DNA of 64,000 bases from Lachnospiraceae bacterium (GTDB lineage Bacteria; Bacillota; Clostridia; Lachnospirales; Lachnospiraceae): assembly GCA_017503735.1 (NCBI GenBank), contig JAFVSN010000026.1, positions 1-64,000 of the forward strand, read 5' to 3'. The notes under the pieces are model-generated. The model was given only the letters and a program-made list of their open reading frames with translations. It did not search any database and was not told where the DNA came from. Numbering within the stretch: position 1 is the stretch's first letter; the number at the start of each line of letters is the position of its first letter. The position numbers were made by a program, and so were the translations under genes. This document shows positions 1 through 64,000 of this stretch, one piece after another.

Positions 1-14
1 AAGCCACAACTCCA

Positions 15-33
15 AGAAATACAAGTTATTTCT
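15..33 (+). terminator. Weak stem-loop at the window edge, possible terminator of an upstream gene
   Basis: A 7-bp perfect stem (15-21 with 27-33) is followed by a T-containing tract (ACCTTTTATTAT). It could end a gene that lies before the window. No coding frame can be supported in 1-138, which is AT-rich. Confidence 0.25.
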
Positions 34-138
34 ACCTTTTATTATAAAAAGAATATCCCTTCCTCCGTTTTTCTTTGACGTTTTTTCTGTTTCATGCATA
101 CTCTTTGTATATTTATAACACTTTTTTCATTTTCCCTC

Positions 139-167
139 TTGACTTATTCGGATTGCAAGTGTATGAT
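139..167 (+). promoter_or_regulatory. argG promoter
   Basis: TTGACT (139-144) and TATGAT (162-167) are separated by exactly 17 bp, a near-consensus sigma-A promoter. The spacer holds TCGGATTGCAAGTG (148-161). A near copy, TCGAATTGCAAATG, lies at 198-211 inside a palindrome, so a repressor could bind both the promoter spacer and a downstream site. Transcription should start near 174. Confidence 0.8.
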
Positions 168-169
168 GT

Positions 170-276
170 GTGATATCAGGTAAAAAGCCATTTGCAATCG
201 AATTGCAAATGTGCGGATTTCGAATGGCGTTTGGATTGCGAAAGTTGCACCGCAACGAAGCACCCCCTGATATCAC
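170..276 (+). ncRNA. Folded argG 5' leader (candidate cis-regulatory RNA or operator array)
   Basis: An 11-bp perfect outer stem joins 170-180 and 266-276. It encloses three successive hairpins: a palindrome at 189-211 (10-bp arms, 3-nt loop), a stem at 219-242 with one bulged G, and GTTGC-ACC-GCAAC at 244-256. The result is a multibranch fold between promoter and ribosome site. If transcription starts near 174, about 7-8 pairs of the outer stem remain in RNA. No known riboswitch class is recognised. The palindrome could instead be a DNA operator, since related GATTGCAA half-sites recur in the promoter. Confidence 0.5.
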
Positions 277-315
277 TTCGTATAAATTTTTATGTACATA
301 ACAAGGAGGCACATT

Positions 316-1533
316 ATGAAAGAGAAAGTTATTTTAGCTTACTCCGGTGGTCTTGATACGACCGCTATCATCCCGTGGTTAAAGGAGAACTACGATTACG
401 ACGTTGTTTGCTGCTGTATCGATGTCGGACAGGAAAGCGAGCTTGACGGTCTTGAGGAGCGCGCAAAGTACTCCGGCGCAGAGAAGCTCTACATCCTTGA
501 CGTTGTAGACGAGTTCGTTGATGAGTATGCAATTCCGTGCGTGAAGGCCGGCGCTGTATACGAGAACAGATACTTACTCGGTACTTCCATGGCTCGCCCG
601 ATTATTGCTAAGAAGCTGGTTGAGATTGCAAAGAAGGAAGGCGCTGTAGCAATTTGTCACGGTGCTACCGGTAAGGGTAATGATCAGGTACGTTTCGAGC
701 TTGGTATTAAGGCTCTTGCTCCGGAATTAAAGATTATCGCTCCGTGGAGATGCAACGACACCTGGAAGATGTCCTCCCGTGAAGAAGAAATCGAGTACTG
801 CCGTGCTCACGGCATTGAGCTTCCGTTCGACGCAAGCCACAGCTACAGCCGTGACCGTAACCTCTGGCACATCAGCCATGAAGGCCTTGAGCTTGAGGAT
901 CCGGCAAACGCACCGAACTATGACCATCTCTTAGTTCTCGGTGTTTCCCCGGAAAAGGCTCCGGAAGAAGGCGAGACCGTTTCCATTACCTTTGAAGAGG
1001 GTGCTCCGGTTGCATTAAACGGCAAGAAGATGAAGGCTTCCGACATTATCCGCGAGTTAAATAAGCTTGGCGGTAAGCACGGTGTTGGTATCGTTGATAT
1101 CGTTGAAAACCGTGTTGTAGGCATGAAGTCCCGCGGTGTTTACGAGACTCCGGGCGGAACCATCTTAATGGCAGCTCACGAGCAGTTGGAAGAGTTAATT
1201 TTGGACCGCGACACCTTAGCATACAAGAAGGGCGTTGCAGACAAGTATGCTGACGTTGTTTACGAAGGAAAGTGGTTCACTCCGCTTCGCGAAGCTCTTC
1301 AGGCATTCATCGAGTCCACCCAGAAGTATGTGACCGGTGAAGCAAAGCTTAAGCTTTACAAGGGTAACATCATTAAGCAGGGCACAACCTCTCCGTATTC
1401 CTTATACAACGAGAGCATTGCTTCCTTCACCACCGGTGATTTATATGACCACCACGATGCAGAAGGCTTCATCAACCTGTTCGGCCTTTCCTTAAAGGTT
1501 CGCGCAATGAAGATGAACAGCTTAGAAAAGTAA
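316..1533 (+). CDS. argG: Argininosuccinate synthase
   Basis: Catalyses ATP-dependent joining of citrulline and aspartate to argininosuccinate, the penultimate step of arginine synthesis, in the cytoplasm. The 405-residue protein begins with the PP-loop ATP pyrophosphatase motif AYSGGLDTT. It carries the family signatures HGATGKGNDQVRFE (citrulline/aspartate site) and, near the end, STQKYVTGEAKLKLYKGN. Length matches the family. The start at 316 is chosen because AAGGAGG (303-309) lies 6 bases upstream; an earlier in-frame ATG at 292 has no ribosome site. It stands alone between a strong promoter and a terminator, with no argH in the window. Regulation through the folded leader is inferred. 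Confidence 0.97.
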   Translation: MKEKVILAYSGGLDTTAIIPWLKENYDYDVVCCCIDVGQESELDGLEERAKYSGAEKLYILDVVDEFVDEYAIPCVKAGAVYENRYLLGTSMARPIIAKKLVEIAKKEGAVAICHGATGKGNDQVRFELGIKALAPELKIIAPWRCNDTWKMSSREEEIEYCRAHGIELPFDASHSYSRDRNLWHISHEGLELEDPANAPNYDHLLVLGVSPEKAPEEGETVSITFEEGAPVALNGKKMKASDIIRELNKLGGKHGVGIVDIVENRVVGMKSRGVYETPGGTILMAAHEQLEELILDRDTLAYKKGVADKYADVVYEGKWFTPLREALQAFIESTQKYVTGEAKLKLYKGNIIKQGTTSPYSLYNESIASFTTGDLYDHHDAEGFINLFGLSLKVRAMKMNSLEK

Positions 1534-1544
1534 TAAAGTACAGC

Positions 1545-1571
1545 AAAAGGGGCTCACACAGAGCCCCTTTT
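1545..1571 (+). terminator. argG terminator, shared with the convergent lgt-like gene
   Basis: Perfect 11-bp stem AAAAGGGGCTC / GAGCCCCTTTT around a 5-base loop. The A and T flanks allow termination from both strands; the minus-strand gene ends inside it at 1570. Confidence 0.9.
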
Positions 1572-2901
1572 ATTGTTTCCGAACATTCACTACGGTATGA
1601 TCAAATTCTATCGTAAAAGACTTACTTTTTCTTTGCTTCCCTCTCTGCCTTTTTTGCTGCCTTAGCAGCCTCCTTCGCGGCTTTCTCTCCTCATAGGCTT
1701 TTAGATCAGCTTCGTATTGCGCCATTTCCTCTGCGTATTTTGCTTCATTCGCAGCGCGTTTTGCAGCCCGTTCTGCCGCCTCTCTCTGTCGTTTCTCACG
1801 TAGTTTTTGTTGACGTTTTGCCCGCTTATACTTATCCTTCAGACGGTCATTCGGATTTCCGAACATGGCAATTACGATACATAAGGCTATGGCAAAAATA
1901 CAGCACACGATAAACACGAATTTCTCCTGTCCCGTCAGTTCCCGGATTTCCGGTTCCTGCACGGTCTGTTCCACCGTCTCTTCACTGCTGCCGGTTTCCG
2001 TTGCTTCCTGATTCTGAATCGCAATCTCTTGTTTTGTATCTTCTTCCGCACAGATAACGGTTGCCGGAGCTCCGCCTACCAGCAAAACACCCAACAAAAC
2101 TCCCATGCATATTGCTTTTTTCTTGCGCCCGGAGAAAAACAGATTCCAAACCGCTACGCCGAATAAAATCAAACTGATCCACTGGGATGTGGAAAGTCCG
2201 AATAAGAATCCCCGAATGGCATCTCCCCGGAAAAACTCCACAATAAACCGTACCACAGGGTAAATTAACATATAATACATAATCAGTTTTCCTTTCTTTT
2301 TCTCCTTTAAAAACATATGGAGAAGCAACAAAAATATCATAAGATTACAGGTTGCCTCAACCAAGGATATCGGAACCCTTCTGACATCATTTAGCTCCGG
2401 CACCAACGTGTTCCCATGTACCACAAAGCCGAATTTACTTTCTATCCCGTAACAGCATCCGCTGAAAAAGCAACCGATACGTCCGAATACATGGAACAAC
2501 GGGATACAGACCGCAAACAAATCAAAAGCAACGCTACGCTCTACTTCCTTGGAAATCTTTGTGTAAATCAACAATCCCGCACAGGCCCCCAAAAAGCCTC
2601 CGTAATACACCATTCCTCCGAAACATATTCCTAAATACATAAAAATCTGTTTTAAACTATAAGAAGATGCTTTTCCGAACAAAGCAATCAATTTGTCTAT
2701 ATTTGTAATGCCGAATAATAGATGACCACCGACCAACAACGACACGCCGATGACAATAGCCAATGAAATAATATCCTCATAAACAACCTTATAGCGTCTT
2801 GCCAACAAGCATGCAACAAACCCACAGACCAGCAGTCCCACTATCGCACACAGACCGTAACTGCCGAAGGTTTTTCCAAATAATTCAAAAGTAGGAAACA
2901 T
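1570..2901 (-). CDS. lgt: Prolipoprotein diacylglyceryl transferase family protein with a charged C-terminal extension
   Basis: Lgt transfers diacylglycerol from phosphatidylglycerol to the lipobox cysteine of prolipoproteins at the membrane. The first ~270 of 443 residues are a multi-span membrane protein with HVFGRIGCFFSGCCYG, the divergent Firmicute form of the Lgt signature. After this come another membrane segment, an acidic Glu/Thr/Gln stretch, a further membrane segment, and a ~110-residue Lys/Arg/Ala/Glu-rich tail, probably a coiled coil. This tail is not in standard Lgt (~280 residues). The start at 2901 (MFPTFELF) has GGAGGAG 4 bases upstream; the ATG at 2928 falls in a terminator stem. 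Lipoproteins in this window (ApbE, PotD, 40960 gene) would be substrates. Confidence 0.8.
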   Translation of the reverse strand: MFPTFELFGKTFGSYGLCAIVGLLVCGFVACLLARRYKVVYEDIISLAIVIGVSLLVGGHLLFGITNIDKLIALFGKASSYSLKQIFMYLGICFGGMVYYGGFLGACAGLLIYTKISKEVERSVAFDLFAVCIPLFHVFGRIGCFFSGCCYGIESKFGFVVHGNTLVPELNDVRRVPISLVEATCNLMIFLLLLHMFLKEKKKGKLIMYYMLIYPVVRFIVEFFRGDAIRGFLFGLSTSQWISLILFGVAVWNLFFSGRKKKAICMGVLLGVLLVGGAPATVICAEEDTKQEIAIQNQEATETGSSEETVEQTVQEPEIRELTGQEKFVFIVCCIFAIALCIVIAMFGNPNDRLKDKYKRAKRQQKLREKRQREAAERAAKRAANEAKYAEEMAQYEADLKAYEERKPRRRLLRQQKRQRGKQRKSKSFTIEFDHTVVNVRKQ

Positions 2902-2912
2902 CTTTCTCCTCC

Positions 2913-2969
2913 AAAAAGAAAAAACCATAGCACGACGCCCCTAAAAAGGTAGTAAACGCCGTGCTACGG
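2913..2969 (-). terminator. Terminator between the DUF4190-like gene and lgt
   Basis: On the minus strand, 2957-2969 pairs with 2925-2937 (11 of 13 positions) and is followed by TTTTTTCTTTTT (2924-2913). It ends the upstream gene just before the lgt ribosome site, so it may also act as an attenuator for lgt. Confidence 0.7.
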
Positions 2970-3019
2970 AACCCGTTTACAAAAAAACTTTCCTGTAAAC
3001 ACTTGTGCATTTCTCTAAC

Positions 3020-3355
3020 TTACTGCATGCTAGAAATCTCATTTACCAGCTCATTTAATTCATCTACGCTATTTCCAAATGCGCAAGCAGCACAAGAGAC
3101 ACATACAGTACAAGCCAAAACACCGATACCGGCAAATACAATACCGATGATGGAAAGTACAAGACCTGCAGTAGCCATACCGGTCGGCTCTCCTGCTGCC
3201 TTAGCAGCTTTACTACCCTTAACTGCACAAACCAGACCGACAATAGCAAGAATCAATCCTAAAATGTTTACCATGTAAAAAAATGAAAGAAAAACTGCTA
3301 CAATCCCTAATACAAGACCTGCGATAGATAAGCCCTTACCATTATTGTTCTCCAT
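3020..3355 (-). CDS. DUF4190-like small membrane protein
   Basis: A 111-residue protein with two long hydrophobic segments, each opening with a GLSIAGLVLGI or TAGLVLSIIGI type motif, as in DUF4190-like small membrane proteins. Gly/Ala-rich helices and a Cys-rich second segment (CTVCVSCAACAFG) are notable. The charged C-terminus (DELNELVNEISS) is probably cytosolic or surface-exposed. Function is unknown. It has its own promoter (3394-3422) and terminator, so it is a one-gene unit. The ribosome site is GGAGGGAATC before ATG at 3355. Confidence 0.7.
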   Translation of the reverse strand: MENNNGKGLSIAGLVLGIVAVFLSFFYMVNILGLILAIVGLVCAVKGSKAAKAAGEPTGMATAGLVLSIIGIVFAGIGVLACTVCVSCAACAFGNSVDELNELVNEISSMQ

Positions 3356-3393
3356 ACTCTGATTCCCTCCTTTGCATTTTTAACTACTCTCTA

Positions 3394-3422
3394 ATAGTAA
3401 CATATCCCAAAATAGCCGTCAA
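3394..3422 (-). promoter_or_regulatory. Promoter of the DUF4190-like gene
   Basis: Read on the minus strand: TTGACG (3422-3417), 17-bp spacer, TACTAT (3399-3394). It lies 39 bp upstream of the start codon. Confidence 0.7.
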
Positions 3423-3434
3423 CATATTTATACA

Positions 3435-4343
3435 TTAATTTTCCTTATTTCTTAATTTCTCATACAATCTCTCATCAAAAATTCCAGCTCGCAACATAGC
3501 GATTTCCGCCCCGTACGGTGCAATGGATTTTTCCTTACTTTCCGGGTCCGCAGTCACATACGGAGTCTCCAAAATCTTCGGTATATTTTCAAAATCCGGA
3601 AAATGTACAATCTTATTCAACGCATCAAAACCGATTTCACCGAATCCGATATTTTCATGACGGTCCTTTGCCGCTCCACGTACATTTTTACTGTCGTTCA
3701 GATGGAATAGCGCAATCTGTTCTTTTCCCAGTACCTTATCAAACTGTGCCACTACCCCTTCAAAGTCACCCACAATATCATATCCGGCATCGTGAGTATG
3801 GCAGGTGTCAAAGCACACACGAAGCTTGTCGTTATACGCCACGCCATCGTAAATCCTTGCCAACTGCTCAAAGGTCTTTCCGATTTCACTGCCTTTTCCC
3901 GCCATGGTTTCCAAAGCAATCAAAACCTTGGTTTCTGCTGTCAGTACCTCGTTTAAGCCCTTTACTATCTGTGCGATACCTGCATCCTCTCCCGCATCCA
4001 CATGAGAACCCGGATGAAGCACAAGTACATTACTCCCCATGGCTTCGGTACGTTTAATCTCTTCCCGTAAAAACTCCACCGCCAACTCATAGGTTTCCGG
4101 CTTTACGGAATTACCGAGATTAATAATATACGGTGCGTGTACCACAAATTCCGACAAACCGTTTTCCCGCATCAAATTCCATCCGGCTTCGATGTTCAGT
4201 TCGGAAATTGCTTTCCGCCTGGTATTCTGCGGAGCCCCGGTATATAGCATAAAAGTATTTGCATTATATGAAAGAGCCTCTTTCACCGACCCCAAAAACA
4301 TTTCTTTTCCGCTCATTCCCACATGAGAACCGATTTTTAGCAT
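3435..4343 (-). CDS. nfo: Endonuclease IV (AP endonuclease)
   Basis: Cleaves 5' to abasic sites during base excision repair using a trinuclear zinc centre. The 302-residue TIM-barrel protein opens with [12 protein letters not shown]. It shows the metal-binding motifs [11 protein letters not shown], the ALETMAGKG strand, [20 protein letters not shown] and [11 protein letters not shown], so all expected His/Asp/Glu ligands appear present. Slightly longer than the usual ~280 residues. The ribosome site AAGGAGATAACGT precedes ATG at 4343. A TATAAT at 4382-4377 (minus) is a possible -10 element without a good -35. Confidence 0.93.
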
Positions 4344-4423
4344 ACGTTATCTCCTTTCTGTTGCCAATCCCTGATTATTATACTAACACAGTCGGCATTT
4401 ATTTGCAAGAAATCGTATAGGTC

Positions 4424-4475
4424 TCGCGCTTACGCGCTTACCCGCGCACCTCGCGACGCAGTCGCGTCGCATCTA
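4424..4475. repeat. GC-rich palindromic intergenic patch
   Basis: A markedly GC-rich patch in AT-rich intergenic DNA. It contains a perfect 7-bp hairpin GCGACGC-AGTC-GCGTCGC (4453-4470) and smaller CGCG palindromes. ACCTCGCGACGCAGTC here resembles ACCTCGCGCCCAGTC inside the 44285-44572 element, hinting at a dispersed repeat. Neither end is clearly defined. Confidence 0.4.
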
Positions 4476-4505
4476 TGCAACACCTTCTTCTGCAAAAGCG
4501 TGCGC

Positions 4506-4540
4506 AAAAAAGGTGCCTCCTTTTCAGAGACACCTTTTTA
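4506..4540 (-). terminator. Terminator of the FliD-like gene
   Basis: Minus-strand hairpin with arms AAAAAGGTG / CACCTTTTTT plus an inner CTC/GAG pairing, ending in a T run. It lies 25 bp beyond the stop of the FliD-like gene. Confidence 0.75.
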
Positions 4541-4564
4541 CTCTTCTGATATATTGCATTCTTG

Positions 4565-5350
4565 TTAGAATAACGAATCGAACAACGTACCGGAATTCAT
4601 GGCATTGGTCGGATAGTTGTTTCCGTTTGCCGTGTACGCAGACGCGGCTTTTGTTGCCTGAAGTTCTGCGGCTCCGGCAAGATTAGAAGCTTTTCTTGCA
4701 ATCTTTCCGAGAACGGAATTGGTTCCTTCAAAAAACTCCTGCAGTTCCGGCATATCTTTTTCACGGAATGCTTTCTCATCCAAAGCAAGACGTCCGTCCT
4801 TATCTACCGAAATCCCGACACCGGCAAGTTCATCCTTATACTGATTCATTTCCTGCGTCATCCACTGCGTCTTCTGCTGCACGGAAGAGGCTTCTATGGT
4901 TCCCACCGACTCTAAGGTCTCGTTATAAGCCGACACAAAAGACTGCACCGACTTTACCAACGTATCGTAATCGTAATCCGTACGGGTGGAAGTAGAACCG
5001 TCCTCCTTGGTATCTACAATGGTCTTCTTTTCATAGAGAGAGGAAGAACCGGTCTTTACCGCAGCCAATTTCATTGCCGCATTCTGCAACGCCGTAGCGG
5101 AATCCTTTACGGTATCCAGTTCCTTTGCCGTATCCACCGTGTCGGAACTTGTCTTTCCTTTATTGGTAATCTTATCCGTGGTTTCGGTCTTTGTTGAACC
5201 ATCCGCATTGAATTTCTTGTAATAAGCCTTTAATAATCTTCCGTAGGTGCCGTTCCGAATCTGGTTATACTCCCCGATTAATCCCGAAAACGAGGAACCG
5301 GAACTGTTCATCCCACGAAACAATGTACTGGAATAATTAAAAAATGACAT
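4565..5350 (-). CDS. Short FliD C-terminal-like protein (flagellar cap related)
   Basis: A 261-residue protein whose second half resembles the FliD (HAP2) C-terminal domain: a hydrophobic YDTLVKSVQSFVSAYNETL stretch, LAGVGISVDKDGRLALDEKAF, and a helical C-terminus. FliD caps the growing flagellar filament and is normally over 400 residues; here the N-terminal D0/D1 region is replaced by a short Ser/Gly-rich leader (MSFFNYSSTLFRGMNSSGSS). No signal peptide is visible. The start at 5350 has AAGGAGG nine bases upstream; an ATG at 5356 is too close to it. It has no flagellar neighbours. It could be an accessory cap-like protein rather than true FliD. Confidence 0.6.
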   Translation of the reverse strand: MSFFNYSSTLFRGMNSSGSSFSGLIGEYNQIRNGTYGRLLKAYYKKFNADGSTKTETTDKITNKGKTSSDTVDTAKELDTVKDSATALQNAAMKLAAVKTGSSSLYEKKTIVDTKEDGSTSTRTDYDYDTLVKSVQSFVSAYNETLESVGTIEASSVQQKTQWMTQEMNQYKDELAGVGISVDKDGRLALDEKAFREKDMPELQEFFEGTNSVLGKIARKASNLAGAAELQATKAASAYTANGNNYPTNAMNSGTLFDSLF

Positions 5351-5474
5351 ATGCATCGCCCTCCTTGACTCACACTTAATCATTCGTTTCTTCTGAAGAC
5401 ACTTTTCCTTATATCTATTATATCGTCATTTTCTATGATTTGTAAAGAGGTAATGAGAAAAAAGTCCTATCAAC

Positions 5475-6692
5475 TTAAAAACTCTTCACCACCTGGAAGA
5501 TGTAAAACTTCAAATAATAGGATTCATTGGCTGCCCACAGAATCGGATGGTCTGCCGCCTGGGTACGGTACTCCACCTGACGAAGGCGCACATGGGCGTC
5601 TCTTGCTGCCTGAGCAATGGTTTCCGTAAAAAGCTCCGGCGTCATAAAGTGAGAGCAGGAACAGGTGCAAAGGTAACCACCGTCTTTTACTAATTTCAAT
5701 CCGCGAATATTGATTTCACGATAGCCTCGCACCGCATTCTTTACCGAGTTTCTGGACTTGGTAAAGGCCGGCGGGTCCAAAATCACCACATCGTACTGTT
5801 CGCCCGCACGCTCTAACTCCGGCAAAAGTTCAAACACATCGGCGCACTGAAATTTCACCGTATCGGACAGTCCGTTCAACTCCGCATTCTTTCTCGCCTG
5901 TTCCGTGGCAAGTTCCGACGCATCCACGCCGAGAACACTGCTTGCTCCTGCGATTCCCGCATTTAAAGCAAAGGAGCCGGTATGAGTAAAGCAATCCAAT
6001 ACCTTTGCATCTTTACAAAGCTTCTGGACCGCAAGGCGGTTATACTTCTGGTCCAAGAAAAAGCCGGTCTTCTGTCCGTCCGCAATGTCCACCAGATACT
6101 TTACACCGTTTTCCATAATCTCTACTTCCGTATCAAACGGCCCCGTAAGAAAGCCCTTAAAACGTTCCATTCCTTCCTGTTCGCGGACTTTGGCATCACT
6201 GCGCTCGTAAATCCCCCGGAGTTTAATTCCGTCTTCCGCAAGAACCTTCGTAAGTGCATCTAAAATCACCGGCTTTAACCGGTCAATACCGAGAGCCAGT
6301 GACTGTACCACGCATACATCGGAAAACTTGTCCACCACAAGACCCGGCAAAAAGTCCGCTTCCCCGAAAATCAAACGACAACTGCTTGTATCCACCGTCT
6401 TCTTCCGGTATTCCCAAGCCGCCCGTACTCTCTTTTCCAAAAATGCCTCGTTAATCTCCGCATCCTTATCTCTGGTCAGCATACGCACCGTAAGTTTAGA
6501 CTTACGGTTAATAAAACCGGTCCCCAGTACATAGCCGTCAAAGTCGTTGACACGCACCAGTTCGCCGTCCTCCACTGCACCGGTAATCGTATCGATTTCA
6601 TTATCATAAATCCAAAGTCCGCCTGCCTTTAAGCTGCGTGCTTCGCCTTTTTTTACCGTTACCATACCCTTTATTGTAAACAAATCGCTCAT
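5475..6692 (-). CDS. rlmI: Class I SAM-dependent rRNA methyltransferase, RlmI-like
   Basis: Predicted cytosine-C5 methyltransferase of 23S rRNA using S-adenosylmethionine. The 405-residue protein starts with a PUA-like RNA-binding domain (about 1-90, GMVTVKKGEARSLKAGGLWI). A linker domain follows, then a Rossmann methyltransferase fold with VLDCFTHTGSFALNAG (motif I) and VILDPPAFTKS (motif IV), as in RlmI/YccW. A CTCSCSHF motif near the end carries candidate catalytic cysteines. Length agrees with the ~396-residue family. ATG at 6692 is preferred over the TTG at 6731, because the extra residues fall outside the PUA domain; its ribosome site (AGGGCG) is weak. The exact target base cannot be told from sequence. 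Confidence 0.85.
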   Translation of the reverse strand: MSDLFTIKGMVTVKKGEARSLKAGGLWIYDNEIDTITGAVEDGELVRVNDFDGYVLGTGFINRKSKLTVRMLTRDKDAEINEAFLEKRVRAAWEYRKKTVDTSSCRLIFGEADFLPGLVVDKFSDVCVVQSLALGIDRLKPVILDALTKVLAEDGIKLRGIYERSDAKVREQEGMERFKGFLTGPFDTEVEIMENGVKYLVDIADGQKTGFFLDQKYNRLAVQKLCKDAKVLDCFTHTGSFALNAGIAGASSVLGVDASELATEQARKNAELNGLSDTVKFQCADVFELLPELERAGEQYDVVILDPPAFTKSRNSVKNAVRGYREINIRGLKLVKDGGYLCTCSCSHFMTPELFTETIAQAARDAHVRLRQVEYRTQAADHPILWAANESYYLKFYIFQVVKSF

Positions 6693-6740
6693 CTTTATTT
6701 TGTCGCCCTGCCGGCTCTCCTTTCGCAGCAATCCTTCGTG

Positions 6741-7202
6741 TTACTTTTTCTCCTTGCGGAACACAAACAGCTTACTTAACACATAATTCATCACAATCAC
6801 CACAACACTTGTAATCGCTTTTGCAATCGCGCCCTCCACACCGAATACCGACTGTTTCAAACCGATTGCAATCAGACCGCTCGGCAACAAAATTTCAAAG
6901 ATTCCCGAAAAAATGCGGGAGCCGTAAAACTTTGCCGCTTCCACCAGCAAAAAGCTCTTTTCGGTACTTTTACTTTCAAACACAAACAACTTATTGGTGA
7001 TAAACGCAAAGGTCACCGCAACCACCCATGCAATCCCGTTACAAACGGCAATCTGCCCATTGGAAAGTTCCGCCACGGAAAGTCCGAACAACTTCGTGCA
7101 TATAATATATACAATCCAGTTTACCACCGTTGTAGCCACTCCAAAAACCAAATACATAATAATTTCCTTGTATTTTTTAAATAGTTTTTTGACCGTTTCC
7201 AT
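6741..7202 (-). CDS. GtrA-family membrane protein
   Basis: A 153-residue protein with four predicted membrane helices. It opens with a basic VKKLFKKYKE segment and the GtrA-like YLVFGVATTVVNWIVYIIC helix, with FAFITNKLFVF and YVLSKLFVFRK loops. GtrA proteins are proposed to help flip undecaprenyl-linked sugars in glycosylation of cell-surface polymers. A glycosyltransferase partner is absent here. The start at 7202 has GGAGG upstream; a longer frame reaching 7328 crosses the divergent rubredoxin promoter. Confidence 0.8.
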   Translation of the reverse strand: METVKKLFKKYKEIIMYLVFGVATTVVNWIVYIICTKLFGLSVAELSNGQIAVCNGIAWVVAVTFAFITNKLFVFESKSTEKSFLLVEAAKFYGSRIFSGIFEILLPSGLIAIGLKQSVFGVEGAIAKAITSVVVIVMNYVLSKLFVFRKEKK

Positions 7203-7302
7203 GCTTCCTCCTTTTGTTACCTTTTCATCGCAACAACACAGCTTAGTATAGCATCCTTTCGAAAATTCTGCAATAAGTGTGTAAAATTTACCCAAAATCG
7301 AG

Positions 7303-7308
7303 TATAAT
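7303..7308 (+). promoter_or_regulatory. -10 element of the rubredoxin promoter
   Basis: TATAAT lies 34 bp before the rubredoxin start codon. The expected -35 region (7280-7285, TGTAAA) is weak. Confidence 0.5.
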
Positions 7309-7342
7309 ATATGTAAAATCTTTATCAATCAGGAGGTATCCT

Positions 7343-7498
7343 ATGACTTATGTTTGCGATGTATGCGGTTATGTGTACGATGAAGAAGCCGGCGACCCGG
7401 ATACCGGTATTGCACCGGGCACCCCTTGGGAAAACGTTCCGGAAGACTGGGTATGCCCACTCTGCGGAGTAGGAAAGGAGGACTTTTCCAAAGAATAA
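7343..7498 (+). CDS. Rubredoxin
   Basis: A 51-residue one-electron carrier with a single iron bound by two CxxCG loops (CDVCGYVYD and [11 protein letters not shown]). The full family pattern is present, including [21 protein letters not shown]. Such proteins usually serve oxygen or peroxide detoxification or redox enzymes in anaerobes. AGGAGG (7331-7336) precedes ATG at 7343. It is monocistronic and divergent from GtrA. Confidence 0.96.
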
Positions 7499-7503
7499 GG
7501 AAT

Positions 7504-7540
7504 AAAAGGGGCGATGCATTTTACATCGCCCCTTCCCTTT
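7504..7540 (+). terminator. Rubredoxin terminator, facing apbE
   Basis: Perfect 9-bp stem GGGGCGATG (7508-7516) / CATCGCCCC (7524-7532) with flanking A and T-rich runs. It can serve both convergent genes. Confidence 0.85.
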
Positions 7541-7547
7541 CCGTAAA

Positions 7548-8612
7548 TTATTTTTTTGTTTCGCTCTTATACTTCCCAAAACCGGAAGATTCATAGCAGG
7601 TCCCGTCGTCAAGCATCCACAACGCCTCCGTATCCGTTAACGACTCCACCAGTGCCATTCCTTCCTCCAACCCCATACAAAACAGTGCCGTAGAAAGGGC
7701 ATCCCCGTCTGCGGAATTTTTACAAACTACCGACACCGATACATAATCTTCCGAAGGCATTAATGTCTCCGGATCAATAATATGATGATATCGTTTCCCG
7801 TCTACAACATAGTATCTCTGATAAGAACCGCTGGTAACAAGTGATTCTCCCGAAAGTTCCAAGTATGCCAAATAAGATTCTTCACTTTCTTCTTTCGGAT
7901 TTTCGATTCCCACAAGCCACTTCTCTCCGTTGGGCTTTCCTCCTATGGTGCGGACATTTCCTCCCACATTAAGGAGATAACCGGTCACACCTTTTTCTTC
8001 CAAAAAACGCGCCACCATCTCTACTGCGTATCCTTTTGCAATTGCACCCACATCAAGAGTCATATCCGGGTCGGTCAGTGTTACCGTACAAGCTTCTTCA
8101 TCAATTATCATATGATTGATATCCGTGTGCTTTGCTGCCTCTGTCAATTCCCCTACGGTCGGAAGTTTTGCCTCCGACGGATTCTCTGTTCCTTCCGTCC
8201 GGTAGTCATGCCATACCGACAACACACTACCCATGGCTACATTCACGGTCTCATCTGTCTTCTTATACATATCCTTTGCATATAAAAGCATATCAATGAT
8301 ACGTGGGTCCACTGTCACAACACGGTGCGTACCGTCTTTTAATTCATTCACGGTAGAAAGATTTTCCATTTTCTCAAACCGGTCATAAATTGTAAACAGC
8401 TTATGATACTCCGACAACTCCGAAAATATGCTTTCCGCTATGTCATCAAACTGCTCCTGACTGTCCGCATAGCCGGTAATCACGCTTACCGTATCAAAGT
8501 AATCGAAGGAATAGGTAGAATACTTTTCACTTTTTGAACCGCAACCAACGGCTCCGCTCAACAGTATAAGTGCAACACAGATACCCGGCCACCGAAAAAA
8601 GCTCTTTCTCAT
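7548..8612 (-). CDS. apbE: FAD:protein FMN transferase, lipoprotein
   Basis: Covalently attaches FMN from FAD to a Thr/Ser of extracytoplasmic redox proteins, using magnesium. The 354-residue precursor has a hydrophobic signal with AVGC at 21-24, so it should be anchored on the outer membrane face. ApbE motifs are LDVGAIAKGYAVE, YLLNVGGNVRTIG, the HHIIDPETLMPS metal-site loop and ALSTALFCMG. It is the last gene of a four-gene run (AraC, NusG-II, Gx, apbE) with short gaps. No FMN-binding-domain target is visible in the window, so the flavinylated partner lies elsewhere. Confidence 0.93.
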   Translation of the reverse strand: MRKSFFRWPGICVALILLSGAVGCGSKSEKYSTYSFDYFDTVSVITGYADSQEQFDDIAESIFSELSEYHKLFTIYDRFEKMENLSTVNELKDGTHRVVTVDPRIIDMLLYAKDMYKKTDETVNVAMGSVLSVWHDYRTEGTENPSEAKLPTVGELTEAAKHTDINHMIIDEEACTVTLTDPDMTLDVGAIAKGYAVEMVARFLEEKGVTGYLLNVGGNVRTIGGKPNGEKWLVGIENPKEESEESYLAYLELSGESLVTSGSYQRYYVVDGKRYHHIIDPETLMPSEDYVSVSVVCKNSADGDALSTALFCMGLEEGMALVESLTDTEALWMLDDGTCYESSGFGKYKSETKK

Positions 8613-8631
8613 TTTATCCTCCGTTCTGCTT

Positions 8632-9135
8632 TCATTTCAAACGCTTCGAAATACGTTTCACAAGCCCCGCACCGCACAATCCCACAAAGATTCCGGAAAC
8701 GGTTCCGGTAAATGTCAGTACGATCAGATAATAACCAAGCTCCGCTGTGCCCAAAAGCCACATTGCCGTTAACACCTGGCCTACATTATGAAACACTCCG
8801 CCGGCTACACTGACCCCAACCACCGACAAAAAATTCATCTTCTTCAGTACAACCATAAGTAACATACTTAAGATCGCTCCTGCCAGACTATAGACAAGTG
8901 CCATCATATTTCCGAACATAAAGGAAATTACAAGGATACGGACCAGCGACACCACCGTCGCTTCCTTAAACCCAAATCGGTATAAAACAAACACAATAAT
9001 AATATTCGGAAAACCGATTTTAATTCCGGGTACCGCATGGAATATAGGCGGAAGCAATGCTTCTATGTAAGCCAACACCAATGCCACCGCGGTACAAAGG
9101 CCCATCATTGCCAACTTTTTCGTTGCAGGTCTCAT
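8632..9135 (-). CDS. Gx transporter family / heptaprenyl diphosphate synthase component I-like membrane protein
   Basis: A 167-residue protein with about five membrane helices and conserved ALLPPIFHAVPGIKIGFPNI and GGVFHNVGQ segments. These are typical of the family annotated as Gx transporter or heptaprenyl diphosphate synthase component I. Its fold resembles ECF S-components, so a substrate-binding or carrier role is possible; the prenyl synthase name is historical. It lies between the NusG-II and ApbE genes, a common neighbourhood for extracytoplasmic flavin/redox systems. GGAGAG precedes ATG at 9135. Confidence 0.8.
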   Translation of the reverse strand: MRPATKKLAMMGLCTAVALVLAYIEALLPPIFHAVPGIKIGFPNIIIVFVLYRFGFKEATVVSLVRILVISFMFGNMMALVYSLAGAILSMLLMVVLKKMNFLSVVGVSVAGGVFHNVGQVLTAMWLLGTAELGYYLIVLTFTGTVSGIFVGLCGAGLVKRISKRLK

Positions 9136-9147
9136 GACAACTCTCCT

Positions 9148-9567
9148 TTACACAACAATATCCGGTGCATCTTTCTCATTCTCTGCATAAACCGTAATCA
9201 CAACCTTATGGGGCAAACAGACAATACTCTCTCCCTCACGGGAAATCGGCTTGTGTTCGGAGCAGATCCCGTCGGGACAGGTGGCCGTCTCCACATAAGC
9301 TTTCCCGTCCTTTATTACCAACAAATTCAATTCCTCGTTCTGTAACCCGGTGCGTATTTCCACCGTTACATCTTCTGCCAGGGAATATGTCCCGATCTCT
9401 TTTCCGTCTATCGTTACCACAACCCGGTCTCCTTCTCCCCGAACCAAGTAAATCCATAAACCGAATGCGGTAACAAGCAGTAGCAACACTACAATAAATA
9501 TCATATCGTTTCGGAACAATCGTCGACTGTTTTTCTCAACAGACCTATTTTTTACATCTTGCATCAT
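9148..9567 (-). CDS. NusG domain II-containing membrane-anchored protein
   Basis: A 139-residue protein with a basic N-terminus, one membrane helix (about 23-41) and an extracytoplasmic NusG domain II-like beta domain. Conserved cysteine motifs are CPDGICSEHKPIS and SIVCLPHKVVI, suggesting a disulfide or metal site. Function is not established; the family travels with ApbE and Gx proteins and is thought to act in extracytoplasmic electron transfer. The stop of the AraC gene lies 14 bp upstream, so the four genes are probably co-transcribed. No strong ribosome site is seen at 9567. Confidence 0.8.
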   Translation of the reverse strand: MMQDVKNRSVEKNSRRLFRNDMIFIVVLLLLVTAFGLWIYLVRGEGDRVVVTIDGKEIGTYSLAEDVTVEIRTGLQNEELNLLVIKDGKAYVETATCPDGICSEHKPISREGESIVCLPHKVVITVYAENEKDAPDIVV

Positions 9568-9581
9568 CTTTTTATTCCACC

Positions 9582-10484
9582 TTAATGTCCTTGTACTCTT
9601 CGAACTGAACCGTTTTTCCTTACGCTACTGGGTACATCCCCGTAAAATTTGGAGAAGGCATAGGAAAAATGTTCCATGGACGCGTATCCTAATTGCTCGC
9701 TGATTTCCGTAATACTGTAGCGGCTGTTTTGAAGCAATGTTAATGCCGCAGACATCCGCGCCTCCAATTTCTTTTGGGTAAAGGATTTTCCGTAAATTCG
9801 TTGCAACAACCGTTGTGTCTGCCGGACACTAAACCCCAATCGTCTTGCCATCTCATCCAATGTTATATCTCTATACTCATATAAAAAAATCTCATCCGCA
9901 ACCAATAGTGCATTTTCTTCCCGAATCGCATGGGCACCAAATTGCTCTTGCGGCATTGGTAACGGCTTTTCTTCTTCCTTTGTCATTAATATACTTCGGA
10001 TGCATTCTATTAAAAACTCCGCCAATAAATACTGCATTTTCTCACCGGCTCCCGGTTGATTTCCCATCCGCTCTCTTAACAACTCCTTCGTTAGATGCTT
10101 CAGTCCGTTTCGAGCATAACCGCACCACAAGGGATGTGCACTCAGTCCCTGTAACAATTCTCCGCCGGTTACATTTTTTTGTATCTGCAAATAAATCCCA
10201 AACTCTACCAAAGGCTCCTCTTTTGAAGGTATCTGCTCATGTAAAATCCCCGGTCCCGTAATGTAAAGCATCCCCGGTTTCACTTCGTAACGTTTTCGGT
10301 TTAATAACACTTCTCCTTTTCCCTGCTCCACATAATGAAGTTCATATACATTTTCACCGTGGGCATGCTCCGGCATTACTTCCGTAAATCTGCGGTAGCT
10401 TACCATCGCAATCGTCACAACCGCTCCTTCTAACAAAAAACGATAGCTGTTATTCATTTCTTTACTACACTCCGTTCTCTCCAT
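9582..10484 (-). CDS. AraC-family transcriptional regulator
   Basis: A 300-residue regulator. Residues ~30-130 form an AraC-type cupin sensing domain (HAHGENVYELHYVEQGKGE, ITGPGILHEQIPS). The C-terminal ~100 residues hold the double HTH (TLDEMARRLGFSVRQTQRLLQ and YSITEISEQLGYASMEHFSYAF). It is divergent from the GH95 fucosidase gene across a 150-bp region, so it probably controls it in response to a sugar. It is also upstream of, and close to, the NusG-II/Gx/apbE genes. ATG at 10484 has AGGAGGTG upstream; the longer frame to 10562 enters the promoter region. Confidence 0.88.
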   Translation of the reverse strand: MERTECSKEMNNSYRFLLEGAVVTIAMVSYRRFTEVMPEHAHGENVYELHYVEQGKGEVLLNRKRYEVKPGMLYITGPGILHEQIPSKEEPLVEFGIYLQIQKNVTGGELLQGLSAHPLWCGYARNGLKHLTKELLRERMGNQPGAGEKMQYLLAEFLIECIRSILMTKEEEKPLPMPQEQFGAHAIREENALLVADEIFLYEYRDITLDEMARRLGFSVRQTQRLLQRIYGKSFTQKKLEARMSAALTLLQNSRYSITEISEQLGYASMEHFSYAFSKFYGDVPSSVRKNGSVRRVQGH

Positions 10485-10571
10485 TTCGACACCTCCTTTT
10501 CCACTTCTTCTTATCACGAAAACCTCTTCGAAGAAATACCGTTTACTTCGTCTATATGTCATATTATACGC

Positions 10572-10619
10572 TGGAAAATTTCGAATTGCAACGATATAAT
10601 AGAATCAGATGATTCTATT
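10572..10619 (+). promoter_or_regulatory. GH95 promoter with overlapping palindromic operator
   Basis: TATAAT at 10595-10600 with a weak -35 (TGGAAA, 10572-10577; 17-bp spacer). A perfect inverted repeat, AATAGAATCA-GA-TGATTCTATT (10598-10619), begins within the -10 element and covers the start point. This position suits a repressor. The weak -35 would also allow an activator such as the divergent AraC protein. Confidence 0.65.
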
Positions 10620-10634
10620 TTACGGAGGTGTACG

Positions 10635-12866
10635 ATGTATCAGCTTACCTATACTACTTCATCCAATTATAACTGGAATAAAGCCCTTCCCATCGGTAAC
10701 GGCCGTCTGGGAGCCATGATTTACGGAAACAATACCTCCGAACATTTTCAAATCAACGAAGACAGCGTCTGGTTCGGCGGGCCGCGAAACCGTAATAATA
10801 AGGACGCTCTGGACCATTTGGAAGAAGTACGTTCTCTCATTCTTTCCGGCAATATCCGTAAGGCAGAGGAACTGTGTAAGTACGCTTTAACCGGCACGCC
10901 GCAAAGCGAACACACCTACCAGACCTTAGGTGATGTGTATTTTGATTTCTGCGGACGCCTGACAAAGGGTATCAACTTCCGTCGGACTCTGGATTTGGAA
11001 ACTGCGGTACATACTTCCGTTACTACCGAGGAATCCACCGGCATTACCTATCGTTGCGATTCCTTTGTCAGCAAAAACTATAACTGTATTGTAGCAAAAT
11101 TTACCGCTTCCGCAGCCGGCAGTCTTGATTTGGCGGCCTCCCTGCAAAGAGGTAACTTCTATGAAGCAACGGAACATACCTCGGACTCTTTGTATATTTC
11201 CGGCAACTTAGGAGGTGGCGGCTCAGATTTCTGTTGTGGCATGCGCATGCTATCCGACGGCACTTTTGTAAAAGGCATCGGGGAACATTTGTTAACAGAA
11301 AATGCCACAGAAGTCATTGTTCTTATTACCGCTTCCACCACATTCCGAAGTGCACTTCCTCGCAAAACGGTGGAAGACACTTTGACAAAAGCCGCAACTC
11401 TTTCTTATGAAGATTTATATCAAGACCATTTAGCGGAATATCAGCCTTATTTTAAACGTATGACCCTGACTCTGCCTTATGACAAAGAATTGGACAAGCT
11501 TACTACCGAGGAACGTTTACACCGCATTTGTGCGGAACATCCGGACAACGGCCTTCTTGCCACCTACTTTGCTTACGGGCGTTATCTTTTAATTTGTTCC
11601 AGCCGCGGAGATTGTCTCCCGGCCAATCTCCAGGGTATTTGGTGTAACAGCATCGATGCACCTTGGGGCAGTAAATATACCATTAATATTAATACCGAAA
11701 TGAACTACTGGCCGGCCAATATGTGCAACCTGACCGAATGTCAAATGCCTTTGTTCTCCCATATTATGCGGATGCTTCCTAACGGTCTTCGCACCGCAAA
11801 AGAAATGTACGGCTGTAACGGCTTTGTAGCCCATCATAACACCGATTTATGGGGCGATACCGCACCGCAGGATATCTACATACCGGCCACCTTCTGGGTT
11901 ATGGGGGCCGCATGGCTTTGTACCCACATCTGGCAACACTATTTGTACACTCGGGATATCGCTTTTTTAAGAGAACACTATCCGGCATTAAAAGAAGCGG
12001 TACGATTCTTCTTTGATTTCCTCATCGAAGTAGACGGGTCCTATGTTACCTGCCCTTCCGTTTCTCCGGAAAACACATATATCATGGAAAACGGCACCGG
12101 CGGATGTCTGACCTACGGTTCCACCATGGACAACGAAATTTTGCATGAGTTATTCGGCAACCTTCTTTCCGCTGCTCCGATTGTCGGCGATACCGATACT
12201 GCTTTCTTAGAAAAAGCAAAAAAATATAAGGCAAAAATTCCGGGCATCCGCATCGGTAAACACGGACAGATTATGGAATGGCAAAAGGATTACGATGAAG
12301 CCGAGCCGGGGCACCGTCACATTTCCCACCTATGGGCATTGCATCCGGCTTTCCAGATTACTCCGGATGCTACTCCTGAACTGTGTGAAGCAGCAAAAGT
12401 CACACTGGAACGCCGACTGGCAAGCGGTGGCGGTCACACCGGTTGGAGCCGCGCCTGGATTATAAACATGTATGCAAGACTTTGGAACGGAGAAGAGTGT
12501 TACCAAAATCTTCTTGCACTGATGCAGAAATCCACTTTGGAAAACTTACTGGACAATCATCCGCCGTTCCAAATTGACGGCAATTTCGGTGCCACCGCCG
12601 GCATTGCGGAAATGCTTTTGCAATCCAACGAAGCCCGCACGGTTCTTTTACCTGCGCTTCCGAAAGCTTGGAAGGAAGGAAGTGTATACGGACTGTGTGG
12701 TATCAATACGGTCACATATGATATCCTTTGGAATCACGGAGAACTCACACAGGTAACACTCACTTCCAAACAGGATACGACTGTTACGTTGGTTTACCGT
12801 GGTGTGTCACGTACACTGGAATTAAAAAAAGATACAAAAATCTCCTTAGACAAAAATGCCTTTTAA
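10635..12866 (+). CDS. GH95 family alpha-L-fucosidase, intracellular
   Basis: Glycoside hydrolase that removes terminal L-fucose (or L-galactose) from oligosaccharides by an inverting mechanism. The 743-residue protein has the N-terminal beta domain (KALPIGNGRLGAMIYGN, INEDSVWFGGP). It also has the (alpha/alpha)6 barrel with SSRGDCLPANLQGIWC, ININTEMNYWPANM, HHNTDLWGD and EAEPGHRHISHLWALHP, which hold the family's Asn/Asp/Glu active-site residues. There is no signal peptide, so it acts on imported fucosyl-oligosaccharides. GGAGGT (10624-10629) precedes the ATG. It is monocistronic, with no transporter beside it. Confidence 0.93.
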   Translation: MYQLTYTTSSNYNWNKALPIGNGRLGAMIYGNNTSEHFQINEDSVWFGGPRNRNNKDALDHLEEVRSLILSGNIRKAEELCKYALTGTPQSEHTYQTLGDVYFDFCGRLTKGINFRRTLDLETAVHTSVTTEESTGITYRCDSFVSKNYNCIVAKFTASAAGSLDLAASLQRGNFYEATEHTSDSLYISGNLGGGGSDFCCGMRMLSDGTFVKGIGEHLLTENATEVIVLITASTTFRSALPRKTVEDTLTKAATLSYEDLYQDHLAEYQPYFKRMTLTLPYDKELDKLTTEERLHRICAEHPDNGLLATYFAYGRYLLICSSRGDCLPANLQGIWCNSIDAPWGSKYTININTEMNYWPANMCNLTECQMPLFSHIMRMLPNGLRTAKEMYGCNGFVAHHNTDLWGDTAPQDIYIPATFWVMGAAWLCTHIWQHYLYTRDIAFLREHYPALKEAVRFFFDFLIEVDGSYVTCPSVSPENTYIMENGTGGCLTYGSTMDNEILHELFGNLLSAAPIVGDTDTAFLEKAKKYKAKIPGIRIGKHGQIMEWQKDYDEAEPGHRHISHLWALHPAFQITPDATPELCEAAKVTLERRLASGGGHTGWSRAWIINMYARLWNGEECYQNLLALMQKSTLENLLDNHPPFQIDGNFGATAGIAEMLLQSNEARTVLLPALPKAWKEGSVYGLCGINTVTYDILWNHGELTQVTLTSKQDTTVTLVYRGVSRTLELKKDTKISLDKNAF

Positions 12867-12888
12867 TCCGCCCTCCGGATTTATTGTT

Positions 12889-12922
12889 GTTTTATAGAAC
12901 ATGATACGTTCTTTTATAAAAC
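12889..12922. other. Stem-loop after the fucosidase gene
   Basis: GTTTTATA-GAAC (12889-12900) pairs with GTTC-TTT-TATAAAAC (12908-12922) with a 3-base bulge. It precedes the strong terminator and may stabilise the transcript end. Confidence 0.4.
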
Positions 12923-12925
12923 GAC

Positions 12926-12960
12926 AAAAAATGAGCTGTCGCAAGCGACAGCTCATTTTT
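12926..12960. terminator. Bidirectional terminator between GH95 and the chemoreceptor gene
   Basis: Perfect stem AAAAATGAGCTGTC / GACAGCTCATTTTT closed by a GCAA-type tetraloop, with A and T runs on both sides. It serves both convergent genes. Confidence 0.92.
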
Positions 12961-12969
12961 ATCATTTTA

Positions 12970-14847
12970 CTAAAACTCAAACTTTTCGATAATCGTCTCT
13001 AACTCACCGACACTATCTACCGTATTATTGGTCAGCATATTATTATCACTGGTTACCTTTACTACGTTAGAAGTCTTTTCCGCAATATCATTTACACCGA
13101 CACTGGTCTCTTCGATTGTAAAATGAATATTCTCAACTGCTTCGGTAACACTTGCAATGGAAGTATTCAATCGCTCTACTTCCTTGGAAATGTTCGTCAT
13201 TCCCGCTTTGAAGGTATCGGCATCCAACTGATACTGTTCACTGATTTGCTTAAAGCTATCATAATCCGTAAGTACATTTTCTTCCAGGAATACAGAGGTT
13301 TCCTCAAGACTTTCGGATATATTGGTAACAGCAAGATTGATTTCTCCGATAATCGCATTAATGTCATCCACCGTATCCAGGGAACGCTTTGCCAGATTGT
13401 TGATTTCCGAAGCAACCACTGCGAATCCTCTTCCCGCTTCTCCGGCTCTTGCCGCTTCAATGCTGGCATTCAAAGATAACAAGCCGGTCTGATCCGAAAT
13501 CTCTACGATTGCTCCGGTTAACTCGTTAATCTTGGAAACCGATTTCAAACCGTTTACCGCAAGTTCTGTCTTATCTTTAATCTCCTGATACATTTCCTTT
13601 GTACGACGAATTGCTTCCGTGGTAGAATTCTGCATATTCTTTGCTCTTTCTGCAATTTCTTCCGAAGCCTGATTACTTTCCTCCGTCTCTCTGCCGATGC
13701 GTTCCGACTGTTCGCGCATCTTAGACATATGCTCGTTCATCACTTGCGTCATACTGGTAACTTCCTGTGTACTTGCCGCCAACTGCTGTGTCGTTGCCGA
13801 ATTGTCCGTACAAAGCATATGTACCTGATTACTGGAATCCTCCAGTCTTCCCATATTGTTTTTAATGTTACCGTTTGCCTCTTCAATCTTTAACACAATC
13901 TCGTGCAGATTTTCACTCATCTCCTGCACCGCACGGCTTATCATACCGGTTTCATCTTTTCTGGCACATAATTTGTCCATATTTTCCGGAACTTTTAGCT
14001 TTAACTTTGCCGTGTCATTGATGATTTCACTGATTTGCCAAATCGGCTTACTGATTCGACCTACAATTATGTTGGTAATAACAACCGCAGCAATCATAAT
14101 AAATAGCGTTACAAACGCTGCTATAACAATCAGTTCGCGAATCGGCTTCATTAATTCGTCACCGTCCGCACAAACAACTACTACCGATTTGATATCGGTA
14201 ACATAATAGCTGGCGTACTGTGTCACACCGTTTTCTTCAAACTCAACACAAAGATTGTCCGGTATAACCCCTCGGTTCATCTCACTTAAGAAAGAAGCTA
14301 TTACACTGTTCGTATTCGGTTTTCCAATCTTTGCTTCATCGGTGTGATATAAAATGATACCGCTTTTGTTGATTACATAGTAATAGTAAGAATCAACACC
14401 TTCAATTACCATGTCACTTAAAAGGGCCTTATATTCATCGGCACTCAACAATTCCTTTTCTTGTTTTATGGAATCATCATCCTGAATTTTCTGTTCGGCC
14501 ACATCGATCATTTTACCGTAGGAGGTAATGGTATTTAACATCTTACCATATGCGGAATCGATTACAAGGCTCTCGATATAGTTCATCATTACGACCAAAG
14601 TAATGCCTACCGCAACTACAATACCCGAAATAACCAATACAAGAATTCTCGATTTAATGGACTGGACTTTCGTCTCCCCGTTTCCTTTCTTTCCCGAGCG
14701 TTTCTTACTGTTCTTCTCTTTCTTCGGTTTCGGTGCCTTCTCTTTTCCGTTCATCTTTTCCGGCTTTACTTTTTTCACCTTTTCTTTTTTCGGTTTTTCC
14801 TTTTTTGGTTGCAATTCTTTCGGAATTTTCAGCTCTTTCTTTCCCAT
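12970..14847 (-). CDS. Methyl-accepting chemotaxis protein
   Basis: Membrane chemoreceptor that signals to CheA/CheW. Of 625 residues, ~1-62 are a Lys/Pro/Glu-rich cytosolic tail, unusual in length and charge. Membrane helix 1 follows (~68-92), then a single Cache-like extracellular domain ([22 protein letters not shown]), helix 2 (~240-262), HAMP, and the signalling helices. The hairpin tip reads [28 protein letters not shown] in two parts: [20 protein letters not shown], then RGFAVVA. No C-terminal pentapeptide tether is seen. AAGGAGG precedes ATG at 14847. With PilZ proteins and FliD-like protein it supports a motile cell. Confidence 0.92.
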
Positions 14848-14930
14848 AGCCTCATCCTCCTTTTTTTACCATACTCTCTACTGGATTTTCTCCCGAACAT
14901 CTATAATCCTTTTAGAATAACCCTAGGTAT

Positions 14931-14959
14931 ATTATACTACATCAGCCACCATTTTTCCA
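14931..14959 (-). promoter_or_regulatory. Probable promoter of the chemoreceptor gene
   Basis: Minus strand: TGGAAA (14959-14954), 17-bp spacer, TATAAT (14936-14931), about 85 bp before the start codon. The -35 is weak, the -10 perfect. Confidence 0.55.
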
Positions 14960-15027
14960 GTTGTTTTTTAATTATTTTACACTTTTCGTTCAATTTTTTG
15001 ACAAAACATATGGTAAAATTCATAAAA

Positions 15028-15531
15028 TTATTTTTGTTGTCGCAGCTGATAGGCAATCCGTGGACTTCCATTTTCCAAATAAATGGTGCCGCATCGTTTG
15101 AATCCATGCGTTTCTACCAGATGCTGCATGGTTTTATTATCTTCGTGAGTATCGATTCGAAGATTCACGACATTCTGCTCTGCCATTATTTCTTTACAGA
15201 ATTCCAACACCTGTTTAAAAATACCTTTCTTCGTCCCCCTGCTTGCAATCCGGTGAATCACACCGTAAGGCTCGTCATTCATCCACGCTCCGTCGATGTA
15301 GTGATAGGTAGGGTCATCCATCACCGCAAACAAAAATACGCCGTGTAATACATCATCTTCTTCGCATACATACAGCCGGGCCAGTTCAATATCCTGTCGC
15401 AAATACTCCTCCGGAGGATATCCTACCGGCCACTGATTCGGATTGCCCGAAGCATCCATATATACTTTTGCCGCATGATAGATCTCCCGGATTTCCGGCA
15501 ATTCGCGCGTTTTCGCTACTCTTATATTCAT
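15028..15531 (-). CDS. GNAT-family N-acetyltransferase
   Basis: A 167-residue acetyl-CoA-dependent acyltransferase. It starts MNIRVAKTRELPEIREIY, has a VIHRIASRGTKKGIFKQVL segment in place of the usual Q/RxxGxG/A loop, and ends with the GNAT motif B (NLRIDTHEDNKTMQHLVETHGF). This is the type common in Firmicutes with an unknown small-molecule substrate. Its ATG overlaps the TGA of the upstream DUF402-Nudix gene by 4 bp (ATGA), implying translational coupling. Last gene of the run from 18300 downwards. Confidence 0.85.
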   Translation of the reverse strand: MNIRVAKTRELPEIREIYHAAKVYMDASGNPNQWPVGYPPEEYLRQDIELARLYVCEEDDVLHGVFLFAVMDDPTYHYIDGAWMNDEPYGVIHRIASRGTKKGIFKQVLEFCKEIMAEQNVVNLRIDTHEDNKTMQHLVETHGFKRCGTIYLENGSPRIAYQLRQQK

Positions 15532-16652
15532 AGTTTCTCCCACATCCTCTTCAGACCTTCCAATACCCTCGTCTCCCGTTCCACCATTGCCTTGTCCCAC
15601 TCGGTACAACAGCTATTCCGGTTGGTACGGATAGCCTCCTCCGGTGTCACAAATTCCAAGGTAAATCCTTCCTCTGCCTCGTAATCGTCCAGCTCCTGCT
15701 CTCCCGCTTCTTCCGAAACCTCACAGGTGTAATAAAAATTTTCCTGTTCAAAGATGGTATTTTCAAGGTAATCACTTTTCTGTAAACGCAACACAAATCC
15801 GTATTCCTTGATGGTTTCCGGCTTTACGGTAAGCCCGGTCTCTTCCTTTACTTCACGAATGAGCGTCGCATCATGAGCTTCGTCGCCCTCGATACCACCG
15901 CCCGGGAATTTATAGTAATCGTACTTCAAGCTATGTACCATGGCAAGCTTATCACCCTTTCGGATAATCCCACGCACCGACGGTCGCGCAGAATGTGGCC
16001 AGTCTTCCTCATAATCCAGCATATCCACACAAAACAAAGGTCGCATAGTCGGACGCAATTTCAGCTTTTCATCCAACGTTTCCCGCACTACCTTTTTATA
16101 ATCACGGGCGCCTTCCGTAATTCTTCGCTTTACCTCTGCCAACACTTCATTGGAGTATCGTTCCGTTTGTTCAAAATCCGTACAGTATTCCTTTAAAACA
16201 GCTTCCCCTTCCGCAAGGGCACTCTCATACTGCTCCTTTGACAACTCTCCCGATGCATACGCCGCGTCCAGTTCATCTCTGTCATCCACCAGTACATCAC
16301 CCTGTGGTGTAAAAATCACGTCCAGATACTTGTCCACATACACTGCGATACCGTCCCGGTCATATTCCACGGCATCCAACATATCCGCATACCATACAGA
16401 AACCCGGCCGTCCGGCAAGAATTTTGCCGTCAACATATGCCCCCTTCCATCCGGAATCATCTGAAGCCAGCGCATCCCTGCTCCGCATACCTGTACCTTA
16501 CCGGCTTTTGCACATTCCCAGTACCGCGGTTCTCCTGAAGTCAGCAAAATCAACGCAACCAAACCCTTAAAATGCTCTGTCTCTACCCGCATTTGATAAT
16601 ACGGAAAATACTGAAATCCCCATGCATCTCTGTCTAAACGTTTTCTTTTCAT
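15528..16652 (-). CDS. DUF402-Nudix fusion protein
   Basis: A 374-residue two-domain protein. Residues ~1-190 match DUF402 (VSVWYADMLDAVEYDRDG, VYVDKYLDVIFTPQGD, LVDDRDELDAAYASGEL), whose characterised members are metal-dependent nucleoside tri-/diphosphatases. Residues ~215-374 are a Nudix hydrolase with the box GGGIEGDEAHDATLIREVKE followed by ETGL. Both domains cleave nucleotide phosphates, so a housecleaning role is inferred. ATG at 16652 has AAGGAG upstream. Its stop overlaps the GNAT start. The fusion appears genuine: one continuous frame with no shift. Confidence 0.85.
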   Translation of the reverse strand: MKRKRLDRDAWGFQYFPYYQMRVETEHFKGLVALILLTSGEPRYWECAKAGKVQVCGAGMRWLQMIPDGRGHMLTAKFLPDGRVSVWYADMLDAVEYDRDGIAVYVDKYLDVIFTPQGDVLVDDRDELDAAYASGELSKEQYESALAEGEAVLKEYCTDFEQTERYSNEVLAEVKRRITEGARDYKKVVRETLDEKLKLRPTMRPLFCVDMLDYEEDWPHSARPSVRGIIRKGDKLAMVHSLKYDYYKFPGGGIEGDEAHDATLIREVKEETGLTVKPETIKEYGFVLRLQKSDYLENTIFEQENFYYTCEVSEEAGEQELDDYEAEEGFTLEFVTPEEAIRTNRNSCCTEWDKAMVERETRVLEGLKRMWEKL

Positions 16653-16738
16653 GCTCCTTCTCCTTGTTAAACTCATTCTTTGTTTCACGCCGGTTTTCGA
16701 GCCAATCTCACACATTCACTGCCTCGCCGTTCCATTCC

Positions 16739-17140
16739 TTACATCATCTTAATTTTCTCAAAAATCTCATCAATGTCATGCTTCGCTCCGCCGAACTCCG
16801 GCCATGCTTCGATCCCGTCGTTTTTCTTACGCGGAATCACATGCATATGAAAATGGGGAACCGTTTGATCCGCGCCTGGTCCGTTGGTTCCGATTAAATT
16901 AATTCCTTCATATCCGCAATTATCCACACAATGGTTGGACACTTTTTTCACCGTAGCCATCATTTGGTTTAAGGTTTCCATATCCGTATCCATAATGTTA
17001 TTTACATGTTTTTTCGGCATTACCAGCATATGTCCGTCCGCATCCCCTGCTTTGTCCATTGTCACCAAAGTATACTCATCCTCGTATACCTTCTTGCACT
17101 GACGCTCGCCGCTAATAATCTTACAAAAAATACAATCCAT
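16739..17140 (-). CDS. HIT family protein (nucleotide-binding hydrolase)
   Basis: A 133-residue histidine triad protein. It has the N-terminal CIFCKIISGE zinc-type Cys pair, and the catalytic HFHMHVIPR motif near residue 97. Hint-type members hydrolyse purine phosphoramidates and adenylates. It sits between GNAT and Nudix genes read in the same direction, with 13-bp and ~86-bp gaps. Confidence 0.93.
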   Translation of the reverse strand: MDCIFCKIISGERQCKKVYEDEYTLVTMDKAGDADGHMLVMPKKHVNNIMDTDMETLNQMMATVKKVSNHCVDNCGYEGINLIGTNGPGADQTVPHFHMHVIPRKKNDGIEAWPEFGGAKHDIDEIFEKIKMM

Positions 17141-17153
17141 TTTTTGATTCCTC

Positions 17154-17684
17154 CTACCGTTTTATTACATAACGTTGTATTTCTACCTTAAAAGTCTCAC
17201 TGAAAAACTCCACTACAAGCTCTCCGCCACAGTTCTTTATTACCCCGGAGGAAGCCACATTGTCCTTGTCACAGGTCAGAAGTACCTCTTTGATACTCAT
17301 GGTATCGTATACCTCCAGTGCCTTCTTTAACATCTCGGTAGCATAGTGTTTCCTACGCTCCGTCGGCCGGACACAATAGCCAATATGACCTCCTTCTGTT
17401 CTGAGAAAATCATTCAACGCCAAACGAATGTTAATCATTCCGACGATTTTATCGTCCTCTTCTCTGACATAAAAATAGGTCAGTGCCGGCACCCGCGGCT
17501 TTTCTACATTAGCAATGTCAATATCCGCCGATACCTTATCAAGCCAAGCCTCGTACGTGGACTCCTCCAAATAACCGTCCAATGCTCCGCTTCCGTTAAT
17601 CTCAGAATTGTATTCATAAAATTCATTGATAAACTCGATTGCTTTTTCTTTGTACTTTTGGTTTGGAAATACTAACTTAAACAT
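17154..17684 (-). CDS. GNAT-family N-acetyltransferase
   Basis: A 176-residue acetyltransferase. It shows IVGMINIRLALNDFL, GGHIGYCVRPTERRKHYATE (acetyl-CoA loop RRKHYA) and KEVLLTCDKDNVASSGVIKNCG (motif B). Close to the YoaP/YedL-like Firmicute GNATs with unknown substrates. It begins 4 bp after the stop of the next upstream GNAT gene, so the two are co-translated. Confidence 0.88.
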   Translation of the reverse strand: MFKLVFPNQKYKEKAIEFINEFYEYNSEINGSGALDGYLEESTYEAWLDKVSADIDIANVEKPRVPALTYFYVREEDDKIVGMINIRLALNDFLRTEGGHIGYCVRPTERRKHYATEMLKKALEVYDTMSIKEVLLTCDKDNVASSGVIKNCGGELVVEFFSETFKVEIQRYVIKR

Positions 17685-17688
17685 ATGT

Positions 17689-18300
17689 CTATTTCTCCTT
17701 CATCAAAAACTGCTCATCAAACGCTTTCACTTGCTCCCGGTTCATCTCGTCATTATAAATATCAGATTCAAAAAAACGTCCGCCTACTGCCTTCTGCAAA
17801 TATCCCGGAATCAGTTCCATTCCCATAAACGACGGATAGTTGTAGCCTTCCGCGTCTGACACACCAAATTCAGCTGCTTCCTTAAATCCGAATTGTGGAT
17901 AATATTCCGGTCGCCCGAAAAACAAAATCGCTCCGTGACCAAGCTTCTTTGCTTTCTCAATCATGGCATAAATCAAAGATTTCCCCACACCACATCGTTG
18001 GTATTCCGGCAACACGCTAATTGGTCCCATATTTAACACCGAAACGATGCACTTCTCCGTCCGCACTTCAGCCTTACTGCAAATGATATGTCCTACAATT
18101 TCCTCGTTTGTATGCTCCACAGCCACCAAACTTAGCGATAAAATTCCGTCTCTTTTCCGAAGTTCATTCACCATCCAATGCTCATACGGGCATCCGATGC
18201 CTCCCCGCTCGATTCTTCCCGGATAGGAAAAGGCCAATCTTGTAATCTCTTCTACACGTCGGTAATCTTTTTTCTCTTCTTCTCTGACTAAAATATTCAT
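17689..18300 (-). CDS. GNAT-family N-acetyltransferase, YhbS-like
   Basis: A 203-residue protein with the YhbS/Eis-type GNAT pattern: VSVLNMGPISVLPEYQRCGV with GKSLI (acetyl-CoA P-loop) and ILFFGRPEYYPQFGFKEA. Substrate unknown. It is the first gene of the run to 15028. The 120 bp upstream hold no clear terminator, so read-through from the Nudix gene at 18422 is possible. Confidence 0.88.
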   Translation of the reverse strand: MNILVREEEKKDYRRVEEITRLAFSYPGRIERGGIGCPYEHWMVNELRKRDGILSLSLVAVEHTNEEIVGHIICSKAEVRTEKCIVSVLNMGPISVLPEYQRCGVGKSLIYAMIEKAKKLGHGAILFFGRPEYYPQFGFKEAAEFGVSDAEGYNYPSFMGMELIPGYLQKAVGGRFFESDIYNDEMNREQVKAFDEQFLMKEK

Positions 18301-18421
18301 TCAAACTCTCCTTTATTTTCAGGAGATGTCAAATCTCCTGTTTCCGTTGTTTTTATGTATCATTTCATCAACCCTGCCTTTCTTTTTAGATTCTATTATA
18401 ACGCTTCCGCGCTATAAGCGA

Positions 18422-18898
18422 CTATACAATCTCCTCCGGCTCCTTCGGAATTTCTCCTCTGGAAAGCCTCTCTATAATTCCTACAACATCCTCCGAGAAA
18501 AACGTTTCCTCCGACTGCTTAATTTCCTCAACAGACCACCATTTCCCGGCAGTCATCCGCTTCGTTTCGCTCTCACTCCAACCATCGTAAGAAAACGACT
18601 CATCCTCACAATATATCAGATAGAATCGTTCCTCACTTCGTACCGTCTCCCCGTTCTTTAACTCATACATTGGTGTTCGGTAAAAGACAAACGGTGCCTG
18701 CTCTTTTAATTCCATTCCCATTTCTTCAAACAACTCCCGTTTCAAAGCATCTTCAAAGGATTCTCCTTCCTCTAGGGCTCCGCCCGGCGTAATCCAGATG
18801 GATTCCTTATCCGCGAAAAAATCAAATGTATAGCGGAACAAAAAAATTTGATTCTGCTTATTTAAAACAATTGCTCTACTGGACTTTCTGGTAAGCAT
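18422..18898 (-). CDS. Nudix hydrolase
   Basis: A 158-residue pyrophosphohydrolase with the Nudix box GGALEEGESFEDALKRELFE followed by EMGM, all catalytic Glu residues present. The RKSSRAIVLNKQNQIFLFRY start is typical of MutT-like house-cleaning enzymes; substrate unknown. ATG at 18898 is preferred because GGAGGGG lies 3-7 bases upstream, just after the cyclase stop at 18907. Last gene of the rlmD-APH-cyclase-Nudix run. Confidence 0.92.
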   Translation of the reverse strand: MLTRKSSRAIVLNKQNQIFLFRYTFDFFADKESIWITPGGALEEGESFEDALKRELFEEMGMELKEQAPFVFYRTPMYELKNGETVRSEERFYLIYCEDESFSYDGWSESETKRMTAGKWWSVEEIKQSEETFFSEDVVGIIERLSRGEIPKEPEEIV

Positions 18899-18906
18899 AG
18901 CCCCTC

Positions 18907-19494
18907 CTACTTCTCTATCAAATACGCCCGACACGGTGCCCCGTCAAAGCCTGCGAAATTAAGGGGTGCGGCACTTAAGAAATAGGCTCCCTCGGAAACA
19001 TCGGAAAGCACTACTCCCTCCAATAGCACAATCTCCTTTGCAAGTAATACTTTATGTACCGCCATCGGTGCGTTTTCCGGTCCTACCGTCTGGCTTTCAT
19101 TTCCTAAAAGTTTTATCTCTGCATCAGCAAACACCTCCGCTGCCGCTAATGTAACCGTCGCCTTTCCGGCAATCAAAATTCGCTCTCCAGCGACCGCTTC
19201 TTTCGCTTTTTTCAAAATCTCCCGGGCATTCTCTGCAGTCACGTCTCCTTCATGACGTGCCACATAACAATCCCCTACAAAAGCTTCCAAGGGCATCTGT
19301 TCCACCGTTTTTCCATCCTTCAAAAAGTGAAACGGAGCATCAATGTGAGTCCCGTTATGAGCACACATGGAAAGCATGGAAAGGTTATACAGTTCTCCGT
19401 CCTCCATGCTTCTTACAAGTTCTCCCTTCGGGCTGTCGTCTCCCGGAAATACGTTACAGGAAAGAACCTCCTGCGAAATGTCGATGATTTTCAT
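18907..19494 (-). CDS. Cyclase / kynurenine formamidase-like metal-dependent hydrolase
   Basis: A 195-residue protein of the cyclase family (Pfam PF04199) with the signature CAHNGTHIDAPFHFLKDG, whose His and Asp residues bind divalent metal. Family members hydrolyse N-formylkynurenine or related amides. Tryptophan-degradation genes are absent here, so the substrate is unknown. GGAGGTAAC precedes ATG at 19494. Confidence 0.87.
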   Translation of the reverse strand: MKIIDISQEVLSCNVFPGDDSPKGELVRSMEDGELYNLSMLSMCAHNGTHIDAPFHFLKDGKTVEQMPLEAFVGDCYVARHEGDVTAENAREILKKAKEAVAGERILIAGKATVTLAAAEVFADAEIKLLGNESQTVGPENAPMAVHKVLLAKEIVLLEGVVLSDVSEGAYFLSAAPLNFAGFDGAPCRAYLIEK

Positions 19495-19524
19495 AAGTTA
19501 CCTCCGTTCTTCCTTCTCTCTCAT

Positions 19525-20322
19525 TCAAATCCCCTCAACTGCTCTCCTTATCCTCTCCATCATCCACGGATGATTTTCCGGACGCTCCTCCGCAAGCCTC
19601 ACCGCTGCCACAACTGCCATCCAACCTTCAAGTTCTTCTTCAGATTTTCCGGCAAGCTTTTCAAATGCAGTACGATAATAAGTTTTCCACGCATACCGGC
19701 TTTTGTTTAAATCTTCCGTGTTCACTCCCGGCATTTCCGACACACTCTCAAAAATCAACAAAGTTCTTGCCACATCCAACCAGACCGAATCACACATGGT
19801 ATCGCACCAGTCAATGACCCGGAAGCCGTTTTCCGTCACAATAATATTTCCCGGATGCATATCCGAATGACAAACACCGTTTCCTTGGGGAAGTGTCTCT
19901 AATAATTTCAGTAATTTTGCTTTCGTAGTATCATCCAAATATCCGCTTTGCAAGATACGCTCCCGCATCACATCATGTCCCTTTGGAAACATAGTTCCGT
20001 CAAACTCGTTTATTTTATACTGGAGCTTTGCCATCTCTTCCGCATTCTTCCCAATATCAAATCCGGAACCTTGCAAAAACATGTCCTCTAACATACTCCG
20101 TCCGGTGACATATTCCATAATAATACCGCGTCCACGTTCATCATTGACACGTTCATATACCTTCGGTGCCCCCAAAGAAACCGCCACCTCGGAAGAGGTA
20201 CATTCTATCTCGTTTTCAATACAGTAATCCGGCTTATCCTCATGGAAACGCTTAAATACTTTCCCGTTTCCCAAGTCATAAATGTCGGCAGTTCCGCCGA
20301 CTGCAAGCAATTTTTCCGGCAT
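19525..20322 (-). CDS. Aminoglycoside phosphotransferase-like kinase
   Basis: A 265-residue APH/choline-kinase fold protein. Visible are a nucleotide loop (LAVGGTADIYDLGNGKVFKR), the brenner motif CHSDMHPGNIIV with catalytic Asp, and the metal-binding VIDWCDTMCDS. Chromosomal proteins of this type usually act on unknown small metabolites, so antibiotic resistance should not be assumed. It follows rlmD by 10 bp and precedes the cyclase by 30 bp. Confidence 0.85.
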   Translation of the reverse strand: MPEKLLAVGGTADIYDLGNGKVFKRFHEDKPDYCIENEIECTSSEVAVSLGAPKVYERVNDERGRGIIMEYVTGRSMLEDMFLQGSGFDIGKNAEEMAKLQYKINEFDGTMFPKGHDVMRERILQSGYLDDTTKAKLLKLLETLPQGNGVCHSDMHPGNIIVTENGFRVIDWCDTMCDSVWLDVARTLLIFESVSEMPGVNTEDLNKSRYAWKTYYRTAFEKLAGKSEEELEGWMAVVAAVRLAEERPENHPWMMERIRRAVEGI

Positions 20323-20332
20323 ATGATTCCCC

Positions 20333-21823
20333 CTATTTTACTTTCGATAAAAGAACACAAGTCTCCGTATGGGCCGTCATCGGAAATTCATCCACCGGAC
20401 ATACCTTCATTACACGGTAACCTCTCTCTTGTAATGTCACCAAATCCCTCTGCAGGCTGGTCGGCTTACAGGAAATATACACCAAATGCTCCACGCCATA
20501 GTTGATAATCTTATCCAAGGCCTTCGGATTAATGCCGTCCCGCGGCGGATCTAAGATAATCATATCCGGACGTTCCTCGATAGTATCCAACATTTTCAGC
20601 ACGTCCCCAGCAATAAATTCGCAATTAGTCAAACCGTTTCCTGCTGCATTTTCCTTTGCTGCCTCTACAGCTTCCTCAATAATCTCCACACCGATGACCT
20701 TTCGTGCCACGGAAGCCACCATCTGGGCGATGGTGCCGGTACCGCTGTATAAATCAAATACCAGCTTTCCGTCCACCTCTCCGATAAACTCACGGGCAGT
20801 ACTGTAAAGTACTTCCGCGCCCAGAGAGTTGGTCTGGAAGAAAGAAAACGGGGTAATACGGAACTTAAGCCCCAAAAGTTCCTCGTAAAAATGGTCTTTT
20901 CCGTACAAAATCGTAGTTTTTTCACTGGTTACCACATCCGCAAGACTGTTGTTTCTGCTGTGAATGATGCCGGCAAATTTCCCTTCCAACGGAAGATCTA
21001 ACAGGCGGTCACAAAGGTTCTTTAAGAACGCCTCTTCGTCAAACCCTTTCTTCTCTGCCCGCAACGCTGCTCCGATCTCTTCCGGACATGTAGAACCCGC
21101 GGTTCCGGCCTCTCTCCCGATATACGTCTCTGTATCCGAACTTGTCACCAGATTTACCAAAATCTCACCGGTCTTTAACCCCCGGCGCACCACCAAATGT
21201 CTGAAATAGCCTTTATGGGTAATTTTATGAAAATGGGCAAGACCGGTCTCTTTTGCACAAGCCAGCACTTCCCGTAAAATCAAGTTATAATCCTCATGCA
21301 CAATCTGACAGGCATCCGTAGTCAGCACATCATAAAAACTTCCCTTCTTGTGAAGTCCCAGAGAAAGCGGTCCGTCCTTGTATTCGTTACCGAAGGAAAA
21401 CTCCATTTTGTTACGATAGTGAAGCGGTTGCGGGCTTCTCCGAATCGGCATAAACTCATAAGGCTCTGTAATCACCGCATCCATCAAACGTCGAATCTGC
21501 TCCTCCTTTAAAGCAAGCTGTGCCTCATAAGGAAGGCTTTGGTATGCACAACCTCCGCAGGTTCCAAATAAACCGCAAGGTGCCTCAATTTCCTGCGGTG
21601 CCGGCGTAATCACCTCCAAAAGGCGACCTTCTCCCTTCTGACTGCTTACATGTAACTTTGTCAGCCGGAACTTCACCTTCTGTCCTTCAATGACACCCTT
21701 TATGGTCACGCGAATATCCGCATCCGCCATATTCTCCTCACAATCCGGAATCACACGTACAAAGCCCTTATTCGGAAAATCCACACGCTCTACCACACCG
21801 ATATAATCCAAACCTTTTTTCAT
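20333..21823 (-). CDS. rlmD: 23S rRNA (uracil-5-)-methyltransferase, RlmD/RlmCD type
   Basis: Forms 5-methyluridine in 23S rRNA with S-adenosylmethionine. The 496-residue protein starts with a TRAM RNA-binding domain (about 1-70). The iron-sulfur cysteine motif CGLFGTCGGCAYQ follows, then the methyltransferase domain with FDLYSGTGTIAQ, ILDPPRDGIN and the catalytic Cys in VYISCKPTSL. Firmicute homologues (RlmCD) can modify two uridines. GAGGATATAAG precedes ATG at 21823. First gene of the run to 18422. Confidence 0.93.
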   Translation of the reverse strand: MKKGLDYIGVVERVDFPNKGFVRVIPDCEENMADADIRVTIKGVIEGQKVKFRLTKLHVSSQKGEGRLLEVITPAPQEIEAPCGLFGTCGGCAYQSLPYEAQLALKEEQIRRLMDAVITEPYEFMPIRRSPQPLHYRNKMEFSFGNEYKDGPLSLGLHKKGSFYDVLTTDACQIVHEDYNLILREVLACAKETGLAHFHKITHKGYFRHLVVRRGLKTGEILVNLVTSSDTETYIGREAGTAGSTCPEEIGAALRAEKKGFDEEAFLKNLCDRLLDLPLEGKFAGIIHSRNNSLADVVTSEKTTILYGKDHFYEELLGLKFRITPFSFFQTNSLGAEVLYSTAREFIGEVDGKLVFDLYSGTGTIAQMVASVARKVIGVEIIEEAVEAAKENAAGNGLTNCEFIAGDVLKMLDTIEERPDMIILDPPRDGINPKALDKIINYGVEHLVYISCKPTSLQRDLVTLQERGYRVMKVCPVDEFPMTAHTETCVLLSKVK

Positions 21824-21892
21824 TCTTATATCCTCACTGTTTCGTATCTATCTATTAAAAATAACTCTTTTCTAATTCTATCATATAGACAA

Positions 21893-21936
21893 AAATAGTC
21901 AAGTTTGTAGCGTGTATGATACAAACCTGACTATTT
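21893..21936 (-). terminator. Terminator of the GNAT gene at 21995
   Basis: On the minus strand, 21936-21920 pairs with 21909-21893 (16 of 17 bp; loop about 10 nt), followed by TTTTTGTC. It separates this gene from rlmD. Confidence 0.85.
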
Positions 21937-21994
21937 GCTTCAAATTTCTGCCTAAGCCTTGTCCTGATATTCCACTCCCTTGCCTCACTATATC

Positions 21995-22519
21995 CTATTC
22001 AAACTCTCTCCGGAATGTTTTGGATTGAAACTTTGCACTTTTGTCAAACTTTTCAAAGGAGGACTCTCTGTCATATACCATTCCCAACTTTTCCATCACC
22101 CGCTGACTCTTATGGTTTTCCACCGCAAACTGTGCTTCGATGGCCCGGATGTTTCGTGTCTTTCGTATTTCATCCATAATAGCCTGCATTGCTTCTACCA
22201 CATACCCGTTTCCCCACATATCCTTTCGGATATTGTAGCCCATATTCCAGGTGTCCTCCTCAGGATGATATACAAGCCCTCCGCTTCCGATAAGTTCTCC
22301 GGTTTCCTTCAATACAATTCCAAGGTCATAATCATCCGGGTCCTCTGCGTTCTCTTCTCTCTCACGAAGCCATTCGATTCCGTCCGCTTCCGACCGGTAT
22401 AACGGATAAATCATATACCGGGCTACATCCGGATCTCCTGCCCATGCATACACTGCCTTTTCATCTCCCGGTCGGAGATTTCTTAGAATCAATCGCTCTG
22501 TCTCTATTGTCACCCGCAT
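21995..22519 (-). CDS. GNAT-family N-acetyltransferase, RimJ/RimL-like
   Basis: A 174-residue protein of the Acetyltransf_3 type. It opens with TIETERLILRNLRPGDEKAV and has IGSGGLVYHPEEDTWNMGYN, WGNGYVVEAMQAIMDE (acetyl-CoA loop) and NHKSQRVMEKLGM. Such proteins acetylate ribosomal protein N-termini or antibiotics; the target is unknown. AGGAGGTG precedes ATG at 22519. It is one gene between the tandem hairpin array and its own terminator. Confidence 0.9.
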   Translation of the reverse strand: MRVTIETERLILRNLRPGDEKAVYAWAGDPDVARYMIYPLYRSEADGIEWLREREENAEDPDDYDLGIVLKETGELIGSGGLVYHPEEDTWNMGYNIRKDMWGNGYVVEAMQAIMDEIRKTRNIRAIEAQFAVENHKSQRVMEKLGMVYDRESSFEKFDKSAKFQSKTFRREFE

Positions 22520-22550
22520 AATGGCACCTCCTAAGTATCAAACAGCTAAT

Positions 22551-22845
22551 TTACCATGATAATAACAGATATGTCCTTCTTCATGGTATCTTTTCAGAGT
22601 CTTTTAAACACTTTACCATGAAAAGTTCTTGTTTTAAAAACTCTCATGGTAAAGTTCAAACGCTATTTCTTTTTTCTTACCATGATATTGGTCCTCAAGT
22701 CATGTCCTCATGGTACACTTACAAAACGCTTCCTTTTTTCTTACCATGATATTGGCCCTCAAACCATGTCCTCATGGTACACTTACAAAACGCTTCCTTT
22801 TTTCTTACCATGATATCAGCCCGCAAACAACTCTCTCATGGTAAA
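22551..22845. repeat. Five tandem ~64-bp units, each with a conserved hairpin
   Basis: Units begin at 22551, 22613, 22677, 22741 and 22805 with TTACCATGA; spacing is 62, 64, 64 and 64 bp. Each unit carries TACCATGA and, ~21 bases later, its complement TCATGGTA. These arms are unchanged in all five copies while the loops differ; units 3 and 4 differ at only 3 of 64 positions. The spacer between hairpins in units 2-4 ends in CTTTTTTC. The array fills the 351-bp gap between the ABC exporter stop (22871) and the GNAT start (22519). No gene is seen in it. Confidence 0.9.
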
Positions 22846-22870
22846 CCAAGCCGTTTTCACCCGCACAACA

Positions 22871-24661
22871 TTACGCCGTGTATTTTCCTGCCTGGGCGTA
22901 CCACATCTCAGCATACTGCCCGTTCTTTGCAAGCAGCTCTTCGTGGGTACCTTCCTCGATAATCCGTCCCTTCTCTAACATCAGGATACGGTCTGCTTCT
23001 CTGGTGGTGGAAAGACGATGGGAAATATAAAATACGGTTTTCCCTTCCGCCGCTTCATGCATGGCCTTATTTAAATTGTACTCCGCAATCGGGTCCAGTG
23101 CCGAAGACGGTTCATCCATAATCAGGATATCTGCCTGACGATAAAAGGCTCTGGCAATGGCCACCTTCTGGCTTTCACCACCGGAGAGGTTCACGCCCTT
23201 TTCATCAAACTCCGTGGTAAGTCCCGTAGACAAACCGTTTGGCAAAGTTTCAATCCGGTCTCCGAACCCGCTCTTACAAAGTGCATCGGTTACCGCAGCT
23301 TCTTCGGCTTTACCGTCACCTACATCCTCCAGCACCACATTTTCCAGCAGCGTTGCACCGTACATCTTAAAATCCTGGAATACAACACCTACCCGGTTCC
23401 GGTAATCGGACAACTCATACTCCTTGATGTCTTTTCCGTGATAGGACACCGTACCGATACTTGGGTCGTACAAACGCATCAGAAGCTTAATTAACGTGGT
23501 CTTTCCCGCACCGTTATAGCCGACAATTGCCACACGCTCGCCCGGCTCTACCTTAAGGCTGATGTCGTGTAAAATTTCCTCGGACTCCTCGGTATAGCGG
23601 AAGGACACGTTCTTAAGTTCCAGTCTTCCCGTTCCTTCCGGAACCTCTTCCCCTATGCCCGGCTTCATTTCCGGTTCATAAGCAAGGAAGTTTCTGATTT
23701 TTTCTATGTACAAACTGTTTTCGTTGGCTGCCGGTGCGATTTCCGCAATCCCGCGCATGCCGCGACGAAGACGTCCGGTCTGGTTAAACAATACCACCGC
23801 ATTGCTATAGTCGATGGTATGAAATACCGCTGCCTGGAAAATCAAATATGCCACATACAAGCCATCTGTAATAAAGTCGCCCGCACAATAGTACCGTGCA
23901 AAGGACAACCCAATCCTCTTTTTTGCCACTGCCTTCTGCTCCGCCACAATGGCATCGTTGGCCTCTACAAAATCTTCCTTTAAAATCTTTGCCACATCCT
24001 TATTGAGACGCAACTCCTTCGCATAGTCGTTCAAATAGAAGACACGGCCGGCATAGTTGCGCTTACGTTCCCAAGGATTTACCTTCATACGTACATCGTA
24101 ATTCAGCTTATTTAACTTCTTCGCAAGGAAGAAGGACGCCACAAAGGATACCGATACAAACAAAATTCCGATGGAATCCGTCAAGATAAAAAACACACCG
24201 GTACTGATTAAGATGGTTATACTTTGTACCGTATTGTTTAAGAACGTCAGGAAACGGTCAATGGAAGCCTCCGACTCCGACACAGCCAGCACAAACTCAT
24301 TGTAATACTTCGGATTGTCATAGCAGGACAAATCCAGTTCCGCTGCCTTTTCGTACATCTGCTCCTTGAGTGCCTTATAAAGCTTCGGCTTTGCCCGATA
24401 CACCATGGCATGCTGATAATATCCATCCGGAATCGTCACCAGCATCATGAGCAGTAAAAATCCTCCCACAACTAAAAGTGCCTTCCAAAACGGTTCTCCG
24501 TACTCTGCACACTTTAATACATACTGGATACAAAGGGTATGCTCGATAAAAATCATAATCTGCAGCCGGAACCCGTCATACAAATGATACAACATAAAGC
24601 CCGGTGCCGTTTTAAAACACAATTTCCACATAAACCAGAGATTACTGCATACTTTTTTCAT
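22871..24661 (-). CDS. ABC exporter half-transporter (pair 1, second gene)
   Basis: A 596-residue type IV exporter subunit: membrane domain (~1-330, six helices) and nucleotide-binding domain (~345-590). Motifs are Walker A GYNGAGKTTLIKLL, signature LSGGESQKVAIAR, Walker B ILIMDEPSSALDP and the switch His in YISHRLSTTR. Its ATG overlaps the upstream gene's stop by one base (TAATG), so the two form a heterodimer. Likely exports peptides, lipids or drugs; substrate unknown. Paralogue of the 32574 gene. Confidence 0.93.
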   Translation of the reverse strand: MKKVCSNLWFMWKLCFKTAPGFMLYHLYDGFRLQIMIFIEHTLCIQYVLKCAEYGEPFWKALLVVGGFLLLMMLVTIPDGYYQHAMVYRAKPKLYKALKEQMYEKAAELDLSCYDNPKYYNEFVLAVSESEASIDRFLTFLNNTVQSITILISTGVFFILTDSIGILFVSVSFVASFFLAKKLNKLNYDVRMKVNPWERKRNYAGRVFYLNDYAKELRLNKDVAKILKEDFVEANDAIVAEQKAVAKKRIGLSFARYYCAGDFITDGLYVAYLIFQAAVFHTIDYSNAVVLFNQTGRLRRGMRGIAEIAPAANENSLYIEKIRNFLAYEPEMKPGIGEEVPEGTGRLELKNVSFRYTEESEEILHDISLKVEPGERVAIVGYNGAGKTTLIKLLMRLYDPSIGTVSYHGKDIKEYELSDYRNRVGVVFQDFKMYGATLLENVVLEDVGDGKAEEAAVTDALCKSGFGDRIETLPNGLSTGLTTEFDEKGVNLSGGESQKVAIARAFYRQADILIMDEPSSALDPIAEYNLNKAMHEAAEGKTVFYISHRLSTTREADRILMLEKGRIIEEGTHEELLAKNGQYAEMWYAQAGKYTA

Positions 24662-26517
24662 TATTCAGCCACCTCCTTATCTGCGGCAAAGAAGCTTCCT
24701 TCTAAGGAAGTCCGATCCGTTGCCAGATAATTTACTGCCTGCTTTTCGTACATATCCGCATAGGCTCCGTGATTTGCCATCAGCTTCTTATGAGAGCCCT
24801 GCTCGATAATGGTGCCGTTCTCTAACATAAACACCCAGTCCGCATTCTGTACGGAGGACAAACGATGGGAAATAAACAACATCGTTTTATCCTGTCCATC
24901 TTTTAAAATGCTTTCGAATAGCTGATACTCCGCAATCGGGTCCAATGCCGATGACGGTTCATCAAAAATCTTTACCGGACGCTTCTGTACAAAAGCTCTC
25001 GCCACCACGATTTTCTGGTATTCACCGCCGGAGAGTACCGCACCATCCTCTGCAAACTCTTTCGTCAAAATGGTTTGAATCCCGTTAGGCAGACTCTCTA
25101 CCTTCTCATAAACTCCCGCAAGCTTAAGTGCCCGAACTGCTTCCTCTTCGTCTCCTTCGGTTGCTTTTCGCATCAGTACATTTTCCAGTACCGACAAGGA
25201 GAAAATCTGATAATCCTGGAAAGCTCCCGCAAACAACGCACGATATTTCTGAAGCTCATACTCCTTGATATTTCTTCCGTTTAAGAAAATCTCACCGGAA
25301 GTCGGGTCATAGAATCGCATCAACAGCTTAATAATGGTGGACTTTCCGGCACCGTTATGACCTACCAATGCATATGTTTTACCGCCTCGCAGTTCAAAGG
25401 ATAAATCTTTGATGACTTCTTCATCCTTATAAGAAAAGCAAACATTCTTAAACTCGATACTTTCAATGGTATCTCCCGGGTCATCTCCCGGATAATCCTC
25501 CGGAATCTTCTCTTCGTACTCCAAAAAGTTCCGCAAATTATCCACAAATAAACCGTTCTTAAAGCCCGCTGCCAAATAATCCGTAAAACCGATTAAAATC
25601 CATGTACAGGAAACCATCATACTGGTAAGCACCGCCAGCTTTGCAAGGCTCATGCTGTCATTGACCAAAGTACGGTACGCACCGTAAATCAGCACCCCTT
25701 CAAAAATAAAGGAAAAGGTAAACTGGACATAAAACCAATGCAGTATCACTGCCTTTAAGGAATACTTCTTCGTTACATCCGCAACCCCTTTGATTGCCTC
25801 TCTGTAATCTCTCCGCATCAAGGAAAATACATTGGTAAGACGTACTTCTTTTGCGTACTCTGCCAGATACATCACTCGATTTACATAGGCCGTTCTGCGG
25901 TTATGCGGTGCCATATCCTTATTCCGGTTAAAATCAATCTGACCCACCTTTCGGTTAAATACAAAATTTCCGATAATCGGGAAAACCACAAACAGCACCG
26001 ATAATTTATCGATATCATACATCAAATAGAATGCCAGAACAGCCGCAATACTTCCGAACAGCACGCCCCAGATATTCGATATGGTATCAATCAGCTTCTC
26101 TGCTGCTCCTTCCGTTGCCAGAGTATACTTATTATAAAACTCACTGTCCTCGAAACAGGACAACTCTACATTAGTGGACTTTTCAAACAAGCGCAGGTTC
26201 AACTTCTTATGGACCTTCGCACTGGCAATCGGCCATACCTTTCCTTCCAGATATTGGTTATATAGTGTCATGGACGCAAATACCGTCACCGTCACACCAA
26301 GGAAAATAAATATCGACGTTACTTCCTGCTCGGTCTCCAGGGCATTGATTACATACCGCATAAAAAACGCACTGTAAAACAACCACTCAAAATAGCCCAG
26401 CACTCTTGCCACCGCCATATGTATTACCAGTTCCGGTGCAATCTTCCAGCCAAGTTTTAGTGCATACAGATTATTTTTCAGTACCCTGGTACGCTTCCTT
26501 TCCTTTTTCTTTTTCAT
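24661..26517 (-). CDS. ABC exporter half-transporter (pair 1, first gene)
   Basis: A 618-residue exporter subunit with a strongly basic N-terminus, a membrane domain (~30-350) and an ATPase domain with GHNGAGKSTIIKLL, LSGGEYQKIVVARAF, VKIFDEPSSALDP and FISHRLSSVQ. ATG at 26517 (MKKKKERKRT) has GAGGAGAAGAGG upstream, the same leader used by the pair 2 first gene. It is transcribed from a strong promoter at 26680 and is divergent from the response regulator gene. Paralogue of the 34396 gene. Confidence 0.92.
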   Translation of the reverse strand: MKKKKERKRTRVLKNNLYALKLGWKIAPELVIHMAVARVLGYFEWLFYSAFFMRYVINALETEQEVTSIFIFLGVTVTVFASMTLYNQYLEGKVWPIASAKVHKKLNLRLFEKSTNVELSCFEDSEFYNKYTLATEGAAEKLIDTISNIWGVLFGSIAAVLAFYLMYDIDKLSVLFVVFPIIGNFVFNRKVGQIDFNRNKDMAPHNRRTAYVNRVMYLAEYAKEVRLTNVFSLMRRDYREAIKGVADVTKKYSLKAVILHWFYVQFTFSFIFEGVLIYGAYRTLVNDSMSLAKLAVLTSMMVSCTWILIGFTDYLAAGFKNGLFVDNLRNFLEYEEKIPEDYPGDDPGDTIESIEFKNVCFSYKDEEVIKDLSFELRGGKTYALVGHNGAGKSTIIKLLMRFYDPTSGEIFLNGRNIKEYELQKYRALFAGAFQDYQIFSLSVLENVLMRKATEGDEEEAVRALKLAGVYEKVESLPNGIQTILTKEFAEDGAVLSGGEYQKIVVARAFVQKRPVKIFDEPSSALDPIAEYQLFESILKDGQDKTMLFISHRLSSVQNADWVFMLENGTIIEQGSHKKLMANHGAYADMYEKQAVNYLATDRTSLEGSFFAADKEVAE

Positions 26518-26651
26518 TCCTCTTCTCCTCTCATAACAAAACAACAAGTTTCTTTTGCAACAAATGTACACGTTTCCTTTCAAAAATCATACTACTTTCC
26601 CCGAACATAAGCTTGACTTTTTGAATACATCACCAAAAGATATATTTGTCT

Positions 26652-26680
26652 ACTATAGCACTACGCTTTCCACATGTCAA
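26652..26680 (-). promoter_or_regulatory. Promoter of ABC exporter pair 1
   Basis: Minus strand: TTGACA (26680-26675), 17-bp spacer, TATAGT (26657-26652). It lies in the 343-bp divergent gap between exporter and response regulator genes, which otherwise is AT-rich with no gene seen. Confidence 0.8.
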
Positions 26681-26763
26681 CTATATAAAACGAGAATTTT
26701 TTCCTATAAACAAGAAAATTTTCAATTTCACTTTGTCTGTATAAAACAAAACCTGTCGAATCC

Positions 26764-26817
26764 TAAGAAATCTTTAAGAAATCATGTACTGATTTTTTCA
26801 TTTATCTGTGGTAATAT
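26764..26817 (+). promoter_or_regulatory. Response regulator promoter with OmpR-type direct repeats
   Basis: TAAGAAATC occurs at 26764-26772 and again at 26775-26783, an 11-bp period typical of OmpR/PhoB-family sites. Downstream is an extended -10 (TG-G-TAATAT, 26809-26817) with no good -35. This arrangement suits activation of the regulator's own gene. Confidence 0.5.
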
Positions 26818-26860
26818 ATTCGTAGTATCGAAAGAGAAGTTCGGCAAAACGGAGGTTTTT

Positions 26861-27562
26861 ATGTACCAGATTTTAGTTTGTGATGATGACAAAGAGATTG
26901 TAGAAGCAATTCGTATTTATTTATCCGGGGAAGGATATCAGGTTATTTCTGCCTACAACGGTAGAGAAGCATTGGATGCGGTTCATAAGGAAACTCCTCA
27001 TCTTGCCATTCTTGATATTATGATGCCGGAGATGGACGGCATGCGTCTTACCGGAAAGCTTCGGGAGGAAGGGTATGCTTTTCCGATTCTTTTCTTAAGC
27101 GCCAAGACCGAGGATACCGACAAAATTCTCGGCCTTAACATCGGTGCGGATGACTACATTACCAAACCGTTCCGTCCGTTAGAATTGGTTGCCCGGGTAA
27201 AATCCGCCCTGCGCCGTTATACCACCTTCGGAAGCCTTACCGAAGAACAGACTGCACAATGCTATACCATCGGCGGTCTTAGCATAAACGATGAGACAAA
27301 AGAAGTAACCGTAGACGGAGACCCGGTACGTCTTACCCCTACGGAATATGCCATGCTCCTTCTTCTGGTACAAAACAAAGGCAAGGTATTTTCCACCGAG
27401 CAAATATTCTCCGCTGTCTGGAATGAACCGTCCTTCGGAGCGGACAATATTGTTGCGGTACATATTCGTCATATTCGTGAAAAAATCGAAATCAACCCAC
27501 GGGAACCGCGCTATTTAAAGGTAGTCTGGGGACTGGGCTACAAAATCGACTGGCAAGACTGA
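26861..27562 (+). CDS. OmpR/VanR-family response regulator
   Basis: A 233-residue regulator. The receiver domain (1-~118) has the acidic pocket VCDDD, phosphoacceptor Asp52 (LAILDIMMPEMDG), Ser/Thr FLSAKTED and Lys in DDYITKPF. The C-terminal winged helix (~135-230) has VDGDPVRLTPTEYAMLLLLV and HIRHIREKIE. GGAGG (26851-26855) precedes ATG at 26861; a longer frame upstream has no ribosome site. It precedes its kinase by 15 bp. The divergent exporter and the exporter beyond the kinase are likely targets (inference). Confidence 0.94.
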   Translation: MYQILVCDDDKEIVEAIRIYLSGEGYQVISAYNGREALDAVHKETPHLAILDIMMPEMDGMRLTGKLREEGYAFPILFLSAKTEDTDKILGLNIGADDYITKPFRPLELVARVKSALRRYTTFGSLTEEQTAQCYTIGGLSINDETKEVTVDGDPVRLTPTEYAMLLLLVQNKGKVFSTEQIFSAVWNEPSFGADNIVAVHIRHIREKIEINPREPRYLKVVWGLGYKIDWQD

Positions 27563-27577
27563 TAGAAAGGGGCACTT

Positions 27578-29872
27578 ATGAAACGCATCATATATTCGGG
27601 GATTACCAAAACCATAATGGCTTTTCTTCTCATCTTCTGTTGTTGCCTGGCGGTTCACTACGGCTTTTTAACATTACGCGGTCCGGTTCTTTACGGAAAT
27701 GCGGAAACCGTTTACGAAACGAAACAATGTTCCGAGCTGTTTTCAAAATATGTGGAACGGACTGCCGTTTATGTCCGTTACAGAGAAGACGGCTATAAGT
27801 TAAGTTCCGCAGACATCACTTCGGAACTTGCTCTTCTTCTGAACGGCGAAGTGACCGATACCGATTTGGAAAGTGCATTGTTCAACGTATATGCACCAAG
27901 TGAAACCGCATTTTACTATTATCATTCCAAACTGAACGAAGAGCCGACCAACTATCAGTATTATGTGGAAAATACCAAAACAGGAGAAAGCTATGCTTCT
28001 GCTGATTTTGAACGCTATGCCGTACAAAAAAGCGGTAGCTTGGAAGCCTTTCTTTCTTCCGGCATCATCAAAGAAAACCTTTATCTCATATTAAATACCG
28101 GTAACAACCGAACCATGACCGGCGGAGGAAACAGCGATGTCTTAAATCGTTCCAATTTTCTCTGGTCCATGGATTTTTTACGTCGTCCGCTTTCGGAAAT
28201 GGCAGAGGATGTACATTATGATTACAATTATCACATTTCCGACGATTCCGCCCACACAAGCGATATGACTCATTTGGAAGCCGTATCCGGTTTGGAACTT
28301 TCCCCAAGTGTCCCGGATACTTCGGAGGAAACTTATCTGTTATATGCGTTTCTGGAAGAGGGGCTTGTGGAAGACGACTTTTCCTCTCTGGCAAAAACCT
28401 TTTCTACCGCAAAAAAGGATTTCAAAAACGGTCTCCACTATACCGTTCTTTTTACATTGCTCTCTATCTTTTTGTTTACGATTTGCAATGTATTATCCGG
28501 CAGAAAAGGTTCTGTGGAAGGAATTCATTTGCATTTTTATGACCGCATCTTTACGGAACTTATTTTAGCCGCATTACTCGGCTTATTTTTAATCCCGGTA
28601 TTCCTTTGGGATTTTGTTTCCAACCAATACTGGGAAACCACCCTGACCGAGTTTCTTTCCGACTACCCGAAATACGGTCAATGGCTCTCCTTCTTCCACG
28701 GTTGCTTAATTCTGTTCCTTTTTGTTGCAGGCATCCTTTATTTCAGTCTCATTCGAAGGATCAAAGCAAAAATTTTTATAAGCAGTTCCCTTTTTGGACG
28801 TTTTGTACTTATCCCCCTCGGAAAACTGTTCCGGTATATCGGAACGCTTATAAAGGAGTTTTACCACCATCTGCCTTCCTTAGGAAAAACGTTTTTATAC
28901 CTTGGCGGCGGCTTGGTTTGGTTTTGTATATCAATCCTTCTTTTCCTTACGGAACAAACGGCACCTGCCCTGGTGATTATACTTCTCGGTGCCCTGCTTT
29001 GTGCCCTTATTTGCCTTAGAAACATGCTGGATCGTGCGCGCATCTCCCAAAGTGCCGCACTCATGTCGGAAGGCAATCTTTCTACACGGATTCAGACCAC
29101 ATCCATGCTTCCGTCAAACAGAAACCTGTCCGAAAACATCAACCGGATTTGTGACGGTCTGAACTCTGCCGTACAAGAACAAACAAAAAGCGAGCGTATG
29201 AAAACAGAACTCATTACCAATGTATCCCATGATATCAAAACACCGCTCACTTCCATTATAAACTATATCGAATTAATTAAAAACGAGTTACCGCAGGAGG
29301 GTGAAGTTGCGGAATATGCGGAAATTCTTTCCCAGAAATCCTGGCGTTTAAAGGCCCTGATTGATGATTTGGTAGAAGCTTCCAAAGCAGCCTCCGGCAC
29401 CATGAAGCTGGAACCGATCCGTTTCAATGCGGTGGAATTATTACGACAGGCTGTCGGTGATTTCGAGGAACGGCTGACGGAACAAAATCTGACCCTCTAT
29501 ATGGACCTTCCGGACACTCCGGTAAATGTTTTGGCAGACGGTGCCTGCACTCACCGTATCATCGAAAATATGCTGTCTAATGTATGCAAATATGCCCTTT
29601 CCGGCACCCGGGTATTTATTTCTCTTGATAAGCCGGAAGGCACGGGGCTTTTGCTTTTGACCATAAAAAATACTTCCGCATCCGTTCTTACCAAAACGCC
29701 GGAGGAACTGTTAACCCGGTTCTCCCGCGGAAACGATGACCGTTCCGGCGAAGGCAGCGGTCTGGGTCTTTCCATTGCGGAAAGTCTTGCGGCACTGCAG
29801 GGCGGCAGCTTCTATGTAGAAACCGACGGGGATTTGTTCAAAGCCAAACTTACCATACCGCTGGCGGAGTAG
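27578..29872 (+). CDS. Large multi-span sensor histidine kinase, VanS-like
   Basis: A 764-residue membrane kinase. One helix (~13-33) leads into a ~250-residue extracellular domain. About five more helices follow (near 290-310, 325-345, 370-395, 435-455 and 460-480), then a HAMP-like linker, HisKA and HATPase. The phosphorylated residue is His551 in LITNVSHDIKTPLTS; the ATP lid shows ENMLSNVCKYA and GEGSGLGLSIAESLA. The large outer domain is not recognised. Multiple helices suggest sensing of an envelope stress or a transporter. Co-transcribed with the response regulator. Confidence 0.92.
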   Translation: MKRIIYSGITKTIMAFLLIFCCCLAVHYGFLTLRGPVLYGNAETVYETKQCSELFSKYVERTAVYVRYREDGYKLSSADITSELALLLNGEVTDTDLESALFNVYAPSETAFYYYHSKLNEEPTNYQYYVENTKTGESYASADFERYAVQKSGSLEAFLSSGIIKENLYLILNTGNNRTMTGGGNSDVLNRSNFLWSMDFLRRPLSEMAEDVHYDYNYHISDDSAHTSDMTHLEAVSGLELSPSVPDTSEETYLLYAFLEEGLVEDDFSSLAKTFSTAKKDFKNGLHYTVLFTLLSIFLFTICNVLSGRKGSVEGIHLHFYDRIFTELILAALLGLFLIPVFLWDFVSNQYWETTLTEFLSDYPKYGQWLSFFHGCLILFLFVAGILYFSLIRRIKAKIFISSSLFGRFVLIPLGKLFRYIGTLIKEFYHHLPSLGKTFLYLGGGLVWFCISILLFLTEQTAPALVIILLGALLCALICLRNMLDRARISQSAALMSEGNLSTRIQTTSMLPSNRNLSENINRICDGLNSAVQEQTKSERMKTELITNVSHDIKTPLTSIINYIELIKNELPQEGEVAEYAEILSQKSWRLKALIDDLVEASKAASGTMKLEPIRFNAVELLRQAVGDFEERLTEQNLTLYMDLPDTPVNVLADGACTHRIIENMLSNVCKYALSGTRVFISLDKPEGTGLLLLTIKNTSASVLTKTPEELLTRFSRGNDDRSGEGSGLGLSIAESLAALQGGSFYVETDGDLFKAKLTIPLAE

Positions 29873-29884
29873 GCTTGGCCTTCC

Positions 29885-29947
29885 ACTCTTTCCGGCGATT
29901 TTATCTATTTTATTGTTTACTTATCGCCGGAAAGAGTTCCGTTTAGC
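29885..29947. other. Long stem-loop between convergent genes
   Basis: Perfect 15-bp arms (29885-29899 with 29933-29947, ACTCTTTCCGGCGAT and its complement) enclose an AT-rich 33-nt loop. No T tract follows on either strand, so it is not a standard terminator, though it may block both transcripts. Confidence 0.6.
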
Positions 29948-29986
29948 ACATCTATATCGAGAATATACAATTAGTCAATATTTATA

Positions 29987-31522
29987 CTACATCTCATATT
30001 GATATTCTCTACTGAACTCCTCCGATGCTCTGTTCTTTCTGCCATCCCGTACGCAGACACGTTTCATCCCCAGCTTTTCCATGACGCGATATGAACCGAT
30101 GTTTTCGGTATCGCAGACTGCGATGAATTTGTATATTCCTATTTCCTTTTTACAGAATTCCAATAAGAGTTTTGTTGCTTCGAAGGCATATCCTTTCTTC
30201 CAGTACTTTTTGTTTATAATCCAACCGATTTCCGCTTCTGTCCTTTCCTCGTTCAGATAAGCACAGACTGCACCGATATGTACATCTCCCAACAGCACCG
30301 CAAATTCATAGCTTTCCGGTACTTCTTTTTGCCATTCTGCTTCTTTCTGCTCCAAAAAGGCTTTTGTTTCCTCTATGGTTTCATTCGGCAGATGTACCAT
30401 GTATCTGGTGTTTTCTAAGTCAGATGCATATTCGTGTACTGTTTCCAGATGTTTCAGCCCTAAAGGTTCCAGTGTAATTTTATCTTTTATCAATTTTACA
30501 CAATCAAGTATACTTTTTTTTGCCTCATGATAATAGATTACATGGGCAATCGTTTCTTTTACTTGTCCTATCCCAAGCTCAATTTCTTCATCCGAGCACT
30601 CGATTCCCAGGGCACGCTTTATATTATACTCCAACCACTCTAATCTTCCGTTGTTGCTGTAGTATATCGTCTCCCAATCTGTAGGAAGGATACCGCCTGC
30701 TTTTTCGTAAGCGCGGATAAAGCTTTGGAACAGATTGAAGTCAATGTTGCACACTTCATAGCCGGACCAGCACAGGGCAATTTCGTACAGTTCCATTACC
30801 GGGCTGCTGTAAGAAAGACACTCTAAATCAATAATACGGCAATCCTCCCCGCTCCAAAGTACATTTTTGCTGTCCATGTCGTTATGACAAATTGCCACCG
30901 TAGCGGGAAGTTTTTTGATTGCTTCGTTTCCTTTGTCCTGACTCTCATAAAGTAACGCACGGTTTTCCTGTAATAACTTAGAAAGCTCCGGATTCTTTTC
31001 CGCCAGTTTCTCTATATAGCCGTCCCAATCAATGTGAAGTTCTTCACGCTCGTACTTTTCCTCCCGAAGTTTCTCCACGGCTTCCAATCCTGCTTCCTGC
31101 TCTGCAACGATTGGTTGCGAGAGCTGCAATCCATGAATTTTTGCCAATATCCCGCCAATTTTCTCACAATGATACGGTGTAATCTCTTCACTCATTAACG
31201 CCTTACCATCATACCACTCATACAAATAAAAATACTGCCCGTCCATACACTGCATTTTCTTTCCGTCAAGAGTTATAGCCGGAAGAATCGGAAGGTTCGC
31301 CTGTTCCAAAACCTTTTCGAACATCTCAGCTGTACGGTAGTTGCTCATGGCACTCTGCCGCTTCATAATAAACGGATTTAATAACTTCACCGCATACTTT
31401 CCCTGTGTGGTAAATAGAGAGTACATCTTGTGTGTAAACCCACCGGCAAGACGGGTCGGGGACTGTATCAATTCCCCCAGGTTATATTCTTTACATAGTT
31501 TCTCTAACAATTTATGGTCCAT
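29987..31522 (-). CDS. APH-like kinase / GNAT acetyltransferase fusion
   Basis: A 511-residue two-domain protein. Residues ~1-330 are an APH-type kinase (RLAGGFTHKMYSL, ICHNDMDSKNVLW with catalytic Asp, CRIIDLECLSYSSP). Residues ~345-511 are a RimJ/RimL-like GNAT (LEPLGLKHLETVHEYASD, IGWIINKKYWKKGYAFEATK, ENIGSYRVMEKLGM). The order is opposite to the AAC(6')-APH(2'') resistance enzyme. Both domains keep their motifs. The substrate is unknown; resistance cannot be inferred. ATG at 31522 has AGGAGAAG upstream. The frame is continuous. Confidence 0.88.
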   Translation of the reverse strand: MDHKLLEKLCKEYNLGELIQSPTRLAGGFTHKMYSLFTTQGKYAVKLLNPFIMKRQSAMSNYRTAEMFEKVLEQANLPILPAITLDGKKMQCMDGQYFYLYEWYDGKALMSEEITPYHCEKIGGILAKIHGLQLSQPIVAEQEAGLEAVEKLREEKYEREELHIDWDGYIEKLAEKNPELSKLLQENRALLYESQDKGNEAIKKLPATVAICHNDMDSKNVLWSGEDCRIIDLECLSYSSPVMELYEIALCWSGYEVCNIDFNLFQSFIRAYEKAGGILPTDWETIYYSNNGRLEWLEYNIKRALGIECSDEEIELGIGQVKETIAHVIYYHEAKKSILDCVKLIKDKITLEPLGLKHLETVHEYASDLENTRYMVHLPNETIEETKAFLEQKEAEWQKEVPESYEFAVLLGDVHIGAVCAYLNEERTEAEIGWIINKKYWKKGYAFEATKLLLEFCKKEIGIYKFIAVCDTENIGSYRVMEKLGMKRVCVRDGRKNRASEEFSREYQYEM

Positions 31523-31596
31523 AATACTTCTCCTGTTTCTCTGATTATGATTAGCCATATAATTACAAAATAACATATAAAACCTGCAGTTTTCAC

Positions 31597-31625
31597 TTGA
31601 ACATTTGTTCTGATTGTGTTATAAT
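31597..31625 (+). promoter_or_regulatory. Toxin gene promoter
   Basis: TTGAAC (31597-31602), 17-bp spacer, TATAAT (31620-31625). This is a strong promoter with an expected start near 31632, giving a ~60-nt leader. Confidence 0.8.
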
Positions 31626-31692
31626 AAACCCATGGAACGATCGTGTTACAGGGTGTGTTGACCTTCATTCTTACAGAATGGAGGTGGAGCTT

Positions 31693-31788
31693 ATGAAGAA
31701 TCAAAACAAATTCGACTTCAAAGATTTGTTGTCTTTCGGACTCTTTCTATTAGCTTTGCTTACATTCGTTTTTACGTTTTGTAAGTAA
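31693..31788 (+). CDS. Holin-like type I toxin peptide
   Basis: A 31-residue peptide. A short polar N-terminus (MKNQNKFDFKD) leads into a single hydrophobic helix (LLSFGLFLLALLTFVFTFC) ending in Lys, as in Firmicute holin-like/TxpA-like toxins that disturb the membrane. GGAGGTG (31680-31686) sits 6 bases before ATG at 31693; an ATG at 31678 lies within the ribosome site and is less likely. The gene has a strong promoter. It faces an antisense RNA whose terminator overlaps its 3' end. Toxicity is inferred from family and layout. Confidence 0.7.
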   Translation: MKNQNKFDFKDLLSFGLFLLALLTFVFTFCK

Positions 31789-31797
31789 TTAAACATA

Positions 31798-31893
31798 GAA
31801 AAACCGCCCTCATAACTTTGGCTGAAGTGATTGGGCGGTTTTCTACTCTCAATATTCAGGCCAACCCACCTTGTGGGCGGTTGTTCCTTTTCT
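31798..31893 (-). ncRNA. Antisense RNA antitoxin candidate
   Basis: Expected transcript of ~95 nt from the promoter at 31928-31900. It contains a hairpin (CAACC at 31862-31866 with GGTTG at 31879-31883) and ends at the stem AAAACCGCCC (31800-31809) / GGGCGGTTTT (31833-31842) followed by TTTTT on the minus strand. The same stem can terminate the toxin mRNA on the plus strand, so the two RNAs overlap over roughly 40 nt at their 3' ends. This is the usual layout of Firmicute type I toxin-antitoxin loci. Confidence 0.65.
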
Positions 31894-31899
31894 GATTTC

Positions 31900-31928
31900 A
31901 GTCTAGCACATTTCCTCTACTTTTGCAA
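31900..31928 (-). promoter_or_regulatory. Antisense RNA promoter
   Basis: Minus strand: TTGCAA (31928-31923), 17-bp spacer, TAGACT (31905-31900) with an upstream TGC forming an extended -10. It lies beyond the ParB-like gene's stop at 31941. Confidence 0.7.
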
Positions 31929-31940
31929 TCCTTTTTCTTT

Positions 31941-32543
31941 CTACATCCACTTCTTCAACGCCTCCGCAGTACATCTTCCCACAATCACTTCCACGTCCTT
32001 GAAACACTCCGGCACCAGAGCATAGGCTGTCATACGCTGATGTCCTTCCACAATAACAAAGTTCTCATAATCCGAAGTTAGAAAGAATAACCGCGGGAAA
32101 CCGCCTCCGCTTTTAATATACTCCGCCGCACGCAAAAATCCCTCGTTACTTACTCCGAAGATCTCGGTTCCCTGTCTTATGGTTTCTGCCGCAGATAACG
32201 GCTTTCCGGTTCCTTTCGATAATTCATTCCAATAACTGTAATCAATGTATCGGATGTGCTCCAAATCTTTTCCGGAAAATTTGCACAGATTCCATTCCGA
32301 AACCTCCGGGAAGCGTTCAAACAATTCTCTGTTCTCTCCGTAGCCCCGGAAATGCCCCAGCAGTTTTTTGCGCTTTTCATTTTCCTCTTCATTCTTTAAG
32401 TTTGCTTCGTCAATCAACGCTTGCGTAACACCCAAGCATTCCATAGATTCCGCAAGCTGTTCACAAAAACGGACCGATGTCGATTCCGCTTTCAAAAATT
32501 CCAGGATCATTTCATTTTCTGAACTTTTGCGTACAATTACCAT
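31941..32543 (-). CDS. Unknown protein with a ParB-like EGHQRMTAY motif
   Basis: A 200-residue soluble protein of unknown function. The C-terminal part has FVIVEGHQRMTAYALVPE, close to the GxxR box of ParB/sulfiredoxin-type domains (GHxR), followed by VEVIVGRC. The N-terminal half is helical and charged (ANLKNEEENEKRKKL). It lacks a recognisable HTH, so it is not a partition protein. ATG at 32543 has GAGGAGGTTGTTA upstream. It lies 30 bp after exporter pair 2 and may be the last gene of that transcript. Confidence 0.6.
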   Translation of the reverse strand: MVIVRKSSENEMILEFLKAESTSVRFCEQLAESMECLGVTQALIDEANLKNEEENEKRKKLLGHFRGYGENRELFERFPEVSEWNLCKFSGKDLEHIRYIDYSYWNELSKGTGKPLSAAETIRQGTEIFGVSNEGFLRAAEYIKSGGGFPRLFFLTSDYENFVIVEGHQRMTAYALVPECFKDVEVIVGRCTAEALKKWM

Positions 32544-32573
32544 TAACAACCTCCTCGAAAACAATACTTTCTC

Positions 32574-34406
32574 CTACGCATATCTGCTTGCCTGTGCTTC
32601 CCACATGGTTGCATACACACCTCCGCGCTCCAACAGTTCTCCGTGACTTCCCTGCTCTATCACATGACCTTGTTCCATCACATAGATCATGTCTGCATCT
32701 CTTGTGGTAGATAAACGATGTGAAATGGATAATACTGTCTTTTCTTTTGCCACTTCCTTCATTGCGCGGTTTAACTGATATTCCGCAATAGGGTCCAATG
32801 CAGCCGACGGCTCATCCAAAAATACCAATCCGGCATTTTTATAAAATGCTCTTGCCACAGCCAGTTTCTGTGCTTCACCGCCCGATAAATCCGTCCCTTT
32901 ATCCGAAAATTCTCTGGTGAGCTCCTGTTGTAATCCCATAGGGAAAGACGCAAGTTTTTCCGAAAATCCGCTCTTTGTCACTGCTTCCAAAACATCGTTT
33001 TCCGTTGCATTATCACGCACCTTCTTTTGAATCTCATCCACATCTACTCTGTCCATAACCACATTCTCTGCCACTGTGGCCGCAAACAGCTTAAAATCCT
33101 GAAAAACCACGCCGATATAGCGACGATATTCTTCTATATCGTAGTTACGGATATTCATACCGTTAAGTAAAATCTCTCCCTCTGTCGGATCATAAAGACG
33201 TAGTAATAACTTAATTAACGTTGTCTTTCCCGCACCGTTATACCCTACCAATGCCACTTTTTCCTTTGCCCGGATGATTAGATTTACATCCCGCAAAATC
33301 AAGCAGTCCGGATTGTAACCAAAAGAGACATTACGGCACTCCAACACACCTGCCCCCTCCGGTATCTCACATGTTTTTTCATTCAAAATAGCACTTTCTC
33401 TATCCAGAAAAGCACGAATCTTTTCCACATACAATCCGGTTTCCACCATATGAGGGCCCAAATCCACTACGGTTGATAATCCGCGGCGCAAATTAGATGC
33501 GGAATTGTACAAAACAACCACTCCGCTTAAGGATACAGTCTTTGTCAAAACCGCCCGTACAATCAGATATAATACATACACAATATCCAACATAAAACCC
33601 GACATCAGATATCTTGCCGTAAATTCCAGCAAAAAGCTTTTCTTGCCCATGGTTTTATGTAACCGATACAACTCTTCATTCACCCGGTCAAACTCCTCCT
33701 GCATGCTTTTTGATGCTTCTTTATTTAACCGAAGTTCTTTCGCATACTGTTGTAAATAGAAAATACGCTTTACATACTCTCTTTTGCGTAACAACGGATT
33801 TTCTGTCTGCCGTATGGTATAACGCCACTTATTCAGCATATTGGAAAAAATCGTCCGCAAAGCAAAAGCAACCAAAATAAACAGAATGGAAAATACATCC
33901 TGTGTCGCAAAAAAGGTACCGTAACAAAGAAGTACCGTAAGACATCCGAATATCATACGAAGCAACTGTTCCGCCCGGCTGATGGCATTGTCTGCCTCGG
34001 ATACCGACAACATAAAATCATTATAATACTCTGTATCATCATAACAGGCCAAATCCACAGTCCCCGCTTTTTGATACAGCATTTCCTTCAACTTTTTCTG
34101 GGCAATCGGCAAATATTTCAGTTTGATTTTCTGCTCGTACAGATTGCTGACCGCTGCCGCAAAGAAATCCAGAAGCAAAAACAATCCTACAACCCACAAT
34201 ACCTTCGTATAAGGTTTCTTTGTTTCGATTACATCCAAAATCAGGTAAACACAGATGGTCTGCTCCAGGAAATTTACGAGATTGTGACGTATCGCTTCCA
34301 CCACGATACTGAAGGCATAAAAAGGAGTACCCTGAAACATCAATCGCAATAAAAAGAAGTTATTGGATAACATCCGTTTTGTACTCAACCCCTTCTTAGT
34401 TTTCAT
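32574..34406 (-). CDS. ABC exporter half-transporter (pair 2, second gene)
   Basis: A 610-residue exporter subunit: six-helix membrane domain and ATPase with GYNGAGKTTLIKLLLRLYDP, LSGGEAQKLAVARAF, LVFLDEPSAALDP and SISHRLSTTR. It aligns by motif with the 22871 gene (shared KELRLNK, CYDDTEYYNDFMLSVSEAD region). ATG at 34406 (spaced nine bases from GGAGG) is preferred over 34412. It overlaps the upstream gene by 11 bp. Confidence 0.93.
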   Translation of the reverse strand: MKTKKGLSTKRMLSNNFFLLRLMFQGTPFYAFSIVVEAIRHNLVNFLEQTICVYLILDVIETKKPYTKVLWVVGLFLLLDFFAAAVSNLYEQKIKLKYLPIAQKKLKEMLYQKAGTVDLACYDDTEYYNDFMLSVSEADNAISRAEQLLRMIFGCLTVLLCYGTFFATQDVFSILFILVAFALRTIFSNMLNKWRYTIRQTENPLLRKREYVKRIFYLQQYAKELRLNKEASKSMQEEFDRVNEELYRLHKTMGKKSFLLEFTARYLMSGFMLDIVYVLYLIVRAVLTKTVSLSGVVVLYNSASNLRRGLSTVVDLGPHMVETGLYVEKIRAFLDRESAILNEKTCEIPEGAGVLECRNVSFGYNPDCLILRDVNLIIRAKEKVALVGYNGAGKTTLIKLLLRLYDPTEGEILLNGMNIRNYDIEEYRRYIGVVFQDFKLFAATVAENVVMDRVDVDEIQKKVRDNATENDVLEAVTKSGFSEKLASFPMGLQQELTREFSDKGTDLSGGEAQKLAVARAFYKNAGLVFLDEPSAALDPIAEYQLNRAMKEVAKEKTVLSISHRLSTTRDADMIYVMEQGHVIEQGSHGELLERGGVYATMWEAQASRYA

Positions 34407-36228
34407 CTGCATTCACCTCCCCGTCTTCTACCGCACAATAATTTCGTTCCTGTACCCGGTATAACTTTGCGTAAGTTCCGTTCTTTTCCATTAATGTTTC
34501 GTGGGTTCCTTCCTCCGCCACCTTTCCATTTTCCAGTAAAAGCACCTGATCCGCATATTTTACGCAAGATAACCGATGGGAAATCAATACCCTTGTTTTT
34601 CCGTCGGTTTCCTGCAAAATTCCGGATAAAAGTTCATGCTCCGCAATCGGGTCCAATGCAGAGGACGGTTCATCAAATACCGCTACCGGTGCCGGTTTAG
34701 CAAAGGCTCTTGCCACTAAAAGTTTCTGGCACTCTCCTCCTGAAAGTATGGTTCCGTTTTCATCAAACTCTTTCGTTAGCGGAGTATCAATCCCCAAAGG
34801 AAGACTCTCTATTTTATCGTACACACCAGCCTTATGTAACGCTTCCGCCACTTCGGCATCGGTTCCCTCTCTTCCCATCAAAACGTTATATCGTACAGTC
34901 CCCGGAAGAATGGTTCCGTCCTGAAATGCACAGGCAAACAGTTTCCGATAAGATGCCAATCGGTATTCTTTGATATCTTTTCCGTTTACAAAAATCGTAC
35001 CCTCCGTCGGGTCATACAAACGAAGTAAAAGTTTGATCACAGTACTCTTTCCCGCTCCGTTGTGGCCTACCAATGCCAGACTTTTTCCCTCCGTAATCTC
35101 AAAGGACACATCACTCAGCACCTTTTCTCCTCCCGGATAAGAGAAACTTACATGCGAAAACACAACGGAATGAATCTCTTCCTCCGGTTCCGCGCCATCT
35201 GCATCTTCCGGGATTTTCTCCTCATAAGCAAGAAAGTTACGCAAATTTTCCACTAACATACTGTTGTCCGTACTACGATTAATTGCATTAATTACCTGCA
35301 CCCATACCCAAGATGCCGTTACCATGACACTGGTAAGTACCGCCATCTGGGAAAAGGTAATGGAAGGGGCCGCAGGCACCAGAGCCTGATAGGCTCCGTA
35401 CAAAAGAATGCCTTCAAAGATAACCATATATGAAAAGAAATATTGCAACATTCCGATTGGAAACGCTTTCTTAAAATATTTCTTCCAAACACCGGACTTT
35501 CCTTCCGTTGCTTCCCCGTACTGGTCCTCCACCACATGAAACACATTGGAAAGGCGGAACTCCTTTGCATACTCCTTTAAATACATGACACGATTTACAT
35601 AAGCAAGCTTCCGGTCATAAGGCACCCCGTCCTGATATCGTTCATAGTTAATTTTATTCATCTTCGGTGCAAACAGGAAATTTCCCAAAAGCGGTGCCGC
35701 TAAAAACACAATCGTCCACGGATCGATTTCTATCATGGTATAACAGGCAAGTATCCCTCCGATAGAACCACAAATTACAGTACACATATTGTCCACGCAC
35801 TGACAAAGTTTTGTTCCCATATCATCCACCGCCGTGGAAAATTTGTTGTAGAACGTCCTGTCTTCGTAACATGCAATTTCCACATTTTCCGCCTTTTTAT
35901 ATATTTTCCTATAGAGGGAATGAAATATGGTAACATTCCATGCCGGAAACCACACATCCTGACAATAAAACAGAAACATCTCCAAAAGCAGACTCCCGCC
36001 TCCGATCAATAAAATAGCTATCAACACTTCTTTCAGCGGTTTCTCCTGTTCCAACGCATCCAAAATATAACGCACAAAGAACGCACTGTAAAACACCCAC
36101 AACAAATAATCTACCAATCTGCTGATAAAGGCCACCCATACACGTTTCGGTGCGATACTCATTGCTTCTTTCATTGCGTAAAAGTTATTTCGAATAATTC
36201 TCCCCGTAAAACTTTTCTCCCGTTTCAT
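34396..36228 (-). CDS. ABC exporter half-transporter (pair 2, first gene)
   Basis: A 610-residue exporter subunit with membrane domain (~1-340) and ATPase: GHNGAGKSTVIKLLLRLYDP, LSGGECQKLLVARAF, VAVFDEPSSALDP, LISHRLSCVK. Shared blocks with the 24661 gene (LWVFYSAFFVRYILDALEQE versus LFYSAFFMRYVINALETE; RTFYNKFSTA) and the same GAGGAGAAGAGG leader show the two exporter operons arose by duplication. No clear own promoter is seen in the 89 bp after the pot operon terminator. Confidence 0.92.
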   Translation of the reverse strand: MKREKSFTGRIIRNNFYAMKEAMSIAPKRVWVAFISRLVDYLLWVFYSAFFVRYILDALEQEKPLKEVLIAILLIGGGSLLLEMFLFYCQDVWFPAWNVTIFHSLYRKIYKKAENVEIACYEDRTFYNKFSTAVDDMGTKLCQCVDNMCTVICGSIGGILACYTMIEIDPWTIVFLAAPLLGNFLFAPKMNKINYERYQDGVPYDRKLAYVNRVMYLKEYAKEFRLSNVFHVVEDQYGEATEGKSGVWKKYFKKAFPIGMLQYFFSYMVIFEGILLYGAYQALVPAAPSITFSQMAVLTSVMVTASWVWVQVINAINRSTDNSMLVENLRNFLAYEEKIPEDADGAEPEEEIHSVVFSHVSFSYPGGEKVLSDVSFEITEGKSLALVGHNGAGKSTVIKLLLRLYDPTEGTIFVNGKDIKEYRLASYRKLFACAFQDGTILPGTVRYNVLMGREGTDAEVAEALHKAGVYDKIESLPLGIDTPLTKEFDENGTILSGGECQKLLVARAFAKPAPVAVFDEPSSALDPIAEHELLSGILQETDGKTRVLISHRLSCVKYADQVLLLENGKVAEEGTHETLMEKNGTYAKLYRVQERNYCAVEDGEVNADEN

Positions 36229-36274
36229 CCTCTTCTCCTCTCATCGTTTTTTCTCCGTACCCCAATTGAAAACT

Positions 36275-36306
36275 AAGGCTACACGGCAAGTATGCCATGC
36301 AGCCTT
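36275..36306 (-). terminator. pot operon terminator
   Basis: Minus-strand hairpin AAGGCT...AGCCTT with inner CA/TG and GGC/GCC pairs, followed by AGTTTTC. Located 12 bp after the potD stop. The T tract is short, so read-through into exporter pair 2 is possible. Confidence 0.6.
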
Positions 36307-36317
36307 TTAAAATCCGT

Positions 36318-37373
36318 TTAGTTCTGTGTTGTCTTCATTTCGTTCCACTTTTCAAGGTAAACTTCTTCGGTCTCACCAAGGTACTGGAATGCCTCACAAC
36401 GATTCAACGTTTCCTCATCCGGGAATGCGATGGTACTGTTCTTAATATCCGCATCCTCGATTAACTCACGAGCTGCCGCATTCGGAGTGGAATAGGTGAT
36501 TTCCTCAAAGTTCATCAGTGCAATATCCTCGCGGCACATAAAGTTAATCCACTTTTCCGCATTTTCCTTGTTCTTTGCATTCTTCGGAATTACCCAACCG
36601 TCAATCCATACATTGGAACCTTCTTCCGGTACTACGTACTCGAGATCGGAATTTTCTCTCTGGGTGTAGATTGCTTCACCGGAGTAAATTACGCCAAGTG
36701 CAGCTTCCTCACCGATCATCTTATTTCTTACTTCGTCTACAAAGTATCCCTGTACAAACGGACGCTGGCTGATTAACAGTTCCTTTGCTTCCTCAAGCTG
36801 TGCTTCATCCGTAGTATTCATAGAATAACCGAGATACTTTAACGCAATCCCCATACCGTCACGTACGCTGTCAATCATAAGAATCTCGTCCTTATACTTC
36901 TCATCGAAAATCGCGGACCAACTGGTAATCGGTTCGTCTACCATAGTCTTATTATAAAGAATACCGACGGTACCCCAACAATACGGAACCGCATATTTAT
37001 TGCCCGGGTCAAAGGATTCCGCACTCTTTAAATACTTCGGGTCAATGTTTTTGATATTCGGGATGTTGTCATAGTTTAGCTCCGCAAGCAATCCTTCCTT
37101 AATCATACGGTTTACCATATAATCGGACGGACATACCACGTCATAATTTACTTCACCGATACTTACAATCGGGTACATATCCTCGTTCTCGGTAAATTCG
37201 TCGTAGACAACCTCAATGTCATACTCTTCCTCAAACATTTCGATTACATCTTCGTTGATATACTCTCCCCAGTTATATACAACGACTTCGCCGTTTTTAT
37301 ACTCCTTGCCGCAACCTCCCAATACCATTGCCGCACCCAGTACCAGTGCACCTACCAATAAACTCTTTTTCAT
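36318..37373 (-). CDS. potD: Spermidine/putrescine-binding lipoprotein PotD
   Basis: A 351-residue substrate-binding lipoprotein of a polyamine ABC importer. The signal peptide ends with the lipobox LGGC (Cys21). The mature part opens VVVYNWGEYINEDVIEMFEE, the usual PotD start, and has DVVCPSDYMVNRMIKEG and the AVPYCWGTVGILYN ligand-pocket region. GAGGAGG precedes ATG at 37373. It is the last gene of the operon, 15 bp after potC. Confidence 0.94.
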   Translation of the reverse strand: MKKSLLVGALVLGAAMVLGGCGKEYKNGEVVVYNWGEYINEDVIEMFEEEYDIEVVYDEFTENEDMYPIVSIGEVNYDVVCPSDYMVNRMIKEGLLAELNYDNIPNIKNIDPKYLKSAESFDPGNKYAVPYCWGTVGILYNKTMVDEPITSWSAIFDEKYKDEILMIDSVRDGMGIALKYLGYSMNTTDEAQLEEAKELLISQRPFVQGYFVDEVRNKMIGEEAALGVIYSGEAIYTQRENSDLEYVVPEEGSNVWIDGWVIPKNAKNKENAEKWINFMCREDIALMNFEEITYSTPNAAARELIEDADIKNSTIAFPDEETLNRCEAFQYLGETEEVYLEKWNEMKTTQN

Positions 37374-37388
37374 TTTCTTTTCCTCCTC

Positions 37389-38183
37389 TTATTTCTGCTG
37401 CTCTGCCAACTTCTTTGCCGCTCCTGCTTTCATACGGTTTACCACAATCAACAATACCAGCACCGCAGTAAACATAATCGTAGACAGAGCATAAATTTCC
37501 GGTTCGATACCACGACGTGTTTCCGCATAAATCACCGTAGACAAGGTACTTACCTTTGCATCCTTTGTAAAGTGGGTGATTACAAAATCATCCAGTGCCA
37601 AAGTAAAGGCTAACATAAATCCGGACAATACTCCCGGAAAAATATCCGGTAATACAATCTTAAAAAATGCGGAAATCGGGGATGCCCCCAAATCCAATGC
37701 CGCCTCATACGTACTTCTGCTGGTCTGCCTTAGCTTCGGCAATACATTTAAAATCACATACGGCATATGAGCCGCCGTCAATGCCAGAAGTACACTTGTA
37801 AAACCAAGAGAAAAACTTATCGCAAAGTACAAAAGCATCATGGAAATACCGATTACGATTTCCGAGTTTAAAATCGGGATGTTGGTAATACTCATCATAA
37901 TCGCTTTCGGAAGCTTCTTCATGCGATTCATGGCAACCGCTGCCAATGTACCTAATACCGTTGCCAGCAATGCGGAAAACAGTGCCAGCAAGAGAGTGGT
38001 CCAAAGGGCATTCAGAATCTTTTCGTTTTCCAATAATTCGCGATACCATTTAAAGGTAAAGCCGCCCCACTTGGAACGATACTTGGAACCGTTAAAGGAT
38101 AATACCATCAGTACCAGAATCGGGGCATATAAAAATACAATGACAAGGCCGATGTAACCTTTTTGAATCAAACGTTTTACCAT
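37389..38183 (-). CDS. potC: Spermidine/putrescine ABC permease PotC
   Basis: A 264-residue inner-membrane permease with six helices and the EAA loop (YEAALDLGASPISAFFKIVLPDI) that docks on PotA. ATG at 38183 ([12 protein letters not shown]) overlaps the potB stop by 7 bp, with GGAGGG about 10 bases upstream. A longer upstream frame would lie within potB. Confidence 0.94.
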   Translation of the reverse strand: MVKRLIQKGYIGLVIVFLYAPILVLMVLSFNGSKYRSKWGGFTFKWYRELLENEKILNALWTTLLLALFSALLATVLGTLAAVAMNRMKKLPKAIMMSITNIPILNSEIVIGISMMLLYFAISFSLGFTSVLLALTAAHMPYVILNVLPKLRQTSRSTYEAALDLGASPISAFFKIVLPDIFPGVLSGFMLAFTLALDDFVITHFTKDAKVSTLSTVIYAETRRGIEPEIYALSTIMFTAVLVLLIVVNRMKAGAAKKLAEQQK

Positions 38184-39034
38184 ACGCTCGTGCCCTCCGA
38201 ATCCTTGTCGTATTTCTGCACGATTGCCATACAGATAAAGATAAATACCATAAGTACCAACGAAAGACCGCATCCTGCGTTCCAGTCGTTTGCCATCTTA
38301 AACTTCTGCTCGATTACTTTACCGATTAAGAGAATATTTCCGCCACCTAAAATATCAGAAATAACAAAGGTGGTCAAAGACGGTACAAATACCATAGTCA
38401 GACCGCTGACGATACCCGGCTTTGAAAGAGGTAAAATAACACGCCACAAAATCTGAAAATAATTGGCTCCCAAATCGGCAGCTGCCTGAATCACGTCATC
38501 TCCGATTTTGGAAAGCACGTTATAAATCGGGATAATCATAAACGGCAAAAAGTCATACACCATACCGAGCACAATGGCGGTCGGTGTATTAATAATATTT
38601 AATTTTGGAAGACCCACGGCAGAAAGTAGCATATTAATTACGCCGTTTTTCTCCAGTATGTTCTGCCAGGCAATGGTACGAAGCAAAAAATTCATCCACA
38701 TCGGCAACATAAATAATAAAATCACAAAACCGTTGCTCTTTAAACGAAGAGCACGAAGGGCAAGTGCCAACGGATATGCAATTAACAAACAAATAATCGT
38801 ACTGATTACCGAAAGCTTAATGGACAACCATAATGTGGCCCGATGGGTCGGCTCCCAAATCAATTTGAGATTTTCTAAAGTAAATCCCCCGCCGTCCCGA
38901 CTTGTCAGTCCGTAATACACAATCATCAGAAGCGGCAGAACAATAAAACCGATACTCCACAACACATACGGTGTGGACAACAAATGTTGCCGCAATCTGT
39001 TTTGCTTTGCAAGACGTCCTTCCCGCTTATTCAT
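38177..39034 (-). CDS. potB: Spermidine/putrescine ABC permease PotB
   Basis: A 285-residue permease with six helices and the EAA loop ([20 protein letters not shown]). The N-terminus is basic and cytosolic. It overlaps potA by 8 bp and potC by 7 bp, so the three are translationally coupled. Confidence 0.94.
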
Positions 39035-40106
39035 TGATTCCTACTGCCTCCTCATCCTCCGATTCCGGCTTATTCATAATCTGAATATCAAACGGGTCTA
39101 CCTTGATTCCGACCTGTTTTCCTACCGGTGAGAGGTCCGTGCTGTGTACAAGCCATGTGAAGCCGTTTGCTTCTACTTCCATTTCATAATGAACTCCCTT
39201 GAAAATAAGAGAGGTAACGACACCCTGAATGGTACCCTGCTCCGGCTCCACAAGATCTACATCCTCCGGACGAATCACAACGTCCACCGGCTGATTGTTT
39301 CCGAAACCTTCATCTACACAGGCAAACTTTGCGCCGAGAATTTCAACCAGGCGATCCTGTATCATGGTGGCACCGATAATGTTACTTTCTCCGATAAAGT
39401 CTGCAACAAAAGCGTTCTTCGGTTCATTGTAAATCATTTCCGGCGTACCGATCTGCTGGATATATCCCTGATTCATAACCATAATGGTATCAGACATGGT
39501 AAGTGCCTCTTCCTGGTCATGGGTTACATATACAAAGGTAATACCAAGCTCATTCTTTAAACGAATCAACTCGTACTGCATGTCCTGACGCAGCTTTAAA
39601 TCAAGGGCTCCAAGCGGTTCATCAAGAAGCAACACCTTCGGTTCGTTTACGATTGCTCTCGCAATGGCAATACGTTGTTGCTGACCGCCGGATAAAGAGT
39701 CCGGCATACGCTTTCCGTAACCGTCCAGATTCACCAGCTTCAATGCATAATCAATTTTATCTTGTATGTACTGTTTACTCTTTTTCTTAATCTTGAGACC
39801 GAATGCAATATTTTCCGCAATGGTCATATGGGTAAACAATGCGTATTTCTGAAATACCGTATTTAACTGACGTTTGTTCGGCGGCAAGTTTGTGATATCC
39901 TGTCCATCAAAAATCACACGTCCCACATCCGGAGTCTCAAAACCGCCGATAATTCGAAGGGTTGTTGTTTTACCGCAACCGGACGGTCCCAAGAGGGTTA
40001 AAAACTCATTTTCTCTGATATATAAATTCAAATCGTCCAGTACTACCTGTCCGTCATACTTTTTCGTAATATTCTCAAGGGTAATTAACTTATTTTCCTG
40101 TGCCAT
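39027..40106 (-). CDS. potA: Spermidine/putrescine ABC ATPase PotA
   Basis: A 359-residue ATPase: Walker [18 protein letters not shown]-loop [14 protein letters not shown], signature [15 protein letters not shown], Walker [13 protein letters not shown] and switch [12 protein letters not shown]. The C-terminal ~120 residues form the TOBE regulatory domain. AAGGAG precedes ATG at 40106. It follows the regulator gene by 55 bp and lies in the same transcript. Confidence 0.95.
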
Positions 40107-40161
40107 ACTACTCCTTTCTTCTGCTGTGCCTGTCCTACGCAGTCCATGTTACTTTTCTTTT

Positions 40162-40701
40162 TTAAAAACTAGGCGGCGTAGACACCCAGAGAAGTGTTGC
40201 TCCCTGCTTGCCGGACGCTTTGATGTAATGGGTCTTGTTCGGAATAAAATAAAACGACTCTCCTTTTTTAGCCTTAAACTTTTTACTGCCGATAAAAAGT
40301 TCCACGCTTCCGTTTAAAACATAGCCGAATTCTTCTCCTTCGTGAGGATTGTCCGGGTATGTAGAGCCGTCCGCTTCCAGTGTAAGCAAAATCGGTTCCA
40401 TCATATTTTTCTGGGCGTTCGGAATAATCCATTCGATGCGATTGTGAAGCTCCGCATCTTCCTTCTCAAAATAATCGCCCTTCTTAAACACGACCTGTTC
40501 CGATGCCGTACCGGTAAAAAACTCCTCCAAATCCGTTCCGAGACATTGCAGGATATCCACTAAGGTTGCAATGGACGGAGAAGTAAGGTCTCGTTCCAAC
40601 TGTGAAATAAAGCCTTTGGAAAGCTCCGCACGGTCCGCCAGCTCCTCCTGGGTCAGACTTTTCTGCACCCGGAGTTCCTTTATTTTTGCACCGATTTTCA
40701 A
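40162..40701 (-). CDS. XRE-cupin transcriptional regulator of the pot operon
   Basis: A 179-residue PuuR-like regulator: N-terminal XRE helix-turn-helix (QEELADRAELSKGFISQLER) and C-terminal cupin (~105-175, HEGEEFGYVLNGSVELFIGS, YFIPNKTHYIKASG), presumed to sense polyamine. The start is TTG at 40701, set by AGGAGG eight bases upstream; no ATG lies near. As first gene of the operon it probably represses itself and potABCD through the sites at 40729-40762. Confidence 0.9.
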   Translation of the reverse strand: MKIGAKIKELRVQKSLTQEELADRAELSKGFISQLERDLTSPSIATLVDILQCLGTDLEEFFTGTASEQVVFKKGDYFEKEDAELHNRIEWIIPNAQKNMMEPILLTLEADGSTYPDNPHEGEEFGYVLNGSVELFIGSKKFKAKKGESFYFIPNKTHYIKASGKQGATLLWVSTPPSF

Positions 40702-40728
40702 ATTTCCTGCCTCCTCTCTTACGGGTAA

Positions 40729-40797
40729 GCTAAAATTAAACTTAAAATTTAGTATTTCTAAACAGTTCTATTATACACGACACATATCAACTGTCAA
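40729..40797 (-). promoter_or_regulatory. pot operon promoter and operators
   Basis: Minus strand: TTGACA (40797-40792), 16-bp spacer, TATAAT (40775-40770). Just downstream, at the expected start point, is TTTAG-TATTT-CTAAA (40748-40762), a perfect inverted repeat, and next to it an imperfect 23-bp palindrome (40729-40751). Both suit binding of the XRE regulator. Confidence 0.75.
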
Positions 40798-40891
40798 TAG
40801 GAATTTGACGATTTCTCCCGATTTTTCGATATTTTTTCGTTTCTTCCGAGTAAGACTTATTCTGTTTGAAAATCATATATTTCACATAGAG

Positions 40892-40930
40892 AAAAAGTGC
40901 TGTCTTCGGATTTCTCCTTAAGACAGCACT
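40892..40930 (-). terminator. Terminator of the Thr/Pro-rich lipoprotein gene
   Basis: Perfect 11-bp stem AGTGCTGTCTT / AAGACAGCACT (40896-40906 with 40920-40930), followed on the minus strand by TTTTTC. Confidence 0.88.
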
Positions 40931-40959
40931 CTCGCTTTCATTATTCAATTGTAGCTTGA

Positions 40960-42876
40960 TTACTCTACGAAATAAATACTCATAAAAGCACTTTCAAGTG
41001 CGAACTCTCCGTTATACTCCTCACTACGCATGAAATCCATCGTATAACTGTGTATATTTCCGCCATTTTCGGCATCAAAATCACTGTCATAGAACGTAAG
41101 TGATAAATAATCGGCGGTACTTACAATTGCCTGCACCTGTAAATTCGAAATACCGCTGACTGAAAACAGTTCATAAATCTTATTCTCTGCTTCCTCTAAT
41201 CCGTCTCCGCCGAACCAAGCATCTTCGCTTACACCGGAGATAATCTCTATCAACTCTGTTTCCACCTGATATGCATTCGCAAAGCCGAGACGATCCAATA
41301 CCTTGCCCAAAGTATCTTTTAAACGAATGTTTCTCACTCCAATCGGTGCATTTTGACCCGAAGTGCTATAATCATTCTGAACCGCCCACGCATCGACAAT
41401 GCCACTTGACACATCCGCCGTTACCCAATAGGTGTGCATCCACTCATTGTAGCCACCGGTTACATTGCTATACGGTTCTCCGTCAAAGCCGGTCTTTTCT
41501 TCTCTTTTTACAATCAGCCCTTCCGCCTTTAATAGCTTTTCGGCTTTGTCAATATCCATTCCGGCAAAAGATTGTCCTAAAAACTTGATGTCATTAAAAG
41601 AAAATACCTGTTCCGGATTTGCCTGCAACCCGGAACCGTTTTCCGGCTGCACTACCGGTTCTTCTTCCGGTCTGTCTTCCGGCACATCCTCTGTTATCCC
41701 CAAGTCTGCCGCCATCTCTGCCAAATCTATCCAAATTGCCGGACGAACTCCCACATCATCGGTGTCACACGGAAAACCTTCCAAGTCTACAAAACCGCTG
41801 AAATTATAAAACATCGCATTTGTATTATCTTTTCCCGGGGAGCGTAACCACCAATTTCCGCATTTGTAAATGTCGCTGTCTTCCCATGGCCACACGAATA
41901 CTCCGTTTTGAATGGCATACTCTGTGGCCTGCGCATTATCCAGCCACTCATAATACTTGTCTCCGAACCAATACCATTCAAAATCGTCTATCGCCGTTTC
42001 CGGTGTATACTTTTCTAATTCATCAATGGATAACACAAAAATCTGATCCGTTGTCTTTTCCCCGCCCGGTACGTTCAGATACGGGTTTCCGTTATTCTCA
42101 AGTTCAGGATACTCAAAATAACCCCATTCGTCCAAAGTAAAGGCATACGCAGGAAAATACATGAACAACCACTCGCGCAAACCGGAATCTTCCCAGGACA
42201 CAGCAGCATTGCTGTAATTATATTGTACACAATCCAAGATGTATTTACTTAATAAAAGTGCCTTATCCCCTTCTCGTCCGACTACATACCATTCAATGTC
42301 TTCCGGTCCGTTTGATAAATCACCGTCCTGTTCGTATCTTCCCAAAAACACAACATCGCCTTGCTTCACATTCAAAACATTCCCGTTTTTCATCAATGTC
42401 TGAGCAGCTTCCGGCTCCATGGTCGGAGCCGGTCTCCCTGTCGGTTTCGGCGTCGATGTCGCCTTCGGGGTTGCCGTTGGCTTCGGAGTCGCTGTCGCCT
42501 TCGGGGTTGTCGTTGGCTTCGGGGTTGCGGTCGGTTTCGGTGTCGCAGTCGCTTTCGGCGTTGTTGTCGAACCCGACGTTTCCGTTGCCTCCGGCACTTC
42601 GGTCGGAGCCGGGGTCTCCGTCACTTCCGTTTCCTTGGTCGGGACCGGTGTTTCCGTCGCTTCCGCTTCCTTGGTCGGGGTCGGCGTTTCCGTTGCTTCC
42701 GCTTCCTCGTTTTTTCCCTGCTCATCCGGCAAATCCGTTTTCTCCGTCATCTCCTCAACTTCCTTGGTTACCTCCGGTGTATTTGTTACCGGCGTTTTTG
42801 GTTCTTCCGCCCCCTGACAGCCGGCAAAACAAAACATTGCTGTAAACAGCAGTACTTTCCATACATTTTTTCTCAT
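40960..42876 (-). CDS. Lipoprotein with Thr/Pro-rich stalk and DUF6273-like domain
   Basis: A 638-residue surface lipoprotein of unknown function. The signal ends with FAGC (Cys20). An acidic linker is followed by a ~90-residue Thr-Pro-Lys/Ala-Thr repeat stalk (~62-153), probably spanning the wall. Residues ~165-400 match DUF6273-like domains (VVFLGRYEQDG, IEWYVVGREGDKALLLSKY, WWLRSPGKDN, VGVRPAIWIDL), common in Lachnospiraceae surface proteins. The C-terminal ~200 residues begin with a PASTA-like GMDIDKAEKLLKAEGLIV stretch; beyond that no family is recognised. GAGGAG precedes ATG at 42876. Monocistronic. Confidence 0.8.
   Translation of the reverse strand: MRKNVWKVLLFTAMFCFAGCQGAEEPKTPVTNTPEVTKEVEEMTEKTDLPDEQGKNEEAEATETPTPTKEAEATETPVPTKETEVTETPAPTEVPEATETSGSTTTPKATATPKPTATPKPTTTPKATATPKPTATPKATSTPKPTGRPAPTMEPEAAQTLMKNGNVLNVKQGDVVFLGRYEQDGDLSNGPEDIEWYVVGREGDKALLLSKYILDCVQYNYSNAAVSWEDSGLREWLFMYFPAYAFTLDEWGYFEYPELENNGNPYLNVPGGEKTTDQIFVLSIDELEKYTPETAIDDFEWYWFGDKYYEWLDNAQATEYAIQNGVFVWPWEDSDIYKCGNWWLRSPGKDNTNAMFYNFSGFVDLEGFPCDTDDVGVRPAIWIDLAEMAADLGITEDVPEDRPEEEPVVQPENGSGLQANPEQVFSFNDIKFLGQSFAGMDIDKAEKLLKAEGLIVKREEKTGFDGEPYSNVTGGYNEWMHTYWVTADVSSGIVDAWAVQNDYSTSGQNAPIGVRNIRLKDTLGKVLDRLGFANAYQVETELIEIISGVSEDAWFGGDGLEEAENKIYELFSVSGISNLQVQAIVSTADYLSLTFYDSDFDAENGGNIHSYTMDFMRSEEYNGEFALESAFMSIYFVE
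42418..42693. repeat. Imperfect short-unit repeat coding for the Thr/Pro stalk
   Basis: Repeats encoding ATPKPT, TTPKAT and similar six-residue units (18 bp) lie inside the lipoprotein gene. Copy number could change by slippage or recombination without losing frame. Confidence 0.75.
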
Positions 42877-42996
42877 TGTAATCTGCTCCTCTTTTTTCGT
42901 ACAACTTTCTTCCGAAAATTGTCGTAATTTTATTTATATCCTCATTATACGAAATTCGCAGTCGAAAAATTTACACTCCCAGTACAATTTTTTATA

Positions 42997-43025
42997 TTGA
43001 CATCAAATCTTTAAAATGGTAACAT
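42997..43025 (+). promoter_or_regulatory. tRNA-Gly promoter
   Basis: TTGACA (42997-43002), 17-bp spacer, TAACAT (43020-43025), about 11 bp before the mature tRNA end. Confidence 0.8.
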
Positions 43026-43036
43026 AATCGTAACAG

Positions 43037-43107
43037 GCAGATATGGTTCAGCGGTAGAATATCAGCTTCCCAAGCTGAGGATGCGGGTTCGACTCCCGTT
43101 ATCTGCT
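43037..43107 (+). tRNA. tRNA-Gly (anticodon CCC)
   Basis: A 71-nt cloverleaf: acceptor GCAGATA / TATCTGC with U73, D arm, anticodon stem TCAGC / GCTGA with loop TTCCCAA (anticodon CCC, reads GGG), and T arm with TTCGA. No CCA is encoded. U73 fits bacterial glycine tRNAs. Confidence 0.95.
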
Positions 43108-43136
43108 TTCTTTTTTTACTCTTTTTTACTCTTTTC

Positions 43137-43165
43137 TTGACTTTTCCCCACGGAAACTATAATAT
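43137..43165 (+). promoter_or_regulatory. trpS promoter
   Basis: TTGACT (43137-43142), 17-bp spacer, TAATAT (43160-43165). An overlapping TATAAT at 43158-43163 would give a 15-bp spacer. Confidence 0.65.
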
Positions 43166-43177
43166 AGTAACTATGTA

Positions 43178-43261
43178 AAGAGCCACCGGAGAACTTCGGT
43201 AAACCGCTCTTATTTTTATCACGAAATATCCGCCCGGAGAAAGAAGTCTTTTTCCTGCGGA
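43178..43261 (+). promoter_or_regulatory. Structured trpS leader with terminator-like hairpin
   Basis: First hairpin: AAGAGC (43178-43183) with GCTCTT and an inner ACCGGAG / CTTCGGT stem, followed by ATTTTTAT, which resembles an intrinsic terminator. Second hairpin: TCCGC (43229-43233) with GCGGA (43257-43261) and inner GGA/TCC and AAAGA/TCTTT pairs, ending just before the AAAGGAG ribosome site. No T-box sequence is present, so the control mechanism is unknown. Confidence 0.5.
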
Positions 43262-43273
43262 AAAGGAGTAATT

Positions 43274-44278
43274 ATGGCAGACGAAAAGAAAGTATTATTC
43301 AGCGGAATGCAGGCAACCGGCAACTTAACCCTCGGCAACTATCTCGGTGCATTAAAAAACTGGGTATCCATGAATGAGGACTACGAGTGCTACTACTGTG
43401 TGGTAGACGAACACTCCATTACCGTGCGTCAGAATCCGGCAGAGCTTCGCCAGCGTGCCCGCGCCCTTTTGACCCTTTATATTGCGGCAGGTCTTGATCC
43501 GGAAAAAAACTGCATCTACTATCAGTCCCATGTTTCCGGTCATGCGGAACTGGCATGGATTTTAAATTGTTATACTTACATGGGTGAATTACAGCGTATG
43601 ACCCAGTTTAAGGATAAGTCTGCAAAGCATGCGGACAACATTAACGCCGGTCTCTTCACTTATCCGGTACTGATGGCTGCGGATATCTTACTGTTCCAGG
43701 CAGACGTAGTTCCGGTTGGTATCGACCAGATGCAGCACTTAGAGCTGACCCGTGATATTGCACAGCGCTTCAACGGCATCTACGGCGACGTATTTAAGAT
43801 TCCGGAAGCTTATCTCGGTAAGGTAGGCGCAAAAATTATGAGCCTCCAGGACCCGACCAAGAAGATGTCCAAATCCGACGAGAACTTAAACGCAAGTATT
43901 TACCTGATGGACGACCCGGACACCATTATCCGTAAGTTCAAACGTGCCGTGACCGATTCCGATAACGAAATCCGTTATGCAGCAGAAAAGCCGGGCATCA
44001 GTAACTTAATTGACATCTACCGTGCAACCACCGGCAAGTCCGTAGAAGAAGTAGAAAAGGAATTCGCCGGAAAGGGCCACGGAGATTTCAAGCTGGCTGT
44101 AGGCGAATCCGTTGTAGATGTGTTAAAACCGCTTCAGGACCGCGTCGCAGAGCTTTCCAATGATAAGGCATACATCGACAGCATTATCAAAAATAACGGG
44201 GAACGCGCCAACTATGTGGCAACAAAGACCCTTCGTAAGGTACAGAAAAAGATTGGTTTTCCGGAAAGAACCCGGTAA
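43274..44278 (+). CDS. trpS: Tryptophanyl-tRNA synthetase
   Basis: Charges tRNA-Trp. The 334-residue class I synthetase has the HIGH-equivalent in GMQATGNLTLGNYLGALKNW and KMSKS at about residues 197-201 (KMSKSDEN), with DIDQ-like VGIDQMQHLELTRDIA. Length matches bacterial TrpS. AAGGAG (43263-43268) precedes ATG at 43274. Single gene with its own promoter and leader. Confidence 0.96.
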   Translation: MADEKKVLFSGMQATGNLTLGNYLGALKNWVSMNEDYECYYCVVDEHSITVRQNPAELRQRARALLTLYIAAGLDPEKNCIYYQSHVSGHAELAWILNCYTYMGELQRMTQFKDKSAKHADNINAGLFTYPVLMAADILLFQADVVPVGIDQMQHLELTRDIAQRFNGIYGDVFKIPEAYLGKVGAKIMSLQDPTKKMSKSDENLNASIYLMDDPDTIIRKFKRAVTDSDNEIRYAAEKPGISNLIDIYRATTGKSVEEVEKEFAGKGHGDFKLAVGESVVDVLKPLQDRVAELSNDKAYIDSIIKNNGERANYVATKTLRKVQKKIGFPERTR

Positions 44279-44284
44279 AATGTC

Positions 44285-44572
44285 GGGACTGACGCATGTA
44301 AATGCGCAGTCCCACTCTTGTAGTTGAGGTTCTAAAAAAAGTTGATATTGACAGATTCATTTTTTAAAGCGCAACACTCCGTCAAACTTCCTCTAAGAAC
44401 GACTAGGACGCTCGGGAGCGACCTCGCGCCCAGTCTTTTCTAAGAGGCGATTTCGACTTCGTTAAAAGCGCGCCCCTTCGGGAAATCAAAAATAAATCTG
44501 CCAATATCAACTTTTTTACTATACTTTATGAATCACAAGAGTGGGACTTCGACATTCAAATTTGCGTCAGTC
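44285..44572. repeat. ~288-bp nested imperfect palindrome (MITE-like element or structured RNA)
   Basis: Three blocks recur in inverted order: GACTGACGCA (44287-44296) with 44563-44572; AGTCCCACTCTTG (44308-44320) with 44536-44548; and an A-rich ~30-bp arm (44334-44365) with 44488-44517, two mismatches. Inside are smaller nested stems: CCTCT/AGAGG, GACT/AGTC, and CGCTC-GG-GAGCG (44409-44420). The left end can also fold alone (44285-44313, perfect but for one bulge). It fills the 315-bp gap between trpS and the small gene at 44594. No gene is seen in it. Confidence 0.75.
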
Positions 44573-44593
44573 TCTATTAATTACACTCCGGTA

Positions 44594-44830
44594 CTACTCC
44601 TCAAATTCGACTGTTACATAGAAGCCTTTGCTGTTTTCTTCTACGTCTTTTACTACTCCGGATAGTTTTGTCAGCCGTTCGCGGAACGGGATGTTTCCTG
44701 ACATGGCCACTGCCGGTTCTATGACATAATAGAATATCGCATTCGGAAGGGTAGATTCACGGATTTCTACCTCTTGTCCCACTTCCACAAGACCGGGACG
44801 TTCCATTTTAAATTGCATGGTTCTTGACAT
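44594..44830 (-). CDS. Small unknown protein at the end of the restriction operon
   Basis: A 78-residue protein with a beta-rich pattern ([47 protein letters not shown]), perhaps an SH3-like or OB-like barrel. No family recognised. AGGAGGAAATATC precedes ATG at 44830, and hsdR ends 11 bp upstream, so it is probably co-transcribed with the restriction genes. Confidence 0.65.
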
Positions 44831-44841
44831 GATATTTCCTC

Positions 44842-47800
44842 CTATGCTACTGCATTTGTATTTATCTGTTCAATTACCTTTCGGATACCCGCCCAAAGAT
44901 TCAGGTCTGTGAATATCTCTACAACACTACCCTTGTCCGTAAACGGAGATTCCTGTAATACCGACAAGTCTTTCATAATACCGTTATGCACAATGTACTC
45001 CACTATCTGATTGACAAAGTAGATTTGCCGACTGTCCATATTCGTTTCATTAAGAAACTCCGAAAAAGCTTCCTTTGCAGCATTCATATCTAACCCGACA
45101 ATCTCACGAACAAATTCACCCAACGGCTTAGAACCATACTCTGCCTCGTAGTCTGCTTTTGTACCAATCTCTTTCCACAAAATATCTTCCAATACCAAAA
45201 TATCACTGGCTGTCAACGGTTTGTTTGTCTTTAACTTTGCAATAACAATATTGTCTTGATGCTGACGTACATAATACTCTGCCTTTGCCTTATAATTTTT
45301 CAGTTCATCATTCTCTAAATCAGACTCATTCCAATCTACCGATAAAATTTCATCCGTAAAATTAGTAATATACTTCTGATGACCACTTGTCGGTAAATAC
45401 TTCATCAGGTTACGAAGATTTTTCCGAATATACTCAAACTCTTCAATTCCTGCGTCCTCCACATAACTGGTATGAAGAATCTTATTAATCAATTCTGCCT
45501 GTACTTGAATTTCCGGAATATTGGCAACACTCGCGATACCACTGACCTTTCTATACAAGTCGCTCTTTGCCTTTCCGTACTTCTTTCCCGCAAGGTATGC
45601 CAGTTCAATACCATACATAAGTGCATCAAAACGTACTGCACTTGTTTCATCACCATCCGGAAGAATCAACGGAGCCAGTTCATCTCGTACCATCAAAGTA
45701 TCTTCATAAGTCAGTGTTTGATAATTATACGCTGTAGAATATGTATCCACATATTTTAAATGTTGACGCACGGCAAAATTATCTCTGTTAAGTTCCTGAA
45801 CTTTTCCCGTCATATCTCCAACTAACTTGTTTCTGTAGTCAATAAGCGGTTCTTCCTGATACTGCAAATCCTGTAGTTTATATGCCATCTGAAATTCCAG
45901 ATTAAAGATTGCACCCTGTAATGCCATCATGTTTGCAGTTGGCTTTCCCTGACCCATTCGAAAGAATTCAAAGTTCCCACAAAAATCAAAAATGTAAAAC
46001 TTCTGCTTATCTTCACCATCTATAAGTCCCGGACACAAACGAGTTCCTCGTCCGATCATCTGCCAGAACTTTGCCTTACTCATGACCTTCTTGAAGAACA
46101 CCAGATTTAATACCTCCGGCACATCAATCCCCGTATCAAGCATATCTACCGATATCGCAATCTGCGGGAACTTCTTTGAATCCGAAAATTCGTCAATTGC
46201 GCTTTGCGCGTAAGTCATATAGTTATCAATAACCTTTGCAAATGCCTGTCCGTTTTTATCTAAATGGGAGTATTCCTTATTAAATACTTCCAAAATTTTC
46301 TCTGCATGGTCATGATTCTTTGCAAAGATAATAGACTTGCCAAGCATCTCACCATACTGTATCTTTAATCCGTCCTCCATCAACGTATGTAATACCTGCT
46401 TAATGGTATCTTCGTTAAAAATCCATGTATTCAATGCAGAGGAGCTGATTCTTTCCGGCAACACGCCATCTTCGGTTTCAAAAGTATCTTCATACAGTTC
46501 TTTGTCTTCTTCCGATAAGTCATCATACACGATACCCTGCTCAATGAATTTAAGTTTTGTCTCTACCGACATAAAATCAACAAGGTATCCGTCTTTTACC
46601 GCCTGTGCCAGTTCGTATCCATAGGTTGGGACCCCATTTTCCAGTTCAAAAATGCTATAAGTATTTTTATCAATCTCATCCTTCGGTGTGGCAGTTAAAC
46701 CAACCAACGGTGCATCAAAATAATTGAAAATATCTCTGTATTTGTTATAGATGGAGCGATGGGCTTCGTCGCAAATAACCAAATCAAAGTGGCCACAGGT
46801 AAACAACTTTTTCTCTTCCTGGTCTTTGACAGAGTCTATGCAATTCATCATCGTCTGATAAGTAGAAAAAATACAATGTGCATTATAATTATCCTTCTCT
46901 TCCACCAAATTAGAGCATGACAAATCGGGCAAAAGATTTACAAAACTTCTTTTTGCCTGTGTGACAAGAGAATTTCTATCTGCCAAGAACAAAATGTTTT
47001 TTACCCATCCTGCATTTAGAAGTACCTTACATAATGCAATCACCGTTCTTGTCTTTCCCGAACCGGTAGCCATAACGAGCAATGCTTTTCTGCGATTCTT
47101 TTTATCAAAACTGTCACACACCGCCTTTATGGCACCTTCCTGATAATAACGTCCGGCTATATCTTTATCTACGGAAACATGGGCAAGGCTTGTCCGCATT
47201 GCTTGCAAATTAAATAACTTTTCTAAGTCTCTTTTAGAATAAATAACCGCGCATTTTCTTTCCGGATACTGATTATCTATAATCCTTGTTTCAAAACCGT
47301 TCGTCAGGAAAACCACCGGTCTTCGATGATGCTGTTTCTCAAGTAAATCAGCATACAGCTTTGCTTGCTGTCTTCCCTTTGCCACATCCACACAGGTACG
47401 CTTTGCTTCAATCACCGCCAGCGGTCTGTGGGCATCATCATAGAGTACATAATCCGCCCGCCCCATTTCTGACTTATTCGGCATTCCCTGAATTTCAACT
47501 TCATTTATCCAATCCTTGCCTTCCGTCCATCCGGCATCCAAAAGCATAGAATCAATATAAATCTTTCTAGTCTTATACTCTGACAAATCCAAAGGTTTCG
47601 GCACATAGGTCTGATGCTGTTCTTCACGTCTTGCAGTCAATTCTTCTTTTAATGCTTTATTTTCAGCAAGTAATGCTTTCAAATCCACATCAGCATCAGA
47701 CGTTTTCTTTACTTCCGTCGGCTTCTGTGGCTTTTCCAAAAGAGTATCGTCATACTTCCGCTCTTCATAAGAATCCGCATAACAATACGCGACAAAATCA

Positions 47801-48153
47801 AAAAAGATAAAAAGATTCTGCAAGCAAAGCTTTGCTTCATCCATGGTCACTTTCTTTCCATTATGTGCCGCTCTGTTCCCAACTTTACGAATTAAATCCA
47901 AACGCTTCCATAAAACATCATCTACTAAATCATGAAAATCCTCGGTACTCATCAAACTAATCAAGGTATCCTGATACGGCATTTCCAGAGACTTGTCCAC
48001 GGAATACATCCACTTGATCGCAAATTCCATGGCACGCCGACAGTTGATCACACTGGATTCCAAATCAATGTTCAATATCTTTTCTGCCGCAATCGCAACA
48101 TCGGCAAAACTATTAAATTTTGACTCTTGCTTTAGATAATCAAAGTTGGTCAT
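44842..48153 (-). CDS. hsdR: Type I restriction enzyme R subunit, EcoEI/DUF4145 type
   Basis: ATP-driven translocase and nuclease of the type I complex. The 1103-residue protein has an N-terminal DUF4145-like domain (~15-140, [16 protein letters not shown]) and a coiled coil. The HsdR_N nuclease follows with a PD-ExK core ([20 protein letters not shown]), then the SF2 helicase with [15 protein letters not shown] (Walker A), [11 protein letters not shown] (DEAH) and [12 protein letters not shown] (motif VI). The C-terminus is EcoEI_R_C-like. ATG at 48153 has AAGGAG upstream; the TTG at 48174 precedes this site. Appears intact. Confidence 0.94.
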
Positions 48154-48183
48154 ATAGGATTCACTCCTTGTCAAAATGATTCT

Positions 48184-49203
48184 TTATTTTTGCGTAACCG
48201 CTTTCACCATCTTATCAAAATCAGATTCTATCGGTTGTGTTTTATTAAAAGTTTCATATTCTGCATAAGCCTTGTCTAATGCCTGTTTATGAGAGACTCT
48301 GCCATTATCCTTTAATACATCATATCTTCTAAACTCTAAAAAAGCATTAATACTATCGGAGAATTCCTGCATGGTAAATACATTTTCACGCTCTATTAAA
48401 TCCTCTATATAATCAAAATATCCAGTCACCGTACGTTCTAACTGCCGAATTTGTTTCTCATCCAAATAATTCTTTGCCACCGGTGTATCAGACTTCAATA
48501 TACGCCCATCGGGAGCATTTTTCCATGTAGTCAAGCCCATATGTTCCTTCGTGTGATCCGCAGAATCATAAACAATTTCTGCCGCAGTTTTACCCGTTAT
48601 CGCATAATGAAATTTATTTTGCACTGTGGAAAAGAATTGATATGTAACCTCCGAATCCTTTTCATAATCAATACTGCACTCCGCAAATATATCCGTAATC
48701 TGTTGCCAGATTCGCCTCTCACTTGCACGGATAGAACGCACTCGCTCCAGTAATTCACGAAAATAGTCTTTTCCGAAAGTTGTTTTCGCAAGCCTCAATC
48801 GCTCATCATCCATGACAAATCCTTTTATCATGTATTCCTTTAATACATTGGTTGCCCAAATACGAAAGTGTGTCGCTTGTATGGAATTTACTCTGTAACC
48901 CACGGAAATAATGGCATCCAAATTATAGTAATTTGTAACAGACGTTTGTGTCTTACCTTGAATTGCACCATGTGGAGTGGGTATTTCCATTTTGGAAACA
49001 ACCACTTCTTCAACCAATTCTCCCTGTTCAAAAATGTTTTTTAGATGCTTACTAATTGCCGGTTTTTGTACTCCAAACAGCTCAGCCATTGCTTTTTGTG
49101 TAATCCAAATAGACTCATCTTTTATCAATGCACTAACAGTTACAGAATCATCCTCTGTACGATACAATACCATTTCCATTTGTTTTGTAATATCTGTACT
49201 CAT
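48184..49203 (-). CDS. rhuM: RhuM-family protein
   Basis: A 339-residue protein of the RhuM family (virulence RhuM). The N-terminal half has WITQKAMAELFGVQKPAISK HTH-like pattern and KTQTSVTNYYNLDAIISVGY, then YRVNSIQATHFRIWAT, the family core. The C-terminal half has a Fic/Doc-related helical pattern (EIVYDSADHTKEHMGLTTWK). Biochemical role is unknown, but these genes commonly sit inside type I restriction loci. It lies between the HAD gene and hsdR in the same direction, with 18- and 30-bp gaps. Confidence 0.88.
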   Translation of the reverse strand: MSTDITKQMEMVLYRTEDDSVTVSALIKDESIWITQKAMAELFGVQKPAISKHLKNIFEQGELVEEVVVSKMEIPTPHGAIQGKTQTSVTNYYNLDAIISVGYRVNSIQATHFRIWATNVLKEYMIKGFVMDDERLRLAKTTFGKDYFRELLERVRSIRASERRIWQQITDIFAECSIDYEKDSEVTYQFFSTVQNKFHYAITGKTAAEIVYDSADHTKEHMGLTTWKNAPDGRILKSDTPVAKNYLDEKQIRQLERTVTGYFDYIEDLIERENVFTMQEFSDSINAFLEFRRYDVLKDNGRVSHKQALDKAYAEYETFNKTQPIESDFDKMVKAVTQK

Positions 49204-49221
49204 ATAACTCCCCTTTAAAAT

Positions 49222-50397
49222 TTATTCAAAATGATTCTTTACCTGTAATGCCTTTTCTGTTTCCTTGTCTAACATCCCGATAATCTTTTGATAAAATGCT
49301 TTTACATCAATATCATTAAGTAAATACCGCACGGGATGATTATTCAGCGCTATATCAAGTAACATATCAATTTCACTTTGAGACCAATCCTCAATTAATA
49401 ATAATTCACGCATAATCGTATGTGTAGTAGCAAAGTTCCTACTTCCATCTAAAGAAAAAATCAAATTCATGCGCATCTGCGTATTGTTATCATTTTCTTC
49501 ACACGCCTTAGCATCTGCATGCTCTTTCTTACAAGAAAAATATTTTTCTTCAAGCACTTCATTTGCCGCAGTTCTAACAATAATTGCTCTTACCAATTTA
49601 TCCAACTCAGAATTTTCGGTATAATCTGCCGGTGCAAAATACTTAATACGATTATCCCCTAACATTTTAAACACCTTGGATTTATCTAACGTATCATTAC
49701 TATATACCCCTATGGAATGTCCTCCGTACGCATTAACTAATTTCATACACGGAATGTCAGTAGCACTGTCCCCGATATACACAATATTTCTGAACGGAAC
49801 ACGAATGTCCTCCGGTGCAAAATAATCATTTACACGAGAATCATTTACATCCAAAACTCCTTTTTCAATCCGGAACAAAAACTGTGTTTTATTAGTATAG
49901 TTTATTACTTGTGCAGGCCAAATCCCTACACCTCTTTCATTAAATAAAAATGAGCTTGCGTAAATTCTTTCAAATGCACCTGCCTTTGCAATTGACGTTC
50001 CTTCTATCATTTCTTTAAGACCTGAAGAAATAATATAATGCTCCACAATTACATTATTTTCTATACCAAACTTCCGAATTTTTTCAAACCATTCTTCTAC
50101 GCCGGGAAACAGTTTTACTTTTGAACCGTATTCAGCTAATGTTTCTCTGGTAAATAAAATTCGACCTTGAGCCTCATCTACCATCTTATACATATATGCC
50201 AGATTAGTATCCATCTCATTTGCTTCAGCAAAATCATTAGATTCTTTCCAAAATGTCTGTACATCCCCTTTAAAAACCTTCTGAATATAACCTTGTGCCT
50301 GCATATCATCAGGAGATAGGGTCTTATCAAAATCATAACAAATTGCCAAGACTGGCCTATCTTCTTTATATTTTCTTTCATACTCTTTATCAGCCAT
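49222..50397 (-). CDS. HAD-superfamily phosphatase-like protein in the restriction operon
   Basis: A 391-residue protein. HAD motif I is YDFDKTLSPDD (nucleophile Asp22, acid Asp24), motif II IISSGLKEMI, motif III Lys within FLFRIEKG, and motif IV YIGDSATDIPCMKL, so an active phosphatase is predicted. The last ~110 residues form an unrecognised helical domain (RMNLIFSLDGSRNFATTHTI, MLLDIALNNHPVRYLL). Substrate unknown; it may act on a nucleotide or phosphoprotein. It sits 18 bp after hsdS2. Confidence 0.8.
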   Translation of the reverse strand: MADKEYERKYKEDRPVLAICYDFDKTLSPDDMQAQGYIQKVFKGDVQTFWKESNDFAEANEMDTNLAYMYKMVDEAQGRILFTRETLAEYGSKVKLFPGVEEWFEKIRKFGIENNVIVEHYIISSGLKEMIEGTSIAKAGAFERIYASSFLFNERGVGIWPAQVINYTNKTQFLFRIEKGVLDVNDSRVNDYFAPEDIRVPFRNIVYIGDSATDIPCMKLVNAYGGHSIGVYSNDTLDKSKVFKMLGDNRIKYFAPADYTENSELDKLVRAIIVRTAANEVLEEKYFSCKKEHADAKACEENDNNTQMRMNLIFSLDGSRNFATTHTIMRELLLIEDWSQSEIDMLLDIALNNHPVRYLLNDIDVKAFYQKIIGMLDKETEKALQVKNHFE

Positions 50398-50415
50398 ACG
50401 GTTTCTCCCTTCATC

Positions 50416-51525
50416 TCAAAATACAAACAAAAGCATCCTCGTCCCTTTTGTTACTCTCTGTGCATCAAATTTCAATTTGTCGACTAGAGTTACAAAGTCA
50501 GCAAACTGATTTTGCGCATCTATAGATGGTACCATTACATCCAGCTTCTTTGCCATAGCTATAGAAAGATATGCCACCGTAGAACCCGCCTGTAATGCAT
50601 CAATCTGTTTTCTAAAACCTGGCATTTCAAATAAATACGAAATATATAAAGGTGTCACTCTACTATCATAATGGGATAGCCATGTAATCATTCCGTCTTG
50701 AAAATAGAATTCATCATCTTCCTTTACTATATAACACCGCCCCAATGTTCCCCTTGCTGTAAGTAAAATATCTCCGCTTTGCGGAACTAATCCTTGTTCT
50801 TTCAGTTCCTCATACCGTGTCTCTGGAATAAACAAATCACACTCTAACGAACCATTGTCCATTCTATTTACTAAATCAGATATTCTGAGGAACGGTATGC
50901 CTGTCAGACTCTGCTCGCTTTGATATATGCGCTTGCTAGAACCAACATCACAGAGAGCTTCCAGTTTACATATTTCCCATTTTTGTTCATTAATATCTGG
51001 ATTGCCAAAGAGTTCTACAAATCGGGATTTGATAAGATTGTCAAGTTCTTCGATTTCTTTTCGCCTTTTATCAATTATATTTTGAACAGAATCCAAGATG
51101 CCCACAATAAAAATCTGTTCGTCCTTTGATGGTACTCCAAAACTATATTTCTTTATATCTGGAACAGTCAACTGCGGAATTGATGTTCCGCTTGATTTTG
51201 GCTTGCAACTTTTTAATGCATAATGCATATACCTCAAATCAACCAACTCTTGCTTTGGTACAACTGTAATCAATCGAACTACTGGCACAAATGGCTCTGT
51301 TCTAATCGCAGTATATCCAATAGTTCCTCTTGCAGCCACCGTTACACTTGGCTCATATTCCCTTGCTTCGTCTGTATATCCATATAATCCTTCGTCTCTT
51401 TCCGCATTTGCATAAATTGGTACTGTAAACTCTTCTGTTTTCACTTCTGAAAATCTATCCTTTGGCACATCTCCTCCAGCATAGATTCTTTTACACAATT
51501 TTTCTATACAGATACTCTCTTGCAT
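50416..51525 (-). CDS. hsdS: Type I restriction specificity subunit (second copy)
   Basis: A 369-residue DNA-recognition subunit with two target recognition domains: TRD1 (~5-140; SGTSIPQLTVPDIKKYSFGV) and TRD2 (~185-330; GSTVAYLSIAMAKKLDVMVP). They are joined by the helix EELDNLIKSRFVELFG, identical to that in hsdS1. The C-terminal helix lacks ~10 residues compared with hsdS1. GTG at 51540 lacks a ribosome site; ATG at 51525 has GGAG nine bases upstream inside the 26-bp repeat shared with hsdS1. It follows the recombinase gene by ~30 bp and is in the same direction, so it can be expressed. Confidence 0.88.
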   Translation of the reverse strand: MQESICIEKLCKRIYAGGDVPKDRFSEVKTEEFTVPIYANAERDEGLYGYTDEAREYEPSVTVAARGTIGYTAIRTEPFVPVVRLITVVPKQELVDLRYMHYALKSCKPKSSGTSIPQLTVPDIKKYSFGVPSKDEQIFIVGILDSVQNIIDKRRKEIEELDNLIKSRFVELFGNPDINEQKWEICKLEALCDVGSSKRIYQSEQSLTGIPFLRISDLVNRMDNGSLECDLFIPETRYEELKEQGLVPQSGDILLTARGTLGRCYIVKEDDEFYFQDGMITWLSHYDSRVTPLYISYLFEMPGFRKQIDALQAGSTVAYLSIAMAKKLDVMVPSIDAQNQFADFVTLVDKLKFDAQRVTKGTRMLLFVF

Positions 51526-51529
51526 CCTA

Positions 51530-51555
51530 ATCATCTCCACAAATCTGAATTTGCG
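51530..51555. repeat. 26-bp direct repeat, copy at hsdS2 5' end
   Basis: Identical to 53771-53796. Includes CAAATCTGAATTTG, a short palindrome with 5-bp arms, and the hsdS ribosome site. A nearby 8-bp match (TGCATCCT) extends the similarity. Copies are 2241 bp apart and flank hsdS1 and the recombinase. Confidence 0.9.
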
Positions 51556-51556
51556 G

Positions 51557-52528
51557 TTATCCGATGAATTTTCTATGAGAATTCTTTACATTGCTCTGAT
51601 TCACCATTGCATAATGCATCGTAGTATCAATCTGCTGATGCCCTAACAGGCGTTGTACTTGCTCTATCGGCATTCCTTTGTCTATTGCTTTGGTTGCCAT
51701 AGAACGCCTGAATTTATGCGGATGTACTTTTTCAATATCGAGTCTTCGCCCAAGATTTCTCAATCGTATCTCTACTCCACTTATCTGTAATCGTTCACTT
51801 GGCTTGTCCAATGTCACGAACAATGCTTCGTTTCTATCTGTTCTACTTTTCAAATACTCCTGTAAATGAATTTTAGCCCTTGCATCAAAGTACACGCGCC
51901 GTTCCTTATTTCCTTTACCATACACGACACATTCTCGTTCTTCAAAGTTAATGTCTGCCTTGTTGAGATTCACCAATTCTCCCACTCGTATTCCAGCTGA
52001 ATACAACAAATCAATAATTGCCAAGTCCCTAATGTTTTTACAGTTATCACGCAAAACTTCAATGTTTTCATCTGAAAAAGTTTCCTTCACCCGCGTGCCG
52101 GTTCTCACCTTATGAATTCGTCGTATCGGACTTTTCAATATATGATCTTCATCTTCTAACCACGAAAAGAAACTTGATAGATTCCGACGAATATTGTCAA
52201 TTGTTACTCGACCACAATTATTCTTTACCTGATACTGCGTTAAATACTCTCGTAAATCCTCTGTTGTAATCTGTCTTACCGGTGCCTTTATATCAAAAAA
52301 CATATTTTGGATCGTACTTCGATAATACTCTATGGTACGTTCAGAGCACCCCTCAATCCTTTTGGCAGCAACAAACATATCAAGGTACTCTTTATTATCA
52401 ATCTCTCTTGTAATATCCAGCTCTGACCTCTGCAAATATTTCAGCAGACATTCCTGTAATCTTCGCATCTGCTGGACATCAAGGCATTCCGACATATCAT
52501 TCAGTATTTTACAAATCGCATTCTCCAT
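51557..52528 (-). CDS. Tyrosine recombinase between two hsdS genes
   Basis: A 323-residue XerC/D-type site-specific recombinase. It has an N-terminal SAM-like core-binding domain (~45-130) and a catalytic domain with Arg in YSAGIRVGELVNL, Lys in GKGNKERRV, HPHKFRRS (HxxR), LLGHQQIDTTMHYA (His) and nucleophile Tyr306. All catalytic residues are present. Recombinases placed next to hsdS genes in other species rearrange the specificity genes, which is the likely role here. Its ribosome site is in the loop of the 52528-52565 hairpin. Confidence 0.93.
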   Translation of the reverse strand: MENAICKILNDMSECLDVQQMRRLQECLLKYLQRSELDITREIDNKEYLDMFVAAKRIEGCSERTIEYYRSTIQNMFFDIKAPVRQITTEDLREYLTQYQVKNNCGRVTIDNIRRNLSSFFSWLEDEDHILKSPIRRIHKVRTGTRVKETFSDENIEVLRDNCKNIRDLAIIDLLYSAGIRVGELVNLNKADINFEERECVVYGKGNKERRVYFDARAKIHLQEYLKSRTDRNEALFVTLDKPSERLQISGVEIRLRNLGRRLDIEKVHPHKFRRSMATKAIDKGMPIEQVQRLLGHQQIDTTMHYAMVNQSNVKNSHRKFIG

Positions 52529-52565
52529 TTTGGTATACTCCTTTTTTTCACCCAGTATACCAAAA
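52528..52565. promoter_or_regulatory. 12-bp inverted repeat around the recombinase ribosome site
   Basis: TTTTGGTATACT (52528-52539) and AGTATACCAAAA (52554-52565) are perfect complements around 14 bases. On the minus strand the loop holds AAAAAAAGGAG and the stem base meets the ATG at 52528. It could be an autoregulatory site, a translation control hairpin, or a recombinase binding site. Confidence 0.75.
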
Positions 52566-52594
52566 TCACTTTTTTCTGCAAGAACACATTCAAC

Positions 52595-53830
52595 TTATCC
52601 GAAATGCTTCTGCATAAGTGAATCCATAAGCTGCTGTGTTTCATCTAAGGATTTCTGCACTTCAACTTTCAATTTGTCGACTTGTTTAACAAACTCAACA
52701 AACTGTTTCTGAATGTCCATAGGTGGAACAAGAATCTCAAGTTTTCTAATATCACCCAATGAAATAAATTTTTGTGTCCCGCCTCTTACCTTACTCAAAA
52801 CAGCATCATCGAAGTAATCCGACTGAAGCAAGGCACGAATATAAATATTCAACACACTTGAATCAGCTCTGAACTTAATTAGAGCCACATTCTTAATAGC
52901 AAAATCGGGTTCTATATCAACGATTACAGGCTTTCCAACTGTTCCTATCATAGGCATTATGATATCGCCACTATCGACCTTTGACCTTTCGTTGATTTTA
53001 TTGAAGTCTGCTTCACAAATGAGAGAACAACCTGTCAGGTCGATTTTTCCACCTGTTACGTTTTTTGATGTAACTAGCGGATACCCTGTTTCATAATACT
53101 TCGGTGAGTCGTGTGTTCCATCTCTAACATCGCAAACTGACCCGAGACTATCTTTTTCCCACCCAAAAGGATTCAGAACCGTATCCCCAAACAGCTCGAC
53201 AAATCGGGATTTGATGAGGTTATCCAACTCTTCTAACTGTTGCCTTCTTTTCTTGAGAATTTCTTCTGTACGAGAAAGGATATTTACTACTTTTCTTTGT
53301 TCTTGAACTCCAATATCTGGTATCTCAAATTTTAAAAATTTTGCTTGATTAAGATGTGCTATTGTACATCCGACCTTAATCTGCTCAATGAAGCGGATAA
53401 AACTACCACTTCTTAATGCATACACTAAATATGTTGGTAATAAAGCTTCTTCATTGCGTGGTCGTACAACAAATACCCCACTATTAAGCGTTGCTGGCTT
53501 ATCAAATTTATCTACAATTGCAACTTTACCTATCGTCCCATCTTTTGTTACAAGGACATCATTCTCCTGTAATTGAATATGACTATCTTGATCGTATCTA
53601 TCCTTTGTTACATAATGACAATTCTGAAAATCTATCACACCATCAAGAAAATCCACACCTGTAACCAAATAATAATCACCCGAATCAAGATATTCTGCTT
53701 TTGTTAACCCTTGCCACCCTATTCTCGCATGTAAGGTACAAGCATCTTCTATTTTTTGCATCCTCATCTCATCATCTCCACAAATCTGAATTTGCGCGAG
53801 TAATTTGCTATACCGTTCGGTTGTCGGCAT
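52595..53830 (-). CDS. hsdS: Type I restriction specificity subunit (first copy)
   Basis: A 411-residue DNA-recognition subunit with two TRDs (~25-175 and ~215-365). The first ends in GCTIAHLNQAKFLKFEIPDI and the second in GTQKFISLGDIRKLEILVPP. The central helix is QLEELDNLIKSRFVELFG; the C-terminal helix reads DKLKVEVQKSLDETQQLMDS. ATG at 53830 is the outer start but has a poor ribosome site; ATG at 53767 or 53761, after GGAG in the direct repeat, may be the true start, giving about 388-390 residues. It follows hsdM by 37 bp. Both TRDs differ from those of hsdS2. Confidence 0.9.
   Translation of the reverse strand: MPTTERYSKLLAQIQICGDDEMRMQKIEDACTLHARIGWQGLTKAEYLDSGDYYLVTGVDFLDGVIDFQNCHYVTKDRYDQDSHIQLQENDVLVTKDGTIGKVAIVDKFDKPATLNSGVFVVRPRNEEALLPTYLVYALRSGSFIRFIEQIKVGCTIAHLNQAKFLKFEIPDIGVQEQRKVVNILSRTEEILKKRRQQLEELDNLIKSRFVELFGDTVLNPFGWEKDSLGSVCDVRDGTHDSPKYYETGYPLVTSKNVTGGKIDLTGCSLICEADFNKINERSKVDSGDIIMPMIGTVGKPVIVDIEPDFAIKNVALIKFRADSSVLNIYIRALLQSDYFDDAVLSKVRGGTQKFISLGDIRKLEILVPPMDIQKQFVEFVKQVDKLKVEVQKSLDETQQLMDSLMQKHFG
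53771..53796. repeat. 26-bp direct repeat, copy at hsdS1 5' end
   Basis: Identical to 51530-51555 and in the same orientation. Here it reads in frame as part of the outer hsdS1 start (QIQICGDD); at the other copy the same frame ends in a stop codon. Confidence 0.9.
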
Positions 53831-53867
53831 AACTCAACTCACTATCTCTACTCTATCAACTTCACCA

Positions 53868-55370
53868 CTATAATTCCAACAGAGCCTTCAACTCTGCCAT
53901 TTCCATTGCAATCTCTGCCTCTATCTTCTCGATATTCGCAAATATTTCACTTGTCGGCGGATATTCCACTGCCTTGTACTCTACCTGCTTATACTTATTG
54001 ATGGATAAATCATATTCATTACCCACAATCTCATCCTTCGGTACAAAGAAAGACTTATCGGTTCTCTTTCTGCCAGCCTCCCCCTCTAAGTTATGGAATC
54101 TGGAAATAATATCACTAATATCATTCTCTGCTACCGGAGTTCTCTTATCATCCAGACTGAGTCCGTCAGCGGTCATATCATAGAACCACACCTTGTCTGT
54201 TCCGCCATGCCCCGTCTTGGTAAAAATCAGAATACCGGTAGACACTCCCGCATATGGCTTAAACACACCGGATGGCATAGAAATGACCGCTTCCAGTCTA
54301 TTTTCCTCTACCAACTCTTTACGAATTGCCTTGTGGGCTGTAGAAGAACCGAACAATACGCCGTCCGGAACGATACACGCACATCGTCCTCCCACCTTAA
54401 GCATCCGTACAAACGCCGCCAAAAACAGCAACTCTGTCTTCTTAGTCTTACATACCTTTAATAAATCCGCAGATACAGTATCCGCATCCAAACTGCCCTT
54501 AAACGGCGGATTTGCCAAAATTAAAGAATACTTTTCCCGATCCTGATTCTGGTCCGACAGGCTATCCCGGTATTCAATAAACGGACTTTCCACACCATGC
54601 GTCATCATATTCATTGCACCGATACGAAGCATAGTTCTATCCATATCAAATCCATGGAACATATGATTCATATAGTGGTCTTTTTTTTGCCGTTCAAAAA
54701 AGATTTCTTCTTTGTGATGCTCTTTTAAATATTCCCCTGCCGTCACAAGGAACCCGGACGTGCCGCATGCCGGGTCACAGATGATATCATCCGGTTTTGG
54801 TTGCATCAGTTCCACCATCATACGAATGATATGACGCGGTGTTCTAAACTGTCCGTTTCGTCCGGACTGTGCTATCTTGGAGAGCAGATACTCGTAAACA
54901 TCCCCTCGGATATCCACATCCTTCACCTCTGCCATCAAACGATAAATATCATCCAATGCGTCTACTACTTTAGAAAGTAATAACGGAGTCGGCAATTTAA
55001 AAATAGCATCGTCCATATATTTGGAATACGCACTGTTCTTGTCTCCGTGAAGATTCTTGATAAACGGGAATACCCATTCCTGCATCACGGAATACATCCG
55101 TGCCGCCGGAAAATCATGAAATACAGACCATTTCAACTGGGAACCGTCAATAGTTCTGTCACCAATCTGCACCTCATTCGCAAACATACTCTTATACGGT
55201 AATCCGAGCATGGCACTCTCTTTTGCCCTCAAATTATCCGTATCATCCAAATCATGGATAAACATCAAATATGTTACCTGCTCTATTACATCCAGTGGAT
55301 TTACCAATCCACCGGCTGCAAACACATCCCACATACTATCTATTTTATTTTTCAATTCTCCGGTAATCAT
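53868..55370 (-). CDS. hsdM: Type I restriction methyltransferase M subunit
   Basis: N6-adenine methyltransferase of the type I complex, with an N-terminal helical HsdM_N domain (~5-140) and catalytic domain. The SAM-binding motif is CDPACGTSGFLV (~199-209) and the catalytic motif IV is NPPF (287-290). At 500 residues it is full-length. Its ATG overlaps the fic stop by 4 bp (ATGA), so fic and hsdM are translationally coupled. Confidence 0.96.
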   Translation of the reverse strand: MITGELKNKIDSMWDVFAAGGLVNPLDVIEQVTYLMFIHDLDDTDNLRAKESAMLGLPYKSMFANEVQIGDRTIDGSQLKWSVFHDFPAARMYSVMQEWVFPFIKNLHGDKNSAYSKYMDDAIFKLPTPLLLSKVVDALDDIYRLMAEVKDVDIRGDVYEYLLSKIAQSGRNGQFRTPRHIIRMMVELMQPKPDDIICDPACGTSGFLVTAGEYLKEHHKEEIFFERQKKDHYMNHMFHGFDMDRTMLRIGAMNMMTHGVESPFIEYRDSLSDQNQDREKYSLILANPPFKGSLDADTVSADLLKVCKTKKTELLFLAAFVRMLKVGGRCACIVPDGVLFGSSTAHKAIRKELVEENRLEAVISMPSGVFKPYAGVSTGILIFTKTGHGGTDKVWFYDMTADGLSLDDKRTPVAENDISDIISRFHNLEGEAGRKRTDKSFFVPKDEIVGNEYDLSINKYKQVEYKAVEYPPTSEIFANIEKIEAEIAMEMAELKALLEL

Positions 55371-56431
55371 AACAAATCATTCTCCCTGTTCCATGTGTAT
55401 TTTGTAAAACGTCCACCACTAATCTTTAGTATTTCTCCGGCAGAGAGCAACTCATTTAAAGTCTTCTGTATCGTTGCCTGACTGATATCCGGGCATTTTG
55501 CCATAAGTTCCGCCTTGGTCACTGTTCCTAACGTATTCTTTATCACTTCTCGAACCCGCTCCGGCTTTGACAGGCCACTCGTTGTAATCAGCTTTACACG
55601 TGCCGAAAACTCTCGGTAGGTACTTACAATAATACCAAGCATATATCTCACAAAAGGCTCATAGTCATTCTGTTCCTCATGCCACCCATAGGAACTTTCT
55701 TGTAACACTTCGTAATACGTGGTCTTTGACTTCTCTATTGCTTTTTCGATACTGATATATTTCCCTACAATATACCCCGCACGATATAAAAGCAATAAAG
55801 TTAACAAACGACTCATACGACCATTTCCGTCATTGAATGGGTGAATGCATAGAAAGTCAAGTACAAACATAGGAATTATCAACAACGGGTCTACCGTTCC
55901 ATCTGCCAATACTTCCTCAAAAGCTTTGCATAATGCATTGATTGCTTCCGATGTTTCCCATGCCGGTACCGGTTGAAAACGTACCTTCTTATTTCCCCGA
56001 CTATCGATTTCTGCAATGACATTATCCGAACTCTTATACAACCCTCCAATATTCACACCTATAAATTTATATAAGTCCCTATGAAGTTGTAAAATAAAGG
56101 TCGGTCGCGGAGGTATATGGTCGTGAGATTCATGAATCGTATTTAAAACATCTCTATACCCCGCTATTTCCTTCTCATTTCTTGTTTTAGGCATTGTTTT
56201 ATCTTTTAACAACATCTTCAATCTCTCATCTGAAGTATAGATACCCTCAATCTTATTGGATGCCTCAGTACTTTGTATTTTAGCTATTTCCATAAGCTGT
56301 TCAAGCGTGTCGGCTTTCGCCTCAATAAACAGTGTTTGTTCACCTTTATACTCATGAATACACGTAAGAAGTGATACAATATCAGGTGTAAGAAGCTTTT
56401 GCCATGTTTTTGTATAATCAATCGTTCTCAT
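55367..56431 (-). CDS. Fic-family AMPylator with N-terminal inhibitory motif and C-terminal HTH
   Basis: A 354-residue Fic protein. The core motif HPFNDGNGR (197-205; catalytic His197) predicts transfer of AMP to a target protein. An upstream S58-xxx-E62-G63 (SNKIEG) matches the inhibitory helix of class II Fic proteins, so activity is probably self-restrained. Residues ~285-350 are a winged HTH (VTKAELMAKCPDISQATIQK), suggesting DNA binding, possibly autoregulation at the palindrome upstream. It is the first gene of the restriction operon and overlaps hsdM by 4 bp. GGAG precedes ATG at 56431. Confidence 0.93.
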   Translation of the reverse strand: MRTIDYTKTWQKLLTPDIVSLLTCIHEYKGEQTLFIEAKADTLEQLMEIAKIQSTEASNKIEGIYTSDERLKMLLKDKTMPKTRNEKEIAGYRDVLNTIHESHDHIPPRPTFILQLHRDLYKFIGVNIGGLYKSSDNVIAEIDSRGNKKVRFQPVPAWETSEAINALCKAFEEVLADGTVDPLLIIPMFVLDFLCIHPFNDGNGRMSRLLTLLLLYRAGYIVGKYISIEKAIEKSKTTYYEVLQESSYGWHEEQNDYEPFVRYMLGIIVSTYREFSARVKLITTSGLSKPERVREVIKNTLGTVTKAELMAKCPDISQATIQKTLNELLSAGEILKISGGRFTKYTWNRENDLL

Positions 56432-56479
56432 ATTATTTGCTCCGTTTCCTATCTAAAAACACTACACTACTACAATTAA

Positions 56480-56571
56480 ATTATATCTCTTCAATTACAT
56501 AAAAGTCAAGTTCAATTTACTATTTTTCTTCAAAATTAGTAAATTGAACTTGACTTTTAGTAAATTAAACT
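56480..56571 (-). promoter_or_regulatory. Promoter and palindromic operator of the fic-hsd operon
   Basis: Minus strand: TTGACT (56509-56504; 18-bp spacer) and TATAAT (56485-56480). A perfect 22-bp inverted repeat (56501-56522 with 56537-56558; arms begin AAAAGTCAAGTTCAATTTAC) overlaps the -35. A third half-site, TAGTAAATTAAACT, lies at 56558-56571. A regulator binding here would block transcription; the Fic HTH is a candidate. Confidence 0.8.
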
Positions 56572-56586
56572 CTATTCAAAACAGCC

Positions 56587-57405
56587 CTACAACAACTCCA
56601 GCATTTCCAAACTCTTAAACTTCCGCCCGATATGCAAATCTACAAACTCCTTTAATATCTGTTTCAGCTGCCCCCGCACATCCTCCGATACCGTAAAGGT
56701 ATACAAACTCTCAATAGGCGTCGCTAAGATATATTGCATAGTATAAAGTGTGGAACCGGACACCGGAAGAAACTTCTCCCCAGGCACAAGCCCGGTAGCT
56801 GTACCCGCTTCCTGCCCGCCGAAAGTTCGACCCTCTTCTCCTACAAGCTCCGTCCACAGTTTGTCCGCACATTCCTTACAAATACATCCGCCGCTTTTTG
56901 CGGAAAACCAATGCAGATTTTCTTTTTTTCTGCACTTTACGCATTCATACACCTGAGGAGAGATACCTCCCACGGATAACATTTTCAATTCGAAGATGGA
57001 GCGCACTAATTCCGAACCGATGGATTTCTTTAACAGTGCCCCCAAAGAGCGATACAAAACCTTTAATTCTTCCTTTGCGGGAAGTCCTTCCCGCGTTACC
57101 GTTTCGGCAAATTCACAAAAGTATACGCCGTAATACACTGCTTCCAAATCCGTCCGCAACTCCGCGAAAAAGTTTTCCGGTTCCGCGGCCTGTAAGGTAT
57201 AAGAATCCCTTCCTTCGTACAAAGTGAATTTCCCGAACACAAAGGGCTGACTGCATCCGGAAAGCATCGCTGTGGGGCGACGCACTCCGTTTGCAAACAC
57301 AGAAATTTTCCCTCGTTCTTTTGTCAAAAGCACCAGACGTCTGTCGTACTCTTTATTCGGTTGTGCCGACAGAATCATTCCTGTCACCGTAATGCTCTCT
57401 GCCAT
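56587..57405 (-). CDS. recO: DNA repair protein RecO
   Basis: A 272-residue RecFOR-pathway mediator that helps load RecA on gaps and anneals DNA. It has an N-terminal OB fold (ITVTGMILSAQPNKEYDRRLV, GKISVFANGVRRPTAML), a helical domain, and a zinc site (CVKC and CICKEC). Between zinc site and C-terminal helices is a ~40-residue Gly-rich insert. AGGGAGAG precedes ATG at 57405. It overlaps the yqzL-like gene by 53 bp. It marks the edge of core genes next to the restriction operon. Confidence 0.93.
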   Translation of the reverse strand: MAESITVTGMILSAQPNKEYDRRLVLLTKERGKISVFANGVRRPTAMLSGCSQPFVFGKFTLYEGRDSYTLQAAEPENFFAELRTDLEAVYYGVYFCEFAETVTREGLPAKEELKVLYRSLGALLKKSIGSELVRSIFELKMLSVGGISPQVYECVKCRKKENLHWFSAKSGGCICKECADKLWTELVGEEGRTFGGQEAGTATGLVPGEKFLPVSGSTLYTMQYILATPIESLYTFTVSEDVRGQLKQILKEFVDLHIGRKFKSLEMLELL

Positions 57406-57523
57406 AGGACTCTCCCTGTACCTTCTGTTCCTCTTTGTTCCTTTGTTCCACCGCCCCGCGATAAGACAAATAGTCTGTCACGCTTCCGGTTGTTCTGAAT
57501 TTTTCCCAATACTCTTCTTCCAT
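57353..57523 (-). CDS. yqzL: YqzL-like small protein between era and recO
   Basis: A 56-residue protein starting MEEEYWEKFRTTGSVTDYL. This resembles the YqzL pattern (aromatic-W-x-F-xx-TG-xx-xx-YL) encoded at the same place in Bacillus. The rest is charged and probably unstructured. ATG at 57523 has GGGGGTG upstream; the frame could start at 57565 but lacks a site there. Its last 53 bp overlap recO in another frame. Function unknown. Confidence 0.65.
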   Translation of the reverse strand: MEEEYWEKFRTTGSVTDYLSYRGAVEQRNKEEQKVQGESYGREHYGDRNDSVGTTE

Positions 57524-57695
57524 TGTCGCACCCCCGTATATAAAAGTTTCGGTCATTTTCTGCACATTACGTTACCCTGAATCCGTTCCGACGTACCGAA
57601 CAAATTCGGTTACAAAAATAGCTTCTCCGAAACATACAAAAATACACTGATACGATAATCCTAGGGGTTGGAAAAATTTTGGGGCTTGACACGGT

Positions 57696-58646
57696 TTATT
57701 CTTCCTCTGTACGCTCTACGTAACCGTAGTTTTTCAATAGAAAATCACTGTCGCGCCAATCTTTCTTAACTTTTACCCAAAGCTTTAAGTTCACCTTATA
57801 CTCGAATAAAAGCTCGATTTCTTTTCTGGCCTCGGTGCCGATGCGTTTTAACATGGCACCCTGTTTTCCGATAATAATTCCCTTGTGGGAATCTCTCTCA
57901 CAAATAATCGTGGCATCAATGTCTACCAAACGGCCGTCCGGACGCTCCTTCATCCGTTCAATGGCTACGGCAATACCGTGAGGAATTTCATCGTCCAACA
58001 AACGGAGTGCTTTTTCTCGTACAATCTCTGCCGCAATCTGACGTTCCGGTTGATCCGTTACCGTATCTTCATCATAGTACATCGGTCCTTCCGGAAGCAG
58101 GGAAAACAATAACGACTGTAGCTTATCCACATTCCGGCTCCGCAGGGCACTGGTCATAATAACCCCGGCAAACGGATACACGTCTTTATACGTCTCCTCT
58201 GCTTTCAAGAGCATCTCTTTCTCAACTGTGTCCATCTTATTAAGCACAAGAACCACCGGTGTTTTGGTACGGGCAAGTACTTCCAAAATATGCTGTTCTC
58301 CCGCCCCGATATAATCCGTCGGCTCTACCAGCCAAAGAATCACGTCCACCTCGGAAAGAGTCCCTTCCGCCACATTGACCATATACTCGCCCAGCTTATT
58401 CTTTGCCTTGTGGATCCCCGGGGTATCTAAGAAAATGATCTGTCCGCGGTCATCGGTGTACACCGTCTGAATCCGGGTCCGGGTGGTCTGAGGCTTATTG
58501 GAAGTAATCGCAATCTTCTGCTTAATCAGATGATTCATCAGCGTCGATTTTCCCACATTGGGTCTGCCGATTAATGCCACAAATCCGGAACGGAAGCCCC
58601 GCTCACCTTTCCCTGCTTTTTTATTTTTCTCACTGTTTTGTGCCAT
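57696..58646 (-). CDS. era: GTPase Era
   Basis: Essential GTPase for 16S rRNA maturation and 30S assembly. The 316-residue protein has G1 GRPNVGKST (27-35), G3 DTPGIHKAK, G4 NKMD, and a C-terminal KH domain with GIIIGKQGAMLKRIGTEARK. An ~18-residue Lys/Gly-rich N-terminal leader is present. It follows the M16C peptidase gene by 40 bp. Confidence 0.96.
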   Translation of the reverse strand: MAQNSEKNKKAGKGERGFRSGFVALIGRPNVGKSTLMNHLIKQKIAITSNKPQTTRTRIQTVYTDDRGQIIFLDTPGIHKAKNKLGEYMVNVAEGTLSEVDVILWLVEPTDYIGAGEQHILEVLARTKTPVVLVLNKMDTVEKEMLLKAEETYKDVYPFAGVIMTSALRSRNVDKLQSLLFSLLPEGPMYYDEDTVTDQPERQIAAEIVREKALRLLDDEIPHGIAVAIERMKERPDGRLVDIDATIICERDSHKGIIIGKQGAMLKRIGTEARKEIELLFEYKVNLKLWVKVKKDWRDSDFLLKNYGYVERTEEE

Positions 58647-58686
58647 AGTTTTCTCCTTGTATCCGTTTCTTACCGGCTACTCTTTC

Positions 58687-61629
58687 TTACTTTAACAAAT
58701 CACGAACCGTCATAAAGTGTGACGCATCCTCCCGCACCTTCTTTTCGGAGCCCACCGTACAACAGCAATTTTGGGAAAGCATCGCCTGAACACCTTTCGC
58801 TAAGGCACGCATATCCTCCACCGTGATATTCAATATTTCGTCTCTGTGTTTCTGTACGGATTCAAAGGTGCGTCCGGTCAAATATGCCGTCAGTCCTCTT
58901 TCTCCTTCCATCCGCGGATTTCGCGGCATATCCACGTTACTCATGGTACCGATGACATACTTTGTCATTTCTGCTTCATCCGCTTCAAAGTTTGCAATAT
59001 AGTCCACCGCATCTTCATACACTTTCATGGTTCTGTTAAGATGCGGATCTCTCCAGGAATAGAAGGCCATCCGTCCGTTTTCCAGTGCCATCAATGCCGC
59101 ACCGTAGGCACCGCCCAACACTCTGACCTGATTCCATAAATAACCGTAACTCATAGCGGTACGAAGTACTTCGTAGGAACCGGTATACTTAAGCCCCGCA
59201 TCCCTGAAATTACCTGCACAACATACATACTGCACCTGGCCCGGGGTAATAAAGCCCTCGTTTTTCTTCTCCGGTACAAGTGTCATACCGCTTCCCTTTG
59301 CTTCCGGCACAAATGCTTCAAGGAACGGAATGCACTGTTCCTTTACCGCTTCATAGCCTTCCGCATCTGCGGTTACGCTGAGCATCATAACATCCTTTGC
59401 AAAAATACACTCGTAAGTTTCCGTAAGCTTCTGTATTAATTCTTCCTTACGTTCTTCGTAATTCGCAAGCAAATCGGAAATGAATTCATAATAAGCAATG
59501 CCGTCCAAAAGTTCCATGGCAACCCCCACCTCGGAAAAATAGGAGGAGGCTCTCTTTACCGCCGCACCCTGGGCCATGTCGGTGTACCGGCTTTCCAATC
59601 CGCTTTTCCGCTCCAACAAAATTTCCCGGATTCGTTCCGGATTTTGATAAAGAGTTTCCGTAAGCAATTCCTTCATATAAGAGAACAGCTCCGGAATCTT
59701 CCCGTACAACGTCTTTCCTTCCGCAACAAGGAAGATACGATACTCCTTTAAATCATCGTACTTGGAAGAAATCATAGTGCTTACGGAAATACCGCCGGTG
59801 TTAATACTGATTTCATTGTTCAAATCCAAATAGCTTTGCTTTACGGTATTCATACGACCGAATAAATCCGTAAGAATTCCGGCATAACTAAGCAATCCCG
59901 CCGGAACTTTTTTCATATCAAATAAAACTTTCACATAAGCGATTCCCGCAGTAAACAACTCCTGGTGAAGGGTGGTAACGCCCGCAATTTCTTTTACTTC
60001 GTTTACAAACGGATCTGCTTCTTTTTTAATGTCGTCTCTGGTAAGCTGCGGAATTTTGGCCAGATCCTCCGGTTTTGAAGGTTCGCTCTGATATTGCTTT
60101 AATGCCGCTGTCTGTGCAACCAGTGCCTCTACCTCTTCCCCAGATAACGACGCTTTATAGGTTGCCAGCTTTTTGCTCATTTCCGCTTCTTTTTCCGCAA
60201 GCAATCCTACCTTCGGCAGCAACTTTACAAATACTGCATGGTTGTTATGAAGCAGCTCTTCCCGGATTAACGTTTCGAAATAATCCGTCTCAATCAAAGC
60301 ACGAAGCTTATCAAACACCGGTGTCCAGTACAGGTTATCAAATACTCTGGTATCGTCATACAGCCAGGTTCCGAACATCATCTGGCAATAGCGCAATCCC
60401 TTCGGATAGTTTCCGGAATCCCCTTCCCTTAAGGAAAACTCCATGCTGTTTAACGCTGCATACAGAGATTTTTTCGACACACCTTCCTTTACGCAGGTTT
60501 CTAAGGTTTCCGTTACCACACGTAAAAAGTCGTCTGCTTTGTCCGCTGTCGCATTTTTTGCGATAATGGCTAAAAACGGCTGTGCCACCACATCCGTAAA
60601 ATCAGCGGAACAATCTTCCCCGATTCCGGCTTCCGTCAGAGCCAATTTAAGCGGAGTTCCCGGTTTATTAATCAAGGCAGAACAAAGAAGGGAAACCGCG
60701 GTTTCTTTTACTACATCCTTTTCTCCCCCGAAGGTAACACCGTAGGCAAAATAAGCGGCATCCTTTGCTTCTTCTTCGTTATTCACGGAATAGAACGCTT
60801 CGATCTTCTTCTTTTCCCCGAAATTCTCCTGGATACCGATGGCAGAATCCAGTTCTATCTTTTCAAACCGGCTCAAATACTCCTTATCCATCCATAAAAG
60901 ACGTTCTTCCACATCCATATCACCGTACAGATAAATATAACTGTTCACCGGATGATAATAGCGTTTATGGAACTCTAAAAACTGTTCATAGCTAAGTTCC
61001 GGAATAAAATCCGGATCACCGCCGGATTCCACGCCATAGGCCGTATCCGGAAACAGATTTTGTTGAATTTTGGCAAACAGCACCTCATCCGGGCTGGAAA
61101 AAACACCTTTCATCTCGCTGTATACCACACCGTTATAGGAAAGATCGGCATCCGCACTTTCCAACTCATAATGCCATCCTTCCTGCAGGAAAATGTTTTT
61201 TTCATGATGAATATTCGGGAAAAAAACAGCATCCATATAGACTTCCATCAGGTTTGCAAAATCTTTATCATTACAACTTGCCACCGGATAAATGGTTTTA
61301 TCCGGATACGTCATTGCATTTAAAAACGTATTAAGAGAACCTTTTACCAATTCCACAAACGGGTCCTTTACCGGAAAACGTTCCGAACCGCAAAGAACGG
61401 AATGCTCCAAAATATGGGCAACACCGGTGGAGTCCTCCGGCGGGGTGCGAAATCCCACGGAAAACACTTTATTGTTATCTTCACAGGAAATCACAGCAAC
61501 TTTTGCGCCGGATTTTTTGTGCCGGAGCACAATGCCGTAGCCCGAAATATCCGGAAGATTCTCTTCCGATACAATCTCATAAGCCGACAATTTTTTCAGG
61601 GTTTCTGTATTTTTAATCACACGACTCAT
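58687..61629 (-). CDS. M16C (PreP-like) zinc metallopeptidase
   Basis: A 980-residue insulinase-superfamily peptidase. The inverted zinc motif HILEH (72-76) with the downstream KGSLNTFLNAMTYPDKTIYP region and the M16C_assoc middle domain identify the presequence protease type, which degrades short peptides. No signal peptide is seen, so it is cytosolic. AAGGAG lies ~12 bases before ATG at 61629. Upstream of era in the same direction. Confidence 0.93.
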   Translation of the reverse strand: MSRVIKNTETLKKLSAYEIVSEENLPDISGYGIVLRHKKSGAKVAVISCEDNNKVFSVGFRTPPEDSTGVAHILEHSVLCGSERFPVKDPFVELVKGSLNTFLNAMTYPDKTIYPVASCNDKDFANLMEVYMDAVFFPNIHHEKNIFLQEGWHYELESADADLSYNGVVYSEMKGVFSSPDEVLFAKIQQNLFPDTAYGVESGGDPDFIPELSYEQFLEFHKRYYHPVNSYIYLYGDMDVEERLLWMDKEYLSRFEKIELDSAIGIQENFGEKKKIEAFYSVNNEEEAKDAAYFAYGVTFGGEKDVVKETAVSLLCSALINKPGTPLKLALTEAGIGEDCSADFTDVVAQPFLAIIAKNATADKADDFLRVVTETLETCVKEGVSKKSLYAALNSMEFSLREGDSGNYPKGLRYCQMMFGTWLYDDTRVFDNLYWTPVFDKLRALIETDYFETLIREELLHNNHAVFVKLLPKVGLLAEKEAEMSKKLATYKASLSGEEVEALVAQTAALKQYQSEPSKPEDLAKIPQLTRDDIKKEADPFVNEVKEIAGVTTLHQELFTAGIAYVKVLFDMKKVPAGLLSYAGILTDLFGRMNTVKQSYLDLNNEISINTGGISVSTMISSKYDDLKEYRIFLVAEGKTLYGKIPELFSYMKELLTETLYQNPERIREILLERKSGLESRYTDMAQGAAVKRASSYFSEVGVAMELLDGIAYYEFISDLLANYEERKEELIQKLTETYECIFAKDVMMLSVTADAEGYEAVKEQCIPFLEAFVPEAKGSGMTLVPEKKNEGFITPGQVQYVCCAGNFRDAGLKYTGSYEVLRTAMSYGYLWNQVRVLGGAYGAALMALENGRMAFYSWRDPHLNRTMKVYEDAVDYIANFEADEAEMTKYVIGTMSNVDMPRNPRMEGERGLTAYLTGRTFESVQKHRDEILNITVEDMRALAKGVQAMLSQNCCCTVGSEKKVREDASHFMTVRDLLK

Positions 61630-61707
61630 TCTATCCGAATCTCCTTATTCTTTTTTGATTATCTTACCACATTGCACACAAAAAATCCATAAAAATCCGT
61701 GTCATCA

Positions 61708-61736
61708 TTGACAATTTTATAAATTTGTGCTATCTT
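61708..61736 (+). promoter_or_regulatory. Cold-shock gene promoter
   Basis: TTGACA (61708-61713), 17-bp spacer, TATCTT (61731-61736). The leader is only ~50 nt, shorter than the ~160-nt leader of E. coli cspA. Confidence 0.8.
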
Positions 61737-61792
61737 AAATTTAGGCTGTTACATACGGCTCATTTATTATTTTAGTTTCGGAGGAACATAGG

Positions 61793-61990
61793 ATGAACGG
61801 CACAGTAAAGTGGTTCAACGCAAAAAAGGGGTTTGGCTTTATTTCCGATGAGAACGGAACCGATGTATTCGTACATTATTCCGCATTAAACATGGACGGA
61901 TTTAAAGTCCTTGACGAAGGCGACAAGGTAGAGTTTGAAGTAGTGACCGGCGAAAAGGGTCCGCAGGCTGCAAACGTTACGAAGTTATAA
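61793..61990 (+). CDS. csp: Cold-shock protein
   Basis: A 65-residue single cold-shock domain that binds single-stranded RNA/DNA and melts RNA structure. RNP1 KGFGFI and RNP2 DVFVHY are intact within [23 protein letters not shown] (61780-61784) precedes ATG at 61793. Single gene with own promoter and terminator. Confidence 0.96.
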
Positions 61991-62010
61991 TTCATAATCC
62001 TGAAACAACA

Positions 62011-62044
62011 AAGAAGCAGGTCGATGACCTGCTTCTTTTATTTT
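62011..62044 (+). terminator. Cold-shock gene terminator
   Basis: Perfect stem AAGAAGCAGGTC / GACCTGCTTCTT (62011-62022 with 62026-62037), then TTATTTT. It may also stop the convergent PilZ gene. Confidence 0.9.
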
Positions 62045-62052
62045 GTCCTTTT

Positions 62053-62400
62053 CTACTTTAACTCTGCTTCGTAATCGTCGAAAATATACTCCAAAACCGG
62101 TGCAAAACCGACAAATTCACATCCGTACATGGTCTTTCCGTTTTCGCCCTCGTAGCTGCGAATAATCTTGACTACGGTGTACAATACTGCCTCTTTACTG
62201 CCGATTTCCAATCTGGCATTGAAATAATAACCGACCGGCAAAATACTCTCGCTTTCAAATCCGATACCGCCCTTTGAAATATCCGTTACAATTACCGGAG
62301 CATCCGTTACGCCTACTTTTACATTGTCCTGCTTAAACACGCTGGATACATTTAATTCCAACGAAATCGGTAAACGTTTACTTTTTCTCTTCTCTTCCAT
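62053..62400 (-). CDS. PilZ-domain protein (c-di-GMP binding)
   Basis: A 115-residue single-domain PilZ protein. Both c-di-GMP motifs are present: RKSKR (5-9, RxxxR) and DISKGG (DxSxxG). Such proteins act as receptors that adjust motility or surface polymers. The target is not evident. GGAGGCTGTC precedes ATG at 62400. Confidence 0.9.
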   Translation of the reverse strand: MEEKRKSKRLPISLELNVSSVFKQDNVKVGVTDAPVIVTDISKGGIGFESESILPVGYYFNARLEIGSKEAVLYTVVKIIRSYEGENGKTMYGCEFVGFAPVLEYIFDDYEAELK

Positions 62401-62515
62401 GACAGCCTCCTTTTCTTCCGCACAACAGTTCTAAACCGATATTGCTCTACCAACTACAGTATACCGTTTTTCCCTCCATTTGACAAGCAGATTTTAACAA
62501 ACACGCTTCTGTTTC

Positions 62516-63523
62516 TTACCGACACTGCATCCTTACGGTTCCTTTTCCGTCTTTCACGGAAATCTGAGCCAAGGCTCCGTTTATCATCGTCATACGCGGT
62601 GCTTTATGACCGATATCCGCTTCATAAACGATCGGAAGACCCAGTTCCCCCAAAACAGCTTCTACCGCTTCCTTATACCCGATTTCATACTCACTGGAAA
62701 AGAAGGTGGGACGACCGAACACAAATCCTGCGGCATGTTCGAACCACCCTGCTTCTTTCAAGTGCCAAAGCCCGCAGGTCAGCCGCTCCGAACTTAAGGC
62801 AAAACTCTCCAAATACCACAAAATTCCGTCCGCTTTATATTTCTCACACCATTCCTTTGTCTTATCAAACCGTGTCCCTACCAAATCCAACAATACATCC
62901 AGGCAACCGCCCAGCAACCGTCCGGACAACTTGGCATCGTCATTTTCACATTCCCAATATACCGGCGTATCCTCTTGATAATCCTCATATCCCGTTATCC
63001 GTTCCGCAAAGCCGTTTTTATACAAATCAAAACTGTTTTGTACCACCGGCTTTCCTTCTAACACCGCTATGTTTTCCTCCAGACATCTATGCCAGTTTTC
63101 CATCCCGAAATCTCCGAAGTTCCCGGCGTATACCGTTGCCATATCGCAATTAGTGGTAATGGAAAACAAAAGTCCCGTAGGGTCGGAATATCCCTGATAC
63201 CACTTGGGATTCCTTTTAATTGTTTCAAAATCCGTATAGCTTAACATCTCCGCCAGATAATCTCCGCCGGATGCCTGAATTACCCAGGTCACCTCCGGAT
63301 TTTCCGCCAATGTATGCAATTCTTCTGCTCTTACTTTTGCCGGACCGCTTCTTCCCTTTTCTTCCTTTCGTACATCCGGTGTTTCTAACACAGAAAAACC
63401 CCGCTGTTTCATTTGTCTGACCGCGTTATCCATACGCACCGTATCAAGCGGCGCACTTTTCCCTGCCGAACAGGCCGTAACTCCGATTATTTCCCCTTGT
63501 TTGATCCATTTCGGAAAAATCAT
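62516..63523 (-). CDS. S66-family LD-carboxypeptidase / MccF-like
   Basis: A 335-residue serine peptidase of family S66. The nucleophile elbow is GYSDPTGLL (Ser113). The C-terminal half has LLGGCLDVLLDLVGT, the ESFALSSERL region and IGHKAPRMTMINGA, where Glu and His of the triad are expected. Family members cut the L,D-bond of peptidoglycan tetrapeptides or detoxify microcin C. Compared with LdcA, it has an added ~30-residue insert near 125-160, as in MccF-like members. Cytosolic; monocistronic. Confidence 0.88.
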   Translation of the reverse strand: MIFPKWIKQGEIIGVTACSAGKSAPLDTVRMDNAVRQMKQRGFSVLETPDVRKEEKGRSGPAKVRAEELHTLAENPEVTWVIQASGGDYLAEMLSYTDFETIKRNPKWYQGYSDPTGLLFSITTNCDMATVYAGNFGDFGMENWHRCLEENIAVLEGKPVVQNSFDLYKNGFAERITGYEDYQEDTPVYWECENDDAKLSGRLLGGCLDVLLDLVGTRFDKTKEWCEKYKADGILWYLESFALSSERLTCGLWHLKEAGWFEHAAGFVFGRPTFFSSEYEIGYKEAVEAVLGELGLPIVYEADIGHKAPRMTMINGALAQISVKDGKGTVRMQCR

Positions 63524-63607
63524 GACTGTTTCACACTCCTTTTCAAAAAAAGTATAGCATATTCCTTTTTTTCATACAACAAATTTCGCTTCAAATGCTT
63601 TTTCTAC

Positions 63608-63636
63608 TTGCAACAGCCCAAAGTATGTAGTATAAT
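63608..63636 (+). promoter_or_regulatory. Promoter of the second PilZ gene
   Basis: TTGCAA (63608-63613), 17-bp spacer, TATAAT (63631-63636), ~55 bp before the start codon. Confidence 0.75.
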
Positions 63637-63691
63637 TTAGTGTGACAGATACTAATTATTTTCGTTACTTATTTACAAGGGGCATTTACAT

Positions 63692-64000
63692 ATGACAATT
63701 CTGGACTTAGACGAACAGCATCCGGTGACTCTAGTAGTTACCGTAGGATTAAAATCGAAGGATCTGGCGACAAATATTGTCGAAGTTCATGCAGACCACG
63801 TTTTGTTAAAACCGATTTTGGTTGACGGACGTACTGTAGGCTTCGGTGATACTTGTACCATCGATTTCCTGTATTTACAGGATCAGGTGGTTTATGCCTG
63901 GCATTCCGTTTCCCTTCCGCTTGTAAAGATCAAAGGGAGCACCTATTATCGCGTCGCATTAGTCGGAGAAGCAAGACCGTACAATCGTCGTGGCTCTTTC
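63692..64000 (+). CDS. PilZ/YcgR-like protein, cut by the window end
   Basis: 103 residues are visible from ATG at 63692 (AAGGGG upstream). The N-terminal ~90 residues resemble the YcgR-N beta domain seen in Lachnospiraceae PilZ proteins. The last visible residues, RPYNRRGSF, match the start of a PilZ c-di-GMP loop (RRxxxR type). The frame is open to the end of the window, so the C-terminal PilZ domain lies outside. It was identified by direct translation. Confidence 0.75.
   Translation, partial: MTILDLDEQHPVTLVVTVGLKSKDLATNIVEVHADHVLLKPILVDGRTVGFGDTCTIDFLYLQDQVVYAWHSVSLPLVKIKGSTYYRVALVGEARPYNRRGSF

Follow-up and report, generated by a model that had tools for sequence, protein, structure and literature searches.

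What joins a Fic protein, two hsdS genes, a recombinase, a HAD-like phosphatase and a RhuM-family protein to the restriction genes of a Lachnospiraceae bacterium? The genes lie on contig JAFVSN010000026.1 (GCA_017503735.1) of a host described as a gut-type bacterium, within the window, which is the whole 64,000-nt stretch of DNA analysed (positions 1-64,000), and the operon runs from 56431 to 44594 on the minus strand. The hsdM, hsdS and hsdR genes are all present with their domains, which identifies a Type I restriction-modification system. An original prediction read the nine genes as a layered defence behind one operator-promoter. Nine minus-strand ORFs are found in the order and places it gave, eight of them belonging to the families it named. 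The ninth, of 78 aa, matches no family, and blastp against the ORFs called in the compared loci gave no match. The predicted close packing is also seen, with Fic and hsdM overlapping by 4 nt and later gaps of 37, 66, 16, 18, 18, 9 and 11 nt. In order of transcription the genes are:

55367..56431, minus strand: Fic protein of class II layout, proposed operon autoregulator (family matches, motifs, model)
53868..55370, minus strand: hsdM (family matches)
52595..53830, minus strand: hsdS1, the hsdM-side copy, with conserved tail ..DSLMQKHFG; proposed expressed specificity subunit
51557..52528, minus strand: XerA-like tyrosine recombinase, REC (NF040815 above cut-off)
50416..51540, minus strand: hsdS2, proposed storage copy; beyond its C site nothing resembles the conserved tail
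49222..50397, minus strand: HAD-like phosphatase (PADLOC PDC-S34), proposed variable cargo (family matches, locus counts)
48184..49203, minus strand: RhuM-family protein (PADLOC PDC-S05), proposed variable cargo (family matches, locus counts)
44842..48174, minus strand: hsdR (family matches)
44594..44830, minus strand: 78-aa ORF, kind unassigned (no family match)

Comparison with relatives appears to sort these genes into a controller, a shufflon and cargo. The locus is probably a Type I operon autoregulated by Fic, with hsdS genes shuffled by the recombinase, a leader hairpin before the recombinase gene and an interchangeable cargo slot.

The Fic protein carries an inhibitory SNKIEG motif and a catalytic HPFNDGNGRMSR motif, in the class II arrangement of (S/T)xxxE(G/N) N-terminal to HPFx(D/E)GNGRxxR. 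It had been predicted to be self-inhibited, and S58, E62, G63 and the H197-R208 motif residues are invariant in 33 aligned Fics including that of the window; the catalytic pattern is missing from 3/57 Fics by regular expression, and those three relatives fall outside the alignment. PADLOC assigns a SoFic-type match, while the NCBIfam SoFic model scores 58 bits, far under its cut-off of 550. An AlphaFold2 model predicts a C-terminal winged helix whose recognition helix spans residues 318-330, with residue 319 second in that helix. An inverted repeat lies at the gene's own promoter, so that the protein shares with CccR-like Fics both a C-terminal HTH and a repeat of this kind:

55388..55567, minus strand: C-terminal winged helix of Fic, residues 289-348 (AlphaFold2 model)
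56490..56569, minus strand: inverted repeat holding the proposed Fic operator (repeat search; related operators in relatives)
56480..56509, minus strand: promoter TTGACT-N18-TATAAT, with the -35 box inside the palindrome's outer right arm (promoter scan)

The predicted coupling of Fic to hsdM holds across relatives. Fic lies within two ORFs upstream of hsdM in 52 of the 76 assessable loci, which are those with at least 600 bp before hsdM, and the gap is -4 to 15 nt in 45 of 48 measured loci. An exact match to the operator core at 56512-56547, TCAATTTACTA-N14-TAGTAAATTGA, is found only once in the genome. The adjoining promoter is the best (11/12) of 33 promoter-like sites, a total not above the shuffle mean of 40.5. 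An operator scoring at least 22/28 is found upstream of Fic in 52/57 loci with Fic and upstream of hsdM in 1/21 loci without it, against a background of 59/4000 random windows and 42/1710 shuffles. A half-site matrix reaches at least 14.7 in 53/57 Fic-bearing loci and at least 15 in 15/3000 random windows; the consensus and the matrix were both built from the loci later scored, and the Fic-free group is the only outside control. The 57 loci include the near-duplicates L075/L150 and L093/L183. L146 was dropped as its HsdM ORF is not intact, and L122 and L156 were left out of the Fic-free test as their upstream DNA is too short. Loci with truncated Fics (e.g. L130, L137, L158, L170), L164 (53%), and L128 and L166 with a distant 26% Fic belong to neither group. 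The operator is missing in 4/57 Fic-bearing loci, and that of the window is an outlier, with AAATAGT where relatives have AAATGAY. Its arms are mostly 8-9 nt apart in this family.

Protein and operator also vary together. Among 4544 protein-DNA column pairs, formed from 284 Fic columns and 16 operator bases, the strongest covariation links Fic residue 319 with operator base 6. The set comprised 48 non-redundant loci, being the 57 minus four without a usable operator and minus near-copies at 97%. T or K at residue 319 accompanies C at base 6, and other residues accompany a different base, in 45/48 loci, a covariation that is inflated by sequence kinship. Parsimony requires 6 changes at the residue and 8 at the base but only 9 jointly, and in five independent pairs differing at base 6 the residue changes in step in three and not in two. 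Three Fic genes with no detectable hsd neighbour (L221, L227, L236) also have the operator, hence it goes with Fic; L229 has one too but its contig ends inside Fic, and it was not counted as hsd-free. Outside this hsd family only 4/19 Fic loci carry the operator. Separately, Fic and operator head other defence-like gene rows, with SIR2/Schlafen genes at L221 and HipA-like/AAA genes at L236.

As the operator is found with Fic and covaries with the modelled recognition helix, Fic is most likely an autoregulator of the operon, in the way that CccR controls its own gene. The winged helix would bind the palindromic operator beside the -35 box, and the effect would most likely be repression; we infer direct binding, the regulatory sign and any link to AMPylation. 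Autoregulation is the best supported role for this Fic, with a second, enzymatic role possible. The literature searched, which covered few subscription papers and little of bioRxiv, yielded no Fic controlling a Type I system.

The second group of genes surrounds the recombinase. Its predicted position between two hsdS genes recurs, with a recombinase in 11 of 58 complete loci. The claim of two complete hsdS genes is not confirmed for hsdS2, whose ORF starts with a GTG at 51540 inside a repeat and lacks the C-terminal tail of hsdS1. The two copies flank the tyrosine recombinase in one orientation between hsdM and hsdR, share CAAAT-N4-ATTTG sites, and have direct repeats at the hsdS midpoint and tail, as in tvr-like loci. 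No exact inverted repeat of at least 12 nt, the mark of SpnIII-type inverting loci, is found between the window's copies. The sites are:

53771..53796, minus strand: N site of hsdS1, 26-nt direct repeat with core CAAATTCAGATTTG
51530..51555, minus strand: N site of hsdS2, the same 26-nt sequence as at hsdS1
53200..53213, minus strand: M site of hsdS1, CAAATCCCGATTTG
51018..51031, minus strand: M site of hsdS2, CAAATCCCGATTTG
52663..52676, minus strand: C site of hsdS1, CAAATTGAAAGTTG, differing from the palindrome at one position
50466..50479, minus strand: C site of hsdS2, CAAATTGAAATTTG

The window has five CAAAT-N4-ATTTG palindromes where 0.30 are expected, all within hsdS-REC-hsdS. All 17 same-strand loci have M repeats, 15 of them have N repeats and 10 have all three types; the repeats are short, at 12-63 nt and mostly below 36. 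The DSLMQ tail is found in 15/15 hsdM-side copies and 0/15 downstream copies, in which similarity to the tail ends at the C site in 15/15 loci. This count used same-strand loci and left out L040, L153 and L059, with fragmentary downstream copies, and the inverted L175. In loci without REC, an LMQ.YFG-type tail is kept by 41/45 long hsdS; the narrow tail pattern matches 15/45, a second common ending is ..LKKALMQKYFG, and one or the other is present in the 41. Each of the four tail-less genes (L140, L171, L172, L184) carries an N site (at least 15 of 21), which 10 of the 41 tailed genes also have, and these four look like excision products. Target-recognition domains (TRDs) match in their own position in 111/113 pairs across loci; the TRD position count without L160, whose recombinase lies 2 kb beyond hsdR, and without the inverted L175 is 6/17 pairs instead of 9/21. 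N-like sites occur in 15/20 loci with REC and 19/60 without; they are enriched but not exclusive, and the idea that they are REC-specific was rejected. The exact M core is present in 21/35 copies from loci with REC and 22/51 from loci without. Nine distant hsd loci (L046-L054) encode recombinases that are 59-62% identical, and the hsdS genes there have TAAAT-TATY-RTTTA repeats in the same layout.

Together these features suggest that specificity is expressed from hsdS1, that hsdS2, lacking the C-terminal tail, serves as a store, and that the XerA-like recombinase would swap TRDs between them at position-specific N, M and C sites. Since both genes point the same way, exchange would proceed by excision and reintegration and not by inversion, with a circle carrying the recombinase excised and then reintegrated at another site. 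We infer this reaction from the observed sites, homology boundaries, TRD sharing and excision-like relatives. When the hsdS-REC-hsdS DNA was compared with 10 genomes of the genus, its own among them, for switching in other strains, two beyond its own genome gave matches, which were short. A Fic-REC module was considered as well and rejected, as the two do not co-occur (REC in 8/35 loci with Fic vs 3/21 without).

A single operator-promoter for all nine genes, as originally proposed, is not confirmed, the recombinase gene having a palindromic leader of its own:

52527..52566, minus strand: recombinase leader palindrome, 13-nt arms and 14-nt loop, overlapping the start codon, with TATACT in the left arm

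Across 19 leaders, 153 Watson-Crick and 20 G-U pairs were counted at 190 pair positions, where shuffles reached a maximum of 153 for the sum, and 9/19 have no mismatch in 10-nt arms. By construction this search was tied to the start codon, and it took only recombinases of at least 60% and 250 bits. The start could not be placed in L046, L047, L048, L051, L053, L058 and L175; L045 was dropped as a near copy of L044, and L115 and the window were added by hand. No T-run was seen, and the palindrome could be an RNA hairpin or alternatively a DNA operator. Given the conserved pairing, a hairpin here would restrict recombinase expression.

The remaining genes behave differently. HAD and RhuM, whose labels PDC-S34 and PDC-S05 we take to be candidate entries, occur in 4 and 2 of the 58 complete loci (window included), and in 52/58 the interval from hsdM to hsdR contains other mechanically called ORFs that reach 100 aa or more. 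In relatives this slot contains AbiH, HipA, SieB, TIR and other unrelated families, with established as well as candidate defence families among them. No hsd gene is detectable near five long HADs from other genomes of the order. Ten proteins around four of these (L261, L262, L264, L265) were scanned, giving RecQ, AAA, peptidase S58, phytase-like, oxidoreductase, two ABC and Mrr matches, and no match for two. REC is present in 3/4 complete loci with this HAD against 8/54 without, but a rule that HAD is a fixed partner of REC-bearing loci was rejected because the five long HADs lie outside detectable hsd loci. Judged by gene content across loci, HAD and RhuM are exchangeable defence cargo and not the fixed machine parts that the original prediction made of them. 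It was to fall if relatives lacked Fic, HAD or RhuM at random, and such scattered loss is found for HAD and RhuM and not for Fic. Its layered defence is only partly supported, the supported parts being the Fic-hsdM coupling, the intact Fic motifs and the recurrent recombinase between hsdS genes.

In its strong form that proposal would have Fic, HAD and RhuM serve as partners dedicated to modifying or guarding the host or the restriction complex once modification has failed, which is very improbable. All the genes stand in one row, PADLOC counts the families of this HAD, RhuM and Fic among defence proteins or candidates for them, and REC is common where HAD is; the rarity of HAD and RhuM, the unrelated occupants of their slot and the HADs outside any detectable hsd locus speak against it. 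A possible, if somewhat unlikely, reading is that Fic acts chiefly as an antiphage or addiction effector. It would be an autoinhibited AMPylase that halts growth once released, its winged helix would serve only to keep the Fic level low, and the hsd genes would be downstream passengers of the promoter. The invariant catalytic and inhibitory motifs (the three pattern-less relatives being outside the aligned set), the SoFic-type match and the operator-bearing Fics without detectable hsd genes are consistent with it, as is CccR, described in the available text of PMC9755527 as both toxin and autorepressor. The narrow Fic-hsdM gap and the lack of a known target count against it, and the tight coupling would place hsd behind the same operator whatever the second activity of Fic. 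This reading is compatible with Fic autoregulation as the best explanation, and the two are not exclusive.

For the hsdS pair, it is unlikely that hsdS2 is a second working subunit giving two specificities at once, with or without switching. It is a long intact ORF with both TRDs, the N repeat has a GGAG-type ribosome site before an ATG, and in the four loci without REC that have a tail-less hsdS this is the only intact copy found, so tail-less copies might work. Set against this are the missing tail of every downstream copy in the 15 same-strand loci and the retention of a tail in some form by most long hsdS of loci without REC. Still less probable is exchange by ordinary RecA recombination or gene conversion beside a mobile element that is unrelated or decayed. 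Homology between conserved hsdS segments could allow recombination, a stop interrupts REC in some relatives (L056, L059), and N-like sites are kept in loci without REC. Yet the repeats are short and in the window hold one 5-4-5 palindrome, the downstream tail similarity ends at the C site, and the distant recombinases of L046-L054 accompany a different repeat in the same layout. Shuffling by the recombinase remains our preferred reading of the pair.

More speculative, and something of a long shot, is that Fic and its operator make up a portable unit with two states that controls defence operons. Whether the operator is occupied would decide between the AMPylating and deAMPylating states of Fic, whose substrate would be one of the proteins encoded in the operon behind it (here HsdM, HsdR or the recombinase). 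If so, one protein would set transcription, restriction and specificity shuffling together, making it the Type I equivalent of the C-protein timing switch.

Most Fic proteins are class II and almost no functions are known for them, according to the available text of PMC9755527, and that of PMC12255303 calls the control of defence systems much less known than their mechanisms. A Fic at the head of a widespread restriction operon, covarying with its operator, offers one testable answer to both gaps. The same family provides, outside streptococci, a specificity shuffler based on direct repeats with three types of site, and its slot for unrelated defence genes helps to separate core parts from passengers in such loci.

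Several known systems share parts of this arrangement, as far as their available texts describe them. CccR is likewise a class II Fic with a C-terminal HTH that binds an inverted repeat near its own promoter and represses itself (PMC9755527), where binding is predicted here. It is a Yersinia T6SS effector with arms 26 nt apart, whereas the spacing here is mostly 8-9 nt and a Type I operon follows. RptR is the first gene of a Type I operon with a system embedded between hsdS and hsdR, and binds short promoter palindromes (PMC12255303), as predicted for Fic; it is a small alpha-helical protein binding TAGCTA, with no Fic domain mentioned in the available text. CbFic2 also combines an N-terminal inhibitory helix with a C-terminal HTH, and DNA binding was proposed to turn its AMPylation into deAMPylation, but it is described as a host-directed enzyme and was assayed with random DNA (PMC10628234). 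Inverting hsdS systems such as SpnIII/cod have a locus-encoded tyrosine recombinase and TRD exchange at repeats inside hsdS (PMC7394358), PsrA being a recombinase of this kind; they use inverted hsdS and inverted repeats, where the window has direct repeats only. The shufflon resembles pneumococcal SpnIV/tvr, judged by analogy with the available text of PMC6265443. In the 2+2 form of Streptococcus pneumoniae, the region from hsdM to hsdR has a tyrosine recombinase gene with same-orientation hsdS genes to either side, the direct repeats at midpoint and tail have a common core, N- and C-terminal TRDs stay in position, and a hairpin precedes the recombinase gene. The tvrAT pair of Phd-Doc type is absent beside the window's recombinase, where only 66 nt separate hsdS1 from REC and 16 nt REC from hsdS2. 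The window further differs in its third site type before the first TRD, its 14-nt palindromic sites with site-specific centres, its downstream hsdS without a C-terminal tail, its leader palindrome that abuts the start codon with no T-run seen, and the Fic-winged helix protein that heads the operon.

The operon comprises nine ORFs on the minus strand, running from 56431 to 44594 of the window, in the following order:

Fic, 354 aa, minus strand
HsdM, 500 aa, minus strand
HsdS1 (the hsdM-side copy), 411 aa, minus strand
REC, XerA-like tyrosine recombinase, 323 aa, minus strand
HsdS2 (the downstream copy), 374 aa, minus strand
HAD, 391 aa, minus strand
RhuM, 339 aa, minus strand
HsdR, 1110 aa, minus strand
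44594-44830, minus strand, 78-aa ORF after hsdR, without family match

Family calls were concordant across Pfam, PADLOC and NCBIfam wherever a model exists, and REC scores above the XerA/integron-integrase model cut-off (250 vs 220 bits). The 78-aa ORF matched no family in these three databases and none of the ORFs called in the loci that were compared. The host draft genome (3.08 Mb, 58 contigs) also contains a fragment of a second related tyrosine recombinase (G000:C28:1568-1945, L189; 65% identical over 126 aa) and another RhuM-family gene (G000:C41:6059-6985, L190; 46% identical). Just beyond the operon end, at 44290-44570, lies a ~260-bp element with inverted ends of ~60 nt. It has 24 matches in its own genome, including itself (1) and its own ends (2), and represents a MITE-like repeat family.

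Nine HsdM proteins, from the window and eight relatives, were aligned, and contigs were searched with this alignment to collect loci in relatives. The survey set is the best 80 loci of a longer list, with HsdM 76-96% identical and ORFs called mechanically and labelled by similarity to the window's proteins; loci having HsdM number 80, counting the window and leaving out L146. Fic, truncated copies included, lies within two ORFs upstream of hsdM in 52 of the 76 loci with at least 600 bp upstream, and the Fic-hsdM gap is -4 to 15 nt in 45 of 48 measured. In 58 loci the whole stretch between hsdM and hsdR is present; of these, 11 have REC, four the window-type HAD (split in one), two RhuM, and 52 have further ORFs of 100 aa or more. 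Two incomplete loci, L132 and L149, also contain RhuM relatives. A scan of 104 cargo ORFs, each at least 120 aa, included among the first 25 families listed AbiH, HipA, SieB, Abi-alpha, a Pycsar TIR effector, Bro-N, DUF559 and PADLOC candidates. Across 200 genomes of the family, 15 carry the window-type HAD and 77 carry RhuM relatives. With detection solely by similarity to the window's genes, an HsdM-like ORF was in reach of 2 of 12 fetched RhuM loci, and HAD loci were mostly without one nearby. Given these counts and the mixed cargo families, Fic-hsdM forms the core, REC-hsdS is often added to it, and HAD and RhuM are two passengers among many.

Upstream of the window's Fic is a 38-nt inverted repeat with arms 87% complementary, whose outer right arm contains the -35 of a promoter, TTGACT-N18-TATAAT. 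Relatives have a palindrome at the same position with half-site AATGAYKAAATTRA and arms spaced mostly 8-9 nt, occasionally 28-30 nt. This operator scores at least 22 of 28 upstream of Fic in 52 of 57 Fic-containing loci vs 1 of 21 upstream of hsdM where Fic is missing. The consensus was derived from the same Fic-containing loci later scored, hence the loci lacking Fic are the fair contrast. The same score was reached by 42 of 1710 shuffles and by 59 of 4000 random 260-nt windows, among which true operators may be present. An exact-match search found the window's operator core at a single place in its own genome.

Of 19 Fic loci fetched from outside this hsd family, four (L221, L227, L229, L236) have a matrix score of at least 14.7, another five show a related palindrome with scores of 5-11, and ten have no palindrome. 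L221 and L236 both have Fic behind this kind of operator: in the former the next genes encode a DUF4143 ATPase, a Schlafen-type helicase and a SIR2 protein; in the latter, a HipA-like protein and an AbiEii-type ATPase. The genes after Fic in L227 are on the opposite strand, and the L229 contig terminates inside Fic. Because such loci carry the operator with other genes downstream, the operator accompanies Fic rather than hsd, and the pair can head other defence-like gene rows. The L106 HsdM is 96% identical to the window's, yet its Fic is just 71% identical and its operator different, suggesting that the Fic-operator unit was replaced independently of hsdM. L222-L226 (Fics 58-59% identical, helix DISKVTVERTL) have a different palindrome, of AAATGATGGAGATA type, near the start codon, possibly a second specificity class.

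Covariation was scored with a half-site matrix over 284 variable Fic columns and 16 operator positions in 48 non-redundant loci. After background correction, Fic residue 319 with base 6 is the top of 4544 pairs; T or K at 319 goes with C at base 6, and other residues with non-C, in 45 of the 48 loci. On a tree of the Fic portion excluding the winged helix, the class of residue 319 changes 6 times, base 6 changes 8 times, and both jointly only 9. Five independent pairs differ at base 6: three agree, two are without a residue change and none is opposite. The Fic model (mean pLDDT 86, pTM 0.77) ends in a C-terminal winged helix with recognition helix 318-330. Residue 319 thus lies where contacts with bases usually fall. 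In Foldseek, the N-terminal part of Fic matches Bordetella Fic 8uqu (TM 0.91 by target); a looser match, to Shewanella SoFic 3eqx, spans the whole protein. CccR, a class II Fic with a C-terminal HTH, represses its own promoter via an inverted repeat near -35 and -10 (PMC9755527), and for CbFic2 DNA binding is proposed to shift AMPylation to deAMPylation (PMC10628234). The window's Fic is a putative repressor.

CAAAT-N4-ATTTG occurs five times in the 64-kb window vs 0.30 expected, each time inside hsdS-REC-hsdS. The centres are TCAG at the start (N), CCCG in the middle (M) and TGAA at the end (C) of hsdS, and the hsdS1 end site has one mismatch to the palindrome. In 17 same-strand loci with both hsdS copies, window included, the copies were compared for exact direct repeats 12 nt or longer. 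All 17 have such a repeat in the middle, 15 have one at the start and 10 have one in each of the three places; the sites are often imperfect palindromes. In L059, outside these 17, the repeat search between hsdS copies found none. The start site, typically AAATTCGGATTTGTAGGGATGA, precedes the start codon by ~26 nt; a moving cassette would therefore take the ribosome site along. N-like sites are present in 15 of 20 REC-containing loci vs 19 of 60 lacking it, and are hence not REC-exclusive.

As the hsdS genes are co-directional, inversion could not exchange them. Excision between N sites followed by reintegration between M sites would instead swap the first target-recognition domains (TRDs), and M x M excision followed by C x C reintegration the second. 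Excision-reintegration with circles is demonstrated for pneumococcal tvr (PMC6265443). The differing centres should confine crossover to like sites and so keep TRDs in place; among 113 pairs of TRDs that share 60% identity or more across 120 aa, 111 keep their own position. Counting only pairs between same-strand REC loci, 6 of 17 join an upstream with a downstream hsdS. The first TRDs of L127 and L136 are 96% identical, and their second TRDs are not paired at 60%.

The sharpest evidence for the predicted shuffler is the difference between hsdS tails. Of 15 same-strand loci, all have a tail with DSLMQ past the C site on the hsdM-side copy, and none has it on the downstream copy. A cassette moving between fixed outer flanks would produce a tail on the hsdM-side copy alone. 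Where REC is missing, 41 of 45 long hsdS have an LMQ.YFG-type tail and four (L140, L171, L172, L184) end near the C site. An N site scoring at least 15 of 21 accompanies all four tail-less genes vs 10 of 41 tailed ones, making these loci candidate products of an N x N event that excised hsdS1 together with REC. They also call for caution: the tail-less hsdS is the sole long one in each, so this copy must be functional or the locus inactive.

Nine distant hsd loci (L046-L054) have recombinases 59-62% identical to REC. With L074 they share repeats of TAAAT-TAT(T/C)-(A/G)TTTA, direct and inverted, in the same 5-4-5 layout as CAAAT-N4-ATTTG. Since most of the nine have oppositely oriented hsdS pieces, one recombinase family seems to serve both direct and inverted geometries. 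L175 combines the window's HsdM family and the window-type HAD with inverted hsdS and a recombinase 61% identical, which suggests that the two geometries can replace each other within one operon type.

The recombinase leaders contain 10-nt arms finishing within a few nt of the start codon. Across 19 leaders, 153 of 190 positions are Watson-Crick, 20 G-U and 17 mismatched, with no mismatch in nine leaders, one in three and two in seven; maxima in 200 shuffles were 118 Watson-Crick and 153 in sum. Arm letters vary (GGTATAC/GTATACC, GATATAC/GTATATC, TGGTAC/GTACCA), therefore pairing is conserved and not sequence. A DNA operator is a possible reading of this palindrome. A hairpin limiting recombinase expression is favoured by analogy, as the tvrR gene has one (PMC6265443). 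The left arm in the window includes TATACT, with TTGCAG 16 nt upstream as a -35 matching 3 of 6. The window's promoter scan does not list this pair, and a promoter of REC's own is only a possibility.

Overall, the core is predicted to be a Type I system under Fic control that includes a tvr-like shuffler, with HAD and RhuM as passengers. The tvr locus has a Phd-Doc pair that the window locus lacks; for this reason, and with its circles only predicted, it is not classed as tvr. What is new is the combination of a putative operator-bound Fic enzyme heading a widespread Type I operon, together with a shuffler that uses direct repeats at three sites and a store lacking the tail. By analogy, the shuffler would work like tvr and the Fic controller like CccR.
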